DNA of 64,000 bases, taken from assembly GCA_020444265.1 (NCBI GenBank), contig JAHLLH010000001.1:372001-436000 (forward strand), written 5' to 3'. The notes under the pieces were generated by a model. The model was not told the origin of the DNA and did no database searches. It was given only the letters and a program-made list of their open reading frames with translations. Shown here piece after piece: positions 1-64,000 of the stretch. Numbering within the stretch: the first letter of the stretch is position 1; each line of letters opens with the position of its first letter. The translations under genes were made by a program, and so were the position numbers. This stretch comes from a bacterium. GTDB lineage: Bacteria; Electryoneota; Electryoneia; Electryoneales; Electryoneaceae.

Positions 1-1
1 G

Positions 2-1120
2 GAGGTGCTTCTCCGTCAACGGCGACCCGTGGTGATCACCGGTACTCACGGTAAAACAACCACTTCCGCGCTGACCGCTTTCCTGCTCGACAAATGTGGT
101 CTTGAGCCGGGTTACCTGATTGGCGGGTCGCTGCTCGATTTTCCGGTATCTAGCCGTACGGGACAGACAGGGAAGCCTTTCGTCATCGAAGGCGATGAGT
201 ACGACACTGCTTTTTTTGATAAGCGAGCAAAGTTCTTCCACTATTTGCCGGAAATTGCCGTGGTTACCTCGATTGAGTTCGACCACGGGGACATCTACGA
301 TGACATCGATCAGATTGAACGAGCATTCCGGCTCATGCTGCGTCAGATTCCGCCACAAGGGCATCTGATTGCCTGTGCAGATGACCCACGCGCCCTGAGC
401 TTGACACAGGATGCACCTTGCCCCACAATGACCTATGGCTTCCATCCTGATGCACACTGGCGAGGCGAGTTTAGTGGGTATTCAGCTGGATTTGCAGGAA
501 TGGTGGTCTATCGAAGCGGAAAACGATTTGCCGAGCTGGCTGTGCCCCTCTCGGGCAAGCATAACCTGCAGAATACGCTTGCAGCGGTTGCTGTTGCAGC
601 AATTCTTGGTGCAACAGCTTCGGATATTCAAGCAGCCCTGATGCAGTTCAAGGGTGTGAAACGAAGGATGGAGGTCTTCCACCAAGCAAATGGAGTAACC
701 TTCGTTGATGATTTTGCGCACCACCCGACAGCTATCCGTGAAACCATCTCTGCCGCAAAAATGCGTTGGCCCGGTTCAACCCTGCATGTCCTGATAGAAC
801 CACGTTCGAATACGATGGTCCGAAAGATTCACACGGAAGAACTTTCGGAAGCGCTAGCGGATGCGGATAGAGTTTACTTGGGACCGATCCACCGGGTGGA
901 ACGGATTCCCAAGGAAGAACGTTTGGACCGCGAAGCGATCGTCTCCTCGCTGATGCAGGCAGGCGTGGAAGCGGAGGTGCAGGATGAAGTCGGTCCCCTT
1001 GTGGATAGTGTCCTGGAACGAACGAAATCAGGTGATGTCGTTCTGATTCTGTCCAACGGCGCATTCCATGGGATTTATGAGCTGTTTCGCGAGAGAACGG
1101 GTGGGGTGGCTCACTCTTGA
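2..1120 (+). CDS. mpl: UDP-N-acetylmuramate:L-Ala-D-Glu-mDAP ligase, 5'-truncated by window edge
   Basis: Cytoplasmic murein-recycling ligase that joins the released tripeptide L-Ala-gamma-D-Glu-mDAP to UDP-MurNAc. The reading frame is open to the left edge, so the true start lies outside the window; about 80-90 N-terminal residues are missing relative to the usual length of about 450. Visible motifs are the ATP-binding P-loop GTHGKTTT, the Mpl-type central segment EGDEYDTAFFDKRAKF (which separates Mpl from MurC), the Mur-ligase signature DDFAHHPTAI and the C-terminal EPRSNTM segment. It ends with TGA about 45 bases before a tRNA-Sec gene. High confidence on family. Confidence 0.93.
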   Translation, partial: EVLLRQRRPVVITGTHGKTTTSALTAFLLDKCGLEPGYLIGGSLLDFPVSSRTGQTGKPFVIEGDEYDTAFFDKRAKFFHYLPEIAVVTSIEFDHGDIYDDIDQIERAFRLMLRQIPPQGHLIACADDPRALSLTQDAPCPTMTYGFHPDAHWRGEFSGYSAGFAGMVVYRSGKRFAELAVPLSGKHNLQNTLAAVAVAAILGATASDIQAALMQFKGVKRRMEVFHQANGVTFVDDFAHHPTAIRETISAAKMRWPGSTLHVLIEPRSNTMVRKIHTEELSEALADADRVYLGPIHRVERIPKEERLDREAIVSSLMQAGVEAEVQDEVGPLVDSVLERTKSGDVVLILSNGAFHGIYELFRERTGGVAHS

Positions 1121-1126
1121 CGCATG

Positions 1127-1135
1127 TGTTATATT
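1127..1135 (+). promoter_or_regulatory. Extended -10 promoter of the tRNA-Sec gene
   Basis: TGTTATATT matches an extended -10 element (TG-N-TATATT). No good -35 hexamer lies 16-18 bases upstream, which is common for extended -10 promoters. The predicted transcription start near 1142 is about 20 bases before the tRNA 5' end. Confidence 0.55.
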
Positions 1136-1164
1136 CCAGCGCCTGATTGCGATGCGCAATCTGG

Positions 1165-1257
1165 GGGAGTGGATGTGATCCTGGTGGACACCGCGGCCTT
1201 CAAAGCCGTCCGCGGGGCTTGATCGCCCTGGCTGGATTCGATTTCCAGACGCTCCCG
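1165..1257 (+). tRNA. selC: tRNA-Sec (anticodon TCA)
   Basis: A 93-nt cloverleaf with all features of bacterial selenocysteine tRNA. The 8-bp acceptor stem GGGAGTGG/ACGCTCCC (1165-1172 with 1249-1256) has one G-U and a G-A at its base. The long 6-bp D stem GTG(A)TCC/GGACAC has loop TGGT and a bulged A at 1178. The anticodon stem GCGGC/GCCGT carries loop CTTCAAA with TCA at 1200-1202. A long variable arm is at 1210-1231. The T arm is a perfect 5-bp stem CTGGA/TCCAG with loop TTCGATT. The discriminator is G1257 and CCA is not encoded. It reads UGA as selenocysteine with SelA/SelB, which are not in this window. A dedicated promoter lies upstream and a terminator downstream. Confidence 0.88.
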
Positions 1258-1272
1258 CAACAAGACCTGTCA

Positions 1273-1310
1273 GAAGGCCCTGACCCAGTGGATCAGGGCC
1301 TTCTTCTTTA
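1273..1310 (+). terminator. Rho-independent terminator of selC
   Basis: Perfect 11-bp stem GAAGGCCCTGA/TCAGGGCCTTC (1273-1283 with 1293-1303) with a 9-nt loop, followed by TTCTTTA. It isolates selC from the downstream sensor kinase gene. Confidence 0.85.
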
Positions 1311-1384
1311 TCTGCACTCCCTGGTCCTCTTGCGGGAGTGTGGTAAGTTTGTACCTTTAAAAGAACAGTCGGATCGGGGGGCGT

Positions 1385-4300
1385 GTGCGAAGCAGGTGTT
1401 CCATAAGAAGTAAACAAGGTGGCAACCATGTCATCCACTTCTTGCTCTACCTACTGCTCGCTGTTTTCCTGATTCCACCCAATCACCTGAAGGCAGCGCA
1501 AACACACATCGCCTGGTCCAGGATTGAGCAGCCGGACACACTCCAATTCGATTCGATCATCGGGGCAGTCAACTTGGATACAATCTATCTGCTTGATCAG
1601 CAGAAGAGAATCATTGCGAAAGAAGGTATCGCATTCCGAGTGCTCCCACCCCTGACACGTGAAACTTTTTCACATATAGTCACGCATTTTGATGCAGATC
1701 GCCATCTTTTCGCAACAGTTCTCGATTCCGGGTACGCTTCCGAGTCTTTCTTGTGGGATGGCAAACGCTGGGAATCATTAGGGTTGATGCATGATGTCCC
1801 GGTTCGGCTGTTCACTTTTGGCCCAAATGGCAGTATCTATGCCGCCGGGGACTGGGGAACTATCTTCCGTCGCAAACCTGGTGGGACATGGCAGCAACTC
1901 GATTCTCCAAGTTCTCAGCATATTCTGGGTTTGCTTGTTCTCGGTGATGAGGATTATTGGATCGGGGCACGAGGCGAGGGTTTGTACCACATTCACGAGC
2001 AGGAAGTCGATCAGTATACATCACCTGCCACGGATTACGTTGATGTTAACCAACTAACAAATCTACAGGACGGCACTCTCACCTTCCGGGCGGGATCGGG
2101 CCTCCAGCTTGCTGTCGCAGAGGAGAAGATTGTTCCGATCCACGAGGTCACAGGGCTGGCCGAAAGCTACTTCGTGCGCACGTTAGATGGTAGTCGTGAC
2201 CTTTTTCAATCTCGGCAAAACCTTCTGATCAAGTCCGAACATTCAATAGAAAGCATAGCTTTCCAGGACGAACGGATTCGCCAGGTTCAGTTCCTGTCGG
2301 ACGGTCAGGCGCTGGCTCTTGATCAGGAGGGAGTGCTGCTACGTGGTGATCGGCAACGTGGTCTCTTTTTCCATGATGCAACCAATCGTTTTCGATTGGC
2401 TGGCTATCCGGCTGAAACCGTTCAAGCTGCAATGTTCCACGATCTAACAGGCAATGGTCAGGAAGAGCTGACTGTGCTTGTGAAGGGATCTGCTCCTGGA
2501 CTACATGTCTATGCCCGTGAGCAGCAAGCAGGGTTCTTGGAGATAACCAGCCAGACTGGACTCCCGACAAGTCCGGGAGCAACACATGTCGTACCGGGAG
2601 ACTTTAATCGTGATGGTTGGACAGATCTGGTTCTTTCCCTTATCTCCAAAGATGGGCTTGAACTGATTCAATACAAAAATCTTGGTCGTGGACGCTTTGG
2701 AAATCCAACCTGCACAGACCAGAAGCTCCAACAATTTGACCGTCCATCAGACTTGCTGCCACTTGATCTCGAGGGGGATGGAGATCTCGACTTACTCAGC
2801 GTTGAGTACTATGGCCCTCGTAAGCAGAGACGAGGCGGTGTGAGTTTTTATCAAAACCGAATCGGTGGAAGACTTCATCGGTTGGAAGAAGCTTCCCAAA
2901 CCATGCTGGGGTTTAATCTGCAAGCATTGTGCATGGATTTCAATAGCGATGCTGTACTAGACATGCTGCTCTGCACCCGGTGGATATCCGACAAGTTTTA
3001 CTTCGGTGGTCCAGATGGATTCCTCCTGGCCGACTCAACTGTGCTTCCTACAGGTAATCAGAAAACCAATCGTGAAGGCGGGTTGGCGTTGGATATGGAT
3101 AGTGACGGCGATCTTGATCTATTCTTGATCAACCATCAAAATGGATTTGAAATCTGGAAAAATGATGGGAATGGACAGTTTGCAGACGTGACGACCGAAT
3201 GGTTAAAGACTGAGAAAGAATATCCGTTCGCCCCGACAATACTCGCAGCGGCAGCCGTCGATCTCGATCTTGATGGGGACACGGATATCCTGCTCGCAGC
3301 CCGTAAAGATCAAACACAACAGGTTATTTTACTTGAAAACAGATCAGGTCAGCTGGTTTTGAGCGAAACGTCCATCGGTCTTGAAGATGTGATTCCAGAT
3401 ATTATCCTGCCCGTGGATGTGGATCAGGATGGCGACCTTGATCTCTATATCGCTGGTGAAAAAGGCAACCACCTTTTCCTCAATCGAACTGATCGGAGCG
3501 ACTGGCTAGTCGTCCGCCCGCATGGACGTGGAAGCAATCCCGATGGCTTGCATGCTGTGGTAGATGTTTTTCCAACGGGGGAGGTGTCCAATGCCACTCG
3601 CAGCTCACACCGAAGGGGGTGGTCAGGGGGCAACCTTTTCACAAGACCGCCCTATTCCGGACAAGTACCTAACGAGATTCGATTCGGGGCATTGCAGGGG
3701 GCGCGAGTTGATGTCCGGGTGGAGTTCTATGGTGGGCGTGTTGTATGGAAACGGGACCAGCTGGTAGGCCAGTTTCTGGATGTCTATGAAAGTTACTCGC
3801 TTGCCAGTCTCTCGTACCCGTGGTTTGGACGGCTGCGTAATCAGTTGAGTCGTGCAGATGTTCAGCGTTTTCTGCTAATTTTTATCTTTGCCTCTTTCTG
3901 GATGATTGCTATCGTCCAACTGGGCAGAAAACGATTGCAATGGGGTATTCTGTGGGTCTCATCCCTTGTGTCCCTGAACCAGGCGGCGTTCTGGACGGTC
4001 GCCATTCTCGCCATACGCAGCAATCATCCCTTCAGTTTTATTGCCCCGGTGGGGTTTGTAGTATTGGGAACCATCATCCCTTTCTTGACTTCCTGGAGTT
4101 GGAGACGGTTGAAACAGGCAGATATTCACCGTCAATCAGAGGTACTGCTGAAGCATCTTCTTGTCTTTAATCATGGCGAATGGGCACAGAATAACTTGAA
4201 CAGCCTGCAACGTCTTGTACCGCATTATCTGCAAGCTGAGGAAGAGTCCCCCCAATTGGAAGCGCAATGCCGTGACCGCATCCAGACATGGCAGGATATG

Positions 4301-5008
4301 ACGGCACCAAACCTTACCCAGCTCATCGAGGCAGGTCGTCACCTCTCCACTAAAGCTGTTGTCGTCCGTGGACTTCAGGAAGATGTTCAGTCCTTGCAGA
4401 GGCTTGTAGACGACGTGTCTGCTCGGTTGGCTGGAGGAGAACGTCAGCTTGACACTGACAATTTTGTTGATACCATTCAGGCGATACGAGGTGGGTTAAA
4501 ACAGCTGAAAACACACGTCTATCGGGACCATTCCTGCGATGCCATCGTGGTCGTCCGACATCTTCTCTCCCAGATGGAGGATACGGGTGATCTACATGGG
4601 GTGGAGGTGCATGTCGAGACCGGGCAGGAATCGATGTGGGTTTTGCTGCCATCTTTTGTCCTTGCCGATGTTTTGGACAACCTGTTGCGAAACGCTTTGA
4701 AAGCTTTGAAGGCAGCTGACAACAAGCAAATTCGGATCACAGCACAGAGCATGGGAGCGAAATGCCATCTCTTCGTGACGGATAACGGGTGTGGTATCAG
4801 TTCTGATGCGACGGATGCTATCTTCCTCGAAGGTATCTCACGTGGCGGTAGTGGTCATGGCCTGGCACAGGCGCGGGACCTGCTCAAGCGATTTGGGGGC
4901 GGTATCCATTTGCACTGGAGCGAACCCGGCAAGGGATCAACGTTTCGACTGGACTTGAACGAAGGGGTAAAGCGGAGTGAAAGCGACGCTGCTGATAATA
5001 GACGATGA
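1385..5008 (+). CDS. Exported FG-GAP/ASPIC-UnbV sensor fused to a histidine kinase
   Basis: A 1207-residue transmembrane sensor kinase, here inferred to read an extracytoplasmic signal. It starts with GTG, a basic N-region and a hydrophobic stretch (about residues 16-32) ending near KAAQ, a likely signal peptide. Residues about 40-390 are an unassigned propeller-like region. Residues about 400-690 hold at least six FG-GAP/VCBS calcium loops such as DFNRDGWTDL, DMDSDGDLDL and DVDQDGDLDL. Residues about 706-800 resemble an ASPIC/UnbV module. Three hydrophobic helices follow (about 825-905). The cytoplasmic part has a possible H-box around NHGEW (about 928), an N-box DNLLRNA, a G1 box DNGCGI and a G2 box GSGHGLA, a complete HATPase_c domain. 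It overlaps the response-regulator gene by 32 bases. The kinase call is firm; the H-box is tentative. Confidence 0.85.
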   Translation: MRSRCSIRSKQGGNHVIHFLLYLLLAVFLIPPNHLKAAQTHIAWSRIEQPDTLQFDSIIGAVNLDTIYLLDQQKRIIAKEGIAFRVLPPLTRETFSHIVTHFDADRHLFATVLDSGYASESFLWDGKRWESLGLMHDVPVRLFTFGPNGSIYAAGDWGTIFRRKPGGTWQQLDSPSSQHILGLLVLGDEDYWIGARGEGLYHIHEQEVDQYTSPATDYVDVNQLTNLQDGTLTFRAGSGLQLAVAEEKIVPIHEVTGLAESYFVRTLDGSRDLFQSRQNLLIKSEHSIESIAFQDERIRQVQFLSDGQALALDQEGVLLRGDRQRGLFFHDATNRFRLAGYPAETVQAAMFHDLTGNGQEELTVLVKGSAPGLHVYAREQQAGFLEITSQTGLPTSPGATHVVPGDFNRDGWTDLVLSLISKDGLELIQYKNLGRGRFGNPTCTDQKLQQFDRPSDLLPLDLEGDGDLDLLSVEYYGPRKQRRGGVSFYQNRIGGRLHRLEEASQTMLGFNLQALCMDFNSDAVLDMLLCTRWISDKFYFGGPDGFLLADSTVLPTGNQKTNREGGLALDMDSDGDLDLFLINHQNGFEIWKNDGNGQFADVTTEWLKTEKEYPFAPTILAAAAVDLDLDGDTDILLAARKDQTQQVILLENRSGQLVLSETSIGLEDVIPDIILPVDVDQDGDLDLYIAGEKGNHLFLNRTDRSDWLVVRPHGRGSNPDGLHAVVDVFPTGEVSNATRSSHRRGWSGGNLFTRPPYSGQVPNEIRFGALQGARVDVRVEFYGGRVVWKRDQLVGQFLDVYESYSLASLSYPWFGRLRNQLSRADVQRFLLIFIFASFWMIAIVQLGRKRLQWGILWVSSLVSLNQAAFWTVAILAIRSNHPFSFIAPVGFVVLGTIIPFLTSWSWRRLKQADIHRQSEVLLKHLLVFNHGEWAQNNLNSLQRLVPHYLQAEEESPQLEAQCRDRIQTWQDMTAPNLTQLIEAGRHLSTKAVVVRGLQEDVQSLQRLVDDVSARLAGGERQLDTDNFVDTIQAIRGGLKQLKTHVYRDHSCDAIVVVRHLLSQMEDTGDLHGVEVHVETGQESMWVLLPSFVLADVLDNLLRNALKALKAADNKQIRITAQSMGAKCHLFVTDNGCGISSDATDAIFLEGISRGGSGHGLAQARDLLKRFGGGIHLHWSEPGKGSTFRLDLNEGVKRSESDAADNRR

Positions 5009-6362
5009 TCCTGGGTTCCGTGAGGATTTGACCCTGTTGCTGGGGTCCAGCTACGATTGCCTGGTAGCTGCTGACTGGGCGCGAGCTGAGGCTATCCTCG
5101 AGAGCGAAGCGCTAGAAGTTGTACTACTCGATTTGTTGTTTGGTGACATGGCAAAAGGGATCGATTACCTAGAGACCATTCACAAACTGGATCCCGCTCT
5201 TCCGGTCATCCTGATCACCGAACACGCTTCCGTGGATACCGCCGTAGAGGCAATGAAGCGGGGAGCATTCAGCTACATCTCCAAGTCAACCTCGCCAGAC
5301 GAGCTGACTATCCTGATCGAAAAAGCACGGCAAGAACGACGGTTGCGTCTTCGTACACGTCACCTGCAGGAGGAAGTCAACCAGGATTACTATCGAATAC
5401 TCGGGGAAAGTCCTGCCACAAAAGGACTTCGCCAAAAAATCGCACAAGTAGCTCAGTCCGCCCAAACCGTCCTCATCACAGGAGAAAGCGGGACAGGAAA
5501 AGAGCTTGTAGCCAGGCGTATCCATCAACAAAGTGACCGTAGCTCGAAGCCGTTTATTGCGTTCAACTGCGCTGCCATTCCGCGTGACTTGCTCGAAAAC
5601 GAACTTTTCGGACATGAAGCGGGAGCATTCACCGGTGCCAACAAGCGAAAACCAGGCAAGCTGGAGCTGGCAGCGGATGGTGTCCTTTTTTTCGACGAGA
5701 TCGGTGAGTTGGCTTCAGATGCCCAGGGTAAACTCCTTCGTGTATTAGAAGAACGGGAATATGAACGAGTTGGCGGTGTAAAAACGCTCCAAACAGAAGC
5801 ACGAATTCTCGCTGCGACCAACATCGATTTACACGATGCGATGAGAGATGGGCGGTTTCGTGAAGATCTCTTCTATCGTCTCGAAATGTTCACCATTCAT
5901 GTCCCCCCACTGAGGGAACGAAAAGGTGACATCACGCTGCTTGTTGATCACTTCCTGGTCCGGGCGGCACACGAGATGAAAACACCTGTCAAACACTTTT
6001 CCAAGGAAGCTTTGGATGCCTTCCATACATACGATTGGCCTGGGAATATCCGTGAACTTCGAAACGCAGTCCTTAGTGCAGCGCTGATCGCAACAGAAGA
6101 GGAGATCGGGATAAGGCATTTGAATCCTCGTCTTGTGACGAAAGGTAGCGCGAGTGGCTCAGCAGATCGTGTACCTGCTACCTGGGCTGAAATGGATACA
6201 ATGCGGCAGGAAGCGGCGGATGCAGCGAGCCGTGAGGTGGAAACCCGATTCCTGAGAGAGTTGCTGATTCGTCACTCGGGAAACATCAGCAAGGCAGCTG
6301 AGCAGATTGGCATCCATCGAAGTAATCTTCATAGAATGTTGAAACGATGTGGTCTGGACTGA
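4977..6362 (+). CDS. NtrC-family sigma-54-dependent response regulator
   Basis: A 461-residue transcription activator that, when phosphorylated, remodels RNA polymerase-sigma54. The GTG start lies inside the kinase gene (32-base overlap), indicating a translationally coupled cognate pair. The receiver domain (1-120) has the acid pocket D10/D11, phospho-acceptor D52 and K103. The AAA+ domain has Walker A GESGTGKE, the sigma54-contacting loop GAFTGA (from residue 216), Walker B VLFFDEIGEL and GNIRELRN. The C-terminus is a Fis-type helix-turn-helix (GNISKAAEQIGIHRSNL). No domain is missing. A terminator and then a -24/-12 promoter follow directly, so the next genes are its obvious candidate target. 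Confidence 0.95.
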   Translation: MKATLLIIDDDPGFREDLTLLLGSSYDCLVAADWARAEAILESEALEVVLLDLLFGDMAKGIDYLETIHKLDPALPVILITEHASVDTAVEAMKRGAFSYISKSTSPDELTILIEKARQERRLRLRTRHLQEEVNQDYYRILGESPATKGLRQKIAQVAQSAQTVLITGESGTGKELVARRIHQQSDRSSKPFIAFNCAAIPRDLLENELFGHEAGAFTGANKRKPGKLELAADGVLFFDEIGELASDAQGKLLRVLEEREYERVGGVKTLQTEARILAATNIDLHDAMRDGRFREDLFYRLEMFTIHVPPLRERKGDITLLVDHFLVRAAHEMKTPVKHFSKEALDAFHTYDWPGNIRELRNAVLSAALIATEEEIGIRHLNPRLVTKGSASGSADRVPATWAEMDTMRQEAADAASREVETRFLRELLIRHSGNISKAAEQIGIHRSNLHRMLKRCGLD

Positions 6363-6388
6363 CCATATGTCGCGTAGTAACGCAACAG

Positions 6389-6415
6389 TGACGCTCGCAA
6401 GAGCGTCATTTTTTT
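6389..6415 (+). terminator. Rho-independent terminator after the NtrC-type regulator
   Basis: Stem TGACGCTC/GAGCGTCA with loop GCAA (6389-6408), followed by seven T residues. It separates the kinase-regulator operon from the sigma-54 promoter downstream. Confidence 0.92.
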
Positions 6416-6481
6416 ATTCCCCCAGCGAACGTCACTTCCCCAAACCTCAGTTAAACAACAACTAATGACTGGCCTTCAAAT

Positions 6482-6497
6482 TGGCATTGCGATTGCA
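6482..6497 (+). promoter_or_regulatory. Sigma-54 (-24/-12) promoter
   Basis: TGGCATTGCGATTGCA fits the sigma-54 consensus TGGCAYRNNNNTTGCW with correct spacing: GG at 6483-6484, GC at 6495-6496 and ten bases between them. Transcription would start near 6508, about 58 bases before the likely start of the receiver protein. The upstream 65 bases are AT-rich and include an imperfect dyad, CAGT (6448) and ACTG (6468), that could serve as an activator site. The promoter lies directly behind a sigma-54 activator gene. Confidence 0.8.
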
Positions 6498-6565
6498 TTT
6501 GGGAAATTCGGGATTACTGAAGCTGTGCGATGGGGACCACACACGCAAGTCAGGGCCGGCAGAAA

Positions 6566-6955
6566 ATGATTTCAGGGGTGGTACAGGAGGACACGATTCT
6601 AATCATCGATGATGATGATGTCTATGTTGAAGACATAGCTATCATGTTACGAAATAAATACAGAATAATTCATATAAAGTCATTAGACAGGGTTTGTGAA
6701 ACGATTATCACCGATAAACCCTCAATAATCCTATCGGATATGTTTCTTGGAGATGATGAAACAGGGATGGAGCTGTTCTCGATGCTGGAAAAATTGGATC
6801 ATGCTCCACCGGTTGTGATGATGAGTGATCGACCATCAGTAAAAGTGATTGTAGAAGCGATGAACCGAGGAGCAGTGACCTTCATGCCAAAATCTGCTGG
6901 TGTGGATGAGTTGACAAGCATTCTCGAGCAGGTACTTGAAGACAGAAAGAGTTGA
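6566..6955 (+). CDS. Single-domain response regulator (receiver only)
   Basis: A 129-residue CheY-like receiver with no output domain. Acid pocket IIDDDD (residues 13-18), phospho-acceptor D58 in LSDMFLGD, switch S87 and K109 are present. Its C-terminal part (VEAMNRGAVTFMPKS, DELTSIL) closely parallels the receiver of the upstream NtrC-type protein (VEAMKRGAFSYISKS, DELTILI), which suggests duplication from that domain. The start was chosen at ATG 6566, with AGGG about 10 bases upstream; ATG 6530 would give 141 residues. Codon use is more AT-rich than in its neighbours. It is the first gene behind the sigma-54 promoter and lies 36 bases before the lipoprotein gene. It could be a phosphate sink, competitor or relay for the upstream kinase (inference). 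Confidence 0.88.
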   Translation: MISGVVQEDTILIIDDDDVYVEDIAIMLRNKYRIIHIKSLDRVCETIITDKPSIILSDMFLGDDETGMELFSMLEKLDHAPPVVMMSDRPSVKVIVEAMNRGAVTFMPKSAGVDELTSILEQVLEDRKS

Positions 6956-6991
6956 TCGATAACGAAATCCTAGAAAAAAGAAGGTGAGATC

Positions 6992-8674
6992 ATGATTGCA
7001 AAACACAGGAACTGGCTGCTGGCACTCTTGCTTCCCGTTCTCATGTTCAGCTTGGTACTGGGTACCGGGTGTGATGCACTGGACCCGGATGATGATGAAG
7101 ACGACTACACCTCACCGCCCTCAGAACTGTTGGGCGAATGGTACCTGTTTGCTGGGACCAATGAAGGTGATTCCGAGATGTACGACCTTTCGTTCCTGGA
7201 GATTGGTGTCGAGTTGTATGTGAATAGCGAATCCGCGACTCGTTTCCGCATGGACGTTGATGGGGACATCTCCGAAGGTGCCATTGACTGGCGGACAAGT
7301 AGCCGTAACGAATACCTCGTCTTCATCGAGGATGGGGATGAGACGGAAATCCAGGTCTTGTCTCGTTCGGAAGAACTGATCCAGTTGATGGTTCCGAATG
7401 ACGAGGGTGAAGACCAACTATGGGTTATGGCCAAAGGCAATTTCATGGTTGCCGGCCTGGTTACCGACATTGCGACTAGCCTTCCGATTGCAGGAGCGTC
7501 GATTACAGTGTACGACGAGGAAGAATCGGTCATTTTTAACGGTATCACTGCTGACCTTGGTGTTTTCCTCGCCACAGATCTCGATGCCGGTGACCTGATG
7601 ATTGAATTCGAAAAAGATGGCTACCGGACAGAGACCGAATCCTTCTCGATTGACTATGATCGCCCCGTCTTTGTGATGTGCCCGATGTACACGGGCGGTG
7701 GTAGCTCCGAAGAAGGGTGGATTGCTGGACTCGTCACAGATTCTGCCAACGGCCAACCTCTTGCTGGGGCAACGGTCCAGACAGTCGATGGTGAAGTTCG
7801 GACCACAACCGATTCGAACGGTAGTTATTCCCTCACGGTGGATGCAGGTACGTTCACTATCGTTGCATCGATGACCGGCTACGCAGACTACCAGGAACAG
7901 GTCAATGTAACCGCCGGGAATACGGCAACAGTGGATTTTGAACTTCAGCCAGGATCAACTGGTGGTGAAGGAACCGTAACAGGAATGGTAACCGCATCAC
8001 AGTCTGGTGATCCGCTCGAAGGTGTTTCCATCAGTGTCGTGGGTGGAACAGCAACCACAACCACCGATGCGTCCGGTGAATATACATTGATCGTCCCAGC
8101 TGGCATACAGCAGCTCAGCGCATCATTCACAGGGTACTACGCACTTACCGCTGATCTTTTCATCACTGCAGACGAAGATCACACCCAGAACTTCTCGCTG
8201 TCTCCGATAATCTCTGCGGGTAGTGGTGGCATGCGCATGGTGTTGTCCTGGGGGGAAAGCCCGTCCGACCTGGACAGCCACCTGCTAACGCCCGAGATCG
8301 ACGGTAGCGAGTATCATGTCTACTTCGGTAACCGTGGTGATTCGCTTGATGTCCCTTATGCCCGTCTCGATGTAGATGACACAAGTGGGTACGGCCCGGA
8401 AACAATCACGATTTACGAGGCGCAGCCCGGTACCTATCGCTACTACATCTACAACTGGTCTGGTACCCCTGACATTGCGGGTTGTGGCGCGCAGGTTCAG
8501 ATGTATAATGAAGATGGTTTGATTCAGACAGTCACAGTCCCCGCATCGGGAGAAGGTGACTACTGGTACGTCTGCGATATCGATGGAACGGATGGTTCCG
8601 TGACATTGGTGAATGAAATCCGTGACACAACTCCGGATTTCAGCCCCGGCACCGCAGCGTACAAAGCTCGTTAG
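6992..8674 (+). CDS. Lipoprotein with three carboxypeptidase-regulatory-like domains and a DUF2135-like C-terminus
   Basis: A 560-residue protein. The signal peptide ends in the lipobox LGTGC (Cys 27), so it is probably lipidated and anchored in the envelope. An acidic linker (DPDDDEDD) leads into a roughly 100-residue lipocalin-like beta domain starting LLGEWYLFAG. Three CarboxypepD_reg-like beta-sandwich repeats follow, recognisable by AGLVTDxxxGxPLAGA and TDxxGxYxL patterns. The last 150 residues (MRMVLSWGESPSDLDSHL onward, with aromatic YRYYIYNWSG) resemble the YfaP/DUF2135 domain. A clear AAGGTGAG ribosome site precedes ATG 6992. It lies behind the receiver gene and probably shares its sigma-54 promoter. 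The ligand is unknown. Confidence 0.8.
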   Translation: MIAKHRNWLLALLLPVLMFSLVLGTGCDALDPDDDEDDYTSPPSELLGEWYLFAGTNEGDSEMYDLSFLEIGVELYVNSESATRFRMDVDGDISEGAIDWRTSSRNEYLVFIEDGDETEIQVLSRSEELIQLMVPNDEGEDQLWVMAKGNFMVAGLVTDIATSLPIAGASITVYDEEESVIFNGITADLGVFLATDLDAGDLMIEFEKDGYRTETESFSIDYDRPVFVMCPMYTGGGSSEEGWIAGLVTDSANGQPLAGATVQTVDGEVRTTTDSNGSYSLTVDAGTFTIVASMTGYADYQEQVNVTAGNTATVDFELQPGSTGGEGTVTGMVTASQSGDPLEGVSISVVGGTATTTTDASGEYTLIVPAGIQQLSASFTGYYALTADLFITADEDHTQNFSLSPIISAGSGGMRMVLSWGESPSDLDSHLLTPEIDGSEYHVYFGNRGDSLDVPYARLDVDDTSGYGPETITIYEAQPGTYRYYIYNWSGTPDIAGCGAQVQMYNEDGLIQTVTVPASGEGDYWYVCDIDGTDGSVTLVNEIRDTTPDFSPGTAAYKAR

Positions 8675-8711
8675 TGGCCGACTCTACTATTTCTTCTGGT
8701 TACTAGCCTGC

Positions 8712-8744
8712 GGGGCAGAGTCTTCGGATTCTGCCCTGCTTTCT
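8712..8744 (+). terminator. Rho-independent terminator after the lipoprotein gene
   Basis: Ten-base stem GGGCAGAGTC/GATTCTGCCC around a TTCG tetraloop (8713-8736), followed by TGCTTTCTCT. Confidence 0.85.
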
Positions 8745-8838
8745 CTCGTGTATCGCTTCTGATGGTCCATGTCCAATCAAAAGGTGACGAGAGTGTTACA
8801 TTAGAGACGGATTTAAGATTGAACAGGAGGAGGTGGAC

Positions 8839-9603
8839 GTGTCGGAGACGGGAAAATCTACACGAGTGACATTTGTTAACAGTAACGGCCAGGAACTGAG
8901 CGCACAATTAGATGTACCGCCCTCTGGCCAGGCACATGCCTATGCTCTTTTTGCGCATTGCTTTACATGCAACAAGAACTACAAAGCTCCCGTCTTTATC
9001 GCTCGTTATCTCGCTTCGCAAGGGATCGCGACCCTTCGGTTCGATTTTCCTGGATTGGGGGGAAGTGGGGGAGATTTCTCGGAGACTACCCTCAGCGCGA
9101 ATGTTCAAGATGTAGTCGCAGCAGCAGAATTCCTGGGGAGAGAATACGCCGCACCACGCGCCCTTATCGGGCATTCACTGGGGGGCGCAGCCGTTTTACT
9201 GGCAGCAAAATCAATCCCTTCCTCCGAACTTGTTGTCACCATCGGAACTCCATCGCGACCGGCCAAGCTGGGTCAGAGGCTCGAGGTGGCACGACAGCAG
9301 GCTATACAGAAGGGGGTTGGTGTTCTCGAGGTCAGTGGTCGTTCCTTTGAATTGAAGAAGTCCTTCTTCGAAGATATTGCGAGCAGTGAACTCGAGAAAA
9401 GCGTCCGTGACCTGGACCGCAAGCTATTGGTGATACACGCACCAGAGGATAAAACTGTACCGTTCGACAGTGCGGAAGAGTTGATGGAATGGGCGCATTT
9501 GCCGAAGAGTCTGCTCTCGATAGAAGGTGCTGATCACCTCCTTTCGAAAGAGTCCGATGCGGAACGTGCTGCTAATGCGATTGCAATTCGCATCCCGAAG
9601 TAG
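8839..9603 (+). CDS. Alpha/beta hydrolase
   Basis: A cytoplasmic serine hydrolase of 254 residues. Motifs are the oxyanion-side segment FAHCFTCNKN, nucleophile elbow GHSLGG, acid Asp in HAPEDKTVP and catalytic His in GADHLL. The sequence resembles the N-terminal half of bifunctional hydrolase/OsmC proteins, but no OsmC domain or OsmC gene follows. The start is set at GTG 8839 because AGGAGG at 8825-8830 gives an 8-base spacer; GTG 8833 would be too close. It is a single gene between a terminator and a hairpin. The substrate is not predictable. Confidence 0.85.
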   Translation: MSETGKSTRVTFVNSNGQELSAQLDVPPSGQAHAYALFAHCFTCNKNYKAPVFIARYLASQGIATLRFDFPGLGGSGGDFSETTLSANVQDVVAAAEFLGREYAAPRALIGHSLGGAAVLLAAKSIPSSELVVTIGTPSRPAKLGQRLEVARQQAIQKGVGVLEVSGRSFELKKSFFEDIASSELEKSVRDLDRKLLVIHAPEDKTVPFDSAEELMEWAHLPKSLLSIEGADHLLSKESDAERAANAIAIRIPK

Positions 9604-9611
9604 AAACACCT

Positions 9612-9639
9612 ACGGTCGATCTCCTGGCAGATCGACCGT
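9612..9639. terminator. Hairpin between convergent genes, possible terminator
   Basis: Perfect 11-bp stem ACGGTCGATCT/AGATCGACCGT with a 6-nt loop, 9 bases after the hydrolase stop. There is no T-tract on either strand, so intrinsic termination is uncertain. The remaining 150 bases up to 9788 hold no gene. Confidence 0.5.
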
Positions 9640-9788
9640 ACTACTAACATCAGCGAAGAATGGCTATCCCGGATTGGAATAGTTGTTGTTACCGTTAAAA
9701 CGATCTTCAATTGTGGAGGAACCTATCAATGGTAAACAGGTACCCCCCCTCCAGGCAGATTCATCACCGATGTGAGGGTGGTACAATT

Positions 9789-12749
9789 CTATCGAATAAG
9801 AAAAACCTTCTGTTGTTGAATGGAATCCTGGTACTGGCTCCGTATAAAATAGGCGCCTGAGGCCTGATTTGTAGCGTTCCAGACCATTTTACGCATCCCT
9901 GCGGGGACGATCCGGTCATGAAGCAAGGCGACACGTTGACCGATCAGATTAAACACTTCCACCCGTAGTTGACCTGTTGCAGGGATGGTAAACTCGAGTG
10001 AATGTGAGGAGTTGAAGGGGTTTGGGTAGCCTGCCATCTTAAAGGAGCCAGGCAAAAGGGTGTCGTCCCCCTCTGTTACATCTGTTGCCCGGTAAAGACA
10101 CCAATTTGCAACCCGCTGCACGAGTTCGCTGCGACGCATGGGGACATTGGGTTGGTCAGAAAGCGTGCTTAAAGCGAAACCGAAGTTCAAGATGCGCCAC
10201 CCGACATCAAGATTTGCACCCACCACAAACTCTTGATCCGTCGTTTGCATGATTGGCGGGGGGCCACAACAAGGGTAGCAGGTGGTCGTCCCGGCTGGAT
10301 CAAGATTGACGATGGCTCGACCGTCGGTAACTGGATCCCCTTCAATACCGATCATAACGGAGTAATTCAGTGGAAGATACCATTCGCCAGCCAAGCCACC
10401 TAACCAGCTTGGGTCCGCATTGGGGTAGATCTGGTTCATGTAGCTTCCTGTTACCGAGCCGCTTCCACGACCCTCAATGAACCAGTCACGAATTGCTTCA
10501 TCATCAGGTGTGAAAAGATGTTCGGCATAGCGTCCATCCGCTTCCACCATGATCGCGAAGGCACCAAACATATTTTCCGGCAACTGGGGGATAGGGACAT
10601 CTGCAACACCCACAACCAGCCCGGCAGCTTCAAGAGCGGGTTTCAAGGAATCGGGAGCTGAGGGAATACCATCCTGAATGATCAACACTTCGGCAGTACC
10701 AATGGAGATATTCATGGTAAATGACTGCGAAAAGTCATCACCGCTGATAGTGAGATAATACTCGCCAATTCCCGGTAAAAATGAACCACCACCCTGAGCA
10801 TTCAGAATGAACATCTCGGTAGAAGGTTGCAGGTATTCGATATCGTCAAGTGCATTGCCCTCTTCATCCCAGAGCATTTCTCCAGATAGGGTTTCGACAC
10901 TCCAGGAAGCATTGGTCACAGGCAGGCCTGCGTTAGCCACGTGAATCCGGATCGCCATTTCTTCATCGGGTTGCAGAACACGGTCCGGGTGGATGGATTC
11001 CCAGGAGATTTGCGTGGAAATACTCAGCTCAGGTGAATCAATATCATCGAGTTGTTGGTAACGTCCAGGAACCTCGTAATTTGGATAGAGGACTGCATTT
11101 ACCGGCGCATTTTCAATGGTCATGGTTCTCGAACCAGCGGGCCAGTAATAGAGTGGGTTATTGGATTCGTCCGAATCACCGAGGTAGACATTCATTTGGT
11201 CGTACAAGCCACCATGTTCCGGTGCACCATAGCCAGATTCCATCTGGCGCAAATAGATTTTGTTGGTCTCATGGTCCCGAGTGTAACAGATATAGGGGAT
11301 CTCACCTCGCCAGATCCACTCCTGGAACCACTCGAAGGTCCCATCATCATCCGAATTCCAGAAGAAACGATCTGCAAGGGTTTCCGTACTTACGTGGCCG
11401 TAGGCATCCTGGGTCAGATAGTCCTGTACTGCATTTCTCCAGTCTATTTCTCCATATCGCATGCGGAGCTGGTGGAGCGCAAGGCTCCCTCGTTCGTAGG
11501 GCAACGGCGAATTCATGGTGACAAAATAGTTGTCGTTGACCAGAGCATCAGGATGGTTCGCTTCCCAGCTCAGGTAGCTGGCGCGCTGGGACTGTATGGT
11601 TGAACGGTATCCCTCCCAGCCATTCAGTTCCTGTGCCCAAAGCGCCTCACTGTATGTGGCGAAGCCTTCGTTCAGCCAGAAATGGTCCCAATCCACAGGG
11701 GTGATGAAATCAGCAAACCACTGGTGAGCTATTTCGTGCATGACAATCGATTCATAGGTCCTGCTGCCCGTTATCATGTTGTGACCCAGCGAGATCATCG
11801 TCTGATGTTCCTGGCCACCATTCCCGTTAAAGACGCCACATTCAACAATCTTCAGCTCGTCGAAAGGATAGTCGTACCCAAAAGCTTCTTCATAGAGGGC
11901 AACAGCCTGAGGGACTCGAGCCAGGTCAAATGCTGCGGCGGTCGAATCGGCTGGGTAGACATAGGCGCGAATAGGGAAGGGGTCTGCCTGAAGCTCGATC
12001 ACGGCGTAATCGGCGATACAGAAGCCCATTTCACTGGTGCAGACAGGGTTTGGCTCGCTCCATTCTTGCCAACGAACCCCATCTTCAATTTCGTCCTGGG
12101 TCTGGGTACCGTTCGCAACGGCTGTCAGGGTTGGATCTGTTCCAAGCTGCCATGTAACCGTCGCCTTTGAGCCGGGATCATCCACTAATGGAGCCCAAGC
12201 GTGGGCCCCATCTGGGAAACTGAAGGTATAGCCGCGCGTACCACTCCACCAGAGTCCCATCGCCCCGAACGGTCCATCTACTGTCCCGGGAGTCAGCAGG
12301 TATCCGATTTCCAACAGGATTTCTTCACCACTGGAAAGGTCACGCTGAATAGTCAGGATGTCATCGGATTGTGTGTAGCTTAGCAGTGTTCCGCTTTCAA
12401 CGATTGAAACCTGTTGCACATCGATCCATGAGGCGGCGGCATTCAACTCAATGTTCTCACGTACCCCATCTGATTGGTTATGGATTCTAATCTGAATGGA
12501 TACCGGATATGCTTCACCAGCAGGCTCAGCAAAGTTGATGCGAATCTCATAGCTGGAGGCCGTCAATGGAAGGTTGGCGACCGTGTCCAGTTCTGTCATC
12601 ATGCGCTGTTCCAGCACATCACCATGCAACATGCCGTCCGAGTTGACCCAGAATGGCAGCCCTGCAAAAAGGAGGGTTGGTGTGCAGAAAAGAATGGCCA
12701 TCGCGAGAAGAGATGAACGTGACCCTGATGTGTGTCGTACTCTGGACAT
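9789..12749 (-). CDS. Secreted M1-family metallopeptidase with C-terminal sorting/FlgD-like tail
   Basis: A 986-residue exported zinc aminopeptidase-like protein. The zinc site is H338-E-I-A-H342 with the third ligand E361 in NEGFA, exact M1 spacing. The substrate-binding GAMEN motif is altered (NGNGGQEHQ). The N-terminus has a basic stretch and hydrophobic core ending LLFA-G, a signal peptide. The last about 80 residues begin with NPFN and contain VEVFNLIGQRV and GAYFIR, as in FlgD-like or type-IX-type sorting tails, so it is probably displayed on or released from the cell surface. The start was chosen at ATG 12749 (minus strand), preceded by GGAAGG. The gene is divergent from yggS. Confidence 0.9.
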   Translation of the reverse strand: MSRVRHTSGSRSSLLAMAILFCTPTLLFAGLPFWVNSDGMLHGDVLEQRMMTELDTVANLPLTASSYEIRINFAEPAGEAYPVSIQIRIHNQSDGVRENIELNAAASWIDVQQVSIVESGTLLSYTQSDDILTIQRDLSSGEEILLEIGYLLTPGTVDGPFGAMGLWWSGTRGYTFSFPDGAHAWAPLVDDPGSKATVTWQLGTDPTLTAVANGTQTQDEIEDGVRWQEWSEPNPVCTSEMGFCIADYAVIELQADPFPIRAYVYPADSTAAAFDLARVPQAVALYEEAFGYDYPFDELKIVECGVFNGNGGQEHQTMISLGHNMITGSRTYESIVMHEIAHQWFADFITPVDWDHFWLNEGFATYSEALWAQELNGWEGYRSTIQSQRASYLSWEANHPDALVNDNYFVTMNSPLPYERGSLALHQLRMRYGEIDWRNAVQDYLTQDAYGHVSTETLADRFFWNSDDDGTFEWFQEWIWRGEIPYICYTRDHETNKIYLRQMESGYGAPEHGGLYDQMNVYLGDSDESNNPLYYWPAGSRTMTIENAPVNAVLYPNYEVPGRYQQLDDIDSPELSISTQISWESIHPDRVLQPDEEMAIRIHVANAGLPVTNASWSVETLSGEMLWDEEGNALDDIEYLQPSTEMFILNAQGGGSFLPGIGEYYLTISGDDFSQSFTMNISIGTAEVLIIQDGIPSAPDSLKPALEAAGLVVGVADVPIPQLPENMFGAFAIMVEADGRYAEHLFTPDDEAIRDWFIEGRGSGSVTGSYMNQIYPNADPSWLGGLAGEWYLPLNYSVMIGIEGDPVTDGRAIVNLDPAGTTTCYPCCGPPPIMQTTDQEFVVGANLDVGWRILNFGFALSTLSDQPNVPMRRSELVQRVANWCLYRATDVTEGDDTLLPGSFKMAGYPNPFNSSHSLEFTIPATGQLRVEVFNLIGQRVALLHDRIVPAGMRKMVWNATNQASGAYFIRSQYQDSIQQQKVFLIR

Positions 12750-12892
12750 GGGGAGCCTTCCGGCGTAAACGGCTTCGTGTGCGGGTTCTTCAAGATAGGA
12801 CCGGATTGGGGTCCAACAAAGCTGGCAGAATCTGTCCAGGGAGATTTCAGCTTTCCACGACGTTGGCGCCCCCGTGGAAGGTCCGGTTTTTC

Positions 12893-12922
12893 TTGCCTCG
12901 AACAGGGATGCGCATCTATATT
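12893..12922 (+). promoter_or_regulatory. Sigma-70-type promoter of yggS
   Basis: TTGCCT (12893-12898), 18 bases, TATATT (12917-12922), about 25 bases before the yggS start in the 199-base divergent gap. Confidence 0.5.
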
Positions 12923-12948
12923 GCAGGCTGCTTAAACGAGAGGGGAGG

Positions 12949-13662
12949 ATGGTGTCCACCGTTGCCGAAAGACTTGAGCAGGTCCGTGGGATCGTTGCGG
13001 ATGCTGCCGCTAAAAGTGGCAGGCAGGAACAGGATATCCGTCTTGTCGCGGTGACTAAATTCCATCCAGCCTCGGTCGTCCTCGAAGCGGTGCAGGCAGG
13101 ACTGACAGAGTTCGGCGAAAACCGTTTTCAGGAAGTGCCGGAAAAACAGGCTGACGTCAGGCAGGCAATCGGCGATCAGGCGGATCGCTTGACCTGGCAT
13201 TTTATCGGGCAATTGCAGTCGAACAAGGCCCGAAAGGTTATTCACTCTTTCTCGATGGTGCAATCGGTGGATCGTGAATCCCTGGTGCAGCGTTTAGACA
13301 GGATTGCCGGGGAAGAGGGACGTTCTCTTGACGTGCTGATGCAGGTGAAAGTGACTGGTGCTGAACAGCAGGGCGGAGTTGAGCCAGACGATGCGCAGAA
13401 GCTGGCAGAGCTTATTTCTGTCTGCGAGAATCTTTCGCTGCACGGGTTGATGGCAATCGGGCCGGTGACCGGAGATCGAAGTGTTCTGCACAGTGCCTTT
13501 TCGAAGGTGAGAACGCTGGCAGAAACGATCGACTCGCTGCACCTTCCCGGTGTGAGCATGAACACCCTTTCAATGGGCATGAGTGGTGACTTTGATGTCG
13601 CCATCGAGGAAGGAGCAACACTGATCCGTATCGGGACCGTGTTGTTCGGATCACGTAGCTAG
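12949..13662 (+). CDS. yggS: PLP homeostasis protein, YggS/PLPBP family
   Basis: A 237-residue cytoplasmic pyridoxal-5'-phosphate-binding protein that buffers PLP and has no known catalytic reaction. Landmarks are the PLP lysine in LVAVTKFHP, FGENRFQE, WHFIGQLQSNK and the C-terminal SMGMSGDF with TLIRIGTVLFG. The length fits the family (225-240). ATG 12949 is preceded immediately by AGGGGAGG; GTG 12952 is an alternative start. It lies 11 bases before divIVA, a pairing seen in many bacteria where the two genes sit in cell-envelope clusters. Confidence 0.95.
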   Translation: MVSTVAERLEQVRGIVADAAAKSGRQEQDIRLVAVTKFHPASVVLEAVQAGLTEFGENRFQEVPEKQADVRQAIGDQADRLTWHFIGQLQSNKARKVIHSFSMVQSVDRESLVQRLDRIAGEEGRSLDVLMQVKVTGAEQQGGVEPDDAQKLAELISVCENLSLHGLMAIGPVTGDRSVLHSAFSKVRTLAETIDSLHLPGVSMNTLSMGMSGDFDVAIEEGATLIRIGTVLFGSRS

Positions 13663-13673
13663 ACGGAGCAGAC

Positions 13674-14195
13674 ATGAAAATCACGCCCCTGGACATCCGG
13701 AAGCAGGAATTCAGTAAACAGCTCCGTGGATACGATGTGGATGAGGTGCAGAGTTTCCTCGAGATGGTTGCCGATGAATATGAAGCCGCACAGACCTCGA
13801 AGGGTCAGTTGGCTAAAAAGGTCGAGTTCCTCGAAGCGAAGTTGAAAGAATACCAGCAGATGGAGTCAAATCTCCAGGATGCGATGATGAACGCCCAGAA
13901 AGCAGGGCGTAGCGCGGAAGAGGAAAGCGGGAAGCGTAGTGAGCTGATTATCCAGAATTCTCAGCTCGAAGCGGATCGCATCCTTCAAGATGCACGTCGC
14001 AAACACCAGAACCTGATGGATGACATTTCCCGGCTGGAAGGACAACGCAGGTCCTTCATCCTGAAAATGAAACAAATTCTTCGTGGCCAGGTCGAATTGC
14101 TGGAAATCCTTGAAGAAGAGGAAGTGCCCAAGGCGGCACCGGAGCCCCCGATGCCTGCACCACAAGCTGTGGATCATTCGAGCGACGAGAACTAA
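13674..14195 (+). CDS. divIVA: DivIVA-domain coiled-coil protein
   Basis: A 173-residue cytoplasmic scaffold protein. The N-terminal 60 residues match the DivIVA lipid-binding/crossed-loop region (ITPLDIRKQEFSKQLRGYD, then DEVQSFLEMV). Residues about 45-150 are heptad-rich coiled coil, and the tail is Pro/Ala-rich. DivIVA-type proteins mark curved membrane or growth zones in Gram-positives; here the protein is in a diderm. An ATG start with GGAG upstream, directly after yggS. The specific cellular role is not known. Confidence 0.88.
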   Translation: MKITPLDIRKQEFSKQLRGYDVDEVQSFLEMVADEYEAAQTSKGQLAKKVEFLEAKLKEYQQMESNLQDAMMNAQKAGRSAEEESGKRSELIIQNSQLEADRILQDARRKHQNLMDDISRLEGQRRSFILKMKQILRGQVELLEILEEEEVPKAAPEPPMPAPQAVDHSSDEN

Positions 14196-14263
14196 CATAC
14201 CGGGTCCCCAGAAGCAAGTTGGGCCTGGAACGTGATTTTAAAGCAGAAGTGAGATAGAGAGCG

Positions 14264-17200
14264 ATGTTCAAAGACGTAAAAAATCCTCCAGATTTTCCAG
14301 CACTCGACCATGCCACCCTGAAACGGTGGGAGGAAGAGCGCATTTTTGAACGTTCCATACAGGAGCGTGAAGGCGGTGAGGATTACGTCTTTTATGATGG
14401 CCCTCCCGGAACGAACGGGAAACCGCATGTGGGCCACATTATGCAGTCGGCACTCAAGGACCTCTGGCCGCGTTTCGAGACCATGCGCGGAAAGCGAGTC
14501 CTGAGAAAAGCAGGCTGGGACACCCACGGTCTGCCGATCGAACTCACTGCTGACCGGGACCTCGGGCTAACGAGCAAGCTTGATATCGAAGCGTACGGTG
14601 TCCAGAAATACGTTGATTATTGCCGTGAAACGGTTTTTCGTTACAAGGAATCATGGGAAGAGGCGATCCGTCGTCTTGGGCGATTCCTGGACATGAAAGA
14701 CTTCTACGCCACCTACACAAACAACTACATCCAGAGTGACTGGTGGGTACTGAAGCAGGCGTGGAACACCAAGGTCAAACCCGAATACCATGATCCGACC
14801 AATTTGCTTGGCGGGGATCGCTTCCTCTACAAAGATTACCGTGTAAGTGCCTGGTGCCCTACCCAGGGGACGACCCTGTCAAACTTCGAGGTCGCCCAGG
14901 GCTACCGTGAAATCACCGAAATCGCCCTGTTCCCGAAGTTCAAAGTGGTGGGCGAAGAAGATACCTACCTGGTCGCCTGGACGACCACTGCGTGGACTCT
15001 GCTCTCCAATATCGCGGTCGCCGCTGGGCCGAATATCGAATATGTACGGCTCGAAATGCTGCGTGACCATGAGAACGGTTCCTACAAAAAAGGCGAACAT
15101 CTCATTCTCGCCAAGGAACGTCTCACGGGGTTGGAGAACTTCCTCGGTGGGGCCGATGCCTATCGAGTTGAAGCGAGCTTCCCGGGCAAAGATTTGGCTG
15201 GAACAGCTTATGAACCTCTCTGGAGCTTCCAGCAGATTGAGAAAGGTCAGAAGGGCCATTTTGTCATTGCAGATAATTATGTCACTGCTGACGATGGTAC
15301 CGGGCTGGTCCACCTCGCCCCGTATGGTGAGGACGATTACCGACTGATCAAGCAGCACAAGCTCAACTTCTCGCTCCGTGTGGACGAACACGGCAAGGTG
15401 GTTGAGGGTGTTAACGGCTGGGGTGGACGCTGGTTCAAGGATGATGCGCTCGAGATCGAGATCCTGAAGGACCTCAAACAGAAAAATGAGCTCTTCGCCA
15501 AAGAGAAACACACACATACGTACCCGTTCAACTACAAGACGGGCACACCGCTAGTCTACTATCCGCGTCCCGGCTGGTTTATCCGAGCCACGGCAATGCG
15601 TGACGAGATGCTTGAGGCTAACACTCGCATCAACTGGTTCCCCGAGCATATCCGTGAAGGTCGTTTCGGCAAATGGCTGGAAAACGTCGTGGACTGGAAC
15701 ATCACCCGCGAGCGTTTCTGGGGGTCACCGCTTCCAGTCTGGGTGAGCGAAGATGGACTGGACAGTATTGTCGTCGAGTCGATCGACGAATTGAACGAAT
15801 ACCTCGTTGCGCAGGGTGATGAACCCCTTGGCGCTGATGCTGATTTGCACAAGCCAGGCATCGACAAGCTCCTTCTCAAGAAGGACGGCAGAGAGTACCA
15901 TCGCGAACCTTTTGTCCTTGATAGCTGGTTTAATGCCGGCATTATGCCTTGGGGCCAAACTGGCTACCCGGCGAAAGAGGGCTCAGTAGACTACTTCGAC
16001 AGCCAGTATCCCGCTGATTTCATCTGTGAAGGTCTCGACCAGACACGTGGCTGGTTTTATAGCTTGCTGGCGGCCAGTACGTTACTCGCCATTTCTCGTG
16101 ACGATGAGGACAGGGACCGTTGGTCCAGCTACAAAAATGTCATCTGCACAGATCTCGTCCTGGATGAGAGCGGCGAAAAGATGTCGAAGTCGAAAGGAAA
16201 TGTCGTCGCGCCTGTGCCACTGATGGAAAAATATGGTGCTGATGCCATCCGCTGGTCGTTCTATCGTAACAACCCCTGGTTGCCGGTACGCTTTGGTGAG
16301 GAACCGATCAAAGAGTGCCTACGTCAGGTTTTCATTCCCTTGTGGAACGCTTACAGCTTTTTTGTGACCTATGCGAATGTGGACAAGTGGGTGCCGGATA
16401 GTGGCGCCAAAATGGCCGCTGCGACTCCGATGGACCGTTGGATCCTGACTTGTTACAACGATACCGTCGCAAAGGTCACCGAAAGATTGGAAGCCTATGA
16501 TGTGATGCCCGCTGCAGCGGAAATCACAGACTTCCTGGACCGTCTGACCAACTGGTACATCCGACGCAGCCGCCGTCGTTTCTGGAAGAGTGATGAGCCA
16601 TCGGATAAGCTGCGCGCCTACGACACGTTGTATCAGGTGTTGACGGGCATAAGTCGCCTGATCGCACCGTTCGCGCCGTTTATATCGGACGAAATGTACC
16701 AGAACCTCGTGCGCGGCCAGCTTGATAGCTCGCTCGATTCGGTCCACCTCGATGCGTGGCCGACTGTTGATCCTGCGCTGCGGGACGACGAGTTGAAGGT
16801 GCGGATGGACTATGTGCGAGAGCTCGTTTCCGTAGCGCGTTCGGCACGAAATGATGCGAAACTGAAGGTCCGTCAGCCGCTTGCACGACTGATCGTTGTC
16901 GCGGATGAGGATCATCGCGCGATGGTGCAAGGGCTCGAGGCGCTCATTCTCGACGAACTCAATGTCAAGGGCATTGATTATGTCGATTCTCCGACAGAAC
17001 TTGCTACCTACAGAGCAAAGGCAAATTTCCCGGTTCTCGGTCCTCGCTTCGGCAAGGAGATGAAGGAGTGGGCAAGCAAGATCATGGCGCTGTCCGAAGA
17101 AGATGCGGGCAAACTGGCGGACGGTGGGTCGGTAGAGATCGATGGAGAAACCTTCACGCCAGGTGATGTCGTCCTGCAACAGCTCGTGCCAGATCATCTG

Positions 17201-17524
17201 GTGATGAAAGAAGAGGCTGAAGCAATTATCGCGTTAGATACCCGCTTGGATGAAGCGCTTGTGCACGAAGGGTATGCACGTGAATTGATCAACCGGATTC
17301 AAAACAAACGTAAAGAACTGCAACTCGAGGTTACCCAGCGCATCAAACTGGATATTCAGTGTGATGGTGCATTAGCCTCGGCTGTTCAGACACATGAGCC
17401 GTTGATTGCCTACGAAGTTCTCGCTGAATCGATTGCTGTTCGTTCGCTGAACGGTAGTGATAGCGAACTTGTTGTCAATAATCAACCGGTTTCATTTACC
17501 GTCACTCCCGTGGAAACAAACTGA
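14264..17524 (+). CDS. ileS: Isoleucyl-tRNA synthetase
   Basis: Class I aminoacyl-tRNA synthetase that charges tRNA-Ile in the cytoplasm. HIGH-type signature HVGH is at residues 55-58, KMSKS is in GEKMSKSKGN (about residue 640), the CP1 editing domain lies between them, and the anticodon-binding domain begins with DRWILTCYND. The length of 1086 exceeds the usual bacterial 920-940. The spacing and blocks such as CRETVFRYKESWEEAI fit the long, eukaryote-like type-2 IleS, a class whose characterised members tolerate mupirocin. No T-box leader was seen upstream. It is followed 35 bases later by the dksA-like gene. Confidence 0.96.
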   Translation: MFKDVKNPPDFPALDHATLKRWEEERIFERSIQEREGGEDYVFYDGPPGTNGKPHVGHIMQSALKDLWPRFETMRGKRVLRKAGWDTHGLPIELTADRDLGLTSKLDIEAYGVQKYVDYCRETVFRYKESWEEAIRRLGRFLDMKDFYATYTNNYIQSDWWVLKQAWNTKVKPEYHDPTNLLGGDRFLYKDYRVSAWCPTQGTTLSNFEVAQGYREITEIALFPKFKVVGEEDTYLVAWTTTAWTLLSNIAVAAGPNIEYVRLEMLRDHENGSYKKGEHLILAKERLTGLENFLGGADAYRVEASFPGKDLAGTAYEPLWSFQQIEKGQKGHFVIADNYVTADDGTGLVHLAPYGEDDYRLIKQHKLNFSLRVDEHGKVVEGVNGWGGRWFKDDALEIEILKDLKQKNELFAKEKHTHTYPFNYKTGTPLVYYPRPGWFIRATAMRDEMLEANTRINWFPEHIREGRFGKWLENVVDWNITRERFWGSPLPVWVSEDGLDSIVVESIDELNEYLVAQGDEPLGADADLHKPGIDKLLLKKDGREYHREPFVLDSWFNAGIMPWGQTGYPAKEGSVDYFDSQYPADFICEGLDQTRGWFYSLLAASTLLAISRDDEDRDRWSSYKNVICTDLVLDESGEKMSKSKGNVVAPVPLMEKYGADAIRWSFYRNNPWLPVRFGEEPIKECLRQVFIPLWNAYSFFVTYANVDKWVPDSGAKMAAATPMDRWILTCYNDTVAKVTERLEAYDVMPAAAEITDFLDRLTNWYIRRSRRRFWKSDEPSDKLRAYDTLYQVLTGISRLIAPFAPFISDEMYQNLVRGQLDSSLDSVHLDAWPTVDPALRDDELKVRMDYVRELVSVARSARNDAKLKVRQPLARLIVVADEDHRAMVQGLEALILDELNVKGIDYVDSPTELATYRAKANFPVLGPRFGKEMKEWASKIMALSEEDAGKLADGGSVEIDGETFTPGDVVLQQLVPDHLVMKEEAEAIIALDTRLDEALVHEGYARELINRIQNKRKELQLEVTQRIKLDIQCDGALASAVQTHEPLIAYEVLAESIAVRSLNGSDSELVVNNQPVSFTVTPVETN

Positions 17525-17559
17525 CCACAAGTGAGTGACTTGTTAAGCAGGGTGATACG

Positions 17560-17958
17560 ATGACCCAGAATGATGGAACGCGGCGGTACTCGAAAGATGA
17601 TTTGCCGCACTTCCGTGAGATCATCCAGACAAAGCGTCTGAAGATTTTCAAGGAGCTGGGCTACCTTGAAGAGGCTTCGCTGAAGACGCTGGAAGAGTAC
17701 TCGGGTGATTCTTCGACCTATTCGCTCCATATGGCCGATCAGGGAACCGATGCCCAGGAACGTGAAAAGGCGTTTCTCTTTGCGGCAAGGGAGAACAAGT
17801 TTCTGAACCACCTGAATCGTGCAGTTGAGCGGATGGATGCGGGAACTTATGGCCAGTGTGCCACCTGCGGCGAACCTATTCAGTACATGCGTCTTGAGGC
17901 TGTTCCGCATGCCACGTTGTGCATTGACTGCAAACGTGCGCAGGAGGACAAACGCTAA
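17560..17958 (+). CDS. DksA/TraR-type zinc-finger protein
   Basis: A 132-residue protein with an N-terminal coiled coil and a C-terminal four-cysteine zinc finger (C100, C103, C121, C124; CATCGEP and CIDC). The segment HMADQGTDAQE occupies the coiled-coil tip region where DksA inserts acidic residues into the RNA polymerase secondary channel. It is predicted to modulate transcription initiation. It sits between ileS and lspA, a conserved arrangement in several phyla. Confidence 0.9.
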   Translation: MTQNDGTRRYSKDDLPHFREIIQTKRLKIFKELGYLEEASLKTLEEYSGDSSTYSLHMADQGTDAQEREKAFLFAARENKFLNHLNRAVERMDAGTYGQCATCGEPIQYMRLEAVPHATLCIDCKRAQEDKR

Positions 17959-17965
17959 CCTTTCT

Positions 17966-18015
17966 CTCAGCCGTGTTATTTGGCTGAGCAGGAATTTGGT
18001 TCCTGAACTGGAACC
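17966..18015 (+). other. Two hairpins in the dksA-lspA gap
   Basis: CTCAGCC/GGCTGAG (17966-17972 with 17982-17988) and GGTTCC/GGAACC (17998-18003 with 18010-18015) follow the dksA-like stop. Neither has a T-tract. The rest of the 188-base gap is GC-rich without a recognised element. Confidence 0.4.
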
Positions 18016-18146
18016 TTGCGTTTGCGGGCCATGTGATCAGGGCGGGTGCCTGCTGGTCTTCCACCGGGCCTCCGCCCATGCTGTATAAAGACCCTGCCTG
18101 TCGTCACGGGCTAGGTCTGAAGAGGCTGAACGAAAGTGCGTACGAG

Positions 18147-18749
18147 ATGACAAACGGTAAGCGATACCTGCCATTCCTGCTGACCCTGCTTGTGATCTTC
18201 CTGGATCGAACCACCAAGATTGCCGTGGTTTCGAACATGAAGCTACACGAGTCGAAGCCTTTCCTCGGCGACCTCGTCCGCTGGACCTACATCCATAACG
18301 ATGGGATGGTGTTCGGGATGGATGTACCGCAGATGAATCTCCTCATCGGATTCTCAATTATCGCCGCTATCGTTGTCCTCATCATTCTTCTGACGGGTCA
18401 AGATGAACCCCGCGGAATGCGTTGGATTCTCGGCGCAATTCTTGGCGGCGCCATCGGGAATACGTATGACCGTATTGCCTACGGCTATGTAATTGACTTT
18501 GTTGACGTTGATTTCCCGAACTGGATCATGGACCGGTTTGCCGTATTTAATATTGCGGACGCTGCTGTATCGGTCGGTGTAACCGTCCTGCTGTTGCTTT
18601 TCATTTTCCAGAAACCAACACCGGTAGCGGATGCGGCTGAACCACCAGAAATGGGCTACAGGGAGAATGAGGCCGAGTACTATACCGATCTCAATTCGTC
18701 GGAGCCTGTTGATCCCGAAACGTCTGAATCGGAGGCAACGCAGGCATGA
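18147..18749 (+). CDS. lspA: Lipoprotein signal peptidase II
   Basis: A 200-residue inner-membrane aspartyl protease that removes signal peptides from prolipoproteins. There are four hydrophobic segments. The catalytic dyad is D117 in VIDF and D138 in FNIAD, with the flanking conserved NDGMVFG and GNTYDR motifs. A C-terminal extension of about 40 residues is acidic and dispensable-looking. The ATG at 18147 fits the family N-terminus; the frame is open further upstream, but that part is not conserved-looking. The stop overlaps the next gene by ATGA. It would process the lipoprotein encoded at 6992. Confidence 0.95.
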   Translation: MTNGKRYLPFLLTLLVIFLDRTTKIAVVSNMKLHESKPFLGDLVRWTYIHNDGMVFGMDVPQMNLLIGFSIIAAIVVLIILLTGQDEPRGMRWILGAILGGAIGNTYDRIAYGYVIDFVDVDFPNWIMDRFAVFNIADAAVSVGVTVLLLLFIFQKPTPVADAAEPPEMGYRENEAEYYTDLNSSEPVDPETSESEATQA

Positions 18750-19525
18750 AGCGATTCACTGCCCATTTTAACCTATTGATCGTCCTGCTCTTCCTCTTTT
18801 CAGGAGTTGCAAAGGGTGAAAGCCCCTACCCGAAAGCAGAGGGATTTGTCAGTGACTACACCGGGAGCATGTCGCGCAGTGACCGTGCTATGGTGGACCA
18901 GCTTTGCCGTGAGATTCAGCAAAAAGCAAAGATTGAACTCGCCTTTGTGGTGATGGATACTATTCCTGACGGACAGGATATTGCCCTTTACGCTACAGAA
19001 CTTGGTCACAATTGGGGTGTAGGTACCAAGGGGTCCGATCGCGGCGCTTTGACCCTCTATAAAACCGGGACAAGCGATGGGCAACGGCAGATTCACATCT
19101 CAACTGGCTACGGCCTCGAAGGGGATTTGCCTGATTCAAAAGTCGGGCGGATTCTTGATCAGGTCACCATTCCTTACTTGCGCCAGAACCAGCTTGGCCA
19201 GGCGTTTGCCGCAACGGCGGTGACCCTTACCGGTATCGTGGCCCCAGATGTTCAGCTAACTGGCGCGCCGACCATGCAACGTCAGATGGCCCGACGTGGT
19301 CAGGAGGACGTAAGCCCAGTCGGTATGGTCATCATGATCATCCTGGTGATGATTATGATGTCCACACGCTTTGGACGCGCCATGCTGTTTGGCATGCTTC
19401 TTAGTGGCATGTTCGGGGGGCGTCGTGGTGGATGGGGCGGGGGTGGAGGATTTGGTGGTGGCGGCTTCGGCGGTGGTTTCGGCGGAGGCGGTTTTGGTGG
19501 TGGTGGGGCAGGACGATCGTTCTAA
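18746..19525 (+). CDS. TPM-domain protein (YgcG family) with Gly-rich tail
   Basis: A 259-residue membrane-anchored envelope protein. A signal peptide (residues 1-24, ending AKG-ES) precedes a TPM domain (about 28-160: GFVSDYTGSMSRSDRA, STGYGLEGDLPDSKVGRI). One transmembrane helix (about 190-205, rich in I and M) and a Gly-Phe repeat tail ending GGAGRSF follow. The tail is encoded by a repetitive G-rich stretch at 19420-19510. TPM proteins commonly neighbour LemA genes, as here. Their biochemical role is not settled; some act in photosystem II repair or as phosphatases. Confidence 0.88.
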   Translation: MKRFTAHFNLLIVLLFLFSGVAKGESPYPKAEGFVSDYTGSMSRSDRAMVDQLCREIQQKAKIELAFVVMDTIPDGQDIALYATELGHNWGVGTKGSDRGALTLYKTGTSDGQRQIHISTGYGLEGDLPDSKVGRILDQVTIPYLRQNQLGQAFAATAVTLTGIVAPDVQLTGAPTMQRQMARRGQEDVSPVGMVIMIILVMIMMSTRFGRAMLFGMLLSGMFGGRRGGWGGGGGFGGGGFGGGFGGGGFGGGGAGRSF

Positions 19526-19536
19526 ACGAGGGACAG

Positions 19537-20262
19537 ATGGAACAGGTAATGCAGGAAAAAGTCGCCTCGGCGGTGGAACGTTGGAAAGGGTTCTGGGGGA
19601 ATTCCCTGAACGGTGTTTACCTCTATGGTTCTGCTGCTCGTGGCAATTGGAATCCTAAAAGCAGCGACATCAATCTGCTGCTCTTGCTGGATGAAAAAGG
19701 GTATGACCGTTGGCCGGGTGCAGCGGACATCGCCAATCGCAGGCTGAAAAAAGGGTTCGCCCTCCCGTTGCTTCTTACGGAGAACTACATCCGTTCGTCT
19801 GTAGATGTTTTTCCGATGGAATTTCTAGATATCAAACTCTTCCATGAGACCCTTTTTGGAGAGGACCTGTTTCCATCTCTCGATATCAAACCAGATGACT
19901 TGCGAGTCCAGGCCGAACGAGAGGTAAAAGGGAAGTGGGTACAATTACGGCAGGCTGCTTTGGATCGAGGTGGGAATACCGCGGCGATGCGTGACCTTCT
20001 CGCCCTCAGTGTGCCGACCTGGGTCTCAGTATTCCAGAGTATGCTGGTAGTCAGTGGAGCCGAGGTGCCGCGTGATAAGCGAGAAACACTGAGAGCTGGG
20101 GCTGCCATTGCAGGAGTAAATGCGGATCTCTTCCTTCAGCTTGAGGAGGTTCGACGTACAAGACGTTCCGTCAATCGCACCCAGGCTTGGGACTTGTTGT
20201 TGCGTTCCCTCGAAGAGGTGGACCAGTTGGCCCGATTTGTCGATTCCTGGAACGTTGCCTGA
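19537..20262 (+). CDS. Nucleotidyltransferase-fold protein with altered catalytic motif
   Basis: A 241-residue protein with a Pol-beta/MNT-type nucleotidyltransferase core: GSAARGNWNPKSSDINLLLL. The usual hG[GS]x..DxD motif reads SDIN, so the second metal-binding Asp is Asn. A third acidic position is present in PMEFLDIK. Helical segments fill residues 120-240. The start at ATG 19537 has GAGGGA upstream. It lies between the TPM and LemA genes with 11 and 67 bases of spacing, suggesting co-transcription. It may be catalytically weak or a binding protein; the substrate is unknown. Confidence 0.75.
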   Translation: MEQVMQEKVASAVERWKGFWGNSLNGVYLYGSAARGNWNPKSSDINLLLLLDEKGYDRWPGAADIANRRLKKGFALPLLLTENYIRSSVDVFPMEFLDIKLFHETLFGEDLFPSLDIKPDDLRVQAEREVKGKWVQLRQAALDRGGNTAAMRDLLALSVPTWVSVFQSMLVVSGAEVPRDKRETLRAGAAIAGVNADLFLQLEEVRRTRRSVNRTQAWDLLLRSLEEVDQLARFVDSWNVA

Positions 20263-20329
20263 TTGTTGATTTCAACCGTCTGTCCAACATGGGCGAAGAA
20301 GACGGAAACATAGATTGTTGGAGGTAGTG

Positions 20330-20905
20330 GTGAAACGTGGGACGATTATTCTGCTGGTCGTGCTGGCAGTTCTTCTCATTCTTGGATTGTCAGTCTATTC
20401 CTTCTTCAAGGGGACCTACAATTCGCTGGTTCAGCTTGATGAAACATCCAACAGCGCCTGGGCGGAAGTTGAGAACAATCTTCAACGCCGCTATGACCTG
20501 ATCCCCAACCTCGTGAACACTGTAAAGGGGTTCGCAAACCAGGAAAAAGAGGTTTTCCTCGGGGTGACAGAGGCGCGTTCAAAGGTAGGTGGTGCCACAA
20601 CTCGCGATCAGCGAATCAATGCTGAGAACGAATTGAGCGGTGCACTGTCCAGGATGTTGCTTGTCGTCGAGAACTATCCGCAGCTAAAGTCGGATGCAAA
20701 TTTCCGTGCGCTACAGGATGAGTTGTCAGGGACAGAGAACCGGCTGGCGGTTGCGAGGAAACGGTACAACGATGCCGTCCGACAGTTCAACGTGATGATC
20801 CGGCAGTTCCCTCAGAACATCGTCGCCAACATGTTCGGGTTCGAGAAGAAAACTTTCTACGAGATCCCTGACGAAGCACGCGCCAATCCGGAGGTGCAGT
20901 TTTAG
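20330..20905 (+). CDS. lemA: LemA family protein
   Basis: A 191-residue membrane protein with one N-terminal transmembrane helix (about 4-24) and an all-helical soluble domain. Family signatures are YNSLVQLDE, the [11 protein letters not shown] motif and a C-terminal [10 protein letters not shown]. The start at GTG 20330 has GGAGG five bases upstream. The function is not established; association with TPM proteins suggests an envelope role. The stop overlaps the next start by one base. Confidence 0.93.
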
Positions 20906-21696
20906 TGGAGCAGGAAACCTTTTCCCCGAACGGTTTTGTCGCCCTGGTTACCGACTTTGGGCTACAGGATGACTACGTTGGCTTGATGCATGCCGCGATC
21001 AGCCGGGTCAATCCCGCGCTAAGGATTGTAAACCTTTGCCATGAGGTGATGCCCGGCAATATTGATTCTGCTGCCTTTTTACTGGAGCGGGATGCTTCCT
21101 TTTTCCCGCACGGTACTGTTTTTATTGCCGTGGTCGATCCGGGTGTAGGTAGTGATCGTCACATGCTGGTCGCGCGTATCGATTCTCAACTCTATGTCGC
21201 ACCGGACAATGGGCTGCTCGACCCATTGTTGAAAGCACATCCGGATCACATCGTACGTCGGATAGAGAACGCGAAACTGTTCGGACCAGAGATGTCGTCC
21301 ACCTTCCATGGTCGCGATATTTTCGCGCCGGTCGGGGCACACCTCGCGTCAGGAGTACCATTCGAAGAGATTGGTCCGGTCGCGGAGGAATGGGTGGAAG
21401 GGCCGGTGCTCAAACCATTGCTTCGGGGTCGTCAGCTCAATGGGACCATCCTCTGGGTGGATCGATTTGGCAACCTTGTAACCAATTTGGACAGCCATGA
21501 TGTAGAAGGCTACCAGGTGACCCTTATGCGCCGCCCGCTGCGCCGTGTTAACACCTTTTCGGAAGGTGAAATCGGCGAAACGGTGTGGATGATTGGGAGC
21601 AAAGGGACAGTTGAGATTGTCGTGAAGAATGGCAGCGCCTCGAAGCAGCTCGGTATCGGTCTGGGGCACCCAATCATCGCGATACGTGAATCTTGA
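20905..21696 (+). CDS. SAM hydrolase (SAM hydroxide adenosyltransferase, DUF62)
   Basis: A 263-residue cytoplasmic enzyme that splits S-adenosylmethionine to adenosine and methionine using water. The DUF62 triad is visible: D78 in VDPGVGS, R85 and H135 in FHGRD. The N-terminal TDFGLQDDYVG and C-terminal VDRFGNLVTN segments are typical. It lacks the loop of fluorinase/chlorinase enzymes as far as can be judged. The GTG start shares one base with the lemA stop. Confidence 0.92.
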   Translation: MEQETFSPNGFVALVTDFGLQDDYVGLMHAAISRVNPALRIVNLCHEVMPGNIDSAAFLLERDASFFPHGTVFIAVVDPGVGSDRHMLVARIDSQLYVAPDNGLLDPLLKAHPDHIVRRIENAKLFGPEMSSTFHGRDIFAPVGAHLASGVPFEEIGPVAEEWVEGPVLKPLLRGRQLNGTILWVDRFGNLVTNLDSHDVEGYQVTLMRRPLRRVNTFSEGEIGETVWMIGSKGTVEIVVKNGSASKQLGIGLGHPIIAIRES

Positions 21697-21753
21697 AGGA
21701 TAACGGACAAGCCTCGCTTTTCCGTACACCATAAACAGTAGGCAGGAGCCGTC

Positions 21754-23169
21754 ATGAGTACGAGAATCCGTCTTGATGTTACACGGATGATGGCAGATGC
21801 AGTTGGCAAAGAATTCGGGGCAAGCACCGAGGAAATTGAAAAGAGTTGGCCCCGTGTTGAAGCCATTCTTCAAGGTTTGGAGGCGCGCCGGAAAAACGGT
21901 GAGCTGCCATTCTATGATCTTCCGGACGACATGGATACCGTTGAACGGATTGAAGAGTATGCTGCCAAGGCACGTTCCAAATTCAAGAACGTGGTCATAC
22001 TCGGAATCGGGGGTAGCGCCCTCGGGCCGATTGCACTTCAGGAATCCCTGAAGCCACTCCTCTGGAACAGCCGTCCGGATGATCTGCGAGATGCGCCCCG
22101 TCTCTTCGTACCAGATAATCCTGATCCTGAATATGTTGGGGCAGTCCTCGATCTGTGCGATCCCAAAGAGACACTCTTTAACGTCGTCACCAAGTCAGGT
22201 ACGACTGCGGAAACTATATCTCAGTTTACCGCGGTCCTTTCCATCCTGAAGGAGCAAGTGGGGGAGGAGTGGCGTAACCATCTCGTTTTCACCACCGACC
22301 CAGCGAAAGGTAGTTTACGTCAAATCGCAAGGACCGAAGGGATCAATACCTTTTCCATCCCGACTGCCATCGGCGGCCGGTTCAGCGTGTTGACGGCTGT
22401 CGGTTTGCTCCCAGCGGCCTTGCTGGGGATCGACATTCGGGCACTTTTAGCGGGTGCTGCGGAACAACGCGAGCTCGTTTTCAATCGTTCCTTCGACGAG
22501 AACCCTAGCGCCGCGTTCGCTCTGTTACAATACCTGGCACAAACGAAGCGCAACCAGAATATTCATGTGATGATGCCCTATTCGAATGCCTTGTACCGTG
22601 TGGCGGACTGGTTCCGCCAATTGTGGGCAGAATCGTTGGGCAAGAAAAGCAACATCCATGGTGAGACGGTCCATACTGGTCCGACACCGATCGCAGCTCT
22701 CGGATCGACAGATCAGCATAGCCAGGTGCAGCTATTTGTTGAGGGGCCGTACGACAAAACATTTACCCTTCTGCTACCGCAGCAGTATCGCCGATCCATT
22801 AAAGCTGGCAAGCATTTTCCCGACATGGACGGAATTGACTACCTTGCTGGTGAGGATATCGGAACTCTGCTCAAGGCTGAAGGCGAGGCAACCCAGCGTG
22901 CCCTCACCGCAGCCCATCGCCCAAACATGGCCTTTACATTCGAAAGCATCACACCAGAGGTAGTAGGTGGCCTGATGTACCTGTTCGAGGCCGCGACCCT
23001 TGTAGGGGGCGGGTTGTATGAGGTGAATCCGCTGGATCAACCTGGGGTTGAGGCAGGCAAAGTGGCTACCTATGCGTTGATGGGACGACAAGGATACGAA
23101 GATGTTCGTGCGGATATTGAACGTGAGCGTGAACGCCCGACTCGCATTATTCCGAATCGCAGGGATTGA
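21754..23169 (+). CDS. pgi: Glucose-6-phosphate isomerase
   Basis: A 471-residue cytoplasmic isomerase interconverting glucose-6-P and fructose-6-P. Motifs include VVILGIGGSALGP, the phosphate loop TKSGTTAET and the signature GPTPIAALGSTDQHSQ. It is the shorter bacterial form rather than the 550-residue proteobacterial type. The ATG is preceded by AGGCAGGAG. It supplies hexose phosphate to the alpha-glucan enzymes encoded at 40080 and 49270 (inference). Confidence 0.96.
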   Translation: MSTRIRLDVTRMMADAVGKEFGASTEEIEKSWPRVEAILQGLEARRKNGELPFYDLPDDMDTVERIEEYAAKARSKFKNVVILGIGGSALGPIALQESLKPLLWNSRPDDLRDAPRLFVPDNPDPEYVGAVLDLCDPKETLFNVVTKSGTTAETISQFTAVLSILKEQVGEEWRNHLVFTTDPAKGSLRQIARTEGINTFSIPTAIGGRFSVLTAVGLLPAALLGIDIRALLAGAAEQRELVFNRSFDENPSAAFALLQYLAQTKRNQNIHVMMPYSNALYRVADWFRQLWAESLGKKSNIHGETVHTGPTPIAALGSTDQHSQVQLFVEGPYDKTFTLLLPQQYRRSIKAGKHFPDMDGIDYLAGEDIGTLLKAEGEATQRALTAAHRPNMAFTFESITPEVVGGLMYLFEAATLVGGGLYEVNPLDQPGVEAGKVATYALMGRQGYEDVRADIERERERPTRIIPNRRD

Positions 23170-23187
23170 GCTTGGGATTCGTCCAGA

Positions 23188-23283
23188 ATGATGACATCAT
23201 CTCCGCCAGGGAGAGGCGTGATCTCGGCAAAGAAAGATTCTGATTGCGTTCGAATACAAAAAATGCCAAACTTGCGGCCAAGT
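23188..23283. promoter_or_regulatory. Palindromes in the pgi-CNB gap
   Basis: The 150-base gap contains ATGATG-A-CATCAT (23188-23200) and ACTTG-CGGC-CAAGT (23270-23283), both short perfect dyads of operator size. No clear sigma-70 promoter was recognised. Confidence 0.35.
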
Positions 23284-23319
23284 GTTTAACGCAGCAGGGA
23301 TAGACGGACACACGTTTGC

Positions 23320-24384
23320 ATGGATCCACAGCTTTTTCAAATCTCGGCAGGCCAACTCCTGTTTAACGCAGGAGATTCGCCAAAAAGGGCTTTCCTGATC
23401 AAGAAAGGGAAGGTCCGTGTAACTCGTCTTATGGGGGAATTGGAGTTGCCTATTTCTCTCCTCGGCGAGCATGACATTGTGGCGGCGGAGCTACTTGCAG
23501 ACCCTGATCAGGCTGTTTCGTATACCGTGAGCGCAGTTGAGGATACTGAAGGGTACGTGCTTGCGAAGGAAGACTTTGCAGGAGCGTTCAAAGAGGTCTC
23601 ACCCTGGGCACAACCGTTATTGCTAAACTATTTCTACCATCAGCGATCAGCAGAACGGCCTGAACGATCCAACGTTTCGACTCTTTACGGGATTCTGAAC
23701 AGTTTCTATGCCTTCCTCAGGCTAGTCGATCCATCCGGTTCGACTACAACACTGCGCGGTCCATTGAACAGTGTGACCGAAGAAGTTCAAAAATCACGTT
23801 CTGTCTCGCGTTATCTGGTCGGACCGGTCTTTGAGGCCTTGTCCCAGGTCGCATTAATTGATATTCGTCGAAGTGACCCGATTCGTCCCCTGATCATCAT
23901 TCCAGATTTGCAACTTTTCATGGGGTTTCTGGTAGTGCTTCAAAATGCGGCGGACCTGAAAGATGGACTCCACGACAACCTGTTCATGTTAAATCCTCTG
24001 AACCTGAGCCGCGAAGCCGAAAGAGTAATCAACAATCTGATGGTGGATGAACAGCTTGCGGACCGAATGTTCGAACCGGAACGTTCCATGGTTCATCTTC
24101 CCTTCGAACAGCTTGCGGACATATATAAATCCGGCAATAATGACGTCGAGACTTTGGATCCCTACCATCCCAGCATCAAAGAACTTGAGCAGCATGCTGC
24201 GTTTACTCGGGTGGTGGATAACGAGCGGGTATCTGTCTTTTTGAATTTGCGAAACCTGATGAGGCTGACCATCCGACGCGAACCGATGATCAACTTCATA
24301 GACGTTATTGACTATCTACTCGATACGATGCACGAGACTCGCTACGAGCACAACACCCCGAAAATATTCAATATGAACGACTGA
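23320..24384 (+). CDS. Cyclic-nucleotide-binding-domain protein of unknown function
   Basis: A 354-residue cytoplasmic protein. Residues 1-105 form a CRP-type double-stranded beta-helix (GQLLFNAGDSPKRAFLIKKG, then VSAVEDTEGYVLAKEDF), but the phosphate-binding cassette is not canonical. A central helical region (about 110-190) includes a possible winged-helix-like stretch around SVSRYLVGPVFEAL. The C-terminal 160 residues match nothing I recognise. It has no transmembrane segment. The gene is monocistronic between pgi and the purF promoter. Confidence 0.65.
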   Translation: MDPQLFQISAGQLLFNAGDSPKRAFLIKKGKVRVTRLMGELELPISLLGEHDIVAAELLADPDQAVSYTVSAVEDTEGYVLAKEDFAGAFKEVSPWAQPLLLNYFYHQRSAERPERSNVSTLYGILNSFYAFLRLVDPSGSTTTLRGPLNSVTEEVQKSRSVSRYLVGPVFEALSQVALIDIRRSDPIRPLIIIPDLQLFMGFLVVLQNAADLKDGLHDNLFMLNPLNLSREAERVINNLMVDEQLADRMFEPERSMVHLPFEQLADIYKSGNNDVETLDPYHPSIKELEQHAAFTRVVDNERVSVFLNLRNLMRLTIRREPMINFIDVIDYLLDTMHETRYEHNTPKIFNMND

Positions 24385-24437
24385 TCGTTCTGGTCGGACC
24401 ACCTTCTCCCCACCCTTGGTACCAGAGCTTCCCTGCA

Positions 24438-24466
24438 TTGCTCGTTTCCGCACGGTGAAGTATATT
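24438..24466 (+). promoter_or_regulatory. Sigma-70-type promoter of purF
   Basis: TTGCTC (24438-24443), 17 bases, TATATT (24461-24466). A leader of about 70 bases would follow; no riboswitch-like purine aptamer was recognised in it. Confidence 0.6.
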
Positions 24467-24543
24467 GCCCGTTCATTCTGCGCAGAGGAGCTACCAGTCC
24501 TGCGGCAGAGCAAGCCCACTCAGATGGAAGTCAGGACGCCTTC

Positions 24544-25956
24544 ATGGGTTGCGAACTCATCAAGCATCACTGCGGTATTATTGGAGTCTGGGGTGTTCCG
24601 AATGCCGCAGAGTTGGCGTTTCACGGTCTCTATTCCCTCCAGCATCGTGGACAAGAAGCGGCAGGAATTGTAAGTACCGATGGAAACCGCTTTTACCGAA
24701 AGCTCGGGATGGGGACAGTCACACAGATATTCTCCTCACCGACCGTGCTCGGCAGCCTGAAAGGGTCTGGTGCGATCGGCCACAACCGGTACTCAACGAC
24801 CGGTGCATCCAGCGAGTTCAACATCCAGCCGTTATCTGCAGTTCTGCGCGATGGCCCCGTGGCAATCGGCCACAACGGTAACCTTGTCAACACAAAACGA
24901 ATCCGGAAACGTCTTCAGGAAGATGGAGCCATTTTCCAGAGCACCACGGATAGCGAGATCATCATTCACTTGATGGCTCGGTCAAAAAAGGAGCAGGTAC
25001 GCGACAAACTGTTGGAAGCCCTGGATGAAATTGAAGGTGCTTTCAGCCTCGTTTTGTTGTCGGATCATGCGATGTATGCTGCTCGTGATCCGCACGGTTG
25101 GCGCCCGCTCTGCATTGGCGAAAAAGATGGTAAGTACATCTTCTCGTCGGAATCATGCGCGTTGGACCTGCTTGGTTATTCTTATATCCGTGATGTTCGT
25201 CCCGGAGAGCTTGTCCTCGTTGATGATGAAGGATTGCATTCGCATCAGTATGCGGACGGTTCGCAAACACACCACTGCGTGTTCGAATTAATTTATTTCT
25301 CAAGGCCGGATAGCCGTTTCGGTGGGGATTACATCGACAAATTCCGCCGTAAGATGGGGAAGAATCTGGCAGAGGAGTATCCGGATGATGCGGACATTGT
25401 CATCTCGGTACCGGATAGTTCGAACACGGCCGCATTGGGATATAGTCAACGATCTGAAGCACGCTTTGAGATGGGGTTGATCCGAAACCATTATGTGGGC
25501 CGTACCTTCATCCAACCGACCCAGACCATGCGTGAAATGGGCGTAAAACTCAAGTTTAACCCAGTTGGCGGGGTACTGAAGGATCGGAAAGTGGTGGTGG
25601 TCGAGGATTCGATCGTCCGAGGTACAACTCTCCGTAAGTTGACGGACCTGATTCGTCAGGCCGGTGCAAAAGAAGTGCATGTAAGGGTTTCCAGCCCCCC
25701 GATTAAACACCCTTGTTACTATGGAATGGATTTCCCTTCGCGCGAGGAACTCATCGCCCATACTCGGAGTGTTGAAGAAATAAGGAAGACCATTGGCGTG
25801 GATTCCCTGGGGTACCTTTCGGTTGAAAAATTACTCGATAGTGTTCCCCACGAGAATGGCGAGAATTACTGTACCGCTTGTTTCACAGGGGAGTACCCGA
25901 TCCCTGTTGAACAGGATGAGGAGAACGGGAGCAAAGAGCGGTACGAGGATCGATAG
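24544..25956 (+). CDS. purF: Amidophosphoribosyltransferase
   Basis: First enzyme of purine synthesis: PRPP plus glutamine to phosphoribosylamine. A 9-residue propeptide precedes C10 (HHCGIIGVWG), the glutaminase nucleophile after cleavage. The PRPP loop is VVVVEDSIVRGTT. Four cysteines, C245, C391, C443 and C446, are placed as the 4Fe-4S ligands of the Bacillus-type enzyme, so an oxygen-sensitive cluster is likely. Length 470 is typical. It is followed by a phospholipid synthase gene after a strong inverted repeat. Confidence 0.97.
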   Translation: MGCELIKHHCGIIGVWGVPNAAELAFHGLYSLQHRGQEAAGIVSTDGNRFYRKLGMGTVTQIFSSPTVLGSLKGSGAIGHNRYSTTGASSEFNIQPLSAVLRDGPVAIGHNGNLVNTKRIRKRLQEDGAIFQSTTDSEIIIHLMARSKKEQVRDKLLEALDEIEGAFSLVLLSDHAMYAARDPHGWRPLCIGEKDGKYIFSSESCALDLLGYSYIRDVRPGELVLVDDEGLHSHQYADGSQTHHCVFELIYFSRPDSRFGGDYIDKFRRKMGKNLAEEYPDDADIVISVPDSSNTAALGYSQRSEARFEMGLIRNHYVGRTFIQPTQTMREMGVKLKFNPVGGVLKDRKVVVVEDSIVRGTTLRKLTDLIRQAGAKEVHVRVSSPPIKHPCYYGMDFPSREELIAHTRSVEEIRKTIGVDSLGYLSVEKLLDSVPHENGENYCTACFTGEYPIPVEQDEENGSKERYEDR

Positions 25957-25982
25957 CGGAGAGACTCGCTGGCTTTAGTGTA

Positions 25983-26020
25983 CAATTGCCCACGAGATCC
26001 CCGGATCCTGTGGGCAATTG
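25983..26020 (+). repeat. Inverted repeat in front of the CDP-alcohol phosphatidyltransferase gene
   Basis: Perfect 11-bp arms CAATTGCCCAC/GTGGGCAATTG (25983-25993 and 26010-26020) enclose an inner GATCC/GGATC dyad. There is no T-tract. It ends a few bases before the ribosome site of the next gene, so it could act as an operator, an RNA stability element or a weak attenuator. Confidence 0.6.
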
Positions 26021-26034
26021 AGTCTGGAGATCAT

Positions 26035-26670
26035 ATGCAGCGACGTGAAGAACGGAGACGCATCTCCCAGGAGGAGAAGCGGAAACAGGTTCACCATGTA
26101 GGTATCCATGCGAAGGATTTCCTGTTGGTGCCCAACCTGCTCTCCCTGTCACGTCTGCTTTTTGCCATCCCCGCAGTTTACTTGATTGTTACCTCGGACA
26201 ACGAGGCCAATGACCTCACAGCCGTCATCCTGCTTTTCGCCAGTTTTGTAACGGATGTTTTGGATGGTGTATGGGCACGTATGTTCCATTCTATCAGTGA
26301 TTTGGGAAAAATTCTGGATCCGGTGATTGATAAAATTGTTGTGATTACAATCTCCTTCGCCCTTGCGCTGGGCAATCGAGATCCGCAACTCCCGCTTTGG
26401 ATGCTTGGTGCTGTAGTCCTGCGGGATGTAATAATCCTGCTTCTCGCGCGGCGCGTTCTACATGAAGACCATCATCTATTCGTCAGCTCGTGGACCGGAA
26501 AAGCAGCAACCTTTTGTATTGCGTTCACCCTGTTGTCCTATCTGCTGGATGATTTCCTTGCAGAAGGGCTGCTCACCGTGCTCCCATACATCTCAGTTGG
26601 CCTGTTGGTTCTCTCCAGTATCGACTATTTTGAGAAGTACTGGTCCGTCCGTCATAAGCGGTACCTCTAA
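26035..26670 (+). CDS. CDP-alcohol phosphatidyltransferase (PgsA-like)
   Basis: A 211-residue inner-membrane enzyme of phospholipid head-group transfer, probably phosphatidylglycerophosphate synthase by partner logic (pgpA at 57711). The CDP-alcohol motif is present: DVLDGVWAR, then GKILDPVIDK, giving D-x2-D-G-x2-A-R-x(n)-G-x3-D-x3-D. There are five to six hydrophobic segments and a charged 35-residue N-terminus. The start at ATG 26035 has CTGGAGA upstream. The exact alcohol substrate cannot be fixed from sequence alone. Confidence 0.88.
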   Translation: MQRREERRRISQEEKRKQVHHVGIHAKDFLLVPNLLSLSRLLFAIPAVYLIVTSDNEANDLTAVILLFASFVTDVLDGVWARMFHSISDLGKILDPVIDKIVVITISFALALGNRDPQLPLWMLGAVVLRDVIILLLARRVLHEDHHLFVSSWTGKAATFCIAFTLLSYLLDDFLAEGLLTVLPYISVGLLVLSSIDYFEKYWSVRHKRYL

Positions 26671-26697
26671 ACCTTAGTTACCCGGGAACAGTGTACG

Positions 26698-28116
26698 ATG
26701 AGTCTCGTTTTTCACGATACGTACAAGCGTGCAAAAATGCCGTTTGAGCCGCTTGAAGACGGCAAAGTCAAGATGTACAACTGCGGTCCAACCGTTTATG
26801 ATACTGCTCATATCGGAAATCTACGGGCGTATGTGTTTGCGGACCTCCTTCGACGCTGGCTCGAAGCAAAGGGATACGAGGTTACCCAGGTTCAGAACAT
26901 CACGGATGTAGATGATAAAACGATCAGGCGTAGCAGGGAAGAGGGGTTGACACTCAGCGAATTGACGGAACGTTTCCGCGATGCCTTTTTCAGCGATCTT
27001 GAAACTCTCAACATCCTGCCGGCGCACATCCGTCCAGCAGCAACCGATCATGTGGACGAGATGGTTACCATGATAGAAGAGCTGCTGAAACGTGACCATG
27101 CCTATCGTGCGCCAGATGGCTCGATCTACTTCCGCGTCAGCAGCTATAGCGAATATGGTAATCTCTCGGGGAAGCGACTCGAAGATCTGCGTGTCGGCGA
27201 ACGGGTGACATCGGATGAGTACGAGTCCAAGGATGATGTCCGCGATTTTGCACTTTGGAAGGCATGGGACGAGGAAGATGGTTCGGTCTTCTGGGAAACG
27301 TCCCTCGGGAAAGGCCGTCCCGGTTGGCATATCGAATGTTCCGCCATGTCGATGAAGTATCTGGGCCGCGATTTTGACATCCACACAGGTGGTGTAGACA
27401 ACATCTTTCCTCACCATGAAAATGAGATCGCCCAGAGCCGTTGCGCTACCGACGGTACCTTTGCTCGATATTGGCTGCACTGCGACTACCTGATTGTCGA
27501 AGGAAAAAAAATGTCGAAGTCGCTCGGCAACTTCTTCAAACTTCAGGATTTGATCGACAAGGGTTACACTCCTCGTGAGATTCGATATGTCATCATGGGG
27601 ACGCACTACCGCAGCAGGTTAAATTTCACATTCGATGGTTTGCACGCAGCACGATCTGCGTTGGGACGGCTTGACGAATTCCAGGCATCGTGGCAGCAGT
27701 TCAAGGTGGGCGATGCCAGCGCTGAAGCTGCCACCGCGATTGATCGAGCGGAAAAGCAGTTTGACGAAGCAATGGATGACGATTTGAACATCAGCGCTGC
27801 CATCGCAGCGATCTTCAATATGGTACGCGAAGTCAATAGCTTGACGTCTCAGGGTGTGACAACTGTCGGCGACAGGGAACGTCTCACACAACTATGGGCC
27901 AAATGGGATCTCGCTCTTGGTGTCCTGAGCATGAAGGAGTCATCCGACAGTGATGGTGACGACGGCTGGATTGAAGAGTTAATCGAAGAACGCAAGCAGG
28001 CGCGTCAGGCTAAAAATTTTGCGCGCGCAGATGAAATTCGCGATGAGCTGGTCGCGAAAGGCATACTCCTGAAAGATTCCCCGGAAGGTACGACTTGGAA
28101 ACGAGAGGCAAATTAA
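26698..28116 (+). CDS. cysS: Cysteinyl-tRNA synthetase
   Basis: Class I synthetase of 472 residues that charges tRNA-Cys. HIGH-type motif HIGN is in YDTAHIGNLRAY and KMSKS in GKKMSKSLGNFF; zinc-site elements are YNCGPTVYD and the HVDNIFPHHENE-type block (TGGVDNIFPHHENE). The usual length. It is followed by a single base and then an exported-protein gene, so the two are probably co-transcribed. Confidence 0.97.
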   Translation: MSLVFHDTYKRAKMPFEPLEDGKVKMYNCGPTVYDTAHIGNLRAYVFADLLRRWLEAKGYEVTQVQNITDVDDKTIRRSREEGLTLSELTERFRDAFFSDLETLNILPAHIRPAATDHVDEMVTMIEELLKRDHAYRAPDGSIYFRVSSYSEYGNLSGKRLEDLRVGERVTSDEYESKDDVRDFALWKAWDEEDGSVFWETSLGKGRPGWHIECSAMSMKYLGRDFDIHTGGVDNIFPHHENEIAQSRCATDGTFARYWLHCDYLIVEGKKMSKSLGNFFKLQDLIDKGYTPREIRYVIMGTHYRSRLNFTFDGLHAARSALGRLDEFQASWQQFKVGDASAEAATAIDRAEKQFDEAMDDDLNISAAIAAIFNMVREVNSLTSQGVTTVGDRERLTQLWAKWDLALGVLSMKESSDSDGDDGWIEELIEERKQARQAKNFARADEIRDELVAKGILLKDSPEGTTWKREAN

Positions 28117-28117
28117 C

Positions 28118-29038
28118 ATGAACCGTCCTGTTTACAGACGATTTGTGTTGGTTGTGGTCTGTTTCCTTGTCGCGGTTTATGCGGTGGGGCAGGACAGTTC
28201 TTCCTCTCCTGCGGATTCCTTTGTGAACACTCCACCCCCCGTGACTACCACCACGATGGAAGAGGTACGTCAGGCGCTGGGTAGCATGCCAGCTGCGCCG
28301 GACACGATCCCATTTGGTGTCGGTGAACGGTTACGTTATCACATGGATTTCTCCTTTGTACAGGCTGGTCTGAGTGAAATGGCAATCCTGGGAGTAGACT
28401 CGATCAATGGTCGGCAGGCGTTCCATTTCCGCAGCCGTGTGCGGAGTACACGCACCATCGACATCATATACAAGGTGCGGGATGTTGTGGAGTCCTGGTT
28501 CGATACGGAACGTGTGTTCGCACATCGCTATGAACGGCGCATCCGTGAGGGTGGGTATACCAATCTCAAATTTTACGATTACAACCATGAAACCGGTTGG
28601 GTGTCGATCTCCAATGAGTTTGGTCCGAAAGGACTCACTCCATTCAAACCCTTCAGTCACAATGTGATTTCCGCACTCTATTGGGTCCGAACCCAGGATT
28701 TGACAGAGGGTGCGGAATTGATTGTTCCTCTTCACGACATGGACGTTCAGTATCCGCTGGTTGTCAAGGTGTATGGTCGTGAAAAGGTGACCGTACCTGC
28801 CGGAACCTTCATCTGTTGGAAGGTGGAGCCTGTCATTGTATCGGAAGGCCTTTTCAAGATGGCAGGTCGGCTTGTGGTCTGGATCAGCGACGATGAACAT
28901 CGACTTCCAGTGATGATGAGCAGCAAAATACCTGTTGGAAACATTGATGGAAAACTGGTCGACTACCGGTTGGGTGCTGCTGTGGGCGAAGAAACCCCCC
29001 CCATTACAATTCCTACTGACGATTCCTGGGACTGGTAA
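28118..29038 (+). CDS. Exported DUF3108-family protein
   Basis: A 306-residue protein with a signal peptide (hydrophobic residues 9-24, ending AVGQ). The mature part is beta-rich with DUF3108-like features: PFGVGERLRYHMDFSFVQAG near the start, then a DxxVESWFDT segment and a YGREKVTVPAGTFICWKV stretch. Family members are periplasmic and of unknown function, often near envelope-assembly genes. It starts one base after cysS and is followed by two more exported beta proteins. Confidence 0.82.
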   Translation: MNRPVYRRFVLVVVCFLVAVYAVGQDSSSSPADSFVNTPPPVTTTTMEEVRQALGSMPAAPDTIPFGVGERLRYHMDFSFVQAGLSEMAILGVDSINGRQAFHFRSRVRSTRTIDIIYKVRDVVESWFDTERVFAHRYERRIREGGYTNLKFYDYNHETGWVSISNEFGPKGLTPFKPFSHNVISALYWVRTQDLTEGAELIVPLHDMDVQYPLVVKVYGREKVTVPAGTFICWKVEPVIVSEGLFKMAGRLVVWISDDEHRLPVMMSSKIPVGNIDGKLVDYRLGAAVGEETPPITIPTDDSWDW

Positions 29039-29083
29039 GGCGCTCCTCCCGACCTCTCTTAATGTCTCTCGCAACCCTCCCAT

Positions 29084-29110
29084 CGGGTAACCTATATGCA
29101 TTTTTACCCG
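29084..29110 (+). repeat. Inverted repeat upstream of the repeat protein gene
   Basis: CGGGTAA/TTACCCG (29084-29090 and 29104-29110) flank CCTATATGCATTT. It lies 45 bases before the ATG, and could be an operator over a promoter or a leader hairpin. Confidence 0.4.
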
Positions 29111-29154
29111 TCCAACAGTCGAACAGCCGGATGTTCACGATTGGAGTCTCAACC

Positions 29155-30420
29155 ATGAAGCAGTCAGCCATCCTTTGGGTCACACTATTGCTGGTGTCCA
29201 CCAATGTTGTTTCGACACAGGCAGAGGAAGTGAAGTGGACGAAGCAAAGCAGCGGTTGGGTCGCGGAGATCATCTATACCAAACCAGCCGCAAACGTCAA
29301 GGAAATGGTCGTCTCCGACTTTGTTGGCGATATGGATTTTCGAGGCACAGAATCGGGCGATGCCAAGGTTGTCATTGAGTTCTGGAGTCACGAACGTGAC
29401 CGGGACCGTGCAGAAAAGGATCTGGAGCAGATCAGGCCAACCGTACAGGAAACCGACGATGGATTCCATGTTCGTGGCGAAAGCAATCGCCGTTGGCGCT
29501 GGAGCATGGACCAATCTTTCGATTTGAGCGCCACCCTTCCAAAAAGCTGCGAAATCGATGCAGAAACATCGGGTGGTGATGTCACAGTAAACAGTTTCGT
29601 ATCAAATGTCGCCGCCGCAAGTTCGGGTGGGGATCTTGATGTGACTGATGTTATGGGAAATGTTGATATTTCAACATCAGGCGGCGATATCGACCTTGCG
29701 AAGATCACAGGCGAAGTATCCGCGGCTACCTCAGGCGGTGATATTTCCTTCACAACGATAAAAGGGTCGATCGAAGTCGCAACCAGCGGCGGTGATATCG
29801 ATGGGGATGATCTTTTAGGTGACCTTGATGGTTCTACATCCGGTGGAGATGTCGAGGTGAACAAAGGCAAACTTGGACGACTTTCTCTCGCGACCTCAGG
29901 TGGCGACATGAATGGTTCTGGCCTGGAAGTGGAGCGGGGTGCTGCTTTTTCTACCTCGGGTGGTGATATCGAATTGGCAAACTGCATTGGTGAGTTCGAT
30001 CTATCCACTCATGGCGGTGATCTTGAGGCCTTTGATCATCAGGGAATGCTGAACATGCATACCAGCGCTGGAGATATTGCTGCCCACAATTTGAAGGGCG
30101 GTATTGTGGCGAACACAGGGCATGGTTCGATCGAAGTTTCCGTTGCAGACTATGACGTAGTCGATTTCAGCGTCTTTGAGTTGAATGCCGCAAACGGGGA
30201 CATTCAACTGGATCTTCCCAAAAACTTCAATGCATTTGTTGATGCAACCGTCTCAAGTGTATGGGATGATGACGATGGGATGATTCAGTCTGATTTCCCT
30301 CTGAAGATCAGCCATCTGGGCGGAAAAGCCGGAACGACCGCCGTCGGAAAGATTAATGATGGTGGGCAGCCCATCGAGCTCTCAACTGTACGTGGTGAAA
30401 TCCATATCCGTAAGCGATAG
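29155..30420 (+). CDS. Exported DUF4097-like beta-repeat protein
   Basis: A 421-residue protein with signal peptide (MKQSAILWVTLLLVSTNVV, then cleavage near TQA-EE). Residues about 138-310 hold ten copies of a repeat headed TSGGD or a variant (SSGGD, THGGD, TSAGD), nearly all spaced exactly 18 residues, as expected for a right-handed beta-helix or beta-roll. The N-terminal domain (25-130) resembles the DUF4097 entry region. The start at ATG 29155 has GGAG upstream. It is 28 bases from the next toastrack-like gene. The role is unknown; it is likely an envelope sensor or scaffold. Confidence 0.8.
   Translation: MKQSAILWVTLLLVSTNVVSTQAEEVKWTKQSSGWVAEIIYTKPAANVKEMVVSDFVGDMDFRGTESGDAKVVIEFWSHERDRDRAEKDLEQIRPTVQETDDGFHVRGESNRRWRWSMDQSFDLSATLPKSCEIDAETSGGDVTVNSFVSNVAAASSGGDLDVTDVMGNVDISTSGGDIDLAKITGEVSAATSGGDISFTTIKGSIEVATSGGDIDGDDLLGDLDGSTSGGDVEVNKGKLGRLSLATSGGDMNGSGLEVERGAAFSTSGGDIELANCIGEFDLSTHGGDLEAFDHQGMLNMHTSAGDIAAHNLKGGIVANTGHGSIEVSVADYDVVDFSVFELNAANGDIQLDLPKNFNAFVDATVSSVWDDDDGMIQSDFPLKISHLGGKAGTTAVGKINDGGQPIELSTVRGEIHIRKR
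29566..30117 (+). repeat. 54-base coding repeat array (18-residue TSGGD units)
   Basis: Ten units inside the preceding gene. Seven of nine intervals between successive GGD/AGD heads are 18 residues, one is 19 and one is 20. The DNA of the units is diverged, so the periodicity is maintained at protein level. Confidence 0.85.
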
Positions 30421-30448
30421 ATAATCCTATAGATAGAAAGGGGCGATC

Positions 30449-31318
30449 ATGAAACGCGCTCTGGTGTTGTTGCTGTCCGGCCTGCTGGTCATTTCCGTAA
30501 TGTCCATTGCTATTGCAAAGGACCGGGAACCGCGGATCGAGAATTATTCGGAATCTGCACCTCTTGATGGTGTCAAAAGTGCAGAGGTAACTGTTGAGCT
30601 GGGGTTGGCTGAATTCACCCTGAAAGCGGGCGATCCGAAGACTCTGGCGCAATTTGACGCGATCTATGATGCACGCTACACACAGCCCGACTTCAAATAT
30701 GAGCGGGATGGAGATCGTGCCTTCGTCCTCATCGAGACCAAAGATGTTAAGAAGTGGAAGCGCAAAGAGGAAGACCGTCAGGAAGCGGAATACAGGGTTT
30801 ATCTCAGCCCGGAACCTGAACTTGACATCAAATGTGAAGTGGGTCTGGGTGATAATGAACTTGATTTGACCGGCCTGAAGGTAAATCGTGTTGATCTCGA
30901 ATCTGGCCTTGCTGAGACAGACATCATCGTAGCGAAACCGAATTCGATTCGTACGCGAGTAATAAAGATCGAAAGTGGTCTTGGTGAGCTCAACACGGAC
31001 CATTTAGGCAACCTTCGCTTTGACCGACTCAGCCTGGAGGGTGGCTTGGGATCAAGTGATCTCGATCTCCGTGGCTTCGAAGGCGAAGGAGAGGTGGTCA
31101 TTTCAGTTGGTATGGGTGACTGTACCCTGATTCTGCCCGAATCGGTTGGTGTGCGTTTAATCCATGAGGAATCTTTCATGTCCTCAGTTGATACACGTGG
31201 ATTCACCAAAGTGGGTGGAGATCGCTACGAAAGTCAGGGGTACGACAGCAAGGAATCTCACCTCCTGATCGAACTTGAAGTCGGTATGGGAACTGTGGAT
31301 ATTGAGTGGCGCAACTAG
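30449..31318 (+). CDS. Exported LiaF-like/toastrack protein
   Basis: A 289-residue protein with signal peptide (LVLLLSGLLVISVMSIAIAK). The mature chain is a ladder of beta strands with recurring glycine turns: VELGLAEFTL, VGLGDNELDL, ESGLAETDI, ESGLGELNT, EGGLGSSDLDL, VGMGDCTLIL and VGMGTVDI. This pattern is that of the C-terminal domain of LiaF and related cell-wall-stress proteins (toastrack fold). A ribosome site AAAGGGG precedes ATG. It lies 28 bases after the DUF4097-like gene and almost surely in the same operon. Confidence 0.8.
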   Translation: MKRALVLLLSGLLVISVMSIAIAKDREPRIENYSESAPLDGVKSAEVTVELGLAEFTLKAGDPKTLAQFDAIYDARYTQPDFKYERDGDRAFVLIETKDVKKWKRKEEDRQEAEYRVYLSPEPELDIKCEVGLGDNELDLTGLKVNRVDLESGLAETDIIVAKPNSIRTRVIKIESGLGELNTDHLGNLRFDRLSLEGGLGSSDLDLRGFEGEGEVVISVGMGDCTLILPESVGVRLIHEESFMSSVDTRGFTKVGGDRYESQGYDSKESHLLIELEVGMGTVDIEWRN

Positions 31319-31363
31319 AGTCTCCCTGCGGAGCACGAAAAAGTTAGAAATACCTAACATCCC

Positions 31364-31392
31364 TTGTAGCGCAGGCGATTGCCGGGTATATT
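31364..31392 (+). promoter_or_regulatory. Sigma-70-type promoter in the 31319-31611 gap
   Basis: TTGTAG (31364-31369), 17 bases, TATATT (31387-31392). It predicts a start near 31399. An upstream dyad GTTAG-AAATAC-CTAAC is at 31343-31358. Confidence 0.55.
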
Positions 31393-31398
31393 GAACGC

Positions 31399-31517
31399 AG
31401 TCATCAGGGGACACTGCCTTAGCAAACGTCCCCCCCACGAATGCGGGATGGTGTTGTACCTGGTGGCTATCCGACTACAAGAAACGCCGTCAGCATAAGC
31501 TGACGGCGTTTCTTTGT
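31399..31517 (+). ncRNA. Candidate small RNA of about 120 nt
   Basis: The predicted transcript between the promoter at 31364-31392 and the terminator at 31481-31516 carries no open frame of note. It contains an internal hairpin GGGGAC/GTCCCC around 31407-31432. It does not show the conserved SRP, tmRNA or RNase P cores. It is supported only by the promoter-terminator arrangement. Confidence 0.4.
31481..31516 (+). terminator. Strong rho-independent terminator
   Basis: Perfect 14-bp stem GAAACGCCGTCAGC/GCTGACGGCGTTTC with loop ATAA (31481-31512), followed by TTTG. It closes the envelope-protein operon and/or the candidate small RNA. Confidence 0.88.
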
Positions 31518-31611
31518 CTCTTAACCAACTCTCGGGCCTGTGAAGGGATTCAAGCTGTGCTCACTGGCTGTCAGAGGCTATCTTAGCAACGCACTTACAC
31601 GGGATGACCGA

Positions 31612-32160
31612 ATGCAGATCGCTGTTTTTGGTGGGGGAAACTGGCAAAAAGGGTCAGATGTCTGGTCGCTCGGACTTGATGTTGGAGCCAGAATAGCCCA
31701 CGCTGGACATACCGTGGTGACAGGTGGCTATGGTGGATGCATGGCAGCAGTGTCGGAGGGGGCTGTGAAGGCTGGAGGCAAGGCGATTGGTATTCTCCAT
31801 TCTCCGGAATCGATCCTGCCACCGAATCCATTTGTGACGGATACAATTGTCACTACTGACTACCAGTCACGGCTAGCTGAATTGTTGCGCGTCCCATCTG
31901 CTCTGGCGCTGCCAGGTTCATCAGGAACATTCGCAGAAATTGCAGTGTCCGCTGCCCTTTTAAAGCGCAACGCTAATCGTCACCTTGCACTGTGGAGTGA
32001 CTGGTGGGAGCCAAGGATCCGCGTGATTCTTGAATCGTTGAGTGTGTCACTATCCCAAGGACTTACGTGGGTTGATACCCTTGATTCTCTGGGGGTGTGG
32101 CTTCAGCACCTTCAGGGCCAACGTTCCATTCCTCAAACGAACCTATCTGAGGGAAAATGA
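31612..32160 (+). CDS. LOG-family/SLOG-fold protein (TIGR00725-like)
   Basis: A 182-residue Rossmann-like cytoplasmic protein. The opening MQIAVFGGGNW, the loop TVVTGGYGGCMAAVSEGA and ALPGSSGTFAEI follow the LOG layout, in which PGGxGTxxE binds the nucleotide phosphate; here the motif reads PGSSGTFAE. Cytokinin-activating LOG enzymes are nucleoside-monophosphate phosphoribohydrolases; this variant may differ. ATG 31612 was chosen because it opens the conserved core; GTG 31540 is possible. It overlaps mltG by ATGA. Confidence 0.75.
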   Translation: MQIAVFGGGNWQKGSDVWSLGLDVGARIAHAGHTVVTGGYGGCMAAVSEGAVKAGGKAIGILHSPESILPPNPFVTDTIVTTDYQSRLAELLRVPSALALPGSSGTFAEIAVSAALLKRNANRHLALWSDWWEPRIRVILESLSVSLSQGLTWVDTLDSLGVWLQHLQGQRSIPQTNLSEGK

Positions 32161-33194
32161 AGAGACGATCTTTACGTATCGTGCTGGTTGCAGGCACATC
32201 TCTCCTGTTCCTCATCCTTATTGCATGGTGGTATCTCGCCGGCGAAGGCGCCCACCCTGAGCGAAGCGGCGAGGAAAGAATTGTTGTACAGGCTGGTGCA
32301 TCCGCTTGGAGTGTCGGTCGTCAGCTAGAACGAGCTGAGTTGATTAAAAGCGCCAGGCGATTTGTTTACCACCTGAAATTCCGTGGTAAATCGATGGACC
32401 TTCGGGCTGGTACGTACGATGTACCTCGTACCGATTCCATGCGCGACATGGCGGATCGTATCCTGACCGGCAATGAAGTTGTCATCCAGGTAACCATCCC
32501 CGAAGGCATTTCTTCCCACAAAATTGCTGGCCTTTTCGCATCCTTCCAGGTCTGTGACAGCCTTGCCTTTGAAGAAGCAGTCCACGATCTGGCGCTAAAG
32601 AAGGAATTCGCTGCAGAAGGGCGATCACTTGAGGGGTATCTCTTTCCTGAAACGTACACAACCCGTCTCAATCGTGAAGCGAAAGAGGTGGTGCGTGAGA
32701 TGGTCTCAACGTTTTTTGAGGTGATGGGCCAAGAGTGGCTTGATGCCGCTGGGAATGATCCTCTCGGTGTGAATAGCATTGTTACGTTGGCCAGCATCGT
32801 TCAAGGTGAGATTCAGCTTTCTGATGAAGCGGGCGATGTTGCTGCCCTTTATCGGAACCGTCTCGTTCGTGGCATGAAGCTTCAAGCGGACCCTACAGTC
32901 CAATATGTCGTCCCCGGTGAACCACGCAGGCTAAGCCTGCGTGATTTACGGATCGACTCGCCTTACAACACGTATATGTACAAGGGCCTCCCGCCGGGAC
33001 CAATCAACAACCCTGGGAAGGTGGCACTCGAGGCAGCGTTGTCACCTCCGGAGCGTCCTTGGATATACATGGTCGCAAAAGGGGATGGAGGTCATACCTT
33101 CACAACGACCTACGAAGATCACCTCGAAGCAAAAAAACGTCTTGATGCGATTCGCCGTATGGTGGACCGCCAGAAAAAGTATCGGAACTTCTAA
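32157..33194 (+). CDS. mltG: Endolytic murein transglycosylase
   Basis: A 345-residue single-pass inner-membrane enzyme that cuts nascent glycan strands. The transmembrane helix spans residues 8-27, a LysM-like region 41-110 and the YceG domain follows. The catalytic Glu is retained as E218 in LASIVQGE; typical later motifs are LQADPTVQY, SPYNTYMYKGLPPGPI and GDGGHTFT. It overlaps the LOG-like gene upstream and ends one base before the helicase start. Confidence 0.95.
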   Translation: MKRRSLRIVLVAGTSLLFLILIAWWYLAGEGAHPERSGEERIVVQAGASAWSVGRQLERAELIKSARRFVYHLKFRGKSMDLRAGTYDVPRTDSMRDMADRILTGNEVVIQVTIPEGISSHKIAGLFASFQVCDSLAFEEAVHDLALKKEFAAEGRSLEGYLFPETYTTRLNREAKEVVREMVSTFFEVMGQEWLDAAGNDPLGVNSIVTLASIVQGEIQLSDEAGDVAALYRNRLVRGMKLQADPTVQYVVPGEPRRLSLRDLRIDSPYNTYMYKGLPPGPINNPGKVALEAALSPPERPWIYMVAKGDGGHTFTTTYEDHLEAKKRLDAIRRMVDRQKKYRNF

Positions 33195-33195
33195 G

Positions 33196-35487
33196 ATGGC
33201 TGTTTCAACCGATCCCCTTGCTGGATTGAATCCTCAGCAACGTGAAGCTGTTGAAAATACAGACGGTGCAATCCTGGTCCTCGCTGGGGCGGGAAGTGGG
33301 AAAACTCGTGTCCTGGCGCATCGAATCGCCTACATCGTACACGAGGGATTGGCAAAACCCTGGCAGATACTTGCGGTCACCTTTACCAATAAGGCAGCCC
33401 GTGAGCTGAAGGAACGTGTTGCCGCGATTACACCCGGCGGGGATGAAGTCACCGCAGGTACCTTCCACTCGACAATGCTGCGTTTACTTCGACGTGAATT
33501 CAAAGCGCTGGGTTATCCAAAAGACTTCACCATCTTCGATAACAATGATTCCGTTCGGCTGGTGAAGATGATTCTGGACGAGATGCAGGAAGAACGATTC
33601 CGTCCCAGGACTATCCATTCAGTCATCTCACGCCTGAAAAATGATCTGGTTAGCCCGGACGATTTTGTCCCCTCGGCAACATCGCCGATAGAAAAGGTTG
33701 TTTCGCAGGTCTATCCCAGTTATCAGAAGCGTCTCAAGCACCTTGCAGGGATGGATTTTGATGATCTCCTGCTGAAACCAATCGAACTCTTCAAAAACCA
33801 CCCGGCGATCCTGCACAACTGGAGTGCACGATGGCGGTACCTGCACATCGACGAATACCAGGATACGAACCTCGCCCAGTTTGAGCTGATACGTCTCCTC
33901 GGTGGCCCTAAGCCCAATTTGTGTGTCGTTGGCGATGATGACCAGTCCATCTATGGCTGGCGCGGTGCACGTGTCGAAAATGTTTTCCGCTTCAAAGATA
34001 CTTTTGATGGTGCGCAGGTTTTTCGCTTGGAGCAGAATTATCGCAGTACGCAACCCATCCTGGATCTCGCGCATGCAATTGTTTCCAAGTCCAGCCAGCG
34101 TGAAGAGAAGAAACTGTGGACGGACAAAAAGGAAGGTGTTCTGCCGCATGTGATCGGTCTGCCCAACGATATGGATGAGGCACGGGATATCGCGGATCGT
34201 ATTGGTAGAATGGTGATGAGCGGAAAGCGGATGTTCCGTGACCATGCTATTCTATACCGAACCAATGCCCAATCGCGATTATTTGAAGACATGCTACGAG
34301 GACGTCGCTACCCCTATCAGGTCGTTGGGTCGGTTGGCTTCTATGACCGGAAAGAGGTGAGGGATGCGCTCGCTTACTTCAAGCTTTGCCTGAACCCGAG
34401 AGATGACCTCGCCCTAAGGCGCATCATCGGTGAACCGCCTCGTGGGATTGGTGCCACCACCATTGATCGTCTTGTAGAATTCGCCAACCTGCGCGACCTG
34501 CCGCTTACCGATGCAATGAAGCGCTCTGAGGAAGTGGAAGGATTGGGCAAACGGGCGATGTCGGCCTGTTCAACTTTTGCCCAGCAGATTGAGTCCTGGC
34601 GCTCTACGATGGAGGACACCTCACTTGACGAATGGGCCACAACCGTACTTACGGATTCTGGATACCTACCCCGTCTCCAAAGCTCCAGCGGGTTTGAAGA
34701 CCAAGGCCGCTTGGAGAACATCGAATCCTTCATTGACAGTCTTGCGGAATACGGCTTGAAAGGTGGATCCCTTGGGGAATACATCGAAGAGGCGGCCCTT
34801 GCAACAGATCAGGACAAATACGATCCAACATCTGATACTGTCAAATTGATGACCATCCACGCCGCCAAGGGGCTTGAATTCCCCGTGGTGCATGTAACAG
34901 GGCTGGAAGCGGGCACCTTTCCGTTGCAAAATGATGATTCACCCTCCGACTTGGATGAGGAACGTCGCTTGTTCTATGTTGCGGTGACAAGAGCACGTGA
35001 GGAACTGGTCCTGAGTTACGCCATCAATCGTCGTGTCTGGGGGCAGATACAATCTCGCAACCCAAGCCAATTCTTAAGGGAGTTTCCCGAAGCATGCGCG
35101 GAATGGGAGTCGGCAAAACCTGCTTTGGGGGTACCTAACGCGAGAACACGGATGGAGCCCGATCGTAAGGGTGGTCTTTTCGGTTCCTCGCTTGGAAATC
35201 GGCCTTCTGGTTCCCAGACAAGGACGACTACAAAGCCAGATAAACCTTGGAAATCGACTGCAAATAGCAAGCCTTCGGCGGCGAGGCGTCCCAGCAACCC
35301 CGAGGACATTCCAGCGATTCGGCCTGGTGATCTTGTGGAACATCCCAAATTCGGGCGAGGAATTGTGGTTGCAACCACTAAATTCCGGAATGATCTTAAA
35401 GTATCGGTCGAGTTCGACGGTTCTGGTGTGATGAACTTGCTCCAAGGGGTCGCACGGCTTCAACCGGTGAAGGATTTCAGTTCATGA
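33196..35487 (+). CDS. pcrA: UvrD/PcrA-type superfamily 1 DNA helicase
   Basis: A 763-residue 3'-5' helicase for repair and replication. It shows the Q-motif LNPQQREAV, Walker A AGAGSGKT, TFTNKAARE, DEYQDTN, GDDDQSIYGWRGA, QNYRST, TIHAAKGLEF and VAVTRA. The C-terminus carries a Tudor-like module (IRPGDLVEHPKFGRGIVV), as in PcrA, which contacts RNA polymerase. The start at ATG 33196 is directly behind mltG. It overlaps the TPR gene by ATGA. pcrA and uvrD are not separable with certainty by eye. Confidence 0.95.
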   Translation: MAVSTDPLAGLNPQQREAVENTDGAILVLAGAGSGKTRVLAHRIAYIVHEGLAKPWQILAVTFTNKAARELKERVAAITPGGDEVTAGTFHSTMLRLLRREFKALGYPKDFTIFDNNDSVRLVKMILDEMQEERFRPRTIHSVISRLKNDLVSPDDFVPSATSPIEKVVSQVYPSYQKRLKHLAGMDFDDLLLKPIELFKNHPAILHNWSARWRYLHIDEYQDTNLAQFELIRLLGGPKPNLCVVGDDDQSIYGWRGARVENVFRFKDTFDGAQVFRLEQNYRSTQPILDLAHAIVSKSSQREEKKLWTDKKEGVLPHVIGLPNDMDEARDIADRIGRMVMSGKRMFRDHAILYRTNAQSRLFEDMLRGRRYPYQVVGSVGFYDRKEVRDALAYFKLCLNPRDDLALRRIIGEPPRGIGATTIDRLVEFANLRDLPLTDAMKRSEEVEGLGKRAMSACSTFAQQIESWRSTMEDTSLDEWATTVLTDSGYLPRLQSSSGFEDQGRLENIESFIDSLAEYGLKGGSLGEYIEEAALATDQDKYDPTSDTVKLMTIHAAKGLEFPVVHVTGLEAGTFPLQNDDSPSDLDEERRLFYVAVTRAREELVLSYAINRRVWGQIQSRNPSQFLREFPEACAEWESAKPALGVPNARTRMEPDRKGGLFGSSLGNRPSGSQTRTTTKPDKPWKSTANSKPSAARRPSNPEDIPAIRPGDLVEHPKFGRGIVVATTKFRNDLKVSVEFDGSGVMNLLQGVARLQPVKDFSS

Positions 35488-38400
35488 AACGCCAATGGTT
35501 ATCATTCATCCTGTTAATCGTTTCCCTTGTCTGGGTAGGTAGTACTTCTGCTCAGTCGAGTCGTAGTGAGTCCGATTTTATCTATGCGAAGAGGTTGTAC
35601 GAGGATGGGCTCTACGATCTTGCTGCAGAAGCGCTGGAAACCTATATCGACACCTATAGCAACAGCCCGCATCTGCCCGAAGCCAGCTTCCTGATCGGTG
35701 AAGCCTATTGGCAGGAAGATCGTTTCGAGGATGCACGCACCTCGTTTCAGCGAGTGGCGATGGAATACCCGGACGATCCACGTGCCGTTCAGGCATTGAT
35801 TCGGGTTGCTGATTCTTACCAGGTACAGGGGGAAACGGACAAATCAGTCAGGGCATTATTGCGAATCCCTGTCTTTTTTCCCTCCTCACCGTCCTCTCCC
35901 GAAGCTCTGGTCCGTGCAGCACGCATCCAAGTTGGCCGTGAAAAGTGGGCGGAAGCTGAAACTCCCTTACAGCAGGTAATTCAGCAATATGCGGGGGCGC
36001 CTGAATTGACTGAAGCACGCCTGCTCTGGGCGCAAGTCCTTGCGTCCCGAGGAGATTACGATGGCGCAATCCGAGAAGCGGAAAAGGTGATTGAACTTGC
36101 AGCATCCAGTCAGTTGGCAGTGGAAGCACTTGGATTGCAAGGGGAATGGTATTCTCGAATTGGACGCGATGCCGAAGCGGATGCTGCCTGGCAAAGAATA
36201 CTCGAGGCCTACCCCGACACCCCGGACCGTGCCTCAGCGCTGGTCAGAATGGGGGAGAGAAGGTTACGAATTGGCGATGCCCGCAAAGCGGAACCTCTTT
36301 TCCGTGAAGCGGTTGAAACAACGCAGGGAGACGATATCCTGCTGCGCTCGAGGATAGGTCTCGGTGATGCTCTCTATCTGCTCGTTCGCTATGATGAGGC
36401 GCTTGGGCAGTATTCACAAGTCGAAGCTCCCGCCCCTGAGTTGCAGTACCGTATGGCGCTTTGCTTGGAGAAAGCATCCAGGTACGGAGATGCATTGGCA
36501 CGTCTCGACCAGATCGCTGAACAGGGCTCATCTGAACTGAAAGCAGCTGCTTTTTGGCGTCGAGGACTGATTCTGCGGAAGCTTGGACGCTTCCCGGAAG
36601 CGCATACAGCTTTCCTGAACGCAGAATCCCTGGTTCAGAATCCACTATCAAAATCCAAGGCTCGTTACCTCGCCATCGAAGCATTAGCAAAGGATTTACC
36701 GGTTGATGCAGTCGAAGAGTGCGACCGTTTCCTCCCGGTCTACCCGACATCTCCACGGGTGGACGATGTTTCCAGGTTGAAGGCAAGTTTGCTCACCGAG
36801 CAGAAACGTTTTCCGGAAGCGGTTCAGGCGTGGAAGGATCTGGTGCGACGGTATCCTGCCAGTCCACTCGTGGCAGATGCAAAATTCCGTGCGGAGTACC
36901 TCGAATCCTACATGATCCAGAAAGGTGATCCCTCGACAAAGGTCGCCGGCTTGCTTGCAGAAGTGGCTGGAGGGTTGGATCGACGTGAACTTGCTCTTCG
37001 ACTTGGAAAAATCTATCTGACTGAGTACAAGGATTTTCCTGCTGCGGTACAGCAATTCGAAACTGTCCTTACTGACACCAGTGTTGCGGAGACCTTTCGC
37101 AGCCAGGCGATAGAAGGCATGGCAGAAGCACGTTGGCGCAGCTATCAGCGAGCGGTTTATGGCGAGATGGGCGGCCGATCTGAGGATGACGAATTCATTC
37201 GCGAGCAAGCTAACGCAGCATCGGCAGACCTGATAGCGCTCCTCCCGGACCTAGTCGACGAGGAGATACGGTCCGAAACGGCTTATCGGATCACGCGCCT
37301 GGGCGAGGTCATGCGCCGGGGGGAGGAACGGATCCGTTATGCCCGTCAGGCTTGGCAATCCTTTCTGGCGGATCATCCCAATTCTCCTCATGCCCCCGAA
37401 AGTTATTTCAGGTTGGGTGAGGTCTTTGCCGCCAAGATCAATGGCGATACCCTGGACATCTTCTCCGATCCCTCCATCTGGTACCTCGAGATATTAAGGG
37501 ATGATTTCCCCAACTCATCCTGGACCGATGGTGGGCTGCTACTGCTTGCGGATCGCTATATAAAGGCGGGGCGGGGTGGAGATGCACGAGAGGTGTACGA
37601 CCGAATTCTCCAGCACAATTCGAGCCCGGAACGCGTGGAAGCAAGCCTGAATCTGCTTGACTTACCCCGTACTGATGGCGACCAATCTGCAGAGATTATC
37701 AGTTGGCTGACATCGGAAGCATGGTACAATCCACGGGTGGATGAGGCCAGACGTCAAATGGCAGACAAGTACCTCGAAGCAGGGGAATACGAGCTCGCAC
37801 GGAAGCAGATTGTCTACCTCATCAGCCTCGATCCACGTATTGATGCTGGGCTGGTTATTCCGGGAGCTGTTGATCATCGCTATTCCTACGACTTGGCCAG
37901 GATTGAAGAAAAGACAGGTCATCTTGACTTGGCACGTCAGCACTATCAACGATTCCTGGCGCACCATCCTTCCAGTTCGCGCGCTCCCCTGGCGCACTTA
38001 CGTCTAGCAGAACTTCGTCAGAAGCAGGGTTATCTGACTGCAGCGGTGAGTGATTATCGCTGGTTGGTTGAAAACCCGATCAACCCGCCTGCTACTCAGG
38101 AAGCGAAACGTGCACTTGCAAGGTTGAGCCTGAAAGCAGAGGAGTGGGAGGGAGTCCTCGAATGGGCGCAAGCTGCTGAAGCAGGCGAAGAAGTTGCCGA
38201 TTCGGCACTAACATATGCAGAGCTCGCGGTTGTCGCGCTCTATCGACTGAATCGCGCCACCGAGGCCGATCAAGCGCGAGACCAGTTCGAGGACAAGTAC
38301 GGGAAACGTTCTTCATATGATATCGCAGTTGCCCATTTTGAATTAGAACGTGGGAAGCTGCTCTCTCGAAAAAAGCAGTATTCACGGGCCGAAGATGTTT

Positions 38401-39167
38401 ATCGTCGCCTGATCCGAAAATTCGAGGGAACTCCCTGGGCCCCTGAGGCCGCGTACGAATTGGGACGCGATTACCTCGAGCGGAAAAAGTATGACGATGC
38501 CCTCGAAATTCTAACCGCTATGCCAAAGGACTACCCGGGCAATCCAGTACTTGGACGAGTTTACTGGGTGCTTGGGAACTACTATGTCGAGAGTGGCAAC
38601 ATGATGGATGCCATTTCGACATACAGCAGGGTGCTGGAGGATTCAACGTATCGAGCTGTGTGGCCGCATGTTTTCAAGAATCAGATCCGGACCTACAAGC
38701 AGGCAGGTTTCTATGCCGGAGCACTGCAGGCCAACCAGAACTATCTGAAAATATATCCGAATGCAGCCGATGTCTTTGATCGGAAAATGGATGTCGGCCT
38801 GATGTACACCCAACTCGGGCAGTACGATCTCGCCATCAGCCAGTTCCGTGCAATCCAACCGATGGCGAATGTCGAGGATGAAGCGGCATGCCAGTACTAC
38901 ATCGGCGAGGCGTTGGAGAAATCGGGACGGCTTGCGGAAGCTGTCATTGAATATAAAAAAGTCGATTACCTCGGCAAGCGTACAAAGATGCAGTGGGCAG
39001 TGACCGCCTTGTACAGTGCTGGCCGCGTTCTGGAACGATTGAACGAGCCCGACAAAGCGATTGATATGTACCGCGAAATTGTAAAACGTGAAGGTCTGGG
39101 AAGCCCGTTTGGCCGTAAAGCACAGGAACAGGTAGATCGTCTGAAGCAGAACGGAGGTCAGGGATGA
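35484..39167 (+). CDS. Giant exported TPR protein
   Basis: A 1227-residue protein with signal peptide (residues 1-23, ending TSA-QS) and tetratricopeptide-like helical repeats along nearly the whole chain. Recurrent cores such as YDLAAEALETYI, FEDARTSFQRVAMEYPDDP, YELARKQIVYLI and YDDALEILTAMPKDYP match the CpoB/BamD subclass with the FPxSP turn. There is no catalytic domain. It is probably a periplasmic scaffold for envelope assembly or polymer export. It overlaps both the helicase gene and nadC by 4 bases. Specific partners are unknown. Confidence 0.85.
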   Translation: MKRQWLSFILLIVSLVWVGSTSAQSSRSESDFIYAKRLYEDGLYDLAAEALETYIDTYSNSPHLPEASFLIGEAYWQEDRFEDARTSFQRVAMEYPDDPRAVQALIRVADSYQVQGETDKSVRALLRIPVFFPSSPSSPEALVRAARIQVGREKWAEAETPLQQVIQQYAGAPELTEARLLWAQVLASRGDYDGAIREAEKVIELAASSQLAVEALGLQGEWYSRIGRDAEADAAWQRILEAYPDTPDRASALVRMGERRLRIGDARKAEPLFREAVETTQGDDILLRSRIGLGDALYLLVRYDEALGQYSQVEAPAPELQYRMALCLEKASRYGDALARLDQIAEQGSSELKAAAFWRRGLILRKLGRFPEAHTAFLNAESLVQNPLSKSKARYLAIEALAKDLPVDAVEECDRFLPVYPTSPRVDDVSRLKASLLTEQKRFPEAVQAWKDLVRRYPASPLVADAKFRAEYLESYMIQKGDPSTKVAGLLAEVAGGLDRRELALRLGKIYLTEYKDFPAAVQQFETVLTDTSVAETFRSQAIEGMAEARWRSYQRAVYGEMGGRSEDDEFIREQANAASADLIALLPDLVDEEIRSETAYRITRLGEVMRRGEERIRYARQAWQSFLADHPNSPHAPESYFRLGEVFAAKINGDTLDIFSDPSIWYLEILRDDFPNSSWTDGGLLLLADRYIKAGRGGDAREVYDRILQHNSSPERVEASLNLLDLPRTDGDQSAEIISWLTSEAWYNPRVDEARRQMADKYLEAGEYELARKQIVYLISLDPRIDAGLVIPGAVDHRYSYDLARIEEKTGHLDLARQHYQRFLAHHPSSSRAPLAHLRLAELRQKQGYLTAAVSDYRWLVENPINPPATQEAKRALARLSLKAEEWEGVLEWAQAAEAGEEVADSALTYAELAVVALYRLNRATEADQARDQFEDKYGKRSSYDIAVAHFELERGKLLSRKKQYSRAEDVYRRLIRKFEGTPWAPEAAYELGRDYLERKKYDDALEILTAMPKDYPGNPVLGRVYWVLGNYYVESGNMMDAISTYSRVLEDSTYRAVWPHVFKNQIRTYKQAGFYAGALQANQNYLKIYPNAADVFDRKMDVGLMYTQLGQYDLAISQFRAIQPMANVEDEAACQYYIGEALEKSGRLAEAVIEYKKVDYLGKRTKMQWAVTALYSAGRVLERLNEPDKAIDMYREIVKREGLGSPFGRKAQEQVDRLKQNGGQG

Positions 39168-40045
39168 ACAACAAGCCCCGCTCTCTGAAGACAGCAACGG
39201 CTGGTGAGTGGCTTGTTCGTCATGTGAGCGAAGCACTCCGGGAAGACCTTCAGGACCGGGGCGATATCACGACCCTGGCAACCATTCCCGTCTTACAAGA
39301 GGGTAAGGCGGAACTCGTTGTAAAGCAGGACGGAATCATCGCTGGAATCGACTGGGCTGTCGAGACGGGTCATCAGACCAATCCCGAAGTGGATTGGGAG
39401 TTCTCAGTCAAAGATGGGGACGAAGTATCCAGGGGACAGGTGATTGCAACCATCGAAGGGCCGTTGCATGGAATCCTGGTCTCTGAACGGACTGCATTAA
39501 ATGGCCTCGGTCACCTGAGTGGCATTGCCACCATGACTCAACAGGCGATGAAGCTTATCGAAGGCACCCGTGCGCAAATTCTCGAGACACGTAAAACGAT
39601 GCCCGGTTGGCGTTTAGCACAGAAGTATGCTGTGCTCTGCGGAGGCGGCGCGAACCATCGCATCGGTCTTTATGACGAGATCCTCATTAAGGAAAACCAT
39701 ATTCGCGGCGCAGGCGGCATCAGCAAAGCCCTGCATGCGAGTGAGCGTTGGATGCGAAACGAGGGCATCCAAGTACCTGTGGAGATCGAAGTAACGTCTC
39801 TAAAGGAGCTTGAAGAGGCGCTTGGTGCTTCACCTGATCGTATCCTGCTAGATAACTTCCCCCCGTCGGTGTTACGTCAGGCCGTCGAGTTCACAGATGG
39901 TCGCTGTCTGCTGGAAGCATCGGGAGGCATCACCCTTGAAAGCTTGCGTGAGGTTGCCAAAACCGGTGTAGACCGTATTTCTCTCGGCGCCTTGACACAT
40001 TCGGTAAAACCACTTGATTTGTCGCTTCAGGTATGCGAAGCGTGA
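39164..40045 (+). CDS. nadC: Nicotinate-nucleotide pyrophosphorylase (quinolinate phosphoribosyltransferase)
   Basis: A 293-residue cytoplasmic enzyme: quinolinate plus PRPP to nicotinate mononucleotide in NAD synthesis. Motifs include EDLQDRGDITT, ERTALNGLGHLSGIAT, the substrate-binding ETRKTMPGWRLAQKYAV, GGGANHRIGLYD and ASGGITLESL. It overlaps the TPR gene by ATGA; nadA and nadB are not in the window. Confidence 0.96.
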   Translation: MNNKPRSLKTATAGEWLVRHVSEALREDLQDRGDITTLATIPVLQEGKAELVVKQDGIIAGIDWAVETGHQTNPEVDWEFSVKDGDEVSRGQVIATIEGPLHGILVSERTALNGLGHLSGIATMTQQAMKLIEGTRAQILETRKTMPGWRLAQKYAVLCGGGANHRIGLYDEILIKENHIRGAGGISKALHASERWMRNEGIQVPVEIEVTSLKELEEALGASPDRILLDNFPPSVLRQAVEFTDGRCLLEASGGITLESLREVAKTGVDRISLGALTHSVKPLDLSLQVCEA

Positions 40046-40079
40046 TCTGAAGTCTCATTTTGGAACATTGGGGTTCATC

Positions 40080-41798
40080 ATGGCTGATTCGAAGATGCTT
40101 GGCCGATTCACTTTTGTGCTTCATTCCCATCTACCATATGTCCTCTCGCACGGGAACTGGCCTCACGGGATGGTCTGGCTGAACGAAGCCGCGTGCGAAA
40201 CGTACATCCCGCTTTGGCGTGTGTTCACGTCTTTGAAGGGACGGACCAATCGTGTCGCGATCACAATCGGCATGAGCCCGGTCCTCGTCGAACAGCTTAG
40301 CGATCCTGTTTTTGTCGAGGAGATGAATGTATATCTCCACCAGAAAATCGAAGCGGCAAAGACAGACCTGCAGGAATTCGAGCAGAAAGGCGAATTGAAC
40401 CTCGCCAAAACTGCGCGCTACTGGATCGATTGGTATACGGGGATCGAAAAGGATTTTAACGGTCCGCTTAACCAGAATATTATCGGCGCGTTTAAAGATT
40501 TGCAGGATGAAGGAACCATCGAGATCATCACCTGTGGGGCGACCCACGGCTACTTGCCGCTGCTGGGGACCGACGAAGCGGTGAACGCCCAGGTGGAACT
40601 GGCAGTTCAGTCCTACAAACGTCACTTTGGACGCGCACCGAAGGGGATATGGTTGCCAGAATGCGCCTACCGTCCAGGCTACCACTGGGTTAATCCAACG
40701 GAGAAGGACGATGAAGGATTTGATCGAAAGGGCGTAGAACAGTTCTTGCAGAAGCACGGACTTCGCTACTTCATCGTCGACAGCCATCTCTTGAAAGGTG
40801 GCAAGGCTGTCGGAACATACCTGACGCGCTTCGAGGGGCTTCGTGATCTGTGGGAGCGATCCCAGGATGTGGAACAACAGCGTAATTTCGATGTTGCCGA
40901 GGAACGTGAGCCCTACCGTGTCTACTGGGTTGACGGGACGATGGAGAAGGGAGAACCGGTCGGCATTCTGACTCGTGATCCTGACACCAGTCTCCAAGTC
41001 TGGTCGGGTGAGTATGGATATCCCGGTGATGGCAACTACCTCGACTTCCACAAAAAACACTTCCCTGGCGGCCATCGCTATTGGCGTGTTACCTCCGCCA
41101 AGGCGGACCTGGGGGACAAAGAACAGTACGTCGTCGAAAACATCGAACAGCGCCTCGATGAAAACGCCGATCACTTTGTCACGCTCCTGCGTGATACCCT
41201 GCGTAAATCAGCGGTTGATCCCAACCAACGACAGGTTGTCAGTCCATTCGACACGGAATTGTTTGGCCATTGGTGGTACGAGGGGCCTGGATTCCTTGAA
41301 CGAGTGCTCTGGCAGATTGACAATTCGGGCGATATTCAGCCGGCCCACGGTAGTGAGCTGATCGCCTCAACAAAAGAAGCGCCCGTCGTTGCACTTCCTG
41401 AAGGATCCTGGGGTGAGGGTGGCTTCCACTACATCTGGCTCAATGAGAACACCGAGTGGAGCTGGCCCTTGATTCATGAGTGTGAACGGTTGATGACCGA
41501 AACCGTGCGCAATCACGCGGATGCTGATGGTGAGCTGAAAGAACTGATGCAGCAGCTTGGTCGTGAATTGTTGCTGCTCGAATCGAGTGACTGGCAGTTC
41601 CTGATCAGCACCATCGCTGCAAAGGACTATGCTGAACTACGCCTGCAACATCACTACGACGATTTCAAATTCCTGCACGGTTTGGTGGTGAAGCATGCGA
41701 AGGGCGAAGAACTGAACCGCGATGAGCAGGAGCGATACAGCACGATCAGCAAGCGCGACACACTTTTCCCGGATCTCGATCTAAACATCTGGGCGTAA
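40080..41798 (+). CDS. GH57 1,4-alpha-glucan branching enzyme
   Basis: A 572-residue glycoside hydrolase family 57 enzyme (with DUF1957-type C-terminal part) predicted to make alpha-1,6 branches in glycogen. The catalytic nucleophile is E194 in WLPECAYRPG and the acid/base D391 in SPFDTELFGHWW; the N-terminal HSHLPYV motif is typical. ATG 40080 starts the conserved core. It is followed by a GalT-like gene 9 bases later. With glycogen phosphorylase at 49270 and pgi it indicates alpha-glucan storage and use. Confidence 0.92.
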   Translation: MADSKMLGRFTFVLHSHLPYVLSHGNWPHGMVWLNEAACETYIPLWRVFTSLKGRTNRVAITIGMSPVLVEQLSDPVFVEEMNVYLHQKIEAAKTDLQEFEQKGELNLAKTARYWIDWYTGIEKDFNGPLNQNIIGAFKDLQDEGTIEIITCGATHGYLPLLGTDEAVNAQVELAVQSYKRHFGRAPKGIWLPECAYRPGYHWVNPTEKDDEGFDRKGVEQFLQKHGLRYFIVDSHLLKGGKAVGTYLTRFEGLRDLWERSQDVEQQRNFDVAEEREPYRVYWVDGTMEKGEPVGILTRDPDTSLQVWSGEYGYPGDGNYLDFHKKHFPGGHRYWRVTSAKADLGDKEQYVVENIEQRLDENADHFVTLLRDTLRKSAVDPNQRQVVSPFDTELFGHWWYEGPGFLERVLWQIDNSGDIQPAHGSELIASTKEAPVVALPEGSWGEGGFHYIWLNENTEWSWPLIHECERLMTETVRNHADADGELKELMQQLGRELLLLESSDWQFLISTIAAKDYAELRLQHHYDDFKFLHGLVVKHAKGEELNRDEQERYSTISKRDTLFPDLDLNIWA

Positions 41799-41807
41799 GG
41801 AGACTGC

Positions 41808-42833
41808 ATGCCCGAAATGCGTCACGATCCCGTCCAGCGTCGCTGGGTGGTCATATCTCCAGAACGTGGGCTGAGGCCGACCGATTATAAGCCTTGCCGC
41901 GAGGAAAAGGAGGAGTACGATCCTTTCGCCGAGGGGAATGAATCCGATACGCCACCTGAGATTACCGCAGTTCGTCCTGCTTCCAGCAAGAAAAATGGGC
42001 CTGGGTGGACGGTTCGTGTCGTTCCGAACAAGTATCCAGCGTTCCGTGTCGAGGGCGATCTGGATCGTCGTGCGGACGGCCTCTATGACGCGATGAACGG
42101 TGTCGGGGCGCATGAGACGGTGATCGAGGCGACGGACCGTGATACTGACATCGCATTGGTCACCCCGGAACATGCTTTTCAGATCGGCCGGGTCTATCGC
42201 GAACGACTTGTCGATTTGATGAAGGATAAAAGGCTTCGGTATGTCCTGATATTTCGGAATCGTGGACGACTTGCCGGGGCAAGCCTGTCCCATCCACATT
42301 CACAGATTGTTGCAACTTCTGTTACACCGCTCGCCGTCGCGATTGAACTCGATTCCGCCCGTCGCCATTACGATGATAAAGAGCGTTGCTTATTCTGCGA
42401 CCTGTTGGCTCAAGAAAAACAGGCCAGAAGCCGCATCGTCTATGAATCGGATAGATTTGTTGCTTATACACCGTATGCCAGCCGTGTACCCTTCGAAATT
42501 TGTCTGATGCCAAAGCAGCATCAGCATGATTTTCGTGAGATCAGCGACAACGATCTAAGGGCATTCATGACAGCCCTGCAAAACGTGCTGCAAAGGATCA
42601 AGGTTGCTTTGGATGATCCACCCTACAACTTCTTCTTGCATTCCTCACCAAACAGCGAGAGTTTAACCCCACGTAGTTCGCATTGGACCACGTTGCGTCA
42701 TGATTGGCACTGGCACCTGGAGATCCTGCCACGGTTGGGGAACATGGCAGGTTTTGAGTTTGGAACCGGATTCTTTATCAACTCAACTCCACCGGAACAG
42801 GCTGCTGAGATTCTACGCGCGGTTTCGCTGTAA
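41808..42833 (+). CDS. galT: Galactose-1-phosphate uridylyltransferase-family enzyme
   Basis: A 341-residue HIT-superfamily nucleotidylyltransferase. The active-site HPH triad is at H162-P-H164 (LSHPHSQI), H164 being the expected covalent nucleophile. The C-terminal half has CLFCDLL and HWHLEILPR. The N-terminal zinc-type CPFC motif is not evident (only YKPCREEKEEYDPF). The placement between a branching enzyme and a glycosyltransferase, without galK or galE, leaves room for action on a glucose-1-P/NDP-glucose pair rather than galactose. Family assignment is firm; the substrate is open. Confidence 0.88.
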   Translation: MPEMRHDPVQRRWVVISPERGLRPTDYKPCREEKEEYDPFAEGNESDTPPEITAVRPASSKKNGPGWTVRVVPNKYPAFRVEGDLDRRADGLYDAMNGVGAHETVIEATDRDTDIALVTPEHAFQIGRVYRERLVDLMKDKRLRYVLIFRNRGRLAGASLSHPHSQIVATSVTPLAVAIELDSARRHYDDKERCLFCDLLAQEKQARSRIVYESDRFVAYTPYASRVPFEICLMPKQHQHDFREISDNDLRAFMTALQNVLQRIKVALDDPPYNFFLHSSPNSESLTPRSSHWTTLRHDWHWHLEILPRLGNMAGFEFGTGFFINSTPPEQAAEILRAVSL

Positions 42834-42842
42834 GGAGGGGGC

Positions 42843-43784
42843 ATGGCGGGGAAGATTGACGTATCTATCATCACCACTCATCGAGGTGACCCACTCCGTT
42901 TGACAAACCTCCTTTCCAGTCTTGAACGACAGAGCTATCCGTTGGACCGCGTGGAATGGGTGGTTGTCGATGATGCCAGCCCAGAAGGGGCGCCCTCCTG
43001 GTTTCAGCTCTACGAAGGTCCGCTGGATATCGTTCCGATTGCTCTCGAAGAAAACCTGGGACGTGCAAAGGCCCGAAATCTTGCGATCAAAAAGGCGCGT
43101 GGGAAGATTCTGGCCTTTATTGACGGGGATATGGAAGCGGGATCGGTGTGGCTCGAGATGCTCGTGCGAGGAGTCAAGACATCAGGAGGAGTGGTTCTGG
43201 GATGCCATGACCCGCATCCAAGTTTGCCTGATACGGCCTGGATACGCTACTACCATTCCCGTGGTGCTCATAAACATCAGCCGGGGGATGCGATCCCAGG
43301 TCGATACTACGCTTCCGGGGATTCTGCTCTCCATGCAAAGTTGATCAAAGAACACGGCGTATTCGATGAGCGTTTCTCGTCCTGGGGCGGGGAAGACCTC
43401 GAGTTCGGCTTTCGTCTTGAAAAAGCAGGAATCCCCTTCTCCTACGAGCCGCGGGCACGCATCCTGCACAATCATTACCGCGATTGGAAAGAAGCAGAGC
43501 GAAACTACCTGCACTATGGGGATGAGGCGATTCCGTTGCTGCTCGATATTCACCCGGAACTTGCCGATCATCTTTCCCTGACTCGCCTGTTGGGACCCAG
43601 TTCAGACGACTGGCTGTCGTTTGTCAAGTATAATCTGCTTCGTCAGTCCTGCAAGCCCTTTGTATACAACCTGTTGAAGGCAGTTACCCTACGCTGTCCG
43701 AGGCTCCCGTGGCCTGACAAGGTGTTTGATTTCATGATCTTTTATCTCTATTCTCGATCCTTTCGAGCCCAGCATGGAGTGTGA
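42843..43784 (+). CDS. Family 2 glycosyltransferase
   Basis: A 313-residue GT-A enzyme with SIITTHRGDP at the N-terminus, VVDDASPEG (nucleotide-sugar binding), DxD-type DGDMEAG near residue 98 and a WGGEDLEFGFRL acid motif near residue 187. A C-terminal helical part has no clear transmembrane anchor. It lies 9 bases after galT and 3 before folD. Donor and acceptor cannot be named. Confidence 0.88.
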   Translation: MAGKIDVSIITTHRGDPLRLTNLLSSLERQSYPLDRVEWVVVDDASPEGAPSWFQLYEGPLDIVPIALEENLGRAKARNLAIKKARGKILAFIDGDMEAGSVWLEMLVRGVKTSGGVVLGCHDPHPSLPDTAWIRYYHSRGAHKHQPGDAIPGRYYASGDSALHAKLIKEHGVFDERFSSWGGEDLEFGFRLEKAGIPFSYEPRARILHNHYRDWKEAERNYLHYGDEAIPLLLDIHPELADHLSLTRLLGPSSDDWLSFVKYNLLRQSCKPFVYNLLKAVTLRCPRLPWPDKVFDFMIFYLYSRSFRAQHGV

Positions 43785-43787
43785 GTG

Positions 43788-44681
43788 ATGTCCGATCTGC
43801 CGAACCTGATGGATGGAAAAAAAATAGCCGATGCGATGCGCGCCGAAATCGGCGACGAGGTGGCGCTCCGTGCCAAGGAAGGCCGTCAGCCCGGCTTGGC
43901 GGTTATCCTGGTTGGGGATGATCCTGCATCCAACATCTATGTTGGAACCAAGGAAAAGGCCTGTCAGGCGGCAGGGATCCTGTCATTTGTCGAACGGATG
44001 CCAGCCGACATCGACCAGCAGACCCTGCTGAACAAGGTTCGTGAGATCAACGAAGATGACCGATTCCATGGTCTTCTCGTCCAATCGCCGCTTCCGAAGC
44101 ATCTTGATGAAGAGGAGGTTGTCCGTGCGATTGATCCGCGCAAGGATGTGGATGGGTTTCACCCTTTTAACCTCGGCCTGCTGGCGTTGAACCAGCCGAG
44201 ATTTGTCGCCTGCACACCGCTAGGTGTGATGGAGATGCTGGAACGCTACAATGTTGATCCATCGGGCAAACATGCTGTGGTGCTGGGACGCAGTCACATC
44301 GTCGGTACCCCGATGGCACTTTTACTGCAACGGAAGGCAAAAGGCGCCAATGCGACGGTAACCATTTGCCATAGCCGCACGCAGGATATCGCATCTTACA
44401 CACGCCAGGCGGATATCCTGGTTGCCGCCATTGGGCAGGCCAACTTCGTGAAAGAGGAGATGGTCAAGGATGGTGCGGTAGTGATTGATGTGGGCATCAA
44501 CCGTGTCGAGGATGCGACGAAAAAGAAGGGGTATCGTATCGTCGGCGATGTCGATTTTGCCGCTGTGCAGCCAAAAGCCAGTCTGATCACTCCGGTTCCG
44601 GGTGGAGTGGGGCGGATGACAATTGCCCTGCTGCTGAAGAACACCCTGCTTGCCGAGGAACTGATCCACAATTCGAAGTAA
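43788..44681 (+). CDS. folD: Methylenetetrahydrofolate dehydrogenase/cyclohydrolase
   Basis: A 297-residue bifunctional one-carbon enzyme (5,10-methylene-THF to 10-formyl-THF). The catalytic Lys lies in YVGTKEKACQ; other signatures are LVQSPLPKHL, DGFHPFNLG, GRSHIVGTPMA and TPVPGGVGRMT. ATG 43788 is preferred over the adjacent GTG because GGAG is 8 bases upstream. It is the last gene of the run before a bidirectional terminator. Confidence 0.97.
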   Translation: MSDLPNLMDGKKIADAMRAEIGDEVALRAKEGRQPGLAVILVGDDPASNIYVGTKEKACQAAGILSFVERMPADIDQQTLLNKVREINEDDRFHGLLVQSPLPKHLDEEEVVRAIDPRKDVDGFHPFNLGLLALNQPRFVACTPLGVMEMLERYNVDPSGKHAVVLGRSHIVGTPMALLLQRKAKGANATVTICHSRTQDIASYTRQADILVAAIGQANFVKEEMVKDGAVVIDVGINRVEDATKKKGYRIVGDVDFAAVQPKASLITPVPGGVGRMTIALLLKNTLLAEELIHNSK

Positions 44682-44710
44682 AACTTCAAGTGGTGCTTTC
44701 GCTATATCGC

Positions 44711-44745
44711 AACAGTCCCGGAAGATATACCGGGACTGTTTGTTT
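44711..44745. terminator. Bidirectional terminator between folD and the M28 peptidase gene
   Basis: Stem AACAGTCCCGG/CCGGGACTGTT (44711-44721 with 44730-44740), followed by TGTTT on the plus strand. The minus-strand side is AT-poorer. Confidence 0.8.
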
Positions 44746-44767
44746 AATGCGATGTGGTTGAGACACA

Positions 44768-46960
44768 TTACCAGCGTGCCATGTACCCGCCGATGAGGTC
44801 CTCAATTTCTACCTTCTCGCTGCTGCCGTAAAGATCTTCCTTCAGCAACTGATCCACCCACTCAAGGGCAGCCTGCTGCGAATACTCATCCGGCTGTACG
44901 TGTACCTGAGTCTTGATATAATCACCTTCTTGCGGGACGGCACTTAAAACACTTGCACTTCCACGTAGCACAATTCCAGCATCCAGTTCACGCAGCCTTT
45001 CGGGAACCCAATCGGCAGTTGTCTCAAACGATCCAGGAGACCCGACGACAATCAGTTGACCCGGCAGCGCTTCTGCAAGCGGGACCGATGCTTCCGCCTC
45101 GTAGTAGTTGGTCTCAACGATAAATCCTGCCTTGCGAATCACATTCACCAACGCTTCATGATCGACCAGCCACTGGTGAGGATTCGTCACACGCAGGACA
45201 GACAGCCCAAGCTTGGACCAGATGCGCAGGTTGGTCGAGTCGGCGTCTGTGAGATTGTCTGCGACGATAGCAAGAAGCAATGTTCCTCTGGATCCCCGGG
45301 CATTCGAGGTGATATCCTTGAGGGAGGTTCCGAGTCGGAGCCTGTCGAAAGCATCGAACTGATCCGTATATCCAAGAAGCGTCGACTCGTATAGAGTAGG
45401 GAGGGTCAGGATCGTCCCCATGAAGCCGTTCACACGGTTCTCTTCAGCCTTCATTAAATCCGTTGTGATGTCCCCCGAGGAGTGATCCCAAGCGATGGCC
45501 GAGCCCCGGTACCAGATTGTCCTGGCCTTCAGATATGATTCCGCTAAGGGTTCAGGGTAGGCCGCCAAGTGCTCGATGAACATCGACATATAGGTGACCG
45601 CACCCGCGATAGCGGGGCGATGGATGGTCTGGAAAACATCGGTGGAAGCGTGGTAGAAATCATGATGCCCACGAGAGGAACAGCTGAAAACAGGGATGCC
45701 TTCGTCGCGGAACGGAGCATGGTCGGAAGAGTGTCCGCCCCAGGGACGGCCATCAATAATCTGGTTCTGCACAGAATCGGGCAGGGAATCATACCATGGG
45801 TACCAGATCTCTCCGATTTGGCTGCCACCGGGAATACTGGTCAGGCCATCACCACGTCCCGCCATGTCCAGGTTCAACATGGTGATGTAGTTGTAGGTGT
45901 CCGGCAGAATGGGGGCGAGAGCTTTGCTACCAAGAAGGCCCTGCTCCTCAGCGCCAAAAAGGCAGAAGATCAAGGTTCGAGGCTGCGGATTGGCGGCAAA
46001 CGCACGCGCCATCTCCATCACCGACCCCGCACCAGAACCGTTGTCATCTGCGCCCAGGTAGAGAACTCCGTCCGCATTGGGTCCGACATGGTCGCCATGT
46101 GCACCAATGATCACCGCTTCCTGCTTCAGACTTTCATCCGTCCCTTCGACAACACCTACTACGTTATAGCCTTTGGCATCTTCGATACGTTCTGTGGCGA
46201 AATGGATCGAGAGGCGACGATCGACGGCCAGCGAAAAGGGACCGTTCCTCAATTCTCGTTTGTAGGACCCGATAGTATGACCACTCCCATACAGCAGGTC
46301 ACTCAAGACCTTATCGCCGATGTAGCCAGTTGGTACATTCGGGTTGTACGCATCTTCCTGGATCGAAGCGCCATTGATGATCCGGCCATTCTGGTAGAAA
46401 AGCACCGCCACCGCGCCGTGCTCAATCGCTAGTGGGTAGAGGTAGGAACGTGAACGTTCATCCTCCCATTGTTCACCGTTTGGCGGGCTTCCTCGCAGCA
46501 CGACGGCAATCCGACCCTCGAGATCAATATTCTGGTAATCGTTCCAACCTTTTTCAGGCTTGCTGATGCCATAGCCGACGATGGTCACTGGAGCCGTAAT
46601 CTGCGCGGAACCAGAATTGGTACAGACCGTAAAATCATCACCAAGCTGGTAGGTGACGGTTCCGTGACGGCTATCCAATAACTGGATGTCACCTTCTTTT
46701 TCGATGCAGGCGAGTTGGTCGTAGGGAACCGTCAAATCCGTACCGATCAGGGGTTCAAGTCCCCAGCGATCAAACTGTTCCGCCATCCAGAAGAAGGCTT
46801 TGTTGCCTGCTTCGGTGCCCGATTTACGGCCTTGGAACACGTCCGGGGCTGACAGTTGACGGATATACTCCATGGCGCTGTCTGGTTCGACAGGTACGGC
46901 ATTGGTGGTGAGGGGGAGGAGAACAACAAGTAGCAGGAAAGCAGCGATTCGTGAGAACAT
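44768..46960 (-). CDS. Exported M28-family metallopeptidase with PA-like insert
   Basis: A 730-residue secreted aminopeptidase-like protein. The signal peptide has a hydrophobic core at 5-20. Residues about 80-240 resemble a PA domain (VGYGISKPEKGWNDY, then LEGRIAVVLRG). The zinc site follows M28: GAHGDHVG, GADDNGSGAG, catalytic GAEEQGLLG, NLDMAGRGDG and SSDHAPF. The C-terminal 220 residues (from about 510) are unassigned. It is the second exported metallopeptidase in the window, fitting a peptide-feeding lifestyle together with the POT-like transporter. Confidence 0.9.
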   Translation of the reverse strand: MFSRIAAFLLLVVLLPLTTNAVPVEPDSAMEYIRQLSAPDVFQGRKSGTEAGNKAFFWMAEQFDRWGLEPLIGTDLTVPYDQLACIEKEGDIQLLDSRHGTVTYQLGDDFTVCTNSGSAQITAPVTIVGYGISKPEKGWNDYQNIDLEGRIAVVLRGSPPNGEQWEDERSRSYLYPLAIEHGAVAVLFYQNGRIINGASIQEDAYNPNVPTGYIGDKVLSDLLYGSGHTIGSYKRELRNGPFSLAVDRRLSIHFATERIEDAKGYNVVGVVEGTDESLKQEAVIIGAHGDHVGPNADGVLYLGADDNGSGAGSVMEMARAFAANPQPRTLIFCLFGAEEQGLLGSKALAPILPDTYNYITMLNLDMAGRGDGLTSIPGGSQIGEIWYPWYDSLPDSVQNQIIDGRPWGGHSSDHAPFRDEGIPVFSCSSRGHHDFYHASTDVFQTIHRPAIAGAVTYMSMFIEHLAAYPEPLAESYLKARTIWYRGSAIAWDHSSGDITTDLMKAEENRVNGFMGTILTLPTLYESTLLGYTDQFDAFDRLRLGTSLKDITSNARGSRGTLLLAIVADNLTDADSTNLRIWSKLGLSVLRVTNPHQWLVDHEALVNVIRKAGFIVETNYYEAEASVPLAEALPGQLIVVGSPGSFETTADWVPERLRELDAGIVLRGSASVLSAVPQEGDYIKTQVHVQPDEYSQQAALEWVDQLLKEDLYGSSEKVEIEDLIGGYMARW

Positions 46961-47116
46961 TCGGAAGCCTCAAGCAAGTGCAAGAATGATGCAAGCTAAT
47001 CCGTGTCTTCCGGGGGCACAAGAGGAAGCAGGGACGTTGACACAGGATGATGTCGAGGTTACGTTTAGCGGTCACCGAGGTACAGCCCTCGATCATCCAT
47101 GCAAGATGGAGTGAGG

Positions 47117-47362
47117 ATGGAAAAAGGCACTCAAGAAAAGCAGGCAAGAAAGACCCGGGACCAGGCACCGTTATTCGGCTGGGTCTTTGGTATGCGCAAC
47201 CTGATCCTGGTGGGTATTGCCCTGGTGGTAATTGTCATCGGTTATGTCTTCCTTGGCGTGGGTCCGTATGACAGCGTGCAGTCAACCACTCTCGGCCCGG
47301 TACTGCTGGTGATCGGATACCTGGTTCTGCTTCCGCTTGGGATTCTGGCTCGGGCGAAATAG
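47117..47362 (+). CDS. Small DUF3098-like membrane protein
   Basis: An 81-residue protein with two transmembrane helices (about 24-43 and 55-75) joined by a YDSVQSTT loop, the layout of DUF3098. In well-studied genomes the family is mostly from Bacteroidetes and of unknown function. The start at ATG 47117 has GGAG 6 bases upstream. It is divergent from the M28 gene and ends only 8 bases before tRNA-Val. Confidence 0.72.
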   Translation: MEKGTQEKQARKTRDQAPLFGWVFGMRNLILVGIALVVIVIGYVFLGVGPYDSVQSTTLGPVLLVIGYLVLLPLGILARAK

Positions 47363-47370
47363 ACCTCTAA

Positions 47371-47444
47371 GGGCGATTAACTCAGTTGGTTAGAGTGCCA
47401 CCCTTACAAGGTGGAAGTCACTGGTTCGAATCCAGTATCGCCCA
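47371..47444 (+). tRNA. tRNA-Val (anticodon TAC)
   Basis: Acceptor GGGCGAT/ATCGCCC, D-arm around CTCAGTTGGTTAGAG, anticodon stem CCACC/GGTGG with loop CTTACAA (TAC at 47405-47407) and T arm CTGG/CCAG with TTCGAAT. Discriminator A47444. CCA is not encoded. Confidence 0.96.
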
Positions 47445-47450
47445 CAACGA

Positions 47451-47566
47451 CAAGCAGGAGTAAACGTCTCAATTCAGAGGCGCCGGAGCAAGGATGCTTT
47501 CGCACCTTGCGCATGCGGGGTGAATCTCCTACTTTATGCGGTCCCGACGGCAACCGTCGGAAATAT
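47451..47566 (+). other. Structured spacer between tRNA-Val and tRNA-Asp
   Basis: A long spacer of about 120 bases with CCGACGG/CCGTCGG (47543-47549 with 47553-47559) and a GCAAGG/CCTTGC-type hairpin near 47489-47514. It is probably part of a common tRNA precursor. No gene seen. Confidence 0.4.
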
Positions 47567-47568
47567 GT

Positions 47569-47646
47569 GGGGCAGTAGCTCAGTTTGGTTAGAGTATCGG
47601 CCTGTCACGCCGAGGGTCGCGGGTTCGAGTCCCGTCTGCCCCGCCA
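47569..47646 (+). tRNA. tRNA-Asp (anticodon GTC)
   Basis: Acceptor GGGGCAG/CTGCCCC, anticodon stem TCGGC/GCCGA with loop CTGTCAC, and T arm CGGG/CCCG with TTCGAGT. Discriminator G47643 and an encoded CCA (47644-47646), unlike the neighbouring tRNA-Val. Confidence 0.96.
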
Positions 47647-47650
47647 CATG

Positions 47651-47685
47651 AAGCGCCAGCATACTTGCTGGCGCTTCTTTTTTTA
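47651..47685 (+). terminator. Rho-independent terminator of the tRNA unit
   Basis: Perfect 11-bp stem AAGCGCCAGCA/TGCTGGCGCTT with loop TACT, followed by CTTTTTTTT. Confidence 0.93.
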
Positions 47686-47758
47686 CCCCGTATGCTCCCC
47701 GGGAATGGGGCCTCGAGGCTCGCTTGGAGCCAGTTGGTTTAAGCCCTATTTTGCCGAG

Positions 47759-47780
47759 ACTGGTAAACGAAAAAACCAGT
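47759..47780 (+). repeat. Inverted repeat in the aminotransferase leader
   Basis: ACTGGT (47759-47764) and ACCAGT (47775-47780) around AAACGAAAAA, within a 179-base gap that also holds similar fragments (CCAGTTGGTTTAAG, TTGTTTAAGGGG). Possible operator or leader structure. Confidence 0.4.
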
Positions 47781-47864
47781 TGTTTAAGGGGTTTCAAGCA
47801 CAGAAGGTCCCGGGGGTGTTTCCTCGGTCGACAAGGGGTCACCGAAACGATAGAGGATCCGTTC

Positions 47865-49085
47865 ATGCAAGGCACAACTCAACAGTTTATTGATCTTGAA
47901 TCCCAGTACGGCGCGCACAATTACCATCCGTTACCGATTGTAATTGCGAAGGGTGACGGCGTCTGGGTCTGGGATCCGGATGGCAACAAGTACATGGACT
48001 GTCTTGCATCGTACAGCGCCCTGAATCAGGGGTATAACCACCCGGTTATCATGCAGGCGGCGCTCGATCAGATCAAGACAGGTGTCACACTGACAAGCCG
48101 TGCCTTTTACAACACCAAGCTCGGCGAGTTCCTCGAAATCGTCTGTAAATTGACCGGTCATGACCGCGCCCTACCGATGAATACTGGCGCAGAAGCGGTT
48201 GAAACCGCCTTGAAGATGGCTCGTCGCTGGGGCCACCAGGTGAAGGGTATCCACGAGCAGGAAGCCGAGATCATCACCTTCGAAGGAAATTTCCACGGCC
48301 GTACGACAACAGTCATCAGTTTCTCGTCCGACGAAGATTACAAGGTAGGCTTCGGGCCCTTCACTCCTGGGTTTAAAATCATCAAATACGGTGATATTAG
48401 CGAGTTCAAGGCAGCGGTGAACGAAAAAACGGCGGCCGTCCTGATCGAGCCTATCCAGGCAGAGGGCGGCATCCTGATCCCGCCAGCAGGCTATCTCAAA
48501 GAGATGCGCGATATTTGTACCGAGAAGAATATCCTGCTGATGGCCGATGAAATTCAGACCGGCCTGGGACGCACTGGCAAGATGTTCGCCGTCGAGCATG
48601 AGGGCATTCAGCCGGATGTCTACATGCTGGCGAAGGCAATTTCGGGTGGATTCATGCCGGTTAGCGTGGTAACGGCGAACGAAGATGTGATGAGTGTCTT
48701 CACTCCCGGATCGCATGGTTCCACGTACGGTGGGAATCCACTTGGAGCAGCGGTTGCAGTGGCCGCCCTAGGCGTCCTGAAGGATGAGAAACTGGTTGAG
48801 CGTGCCGAGGAGATGGGGAAATACTTCGTCGAGCAGCTCGAAGCGATCAACAGCCCCCATGTGGAAGAGGTTCGTGCCCGTGGCATGCTTATCGGACTTG
48901 TAATCAAGTCGTCCAGTGGTGTCGCGCGGCCCTTCTGCGAGAAATTGATGGAGAAGGGGATCCTCGCGAAAGAGACGCACGAGAGTGTGATTCGTTTCGC
49001 ACCGCCGCTGGTCATTTCCAAAGAAGAAATCGACTGGGCGATCGAGAGGATAGCAGAAGTGCTTACAACCGAAGCGCCTGTCTGA
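47865..49085 (+). CDS. rocD: Class III aminotransferase, ornithine--oxo-acid type
   Basis: A 406-residue PLP enzyme. The PLP lysine is K257 in MLAKAISGG. Motifs LPMNTGAEAVETALK, EGNFHGRTTT, LIEPIQAEGG and DEIQTGLGRTG match ornithine delta-aminotransferase, which makes glutamate semialdehyde from ornithine; other omega-aminotransferases remain possible. ATG 47865 has GAGGA upstream. The length matches RocD (about 400). It is monocistronic, ending at a terminator. Confidence 0.88.
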   Translation: MQGTTQQFIDLESQYGAHNYHPLPIVIAKGDGVWVWDPDGNKYMDCLASYSALNQGYNHPVIMQAALDQIKTGVTLTSRAFYNTKLGEFLEIVCKLTGHDRALPMNTGAEAVETALKMARRWGHQVKGIHEQEAEIITFEGNFHGRTTTVISFSSDEDYKVGFGPFTPGFKIIKYGDISEFKAAVNEKTAAVLIEPIQAEGGILIPPAGYLKEMRDICTEKNILLMADEIQTGLGRTGKMFAVEHEGIQPDVYMLAKAISGGFMPVSVVTANEDVMSVFTPGSHGSTYGGNPLGAAVAVAALGVLKDEKLVERAEEMGKYFVEQLEAINSPHVEEVRARGMLIGLVIKSSSGVARPFCEKLMEKGILAKETHESVIRFAPPLVISKEEIDWAIERIAEVLTTEAPV

Positions 49086-49102
49086 TTGCATTGATGCATG
49101 CA

Positions 49103-49140
49103 AGAGGGGCATCGCATAGCTTGCGATGCCCCTCTGCTCT
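49103..49140 (+). terminator. Hairpin terminator after the aminotransferase
   Basis: Perfect 14-bp stem AGAGGGGCATCGCA/TGCGATGCCCCTCT (49103-49116 with 49122-49135), followed by GCTCTCTCT; the T-tract is weak but the stem is strong. Confidence 0.75.
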
Positions 49141-49269
49141 CTCTGGCTGGACTACTTTTGCTTGTATTGGCACGGTAGGTTCACGACATTTGATCGACTT
49201 AGCATCTACCATTGGGTAAACCTGCCAAACGCAGTCATCGCTTGAAGAAACATTCCACCAGGAAGCCAG

Positions 49270-51828
49270 ATGAACCGCCTTCATACACTCCATGTTGTAC
49301 CATCTCTACCTAAAAAACTTGAACGTCTTCGCGACATTGCATTTAATATGCACTGGACGTGGGATCATGATGCTATCGAGCTTTTTATGCGCCTCGATCC
49401 CGAATTCTGGCGCGATGTGAAACACAATCCAGTTCGTATGCTGTCCGAGATCAGCCAGGAACGGTTGGAAGAGGTGGCGAATGATGATGCTTTCCTCGGG
49501 CACTTGGACAGGACTTGGAAAGCATTTCAGGAATACGACAAGGAGCGTGGCTGGTTCAAATCGAAGTATCCCGATCAGTCGAAGATGTCTGTCGCCTATT
49601 TCTCGGCAGAATTTGGCCTCCATGAATGTCTACCCATTTATTCGGGCGGTCTTGGATTGCTGGCTGGTGATCACCTGAAGGCGGCTAGCGATCTAAATGT
49701 TCCTCTCGTCGGTATCGGCCTGCTCTATCAGCGAGGTTATTTCCGTCAATACCTCAACGCAGATGGCTGGCAACAGGAACACTACCCGACCTATGATTTT
49801 TACAATATGCCGCTCGAGATGGTTCGAAACGGAGATGATGAACCGAAGCAATTCACCATCCCTGTCGGTGGACGTGAGGTGACCGTCTTCATCTGGCGTG
49901 TCCGTGTCGGTAGAGTGGACCTCTACCTGCTGGATACGAATGTACGCACCAACCATCCTGAAGACCGTGAGATCACCCAGACCCTGTATGGTGGCGACAG
50001 CGAGATGCGTGTCCGCCAGGAAATTGTCCTGGGGATCGGTGGTATCCATGCGCTGGAGTTGCTAGGCATCAATGCCAACATCTTCCATATGAACGAAGGT
50101 CATTCCGCTTTTCTCGCTCTTGAGCGAATCCGTCGTCTAATGGTCAACGATAAGTTGACCTTCAGCGAAGCGCGCGAAGCTGCACGAGCGGGTCAAGTCT
50201 TCACGACTCATACACCCGTCCCTGCTGGGATTGATCAATTCGGTCAGGATTTAATTGTCAAGTATTTCCAGAATTTCTGGCCACAACTTGGGATGGACAG
50301 GGCTGGCTTTCTCGGGCTGGGAGGTGCTGACCCACATGATCAGATGTCGCCATTTAATATGGCAACCCTGGCGATAAACCTCGCCTCTTACACCAATGGT
50401 GTCAGCAAGCTTCATGCTGAAGTCAGTCGGAAAATGTGGCACAAAATGTGGCCGAAGATCGGCTTGGAAGAAGTGCCGATCCACGCAATTACCAACGGCG
50501 TCCACGCCCGTAGCTGGATTTCGAGTGAAATGAGCCACCTCTTTGATCGCCATCTCGGCCCGACGTGGCAGGAAAATCCACAAGACCATGATCTATGGAA
50601 ACGCGTAAAATCCATTTCAACCGAAGAACTATGGCGTACCCGAGAGAGGATGCGCGGACGTCTTATTTCATATGCACGTGACCATGTACGTCAGCAACTG
50701 GAGCGTAGAGGCGAGTCTCGTTCGACGATCGAACGTGCTCGGGACGTGCTGGATATGGACACTCTGACCATCGGTTTTGCTCGTCGGTTCGCAACCTACA
50801 AGCGTGGTACACTCTTGTTCAGTGACCCAGAGCGTTTGATCAAGCTTGTCTCCGATCCCGAGCGACCCGTACAGATTATTATTGCCGGAAAAGCCCACCC
50901 GAAGGACGAACCTGGCAAGAAGATGATCCGTGATATTGTGCATTTCGCACGTGACGAGCAGATCAGGCGTCGAATCGTCTTCCTCGAGGACTATGACGTT
51001 AATGTGGCTCGACATCTGGTTCAGGGGTGTGATGTCTGGTTGAATAACCCCCGTCCGCCGATGGAAGCCTCCGGGACCAGCGGGATGAAGGCGGCAGTCA
51101 ATGGAGTCTTGAACTGTTCGACCTTTGATGGTTGGTGGGCGGAAGGTTATGACCCGGAAATAGGTTGGACGATCGGGCATGGCGAGGAGTACGACGACAC
51201 CGAGGTGCAGGACAAGATTGAATCGGACCTGCTCTACGACATTCTTGAAAAAGAGATTGTCCCGCTCTTCTACAACCGTGACCAGGGACGAGTTGCGCGC
51301 GAGTGGACGGACATGATGAAGCGTATGCTCGAGAAGACCTGCCCGGTTTTCATAACAACACGTATGGTGAGTCAGTATACTCGCGAGGCATATCTACCCA
51401 GTTATACTCGATCAACAGAGCTGGCAGCAGACCAGTATTCGATCGCGAAGAATATTGGTGAGTGGGAGAAAAAGGTAACTTCCCACTGGCATCAGGTCAG
51501 CGTCGCAGGAGTTGAAAGCGATCGAGCAGTGCGTCACAATGTGGGCGATCGTGTTCATATTAAAGCGTCAATCCAGCTTGGCTCGTTGGCTCCGGAAGAC
51601 GTCCGAGTAGAGATCTTTCAAGGCGTGATAGGTGGGGATCGTCAACTTGAGCATGCTGAAGGAATTGCCATGGAGCTGACAGGGCAGGCTAAAGAGGGTA
51701 TTCACCTGTATGAGGGTAGTATCGACCTTCAGACTTCAGGTATGCATGGCTTCGCTGTTCGAGTCTTACCATACCATGAGCATCAGGTAAACCCGCACAG
51801 CACGGGACTGGTCGTCTGGGAGCCATAA
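49270..51828 (+). CDS. glgP: Alpha-glucan (glycogen) phosphorylase
   Basis: An 852-residue GT35 enzyme of the DUF3417-containing subfamily releasing glucose-1-phosphate from alpha-glucan. The N-terminal 120 residues (NMHWTWDHDAIELF) are the extra domain; the core has YFSAEFGLHECLPIYSGGLG, and the PLP lysine is K607 in GTSGMKAAVNG. The last about 120 residues form a beta-rich domain. AGGA precedes the ATG. It works with the GH57 branching enzyme and pgi in glucan turnover. Confidence 0.96.
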   Translation: MNRLHTLHVVPSLPKKLERLRDIAFNMHWTWDHDAIELFMRLDPEFWRDVKHNPVRMLSEISQERLEEVANDDAFLGHLDRTWKAFQEYDKERGWFKSKYPDQSKMSVAYFSAEFGLHECLPIYSGGLGLLAGDHLKAASDLNVPLVGIGLLYQRGYFRQYLNADGWQQEHYPTYDFYNMPLEMVRNGDDEPKQFTIPVGGREVTVFIWRVRVGRVDLYLLDTNVRTNHPEDREITQTLYGGDSEMRVRQEIVLGIGGIHALELLGINANIFHMNEGHSAFLALERIRRLMVNDKLTFSEAREAARAGQVFTTHTPVPAGIDQFGQDLIVKYFQNFWPQLGMDRAGFLGLGGADPHDQMSPFNMATLAINLASYTNGVSKLHAEVSRKMWHKMWPKIGLEEVPIHAITNGVHARSWISSEMSHLFDRHLGPTWQENPQDHDLWKRVKSISTEELWRTRERMRGRLISYARDHVRQQLERRGESRSTIERARDVLDMDTLTIGFARRFATYKRGTLLFSDPERLIKLVSDPERPVQIIIAGKAHPKDEPGKKMIRDIVHFARDEQIRRRIVFLEDYDVNVARHLVQGCDVWLNNPRPPMEASGTSGMKAAVNGVLNCSTFDGWWAEGYDPEIGWTIGHGEEYDDTEVQDKIESDLLYDILEKEIVPLFYNRDQGRVAREWTDMMKRMLEKTCPVFITTRMVSQYTREAYLPSYTRSTELAADQYSIAKNIGEWEKKVTSHWHQVSVAGVESDRAVRHNVGDRVHIKASIQLGSLAPEDVRVEIFQGVIGGDRQLEHAEGIAMELTGQAKEGIHLYEGSIDLQTSGMHGFAVRVLPYHEHQVNPHSTGLVVWEP

Positions 51829-51962
51829 GCCAAAGCAATCAGTCTCTACTTCGCAATGAACATGTGAAGCATGCCTAACGTCTTGATTGCGAGCCCCATT
51901 CGGGCTGGCTACCTTTGCATGCAACAAGGCGTTCAGCAGGTGGTATAACCGAGGGCGAAGGT

Positions 51963-52556
51963 GTGACAGACAAGAATACCGTGCTCGATGATGTGGTGAA
52001 TGGGGAAGAAGCGCCCCCGTCGTCCAGCAGTAAACGCCTGGCGATCGAGTGGGCCCCTTTTCATCGTGGCAAGGTTGGTGAAGAAACGCTGGTCAAGCGT
52101 GCTCTTCGTTCCACACCCTTGTTTGAAAATCTTCGGTCACGCGACTGGAAGTTGATGAGTGACCTGTTTCACGTCCGGGATTATTCCGCCGGGGAAGTCA
52201 TCTTTGAAAAAGGGACTCCCGGTCTGGGGATGTACGTGATCGTAGATGGTCGTGTAAAAATAGTTACCGAGGAGAAAGGCAAGGACGTCGTATTGACAAC
52301 CCTGAATCATGGGGACTTCTTCGGTGAAATGTCGCTGATCGACGAGATCGAACGCAGTGCCGGCGCTGTTGCTGAGACCCAGACACGTCTCGTTGGCCTC
52401 TTCCGTCCTCAGCTTCAGCAGTTGATGACCCACAGGCCGCGGCTGGGGATAACCCTTTTTGAGCGACTCGCTAAGATCGTTGTCCAGCGATTGCGGTATT
52501 CGAATCAGCTCCTGTTGCAACAGATGCAGGAGTACAAGTCGCAGGAGCAGGCATGA
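51963..52556 (+). CDS. Cyclic-nucleotide-binding-domain protein
   Basis: A 197-residue cytoplasmic protein. The N-terminal 65 residues are low-complexity; residues about 68-170 form a CNB fold (FENLRSRDWKLM, GEVIFEKGTPGLGMYVIVDG, GDFFGEMSLIDEIERSA). The phosphate-binding cassette GEMSLID..RSA is close to canonical. No DNA-binding domain follows; the tail is helical. The start at GTG 51963 has GAGGG upstream; an earlier TTG at 51915 is less likely. It overlaps the permease gene by ATGA. Confidence 0.85.
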   Translation: MTDKNTVLDDVVNGEEAPPSSSSKRLAIEWAPFHRGKVGEETLVKRALRSTPLFENLRSRDWKLMSDLFHVRDYSAGEVIFEKGTPGLGMYVIVDGRVKIVTEEKGKDVVLTTLNHGDFFGEMSLIDEIERSAGAVAETQTRLVGLFRPQLQQLMTHRPRLGITLFERLAKIVVQRLRYSNQLLLQQMQEYKSQEQA

Positions 52557-53644
52557 GCTCAGCCACCCCGGCGATAAAGGAACGGTCCACAGTTTACCGT
52601 AAAATCGTCCTTGGTCTTCTCTGGCTGGGAGTTTTTTACGGGTTCTTCAGGATATTCCCGTATATCCGCGACCTTGTGGTCGTTGTGATCATCGCCGTGG
52701 TGTTGAATTACATCTTCCGTCCTATTGTCGGTATGATGGAGAGAAGGGGGGTGAATCGCATTTATGCGATTGCCATCATTTTCGCCATCCTTATCCTCCT
52801 GTTGGTGCTTCTCTTGAATGGTTTGGTGCCAACGCTGATTGATGAAATCGGTTCCCTCTCCAGCAACATTGAAAGCCTTGATATTCAAGGTATATATGTC
52901 AGCAGTATCGATTGGTTGGAGGCGCGTGTTCCCGGATTGGTGCGTCTCCTCGGCATTGAACCGGATCAGGCATCGGATCTGATGGACCGGATTGGTACAG
53001 CAACATCCGGTTTCCTCAAGCAATCGCTCAGTATCCTCGCTAGCGCTGCCAATGTGCTCTCGCTCAGTATTGTTGTCCCTTTCCTGCTCTTCTTCCTGCT
53101 AAAGGATGGGGACAAAATGATGCGAGCAATTATTCGACGGGTGCCGAACCGTTTCTTCGAAATGACGATGTCACTGGTGAACCGGGTCGATACGGCTCTC
53201 GGAAACTACATCCGTAGTGTTCTGCTCGAATCAAGTATTGTGGGACTGCTGGTCTGGGGTGGCCTTGAGGTAATGGGGCTCCGCTTCGCACTGATTCTGG
53301 GGATTATCAATGGGCTATTGAACATGATTCCCTTCTTCGGTCCGCTGATTGCATACATCCCCACGGCTGTTGTTGTGTTGATTACGTTCCAACCTATCGG
53401 GTGGGGTCTTTTCTGGATGGTTATCGTCCTGGTTTCTGCGCAGGCAATTGACAACGTTTTGTTGAAACCCCTCCTGATTTCACGTTCGACATCTGTTCAT
53501 CCCGCAACGGTCCTGCTCGCTGTGTTGATTGGTGGGCGTGTTGCCGGCGCGATCGGTATGTTTGTTGCGGTTCCGGTCTTTTCGATTATCCAAGTCATCG
53601 TGCTCGATCTTTACGATCACTTGAAGAGTTATCGTATCATCTGA
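52553..53644 (+). CDS. AI-2E family transporter (PerM/YdiK type)
   Basis: A 363-residue inner-membrane protein of the AI-2 exporter family with about eight hydrophobic helices, the family segment VVIIAVVLNYIFRPIV near the N-terminus, PFLLFFLLKDGDKM in the centre, and NMIPFFGPLIAYIPT, then a terminal DNVLLKPLLISRS. Substrates of this family include sodium/proton and possibly AI-2; not decidable here. The 4-base overlap with a CNB protein suggests nucleotide-gated control (inference). Confidence 0.9.
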   Translation: MSSATPAIKERSTVYRKIVLGLLWLGVFYGFFRIFPYIRDLVVVVIIAVVLNYIFRPIVGMMERRGVNRIYAIAIIFAILILLLVLLLNGLVPTLIDEIGSLSSNIESLDIQGIYVSSIDWLEARVPGLVRLLGIEPDQASDLMDRIGTATSGFLKQSLSILASAANVLSLSIVVPFLLFFLLKDGDKMMRAIIRRVPNRFFEMTMSLVNRVDTALGNYIRSVLLESSIVGLLVWGGLEVMGLRFALILGIINGLLNMIPFFGPLIAYIPTAVVVLITFQPIGWGLFWMVIVLVSAQAIDNVLLKPLLISRSTSVHPATVLLAVLIGGRVAGAIGMFVAVPVFSIIQVIVLDLYDHLKSYRII

Positions 53645-53704
53645 TCGAGCCATTCATAGAGGCTGCGCTTTGCCGCCGCCTGCCTGATCACGTACCTTCC
53701 AGCC

Positions 53705-54565
53705 ATGATGAACGATCCGTCCGACAAAGCCAAACCTCCGATTTTACCGCTCCATCCGGCGCTGGTTGAACGCATGTTTTACAAGCCGAAGGAGTGGGAA
53801 GCTCTTTATCGGACAGATGAGCCGCTTCGCGGGGGAAAGCCACCTCAGCCAGATTTGGGTGCCTCTTTAGCTGGGTTTCTAGAGTTTCTTGCCCCAATGT
53901 TTCAGGCAAAGCTCGCACTGGACCTTGGGACGAGCTTGGGGTATTCCTCGCATGTTCTGGCACAAATCGTCGGTCAAGATGGCAGTGTCCTCTCTGTGGA
54001 ACGTGAACCAGCCTTGGCACGCCGTGCCCGCGAAAACCTGAAAAAGACGGGGATGGACAAGCGTGTCGCCGTTATCATGGGCGAGGCGGACGAGGTCATG
54101 CGTGAGCTGACCGGCCCCTACGATATTATCCTCCTCGATGTGGACAAGGCTCAGTACCTTGATCTCTTTGACCGGATCGTGGAGCTGCTTGCGGTTGGTG
54201 GTCACCTGATCGTCGATGATGTCGGCTTTCTATCAAGGGACTTCGATCCTCGTTTACGCCCTCTCGCGCTGCATATCGCACGATTTGTGAAAGCATTACT
54301 CCAACACCCCGGGATGGAATCGATTTATATCCCACTCGGTGATGGGTTAGTCCTTGCGCGACGTCTCCCACCAGGTGAGGAAAAGCAACTGAGCATGTTT
54401 GGTAACCGTAAGGAGGCTGAACCTGCAGACGCTTCTACCGATCAAAAGGGAGTAAACAAGCCCACGGTCACAGAGAAACCAGCATCAACACCTTCCGAAG
54501 GAACCGTTCCACGGAACCTCGCAACAAGTGTCGGGATCATCAAACCGCAGAAAACGGACTCATGA
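53705..54565 (+). CDS. Class I SAM-dependent O-methyltransferase (CCoAOMT-like)
   Basis: A 286-residue protein. SAM motif I is [17 protein letters not shown], followed by [18 protein letters not shown], the divalent-metal-type [13 protein letters not shown] and [11 protein letters not shown]. The core ends near residue 220. The last 60 residues are a polar, low-complexity tail. The start is ATG 53705 or the adjacent ATG 53708. It overlaps purL by ATGA. The acceptor is unknown. Confidence 0.88.
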
Positions 54566-56823
54566 CGCGTCAAGCAATCGATCCAAACCAGAAACCAGTC
54601 GCCTATCCCGGCGATCCGGAAGTCACCCTTGATATTGCTGCTACACTGGGAGTTACGGATGAGGAATATACCCGAATTCAGGACATTCTCGGCCGTATGC
54701 CAACCTGGACCGAGCTCGGGATATTCTCGGTCATGTGGTCTGAACATGCCAGCTATAAAAATTCCATCCTCGAGCTGAAGAAGCTGCCCCGTTCGGGTGG
54801 ACGACTCCTGGTGGGTGCGGGCGAAGAAAATGCAGGGCTGGTGGATATTGGCGACAATCTCGCGGTTGCCTTCAAGGTGGAGAGCCATAACCATCCTTCC
54901 GCCGTGGAACCCTATCAGGGTGCGGCAACGGGAGTTGGTGGCATTCTGCGTGATGTATTCACTATGGGTGCACGTCCCATCGCCCTCCTGGACAGCCTCC
55001 GCTTCGGTCCACCTGAGGATGAACGAGTTCGTTTCCTGGTAGACGGTGTAGTTCGAGGCATCGCTGATTACGGCAACTGCATGGGGATTCCCACTGTTGG
55101 TGGGGAGATCTATTTCGAAGAATCCTACCGTGGCAATCCGCTTGTGAACGCGATGGCGGTTGGGATTATGGAACCGGGTAAGATGATGAGCGCCGCCGCA
55201 AAGGGTGTCGGAAACCCGGTTATCTACATCGGTTCTCGTACTGGGCGGGACGGTATTCACGGAGCAACTTTCGCCTCCGTTGAGCTTTCCGAAGAATCGC
55301 AGAGCCGCAAGAGCAATGTCCAGGTCGGTGATCCGTTCATGGAAAAGCTTCTACTCGAGGCCACCCTCGCTCTGGCGGATACCGGCGCAGTCGTTGGTAT
55401 TCAGGATATGGGTGCTGCGGGCTTGACCTGCTCGTCCAGTGAAATGGCCGCCAAGACAGGAATGGGGATTGTCCTCGACCTGAACAAGGTGCCGAAACGA
55501 GAACAGGGGATGACTCCCTACGAAACCCTGTTGAGTGAGTCTCAAGAACGGATGCTGTTAGTCGCGGAAAAGGGTCGTGAACAAGAAATCTTTGATGTCG
55601 CAGAACACTGGGAGTTACAGGCAGTCGAAATCGGATATGTGACCGATGATGGCCGAATGAAAGTCATGCAGGACGGTCTATTGGTTGCGGATATTCCTGC
55701 AAATGACCTTGCTCTTGGTGGCGGCGCACCCGTTTACGAACGTGACGTCGAAGAACCTGAGTATTTGAAGTCGGTCAAGACAATGCCCGAATTCGAAGAA
55801 CCCACCGATTTAAAAGAAGCTGCACTCAGTTTGCTGGCCCGTCCGAATATCGCCAGCAAAAAGCATGTCTTCCGTCAGTACGACAGTATGGTTCGTGGTA
55901 ACACAAAAGTTCTTCCAGGACGCGGAGATGCCGCCGTAGTCCGCATTCCCGGCACAAACAAGGCATTGGGGATGGCCACAGATTGCAATGGCCGGTTTAC
56001 TTACCTGAACCCCAGGCAGGGTGCTGCGATGGCGGTGGCGGAAGCGGCTCGAAATGTTGCCTGTACTGGCGCAGAACCGCTAGGTGTCACCAACTGCCTG
56101 AATTTTGGCAATCCTTACAAGCCCCAAATGTACTGGACCTTCCGAGAGGCTGTCGCAGGCATGGGTGAAGCGTGTCGAGCACTGAACACGCCAGTGACGG
56201 GTGGTAATGTCTCCTTCTACAACGAGAGTCCGACAGGAGCGGTCTTCCCGACCCCAGTGATCGGAATTGTCGGACTTGCGGAAGAGATCGAGAAAACGGT
56301 GGGGATGGGTGCAACACGCGAAGGGGATGCCGTGTTCCTCATCGGTGCAGACGCAACATCTTGGGCAGGCAGCGAGTGGCAGGTCATGCAGCACGGTCAG
56401 CCGTACGGTGAGCTGCCACCCTTCAATCTCGATCTCGAAGTCAGGTTGCAACAGCTCATAATCACGGCTATTCGAGCCGGGTATGTACAAGCTGCACATG
56501 ATCTTGCTGAAGGTGGTCTGGTGACGGCTGCAGCGGAGATGTGCATAGCCGATCCGCTCAATCCTCAGGGAATGCAGCTGGAATTCGAAGAGATATCCTC
56601 GCTTGATCTCTTTGGAGAAGGACCATCCCGTGTGCTGATAATTGTCGAACCGGCTCATGTTGACGATTTAGAAGAGCTCGCCCGGAAGAATGATGTTCCA
56701 GCCGAATGGATTGGAACGACGGGTGGCAAAGGGCTTGGCTTCAGGACGCTGTTCAGTCTCAGTTTCGAAGAGATGTCCAAAGCGTACTATCATGGCCTTT
56801 CGGAAGCCCTCGGTATCGAGTAA
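54562..56823 (+). CDS. purL: Phosphoribosylformylglycinamidine synthase subunit II
   Basis: A 753-residue small-type PurL: FGAR to FGAM with ATP, needing PurS and PurQ partners, which are not in the window. Motifs are [11 protein letters not shown], the ATP-binding [19 protein letters not shown] and GGVLRD-type [14 protein letters not shown], and [10 protein letters not shown]. It is overlapped by the methyltransferase gene and followed by a terminator. Confidence 0.97.
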
Positions 56824-56846
56824 ATGTGTACTGATGGCTGGAATTG

Positions 56847-56875
56847 GGGGCTTGCCAAGGCAAGCCCCTTCTTTC
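56847..56875 (+). terminator. Rho-independent terminator after purL
   Basis: Stem GGGGCTTG/CAAGCCCC (56847-56854 with 56861-56868) with a 6-nt loop, followed by TTCTTTCT. Confidence 0.85.
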
Positions 56876-57020
56876 TAGAGCCAAGCATGCTCGCGACGAA
56901 TTATTTGACCGTGGAACGCTAGGTTTCCACTGCGAGAAGCGTGTAGATTTGACAGTTTCGAACCATTTTTTTGGTTTTATCGAGTTGGATTATTCGGGTA
57001 GCTTTTTCGGATCAGGGGCT

Positions 57021-57698
57021 TTGCAGAACACACACGCATCGTTTCGGCTGTTTTTCTGGCCACGCAGCACCATGCGATGGATCTTGCATCATGATCCCAA
57101 TTACGGGGTTATGATGATCGCAATGTTTGCGGGCATCACTGCCGCGCTTCGCAACAGCGTGATCCATGGTCTACATCCTCTTCCTGATCTGGTTGGTCAT
57201 TCAGAACTGTTGAATTCGATCATCGCCTATGGGATCGGGCCATCTGCAGGTCTTGTAATGACTGCAGTGACGATCTCCATGTATGGCTCACTCCTCGGTG
57301 TCTTCCTCGTCACGCTTGGCAGCTTTGTGTTACTCAGTATCGGCTGGACCTTTGGAATTAACGCTCGGTTTAAAGATGTTCGAGCCGCCCTTGTCTGGTC
57401 CTTTGTGCCATACTCATGGCTTTCGCCCATCTACATGTTGTACGGTTTGGTGCAGTTCAACGAGATTCGGAATGAATCTTTCGTTTTTGGGACAGTTTAT
57501 CCCTGGGATGTTGGGGGTGGGGTTTTATCCTGGCTGATCTGGTTTGACTATGCGATTCGTCTCTTCTGCCTCGTTTGGCTCGTATTGAAGCTTTCAGTGG
57601 CTATGGATCAACCAATCTGGAAAACGGCGATCATTGTTGGCATCGCTATTCTGCCGCCTGCGATCCTGCTTGTACCCTGGCAGGGATTCGGATTCTAA
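57021..57698 (+). CDS. Yip1-family-like membrane protein
   Basis: A 225-residue integral membrane protein with about five transmembrane segments. The entry FRLFFWPRSTMRWILHHDPN is like the amphipathic pre-membrane part of bacterial Yip1/YIF1 proteins. The start is uncertain: TTG 57021 keeps the conserved-looking FRLFFWPRS segment, and ATG 57072 would give 208 residues; the frame is open upstream into the purL terminator, which is not coding. It lies 12 bases before pgpA. The function is unknown. Confidence 0.65.
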   Translation: MQNTHASFRLFFWPRSTMRWILHHDPNYGVMMIAMFAGITAALRNSVIHGLHPLPDLVGHSELLNSIIAYGIGPSAGLVMTAVTISMYGSLLGVFLVTLGSFVLLSIGWTFGINARFKDVRAALVWSFVPYSWLSPIYMLYGLVQFNEIRNESFVFGTVYPWDVGGGVLSWLIWFDYAIRLFCLVWLVLKLSVAMDQPIWKTAIIVGIAILPPAILLVPWQGFGF

Positions 57699-57710
57699 AG
57701 GAGATATGAA

Positions 57711-58229
57711 ATGATTGGTGGAAAATGGGCCAAATCGGGTGTCACTGGAGAACGGTTGGGCGAACCACCCCATGTTTTCGCCCAGTTGATTACCCGTGTT
57801 TTTGGGACCGGACTTGGGACAGGGTATGCCCCAGTGGCTCAAGGAACGGCGGGTAGCGCAGTACTAGTGATCCTCTGGTGGTTTTTCATGCCTGAACTGG
57901 ATCCTTTTGCCCAAGGTGCTGCGATAATCCTGCTGACAGCGATCAGCATCCCGCTATCAAATTGGGGCGAACGGATGTGGGGGGAGGACCCGGGGCGCAT
58001 CACAGTTGACGAATTCGCAGGACAGGCAATCACACTTTTCATGGTCCCACATGAATGGCCTGCTTTCTTGGCCGCGTTTATCCTGTTTCGACTATTCGAT
58101 ACTTTTAAATTGCCGTTCATCAGAAACAAGATTGAACCCATACCGGACGGGTGGGGGGTGACCCTCGATGATGTGCTAGCTGGTGCCCTGGGCAGGATAT
58201 GTATGGTACCGGTCTTATTGTTCATTTGA
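57711..58229 (+). CDS. pgpA: Phosphatidylglycerophosphatase A
   Basis: A 172-residue membrane phosphatase making phosphatidylglycerol from its phosphate. Conserved blocks: FGTGLGTGYAPVAQGTAGS, DPGRITVDEFAGQ, FRLFDTFKLPF and GWGVTLDDVLAG. Three to four hydrophobic helices. A strong AAGGAGATAT ribosome site precedes the ATG. It acts after the CDP-alcohol phosphatidyltransferase encoded at 26035. Confidence 0.94.
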   Translation: MIGGKWAKSGVTGERLGEPPHVFAQLITRVFGTGLGTGYAPVAQGTAGSAVLVILWWFFMPELDPFAQGAAIILLTAISIPLSNWGERMWGEDPGRITVDEFAGQAITLFMVPHEWPAFLAAFILFRLFDTFKLPFIRNKIEPIPDGWGVTLDDVLAGALGRICMVPVLLFI

Positions 58230-58243
58230 AGGACTATATGCAA

Positions 58244-58285
58244 TACAACAGACAGCCCCGCTTCAAAGCGGGGCTGTCTGTTGTA
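58244..58285. terminator. Long bidirectional terminator hairpin between pgpA and the CDGSH gene
   Basis: Perfect 18-bp stem (58244-58261 with 58268-58285) around loop TTCAAA, core ACAGACAGCCCCGC/GCGGGGCTGTCTGT. The right arm abuts the stop codon of the minus-strand gene. Confidence 0.85.
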
Positions 58286-58567
58286 CTACTTATTGTTGCA
58301 ATCATCTTCTCCCAGTGTCTCATGGGTACGATCACAAAAGGGGGGAGTGCTTGTCTGTTTGCACTGACAAAACCGGACCTTCTGTGGTTTGTCAAACATC
58401 AGCTTCAATGATTTCATCGTACTTCTACCCCGATGCGCTGTATCACAGAAGGGTTGGCTCTGCGAAAAGCCACAGGTACACCAGGAGTAGAGTCGGTCAG
58501 CTTCAACGTCGATCACTGAAGGCTCGCACTTGGCAATGACAGGTTTGGTGGCGAGGGGGTCGTTCAT
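58286..58567 (-). CDS. Double CDGSH iron-sulfur protein
   Basis: A 93-residue cytoplasmic protein with two CDGSH-type 2Fe-2S sites: CTCGFSQSQPFCDTAH and CQCKQTSTPPFCDRTH, each C-x-C-x(n)-P-x-C-D-x-x-H with three Cys and one His ligand. Tandem CDGSH proteins resemble the Miner2/mitoNEET-type fold in a single chain. The start at ATG 58567 has GGAG 7-8 bases upstream. Roles of bacterial members in redox or iron-sulfur handling are not settled. Confidence 0.9.
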   Translation of the reverse strand: MNDPLATKPVIAKCEPSVIDVEADRLYSWCTCGFSQSQPFCDTAHRGRSTMKSLKLMFDKPQKVRFCQCKQTSTPPFCDRTHETLGEDDCNNK

Positions 58568-58632
58568 CTTACTACTCCGCAACTCGTACAGTGTTCTCGA
58601 ACAGGAAAGTACAGCGACATAGAGCAATAAAA

Positions 58633-58655
58633 AAGCCGCTCATTGCGAGCGGCTT
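58633..58655 (-). terminator. Minus-strand terminator of marR-yceI
   Basis: Stem AAGCCGCTC/GAGCGGCTT with loop of 5; on the minus strand it is followed by TTTTTTATTG. Confidence 0.9.
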
Positions 58656-58662
58656 GAACTTG

Positions 58663-59262
58663 TCAGCCCTGAGGTACTTCGTTCAGCTCAACATCCAGGA
58701 TGATGTCGACCTCCTCGCTCACCAGCACACCTCCCGTTTCCAATGCACGGTTCCAGGTAAGGTTGAAATCAGTTCTGTTGATCTTTGTCGATGCTGTTGC
58801 CGCAATCTTCGTTGTACCCATGAAGTCGATGGGGCCACTTGGGCCCTCGACATCAAGAATGACTTCTCGCGTGACATCCTTGATCGTCAAGTTGCCCACT
58901 ACTTTCAATCCATCAGCTTGAGGCAGAACCTTCGTGGAGACGAAGGTGATGGTCGGGTATTTATCGACCTCAAAGAAATCCGCACTGCGAAGGTGACCGT
59001 CACGTTTTTCATTGTCGGTATCGACGGACGCGACGTCAATAATAACAGTCACTGAACTGGCAGTCGGGTTCTCAGAGTCAAATTTGATAGTCCCGCTGTA
59101 TTCGTTGAACTGACCCCACACGTTTGCGACGGCCAGGTGTTTTACCTTGAATTTGACGTTCGTGTGTGCCTGGTCCAGTTCCCATGTCGACGCGGAAACT
59201 GGGGCTGCAAGCATTGCCGGAATCGCTGCCGCAGCAGCCAGGGTAGAAACTTTCTTCTTCAT
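58663..59262 (-). CDS. yceI: YceI-family periplasmic protein
   Basis: A 199-residue exported lipocalin-like protein that binds polyisoprenoid-type lipids in characterised members. The signal peptide has a poly-Ala core and ASA cleavage (residues 1-25). Family motifs: WELDQAHTNVKFKVKHL, DNEKRDGHLRSADFFEVDKYP and TDFNLTWN. AAGGAGGT precedes the ATG. It lies 15 bases after marR on the same strand, so it is probably controlled by it. Confidence 0.95.
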   Translation of the reverse strand: MKKKVSTLAAAAAIPAMLAAPVSASTWELDQAHTNVKFKVKHLAVANVWGQFNEYSGTIKFDSENPTASSVTVIIDVASVDTDNEKRDGHLRSADFFEVDKYPTITFVSTKVLPQADGLKVVGNLTIKDVTREVILDVEGPSGPIDFMGTTKIAATASTKINRTDFNLTWNRALETGGVLVSEEVDIILDVELNEVPQG

Positions 59263-59277
59263 GTGTGTACCTCCTTC

Positions 59278-59760
59278 TTATGACGTTAAAGCCTGTCGAT
59301 CTACCGAGAGGGTTGCCACATGATGCCCAACCTTTCGTAAGAGGTTGTTCAGCTGTACGGTTTCCTCGGTCGACAGGACGGAAAAAGCTTGTGTCAAGCG
59401 TTCGACGTGGGCGGGGAAGATGGATGCAATCAACTCTTTACCCGCCGGAAGCAGGCTAACAGTAATCATGCGACGATCTTTCGTGTCCCGAACTCGTTGC
59501 GCAAGTTGACGTTTTTCAAGGTTGTCAATCACCATCGTCAGGTTGCCTGTGCTTTTCAGGATCTTGGATGCAATTTCCCGCTGGCACATCGGTCCGAGAT
59601 GATACAAAGCTTCCAGTACCCCGAACTGACTTGCTGTCAGACCAGCATCATTGATCGGCTTAAACAGTTTGCTCAGGATGCTTTCCGAAGCTCGTGTAAG
59701 CTTGATGAAAAGATCCAGAGCGGCGACCTGCTGGTTCGAACCCTGATAGTGTGTCGGCAT
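59278..59760 (-). CDS. MarR-family transcriptional regulator
   Basis: A 160-residue winged-helix regulator. The DNA-binding core is LTASQFGVLEALYHLGP, then QREIASKILKSTGNLTMVIDNLEK and wing residues RDTKDRRMITVSL. The start at ATG 59760 was chosen because GGAGG lies 5 bases upstream; ATG 59772 is an alternative. It is the first gene of a two-gene operon with yceI and has a palindrome in its own promoter, suggesting autoregulation. Confidence 0.93.
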   Translation of the reverse strand: MPTHYQGSNQQVAALDLFIKLTRASESILSKLFKPINDAGLTASQFGVLEALYHLGPMCQREIASKILKSTGNLTMVIDNLEKRQLAQRVRDTKDRRMITVSLLPAGKELIASIFPAHVERLTQAFSVLSTEETVQLNNLLRKVGHHVATLSVDRQALTS

Positions 59761-59785
59761 CTCCGCCTCCATATCGTTCAATGTT

Positions 59786-59814
59786 AAACTATTCGATATA
59801 GAATGATAATGCAA
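59786..59814 (-). promoter_or_regulatory. marR-yceI promoter with internal palindrome
   Basis: On the minus strand TTGCAT (59814-59809), 17 bases, TAGTTT (59791-59786). The spacer contains the dyad ATTC-TATATC-GAAT (59791-59804), a plausible MarR operator. Confidence 0.6.
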
Positions 59815-59834
59815 GAGGAGATACGAGAGGAGAG

Positions 59835-59870
59835 AGACAGCCCCGCAGTGATTGGGCTGCGGGGCTGTCT
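59835..59870 (-). terminator. Terminator hairpin of the POT-like transporter gene
   Basis: Stem AGACAGCCCCGCAG/CTGCGGGGCTGTCT (59835-59848 with 59857-59870), sharing its core with the hairpin at 58244-58285. The T-tract is weak on the minus strand. Confidence 0.7.
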
Positions 59871-59896
59871 GTGCCTTCTATATCGTGCGAAACTTG

Positions 59897-61435
59897 CTAG
59901 GCGTTCATGTCTGACCACTTCTTCGCCATCTGATTAAAGATGACAAGTGCAATGATGGCAAGGAACCCGATCGCTGCAATGGGAAGCCAGACATACATCT
60001 GGGGGTGATAGGTGTCCCAGAGCAACTGGGTAACCGCTACCGAATCAAGACCAAGCACGTCCTGCAGCTTAATCATAGCCTCGGTACGTGAGACACCAAT
60101 CAACTCTTCAAGCTGCGAAACACCACCAGTCCACATCGCGAGTTTACCGGCACCCACTTCGGTATGCTGGAGCAGGTATTTCTGGGCTAGGACAGCTTTG
60201 TCGCCAAAGTTGCCGTACAGGTATCCGGCAAAATTGGATCCGACAAAGAGGCCGATCCCGACAGGGATATTCACATAGCCCAGGTATAATCCCTTCTTAC
60301 CAGGCGGGGCGATTAGCCCGAGGTACTCGTTCTTTTTCGGCCCGGTCAACATCTCACCCAGCGAGAAGAAGAGAACACCGAAGAGGAAGATGTAGCCGCT
60401 ACCCGTAAGCCCTGAAACGAGGATACCGGCGGTGGCAACGGTCATGCCGATGACCATCGCCGAAAGGGTCCGCATTTTTCGTACGGTCCAGGAAACGGGG
60501 ATCATCAGGGCGACAATCAGGATAGCGTTCAAGTTCAGCATAATTTCCTGGGGAACCTGAAGCCCTCGATCTGTCACATGAACGAAGATCGGCTCAATCC
60601 GAGCAGGCAGAATGCTGCTCAAACCACCCGCCAGGTGACCGCTGTCGACCCAGTCAGTAATGAAGTTCGGGTGCAAATCCCAGAGCTGGTACATCATGAG
60701 CCAGAAGCAGGACATGATGAGCAGCCAACTGATGAGCCGTACCTCGAAGATGTTTTTCAGCGTGTACCAGAAAACCTGGACCGGGTTTCGTGTTTTGTCC
60801 GCACCAGATTCAACATCTTTGAACGTGAACAGCATACCGTAGTTCAGGAATGTGATACCAGCTGCGGTCAGGAACAGGATCTCCCAGGAATACTCAGACC
60901 GAATGAAGGAGGCGAGCAGGGGTGCAATCGCGGCGCCAACGTTGACGATCCAGTAGAAGATTCCCCAGCCGACTGATGAGTTGTCCTTGGTCAGACTCTG
61001 GGCGAGGGAACCCTGCAAGCTTGGTTTGAAGAATGCTGTACCGGTAGCCAGGACCATGACAGCAGTAAAGAAACCCCAGAAACTGGTCATGTAGGCCATC
61101 ATGATGTAGCCGGTGATGTTTAACGTGATCGAAAAGGCTAGGGTCTTTTTGTAGCCGTAACGATCTGCATAACCACCAGTTACCATTGGTAGGATGGACT
61201 GAAAAACGCCCCACCAGGCGTAGATGATTCCCTTTTGCATCGCGGTGAAATGCAAGCCATGGACCTCATCCGCCTGCATGATGTAAATCGCCACCACGCT
61301 TCGAATGAGGAAATACGCCATCCGTTCCCACATCTCAATGACATTCAGCATCCAGTAGCCGAGGGGGAATCCGAACATGTGGAAACCTTCCGGCTTCGGG
61401 CTCTGCGCGGAGGTGTCGGGTGTGTTTGTGCTCAT
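59897..61435 (-). CDS. POT/PTR-like major facilitator transporter
   Basis: A 512-residue inner-membrane transporter with about 12-14 helices. MWERMAYFLIRSVVAIYI resembles the ExxERFxYY motif of proton-coupled oligopeptide transporters; GGYADRYGYKKTL and FFKPSLQGSLAQ are the usual MFS loop motifs. Large periplasmic or loop insertions lie around 240-330 and 430-480. The start at ATG 61435 follows GGAG by 12 bases; an upstream start at 61474 exists. It follows the symporter gene by 116 bases. Oligopeptides are the likely but unproven substrate. Confidence 0.82.
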   Translation of the reverse strand: MSTNTPDTSAQSPKPEGFHMFGFPLGYWMLNVIEMWERMAYFLIRSVVAIYIMQADEVHGLHFTAMQKGIIYAWWGVFQSILPMVTGGYADRYGYKKTLAFSITLNITGYIMMAYMTSFWGFFTAVMVLATGTAFFKPSLQGSLAQSLTKDNSSVGWGIFYWIVNVGAAIAPLLASFIRSEYSWEILFLTAAGITFLNYGMLFTFKDVESGADKTRNPVQVFWYTLKNIFEVRLISWLLIMSCFWLMMYQLWDLHPNFITDWVDSGHLAGGLSSILPARIEPIFVHVTDRGLQVPQEIMLNLNAILIVALMIPVSWTVRKMRTLSAMVIGMTVATAGILVSGLTGSGYIFLFGVLFFSLGEMLTGPKKNEYLGLIAPPGKKGLYLGYVNIPVGIGLFVGSNFAGYLYGNFGDKAVLAQKYLLQHTEVGAGKLAMWTGGVSQLEELIGVSRTEAMIKLQDVLGLDSVAVTQLLWDTYHPQMYVWLPIAAIGFLAIIALVIFNQMAKKWSDMNA

Positions 61436-61551
61436 CAGCGGTACATGCTCCGTTGGGTGCGACTTTAGCCGCATGTCAGCGGGTAAACGAGTTTTGCCAA
61501 ATTACACGTTACCCGATTGACGGACAAGGGCGCAGGAGCAATGCGAGCAGA

Positions 61552-62931
61552 TCATTCACGATTGATACGCAGGCCTGCAAGAAGCGGTATCAGCGAGGTG
61601 AACAATCCGATGAATATCGGGTCTATTCCTGCTGGGTAACCGGTCTCGTAACTGCCGAAGAAGGTCCAGGCAAGCGCGCCAAATCCACCGGATAGCATGG
61701 AAAGCATGACGATGCCGTTTCGGAAAGAGAGTCGTTGGTTGAACGATAGGGCTAGTGGGAGTAAAAGAACTGGTGTTCCAATGGCGCCCAGATCATGCCA
61801 GATGGTTACTGCGGATCCTTTCCATAGTGCAATCAGGATGGCTCCCGCGGCAGTGGCCAGCAGACTCCATTGAATGCGGTGTGCATTCCATTCACCAAGC
61901 TGATTGCGTGCACGTGCGACCAGATCACGTCCCAGGGTTTGGGCGGCGATGAAGCTGTACGAATCCACGGTAGACATGATGACAGCCAACAGTCCTAGAA
62001 GAAACAATCCAAGCAGCCCTTGGGGTAACACCTGCGATGCCAACAAGGGGAAAGAAAGCATTGGATCAGAATCCGGGGCGAGGACAGCCCTTGCATATAG
62101 GCCACTGAAAGTGGTTAAAAAATCGAACACACCCCAGAAGAGGATCGAGATCAGAATGCCGGATCGTGCCACCTTCGCGCTCTTTGCCGCGTAACAGCGC
62201 TGGTAAAAGCTCGGTTCAACCAAGGTGGCCATCGCGATGACGTACCAGACGAGAATCGATCCGACAGGCATACCGCCGTTCCAACTCAGATGTTCTGTGG
62301 GCAGGTTCGCCTGGAGAAAGTCGAACCCACCATACTTGTTTGCTGTGAGCACCAACAGGAGGATGAAACTGGTGTACATCAGGATGAACTGCACGAGGTC
62401 GGTACGGATCACAGAACGGAAGCCACCAAAGGCAACGTAGACCGTAGAAAAAAGTGTTCCGACAATCACCCACAAGGCCAGCGATCCGCCGAGGAAAGCT
62501 TGCAGCAGCACGCCAATCATCAAGACATACGCCGCTGGGACCGTCATGATGAAAACCATGCCTGCACCAATCAACGCCGGCCCGCGTCCAAACTTCTTCT
62601 CAAGCTGGTCCGGGATGGAGAGGACCATCTCGTTGCGGGCACGTTTCGCCAGAAGCAGGGCGAACAGTCCAGCCGCGAGGTAGTATGGAACGCCAAAAAC
62701 CAGCCAATTGCTAATGCCGTAGGAAAAGGAATACTCACCCACACCGAGAATGCCGCCATACCAGGTGGAGACGAGGGTTGCTACGAAGGCGGGGACAGTC
62801 AACGACCGCCCCGCCAACAGGTAGGACGACTCATCCCCTCGTGACTGGTGACGAGTGGCATAGGCTACCACCATCAGGTATACAAAATAGCCGCCCAGAA
62901 TCACAAGGTCGATGGGATGAAGGTCGATCAT
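61552..62931 (-). CDS. Sodium:solute symporter (SSS family)
   Basis: A 459-residue transporter with about 13 helices. Motifs YLLAGRSLTVPAFVATLVST, FGGFRSVIRTDLVQF and LLGLLAVIMSTVDSYSF are typical of sodium-coupled SSS proteins. ATG 62931 sits just behind a TTG at 62934. Its ribosome site overlaps the end of the TonB-dependent receptor gene, so the two are co-transcribed and probably serve the same nutrient. The solute is unknown. Confidence 0.9.
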   Translation of the reverse strand: MIDLHPIDLVILGGYFVYLMVVAYATRHQSRGDESSYLLAGRSLTVPAFVATLVSTWYGGILGVGEYSFSYGISNWLVFGVPYYLAAGLFALLLAKRARNEMVLSIPDQLEKKFGRGPALIGAGMVFIMTVPAAYVLMIGVLLQAFLGGSLALWVIVGTLFSTVYVAFGGFRSVIRTDLVQFILMYTSFILLLVLTANKYGGFDFLQANLPTEHLSWNGGMPVGSILVWYVIAMATLVEPSFYQRCYAAKSAKVARSGILISILFWGVFDFLTTFSGLYARAVLAPDSDPMLSFPLLASQVLPQGLLGLFLLGLLAVIMSTVDSYSFIAAQTLGRDLVARARNQLGEWNAHRIQWSLLATAAGAILIALWKGSAVTIWHDLGAIGTPVLLLPLALSFNQRLSFRNGIVMLSMLSGGFGALAWTFFGSYETGYPAGIDPIFIGLFTSLIPLLAGLRINRE

Positions 62932-62940
62932 CAAGGATCC

Positions 62941-64000
62941 TTAGAAACGGGCTGACAGGCCGAGGAACCAATTCCGTGTTGCCCCGACATAGTAAAAGTT
63001 TTCGCCCGCCCAGGCATCGTACCAACCAGCCGTTTCGTACTCCTCGTCCAGCAGGTTGTTCACATGAGCACTGAGGACCCATTCCTCGATCCCAATGGCG
63101 ACTGGTAGCTTGTACTGGGCCGAAACTCCAACCAGGCTGAAGGAATCAATGGATCGTTCATCGTTTTCAGTGTTGTCCAGGTATTGCCGTCCGACGAAAC
63201 GATGATCAACGAAGATCGACCACGACTTCATCACATAACCAATTCCCAGGTTAGACATAAATGAAGGGAATAGAGCGATCTTGTTGTCGCTCAAGTCGAC
63301 TTCAATGGTAGACCAATCCTCAGCCCAATCATACGTGGTATAATCGACAAGCCTGTCATCCGAAAGGGAGAGGTTCAGCCACCCTTGCAGGCCATGGGCG
63401 GGACGGTACCCACTGTTTAGCTCGATGCCCATATGGACAGACTGGTCAGCGTTGTCAGTGACTGGGGAACCGTCACGAACCCCACCAGCCGGTACAATTT
63501 CGTTCCTGAAGCTCATCCAGTAACCGTTCAGATTGATAAATAGATTCCCTTTGGTCCAGCGCGTCCCGAGTTCGAGATCGAGGACTTGTTCCGGGTCAAT
63601 GGTTGGGTCGGTCCAATCAAGTCGCTTAACCGAACCATCTGAATTTAAGACGGTATCGACCGTGGCGAAGAGGGGATCAACACCAAGGTCGTCCGGTCCG
63701 GTCCACTGATCCCAGTATTCATCATTTGTTGGGGAACGGTGGGACATGCCGAGGCTGGTGTAAAGGTTCAAGTCGCGAGTGACTTCGTAATGCAGCCCGA
63801 CCTTCGGGTTGAGGAAGAGATAATCGGCATCGAAGGTATTCAACTCAGCACCACGGAAATTCCCGGCTGGAAGTTGATCGAAGGCGTAGAATTGTGTTCG
63901 TGCTTCGATCTGACCTTCGATGGTGAGCCGGTCATCCAGATGACGAGTATGTTTCACGTAGGCACCACCGAAGAGGATGTTGCCATCGTAGCGATAGTAC
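62941..64000 (-). CDS. TonB-dependent receptor, C-terminal part
   Basis: The 3' part (about 350 residues) of an outer-membrane beta-barrel; the frame stays open to the right edge, so plug and N-terminal barrel are missing here. Alternating strands with aromatic girdles (LNLYTSLGMSHRSPTNDEY, NLFINLNGYWMSFRNEI, SWSIFVDHRFVGRQYLDN) and a terminal strand ending in LGLSARF, with Phe last, are characteristic. VNNLLDEEYETAGWYD is the conserved pre-terminal segment. It heads a minus-strand operon with the symporter. Confidence 0.92.
   Translation of the reverse strand, partial: YYRYDGNILFGGAYVKHTRHLDDRLTIEGQIEARTQFYAFDQLPAGNFRGAELNTFDADYLFLNPKVGLHYEVTRDLNLYTSLGMSHRSPTNDEYWDQWTGPDDLGVDPLFATVDTVLNSDGSVKRLDWTDPTIDPEQVLDLELGTRWTKGNLFINLNGYWMSFRNEIVPAGGVRDGSPVTDNADQSVHMGIELNSGYRPAHGLQGWLNLSLSDDRLVDYTTYDWAEDWSTIEVDLSDNKIALFPSFMSNLGIGYVMKSWSIFVDHRFVGRQYLDNTENDERSIDSFSLVGVSAQYKLPVAIGIEEWVLSAHVNNLLDEEYETAGWYDAWAGENFYYVGATRNWFLGLSARF

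Follow-up and report, generated by a model that had tools for sequence, protein, structure and literature searches.

The locus raises the question of what kind of sensor is specified by a gene whose outer part resembles a secreted protein and whose inner part is a kinase with an unusual histidine motif. Two issues are central: (i) whether the inner part is a two-component histidine kinase; and (ii) what the outer part would read, and which genes would respond. The window referred to below is the whole stretch of 64,000 nucleotides that was analysed.

The gene occupies positions 1385..5008 of the forward strand, as do all of its modules. It begins with a GTG codon, the exact start position being uncertain, has no internal stops and encodes one continuous chain of 1207 residues, as the first-pass annotation had read it. 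From the N-terminus, the modules are a signal-peptide-like segment (residues 1-37, positions 1385..1495; hydrophobic core at about 19-31 by hydropathy), an N-terminal beta-propeller region (59-336, 1559..2392), an FG-GAP propeller (347-696, 2423..3472), a divergent UnbV/ASPIC-like module (697-805, 3473..3799), three predicted membrane helices (about 823-847, 853-877 and 886-905; 3851..4099), a histidine-containing helical domain that is DHp-like (917-1064, 4133..4576) and an HATPase_c catalytic domain (1093-1192, 4661..4960). The signal peptide and the three membrane helices claimed earlier are both recovered, the helices as three in an AlphaFold model versus two clear segments by hydropathy. 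At the level of sequence, the gene is confirmed as encoding a predicted membrane sensor kinase with a CRTAC1-like outer part.

The outer part is dominated by the FG-GAP propeller, which is defined by Pfam (FG-GAP_3, E 1e-32; FG-GAP, E 6.6e-8), by a family profile and by its calcium-loop registers. There are seven such registers (residues 353, 406, 461, 518, 570, 626 and 678), spaced 52-57 residues apart as a seven-bladed propeller would give; the motif D-x-D/N-x-D-G-x-x-D is canonical in four and degenerate in three, which bears out the six or more repeats noted originally. The N-terminal propeller region matches a family profile (E 2.5e-17) and is weakly Ycf48-like, with Ycf48-like propellers matching the N-terminal part of a profile of seven ectodomains at E about 1e-3. 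The ASPIC module is less direct. Pfam gave no UnbV_ASPIC match in the window copy at E<=0.1; a profile of the module from twelve relatives, however, matches residues 697-805 with E 1e-5 (shuffled maximum 2.7 bits) and with an hhalign E of 2.3e-9, and PF07593 (UnbV_ASPIC) is matched directly in 8 of 20 family members, with a best E of 1.3e-8. The proposed ASPIC/UnbV-like module is thereby upheld, and the order of an FG-GAP propeller followed by ASPIC is that of the UnbV/ASPIC-FG-GAP (CRTAC1-like) proteins. The CRTAC1 crystal-structure entry 9etn matches the seven-ectodomain profile with E 2.7e-21, spanning the FG-GAP and ASPIC parts, whereas the window ectodomain alone gives a non-significant E of 0.81 against CRTAC1; the window copy has diverged too far to be matched by its own sequence, and the strong match needs the family profile. 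From this family resemblance we infer that the ectodomain would bind a ligand. Structure prediction of the ectodomain, an earlier suggestion, gave an AlphaFold model with a pLDDT of 47, too poor for a binding site to be read. The domain searches suggested with it succeeded by Pfam for FG-GAP and HATPase_c, but not for UnbV_ASPIC on the window copy or for HisKA variants.

In the kinase part, the HATPase_c match (Pfam, E 1.6e-16) is complete, as had been claimed, with intact N, G1, F and G2 boxes (N1103; D1133, G1135 and G1137; F1147; G1157 and G1159). Pfam found no domain between FG-GAP and HATPase_c. The helical domain in this interval has no Pfam or NCBIfam model and was delimited by family profile comparisons; it contains H930 (codon 4172..4174), the candidate phosphoacceptor, in the motif VFNHGEW. 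H930 is the only invariant histidine in an alignment of 20 members, which also have N1103, G1135, F1147, G1157, G1159 and L1160 in common. Searching the loci gathered with a profile of the helical domain gave 37 distinct domains, all of which keep the histidine; the next residue is G in 21, S in 15 and D in one. The profile was built from histidine-containing members, and its retrieval is hence somewhat biased to histidine carriers. HisKA-type models did not match the 20 full-length members (Pfam, E<=0.1) or eight isolated domains (Pfam and NCBIfam), nor did the HisKA_2, HWE, HisKA_3 and LytS-type Pfam models match the members scanned. The domain thus falls outside HisKA (PF00512), and with G, S or D after the histidine in every case it lacks the canonical H-E-x-R-T-P. 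The non-canonical H-box pointed out earlier is, as the alignments indicate, an invariant signature of a multi-phylum kinase family.

The role of H930 as phosphoacceptor is putative, as is its geometry, since the domain belongs to no recognised phosphoacceptor family and the distance from the histidine to the N-box is longer than usual: 173 residues in the window kinase and 154-188 across the family, versus roughly 105-120 in EnvZ and HK853. Clade-to-clade profile comparisons of the helical domain (E 3.6e-5 and 3.9e-6; window against family 1.9e-15) support homology over its whole length among clades. An AlphaFold model of residues 812-1207 (mean pLDDT 76, pTM 0.59, from an alignment of seven sequences) has three membrane-type helices, a long helix ending at H930, four helices after it and then the catalytic domain, of which 141 residues can be superimposed on HK853 (Z 20.3, rmsd 1.9). 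The VIA structure search mostly probed the catalytic domain (model residues 143-384) and is uninformative on the fold of the helical segment. The DHp-like profile was also compared with PDB sequences; the matches were of coiled-coil type only, the best being a designed coiled coil (E 6e-5), and were set aside as reflecting composition. Tentatively, and with the balance tilting against it, the H930 domain could represent a separate phosphoacceptor class, a long and possibly intramolecular four-helix unit as opposed to the usual two-helix hairpin, in a widespread and unmodelled kinase family that joins diverse propeller sensors to NtrC-type regulators.

The gene that follows (4977..6362, forward strand) starts 32 bases before the kinase gene ends and encodes an NtrC-type sigma54 response regulator, with Pfam matches to a receiver (PF00072), a sigma54 AAA+ domain (PF00158) in which GAFTGA is kept, and a Fis-type HTH (PF02954), a combination that places it in the NtrC family. 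In 17 family loci, window included, the gene directly after the kinase encodes an NtrC-type regulator, often with an overlap of a few bases, and the receiver Asp and Lys are invariant among these partners. At the G106 locus, no open reading frame of at least 380 codons was found in the 1.9 kb examined after the kinase, and the G455 and G376 loci end too soon after the kinase for a judgement. Trees of kinases and regulators appear broadly congruent: both contain the groups window/G039/G424, an HS-type Calditrichota clade and G361/G088/G230, with several forks in each lacking resolution. RpoN (rpoN) is encoded in the genome from which the window comes. A HATPase_c domain with its N, G1, F and G2 boxes, a conserved histidine in the helical domain preceding it and a genetically linked regulator with an intact receiver are together the features of a two-component sensor kinase. 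In G247 (L039:3696-8652), two family FG-GAP kinases stand in tandem and have one NtrC-type regulator in common. The G106 kinase (L073:1876-4677) has an N-terminal DUF1232 and an H-box with H-D instead of H-G/S.

The census that had been proposed of this architecture across genomes recovered the kinase or its domain in five phyla. It was found in 1 of 39 genomes of the window's own phylum (by a full-protein search), in the only genome searched from the phylum of G039, in 11 of 40 Calditrichota genomes, in 4 of 5 genomes of the phylum of G361 and in 18 of 20 of that of G247. In some poorly studied phyla, as the last count and that for Calditrichota show, the family is common. The ectodomains differ: the window protein and most Calditrichota members combine FG-GAP with ASPIC; G361, G088 and G230 carry Reg_prop; and the members read from the G247 group have FG-GAP without recognisable ASPIC. 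The kinase domain family thus appears from sequence comparison to span at least five phyla with different propeller ectodomains. G039 has an N-terminal piece and a catalytic piece of such a gene, each at a contig end, with the helical domain in the stretch that is missing; we infer that assembly has split a single gene in two. A kinase copy in G431 likewise reaches past the end of its contig. The H-box is non-standard, as the earlier reading said, but the architecture is not an isolated oddity: it recurs in Calditrichota and, in fragments, in another phylum.

Within the window's phylum, the kinase was not found in the other 38 genomes, nor was the N-terminal region in a separate search of six genomes of the same family, and yet the G+C content of the gene fits the window. 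The patchy presence suggests that the gene was gained horizontally or lost repeatedly. The gene immediately before the kinase, in the same orientation, is CHAT-like in three Calditrichota-type loci (L034:5364-8501, L035:290-3472 and L076:3-1016), with CHAT and TPR repeats by Pfam in L034 and L035 and CHAT-like similarity in L076; this arrangement, not seen in the window, suggests a functional link between the neighbour and the kinase in those three loci. The L076 and L078 contigs carry Calditrichota-like kinases under the labels Heimdallarchaeota and Flavobacteriaceae, and are probably mis-binned. Elsewhere in the window, positions 35484-39167 encode a protein of 1227 residues consisting almost entirely of TPR repeats.

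A candidate target of the regulator lies immediately downstream of it. The regulator gene is followed by a terminator-like (intrinsic) hairpin and T run (6387..6410), a sigma54-like -24/-12 site TGGCATTGCGATTGCA with GG-N10-GC spacing (6482..6497, suggestive only), a stand-alone receiver with its ATG at 6530 or 6566 (6530..6955) and a surface-lipoprotein gene (6992..8674) that encodes a lipobox-like LVLGTGC and three CarboxypepD_reg-like domains, all on the forward strand; a terminator at 8710-8739 follows. The nearest in-genome relative of the lone receiver is the receiver of the partner regulator (E 4e-19; next relative E 2e-7). With at most one mismatch to TGGCAYRN4TTGCW, the site at 6482-6497 is the only one in the 64 kb; as 2.2 are expected in the window by chance, its presence is unremarkable, and it is its position that is notable. 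The site, which was picked after looking, scores 10/12, a score reached by about 0.75% of 300-base tiles, and sites of that score follow the regulator gene in 2 of 17 family loci, versus 0.13 expected. There were no sigma54-like sites of note upstream of the kinase genes, and a sigma70 scan gave no excess over shuffles. Taken as sequence evidence, the arrangement is suggestive of a receiver-lipoprotein operon that may be a target of the regulator.

We consider it probable, with a probability of roughly 0.7, that the gene encodes a two-component membrane sensor that responds to an extracellular ligand by driving transcription through sigma54. The architecture, the conservation of the histidine, of the ATP boxes and of the partner gene, the broadly congruent trees and the presence of rpoN argue for such a reading. 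The N-terminal propeller and the CRTAC1-like FG-GAP/ASPIC part would bind the ligand outside the cytoplasmic membrane, the likeliest class of ligand being a glycan or a surface protein, with Ca2+ probably held in the FG-GAP loops. Binding would move the three helices in the membrane, together with the long helix that runs on into the DHp-like domain, upon which the HATPase domain would phosphorylate H930. The phosphate would then move to the receiver Asp of the regulator encoded by the overlapping gene, and the phosphorylated regulator would activate sigma54 promoters. Within the presumed regulon, the receiver-lipoprotein operon is one candidate target, and its lone receiver could compete for phosphate.

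Other explanations were weighed against this one. That a frameshift or a fault of assembly fused an FG-GAP gene to a kinase gene would be in keeping with the single occurrence in the window's phylum, but is refuted by relatives from about ten other, independent genomes that have the same module order in single open reading frames (G111, G252, G441, G449, G425, G429, G444, G424, G455 and G436), and family profiles match the window protein on either side of the junction; its likelihood is negligible. It is also unlikely, though far less so, that a genuine HATPase domain acts without H930 as phosphoacceptor, the protein working in the manner of PDK/BCKDK-type kinases or phosphorylating another residue, with the four-helix segment as a regulatory bundle. 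The failure of every member tested to match HisKA-type models would fit, as would the four helices modelled between H930 and the catalytic domain and the PDK structures among the structural matches. Those matches, however, mostly cover the catalytic domain, which is common to all GHKL kinases, and the reading is opposed by the invariance of H930 in all 37 domains and by the almost constant adjoining NtrC-type regulator with intact receiver residues.

The remaining alternatives concern the signal. The protein could sense polysaccharides in the manner of the Bacteroides hybrid two-component systems, from which only its propellers and its split regulator would set it apart, and this we regard as the strongest of the alternatives, albeit at well under even odds. 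Its ectodomain is a double propeller, three relatives have Reg_prop propellers, and the ectodomains of BT4663 and BT3049 head a fold search with the ectodomain model; the search is a weak pointer, as the model is of low confidence and TM is about 0.2. Against the analogy, the FG-GAP members have no Reg_prop or Y_Y_Y match, the window kinase has no receiver of its own, the regulator is separate and of sigma54 type, and polysaccharide-utilisation genes were not recognised among the immediate neighbours scanned. It is rather improbable that the sensor reads Ca2+ itself, with the FG-GAP loops as signal-binding sites. Calcium in FG-GAP loops is usually structural, and relatives with Reg_prop ectodomains have the same kinase domain and no such loops. 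In the window protein itself, the four canonical registers could serve such a role, but several of the loops are degenerate. Ca2+-sensing bacterial kinases do exist, with LadS, CarSR and CvsSR listed among such systems (PMC10574481).

In the open-access papers searched, we found no description of histidine kinases with FG-GAP or ASPIC domains, and the family is apparently new to description. A two-component sensor is a known kind of system; its candidate phosphoacceptor domain and its ectodomain make this one a new form of it. The classification of histidine kinases is based on their phosphoacceptor domains, and as this family matches none of the curated ones tested, detection by a HisKA-type match would overlook or misclassify it. 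With a signal receptor that bears a CRTAC1-like module, the family also offers a route to what such modules bind.

Finally, the window kinase can be compared with known systems. The same succession of propeller and UnbV/ASPIC module is found in the animal protein CRTAC1 (cartilage acidic protein 1, PDB 9etn) and in other secreted FG-GAP/UnbV_ASPIC proteins, but CRTAC1, a secreted protein, lacks both a membrane domain and a kinase domain. The Bacteroides hybrid systems BT4663 and BT3049 also place a large propeller-based periplasmic sensor before a kinase, and Reg_prop is found in some relatives of the window kinase; the latter differs in that Reg_prop and Y_Y_Y are not detected, its sigma54 regulator is a separate protein and its helical domain is not HisKA. 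HWE/HisKA_2 kinases are, as here, a non-HisKA subfamily with DHp variations of its own (PMC10359499), whereas the members scanned in this study have no HisKA_2 or HWE match, and the window kinase is membrane-bound with a DNA-binding partner. The NtrB/ZraS/AtoS-type HisKA kinases and their NtrC-type regulators likewise combine an HATPase_c domain with an adjoining NtrC-type sigma54 regulator, and ZraS (9jfj) is the best PDB sequence match of the window kinase; the differences are that the window kinase has no HisKA domain, that in its family the histidine is followed by G or S rather than E, that its histidine and N-box lie 173 residues apart, and that it carries a large propeller ectodomain.

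Follow-up and report, generated by a model that had tools for sequence, protein, structure and literature searches.

A putative dedicated sigma-54 two-component circuit with an FG-GAP/UnbV-type sensor kinase and exchangeable target genes

Introduction

ZraPSR (HydHG) of Escherichia coli is an NtrC-family sigma-54 system with essentially one high-affinity target, which lies beside its own genes and encodes an exported protein (PMC8249747). In the QseE/QseG/QseF system of enterobacteria (GlrK/GlrR), the lipoprotein QseG controls the kinase QseE from the periplasm, and the paper that describes this reports no autoregulation of qseEGF (PMC6075780). A further point of reference is Osp of Rhodobacter sphaeroides, a single-domain response regulator that is expressed under the regulator of its own system and inhibits CckA (PMC9430884). 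The parts of the survey by Francke et al. (2011; PMC3162934) drawn on here describe sigma-54 regulons as concerned with the cell exterior, lipoproteins included.

The locus described here lies in a window of 64,000 nucleotides (contig C9, positions 372001-436000) from a genome of 4.33 Mb that is 94% complete on 19 contigs. As in ZraPSR, essentially a single target site is predicted, situated in a spacer next to the kinase and regulator genes, where binding is also predicted. The ATPase domain of the kinase matches the solved structure of ZraS, which along with YycG is among its best structural matches. The locus departs from ZraPSR in its targets, a receiver-only protein and a multidomain lipoprotein instead of a ZraP-type periplasmic zinc-binding protein, in the ectodomain of its sensor, a propeller/FG-GAP/UnbV region of approximately 780 residues, and in the position of the regulated cassette, which is downstream of the activator gene rather than divergent from that of the kinase. 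With QseEGF it shares a link between a sigma-54 two-component system and a cell-envelope lipoprotein, but qseG is located inside the kinase-regulator operon, whereas the lipoprotein gene of the window belongs to a separate downstream operon, is a predicted sigma-54 target and encodes unrelated domains. Membership in either system is ruled out by the target genes and the operon layout, and the mode of action would nevertheless probably be like theirs. Osp provides a precedent for the role proposed below for the receiver-only protein, which is likewise predicted to be under its cognate regulator; CtrA, however, is no sigma-54 activator, and the receiver-only protein appears to derive from the activator family of the circuit. 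The circuit also fits the theme of the cell exterior, and neither its type of sensor nor its enhancer is mentioned in those parts of the survey (PMC3162934).

No description of an FG-GAP/UnbV kinase together with a sigma-54 activator was found in the open-access literature. The locus links these unstudied propeller/FG-GAP/UnbV sensor kinases of uncultured bacteria to a concrete output. The prediction of its enhancer and promoter has single-base precision and extends to relatives in other phyla, so that a single binding or reporter assay would be enough to tie the entire kinase family to a regulon. It would also represent a natural case in which the target has been replaced under a fixed regulator, and one in which a palindrome may act as terminator and enhancer site simultaneously.

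Gene Order and Domain Content

The kinase, the activator, the receiver-only ORF and the probable lipoprotein ORF follow one another in this order on one strand (Table 1).

Table 1. Features of the locus, in window coordinates, with the evidence for each.
Feature	Coordinates	Strand	Basis
Sensor histidine kinase, FG-GAP/UnbV-type	1385..5008; likely start 1430	+	ORF, Pfam, topology
NtrC-type response regulator/sigma-54 activator	4977..6362	+	REC and AAA+ with GAFTGA, HTH_8
Distal enhancer dyad TGTCGC-N8-GCAACA, predicted activator site 1	6368..6387	.	Motif matrix, tandem pattern
Proximal enhancer dyad TGACGC-N8-GCGTCA, predicted activator site 2	6389..6408	.	Tandem pattern, offset
Intrinsic terminator of kinase-activator operon	6387..6415; stem 6387-6410, T-run 6409-6415	+	Hairpin, RNA fold
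Predicted sigma-54 -24/-12 promoter TGGCATTGCGATTGCA	6482..6497; predicted +1 at 6508	+	Motif score, register
Receiver-only response-regulator protein, 141 aa	6530..6955	+	ORF, Pfam Response_reg
Probable lipoprotein, 560 aa	6992..8674	+	ORF, three CarboxypepD_reg Pfam domains
Terminator-like hairpin closing target operon	8710..8739	+	Hairpin

A first-pass annotation had proposed a self-contained sigma-54 circuit in which sensor, activator, promoter and target are adjacent, and gene order, domains and promoter agree with that proposal. The overlapping kinase and NtrC-type activator genes it described are borne out by a 32-bp overlap of the two ORFs (1207 and 461 aa), together with their Pfam domains and the GAFTGA loop. 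The terminator it placed after the activator is indeed a hairpin with a T-run, and the -24/-12 promoter it placed before the receiver-only and lipoprotein genes ties for the best score among approximately 128,000 window positions. The sigma-54 dependence that it proposed calls for rpoN, which is present in the same genome (G000; PF00309 above the cut-off). The start it gave for the feature, 4977, needs correction, as this leaves the kinase gene, with an ORF from 1385, outside. Its reading of the palindrome after the activator as a terminator holds, but the enhancer formed by both dyads was overlooked, the second half having been read only as terminator.

The kinase is composed of a signal peptide, a large beta-rich exported region, transmembrane helices, an H-box (FNHGEWA) and an HATPase_c domain. 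Pfam identifies the FG-GAP repeats and HATPase_c, and gives no HisKA match in the DHp region. The residues of the F-x-H-G-E box, the N-box and the G-box are invariant across four kinase orthologs, and the His of the F-x-H-G-E box would be the phospho-accepting residue. The solved structures matched by the ectodomain are those of cartilage acidic protein 1 and integrin alpha-4; the AlphaFold model of the kinase, with a mean pLDDT of 56, is too poor for use. It is the topology of the protein that suggests an envelope sensor. A tRNA-Sec gene (anticodon tca; 1165-1258) is found immediately 5' of the kinase gene.

The activator contains Response_reg, Sigma54_activat, AAA lid and HTH_8 (Fis-type HTH) domains, and its GAFTGA loop is intact when read directly in the translation. 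Its closest match among 41 genomes, at 54% identity, is in G039, with a kinase of the same type alongside, split over two contigs.

The Regulatory Region

The spacer after the activator gene holds two 20-bp dyads, 21 bp apart. The predicted +1 lies approximately 110 and 131 bp downstream of their centres. In relatives, the intergenic regions carry two such dyads in tandem, TGTTGC-N8-GCAACA, again 20 bp long and offset by 21 bp. A matrix (PWM) trained solely on the relative loci L033, L092 and L094 ranks window position 6368 first among 63,960 (18.2; runner-up 12.1). The same tandem is the top match of this matrix in L132, L133 and L135 (twice in L135), none of which was used in training, and L134 has one good half of the tandem only. 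In L095, the ortholog in G043, kinase and activator are both conserved, and neither the 450 bp upstream nor the sequence following the activator contains recognisable tandem dyads. As a fixed pattern, the tandem has one match in the entire genome of the window, at 6368-6408 (control 0), and every match in G039, G041, G042, G065 and G280 adjoins a kinase-activator pair. The single match in G069, which lies elsewhere and has no sigma-54-like site in register, was rejected as chance.

On the transcript, the activator terminator folds at -21.6 kcal/mol (z -6.2), and the proximal dyad doubles as its stem. The offset and spacing of this dyad fit the family and its half-sites do so only poorly; we thus put its service as both terminator stem and enhancer site at somewhat better than even, and no higher. 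Separately, L135 carries two complete enhancer-promoter cassettes on one short contig (294-424 and 3182-3312), one of which precedes a lipoprotein gene while the other is divergent from the kinase.

The promoter-like element, TGGCATT-GCGA-TTGCA, has the GG-N10-GC spacing. The equal-scoring site in the window, at 44314, was discarded as it falls inside a coding ORF. Genome-wide, TGGCAY-N5-TTGCW has 22 matches versus 9 for its reversed control, many of them intergenic (before an FlgD-like gene, for example), so that a correctly oriented match within the 167-bp gap is very unlikely to occur by chance. The relation of promoter to enhancer is also constant: in each of nine cassettes, the highest-scoring sigma-54-like site within 220 bp places the predicted +1 109-114 bp away from the middle of the proximal dyad, the value in the window being 109. 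In the best 7-bp register the mean promoter score is 18.4, whereas 2000 sets of Markov-resampled flanks gave a maximum of 11.5 +/- 0.38 under the null, and none was as good (0/2000; highest value 12.9). At -12, TTGA replaces TTGC in several relatives, and their elements are weaker than that of the window; rpoN is present in 7/8 relatives, the exception being a genome that is 59% complete. The sequence elements that define targets of NtrC-family activators, a -24/-12 promoter and an enhancer approximately 100 bp or more upstream, are both present.

Distribution and Exchange of Target Genes

Relatives of the locus were found through an alignment of the C-terminal part of the activator, a search of the genome contigs with the kinase as query having returned none. 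Full-length pairs were recovered from two Neomarinimicrobiota and one 'FCB group' record, and the KSB1 record, G039, was returned as well. A profile of the N-terminal region of the kinase then places it in 7/245 Neomarinimicrobiota genomes, four of them new, and these searches gave no kinase ortholog in any of the 38 further genomes from the phylum to which the window belongs. So patchy a distribution of the sensor-activator unit suggests horizontal transfer or loss. The kinases of the relatives all share the signal peptide, the beta-rich ectodomain with FG-GAP repeats, the transmembrane helices and the F-x-H-G-E box before the ATPase domain.

The genes attached to the unit are a different matter. 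In seven of the relatives' loci, the operon behind the promoter encodes a double zinc-ribbon protein of approximately 70-80 aa, the gene of which stands alone, after a small lipoprotein gene (L092), or beside the second, lipoprotein-driving cassette (L135). At several of these loci there follow exported proteins that bear cleaved-adhesin, PKD and C-terminal sorting domains. The double zinc-ribbon gene is absent from the window, where the promoter precedes the genes of the receiver-only protein and the lipoprotein instead. Of the 39 genomes of the phylum, 15 contain relatives of this lipoprotein. That these relatives also carry the promoter was considered and dismissed, since none of their best sites within 400 bp upstream is as strong as that of the window. 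A shared regulatory unit with differing attached genes, and lipoprotein relatives with no comparable promoter, argue, as judged from sequence, for conservation of sensor, activator, enhancer and promoter as one unit and for replacement of the cargo.

The first-pass annotation had looked to related genomes for conservation of the promoter and of the gene order. The promoter part is borne out, in that a -24/-12-like element lies beside the orthologous pairs at a fixed distance from the enhancer; the genes downstream differ. The combination of an FG-GAP sensor with this lipoprotein, which it had thought undescribed, is specific to this genome among those compared.

The Predicted Target Genes

The receiver-only gene is the first after the predicted enhancer and promoter, and control by the cognate regulator is predicted. 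Against the receivers of the circuit activators the protein scores 62-80 bits, compared with at most 47 for the other NtrC-type receivers tested, and in the tree it groups with the circuit activator receivers (98/98). These values point to descent from the circuit's own activator family, with alternative placements unrejected: in the AU test, a position as direct sister of the receiver of its own activator (p 0.33) is not rejected and not shown, and neither is a placement outside the circuit clade rejected (p 0.29). The gene may start at a codon other than the ATG at 6530, which no clear ribosome-binding site precedes. At 6585-6598, a good Shine-Dalgarno AGGAGG is followed by an in-frame ATT where the receiver of the activator would begin.

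The probable lipoprotein has a non-standard lipobox (LGTG-C, deviating at -3), a weak lipocalin-like N-terminal region, three carboxypeptidase-regulatory-like beta-sandwich domains and a C-terminal LxWGexPxDLDSHL domain. Its structure model is a string of beta-sandwich domains and nothing beyond, and the structural matches of that model (pilins, adhesins and carboxypeptidase D) have low TM-scores that indicate the fold type only. Pfam has no family for the C-terminal domain, LxWGexPxDLDSHLxTP (8210-8674), of which many genomes of the phylum have conserved copies in their lipoproteins (L073-L080, L082, L087). The lipoprotein could be the envelope-side output of the circuit, and might in addition act on the sensor as QseG does on QseE.

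Proposed Circuit and Alternative Readings

Taken as a whole, the locus very probably encodes a dedicated, single-target sigma-54 two-component circuit. An inner-membrane kinase with its exported propeller/FG-GAP/UnbV region would phosphorylate the NtrC-type activator, which would bind the two tandem dyads and open the sigma-54 promoter via looped DNA. This would lead to expression of the receiver-only protein and of a lipoprotein placed at the surface or in the periplasm, and the receiver-only protein may draw phosphoryl groups from the kinase, or inhibit it, in negative feedback. Phosphotransfer, DNA binding, sigma-54 dependence and localisation are all predicted from sequence. A more ambitious reading, possible rather than probable and offered tentatively, combines two propositions: that a unit locked in register (109-114 bp) has exchanged its cargo between phyla, here with one half of the enhancer inside the terminator of the activator, and that its first output is an activator-derived receiver which limits the circuit.

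It is highly improbable that the -24/-12 match arose by chance, with transcription of the two genes beyond it owed to read-through from the kinase-activator operon or to a housekeeping promoter that escaped recognition. The terminator between the operons may leak, and the downstream genes are co-directional with the kinase-activator operon, but the hairpin separating them is strong and has a T-run, the + strand of the gap has no sigma-70-like site, and the fixed enhancer-promoter register is common to eight other cassettes. The uniqueness of the tandem-dyad match in the genome, which also argues against a fortuitous promoter, bears in turn on whether the activator has further promoters elsewhere, reached through less canonical sites. 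The -24/-12 set of this genome has approximately 20 other members, and the single-dyad pattern with one mismatch gives 144 matches versus 46 for its control, although a palindromic pattern and a non-palindromic control are not comparable one to one. Set against these counts are the absence of a second tandem match in the genome and the dozens of other activator-type genes present there, which can account for other sigma-54 sites, and a multi-target activator seems a poor prospect. A reading that leaves the circuit real, and that we consider unlikely but less so than the previous one, takes only the distal dyad as the enhancer, with the second palindrome just a terminator and its 21-bp offset a coincidence. 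The half-sites of the proximal dyad depart from the TGTTGC consensus (score 4.9 versus 13.4 for the distal dyad) and the palindrome is an excellent terminator; yet the offset is exact, the N8 spacing is as in other cassettes, one weaker dyad half is present in those cassettes too, and the promoter register fits the proximal dyad.

For the receiver-only protein, negative feedback is the likely and most economical function, by analogy with the action of Osp on CckA. The contrary view, which falls only a little short of an even chance, is that there is no feedback: the protein would pass the signal on to a different partner, or would be a duplicate in decay that has no role. Its branch in the tree is very long (2.09 changes per site), and it has no relatives in the 38 other genomes of the phylum, its own activator being the sole relative. 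A decaying copy would, however, tend to lose the acid pocket, the phospho-Asp and the Lys, all of which are intact (with Ser for the usual Thr), and the gene leads the target operon of the circuit itself.

Further -24/-12 sites were observed elsewhere in the same genome. At L106 and L118, strict sites lie 13-55 bp before ORFs that resemble FtsX/MacB-type permeases by sequence, the site in L118 coming after a propeller-like ORF. At L112 (2413-4016), a second activator gene is found behind a kinase-like ORF, with a -24/-12 site 215 bp past its stop; the next ORFs downstream of that site are all oppositely oriented.
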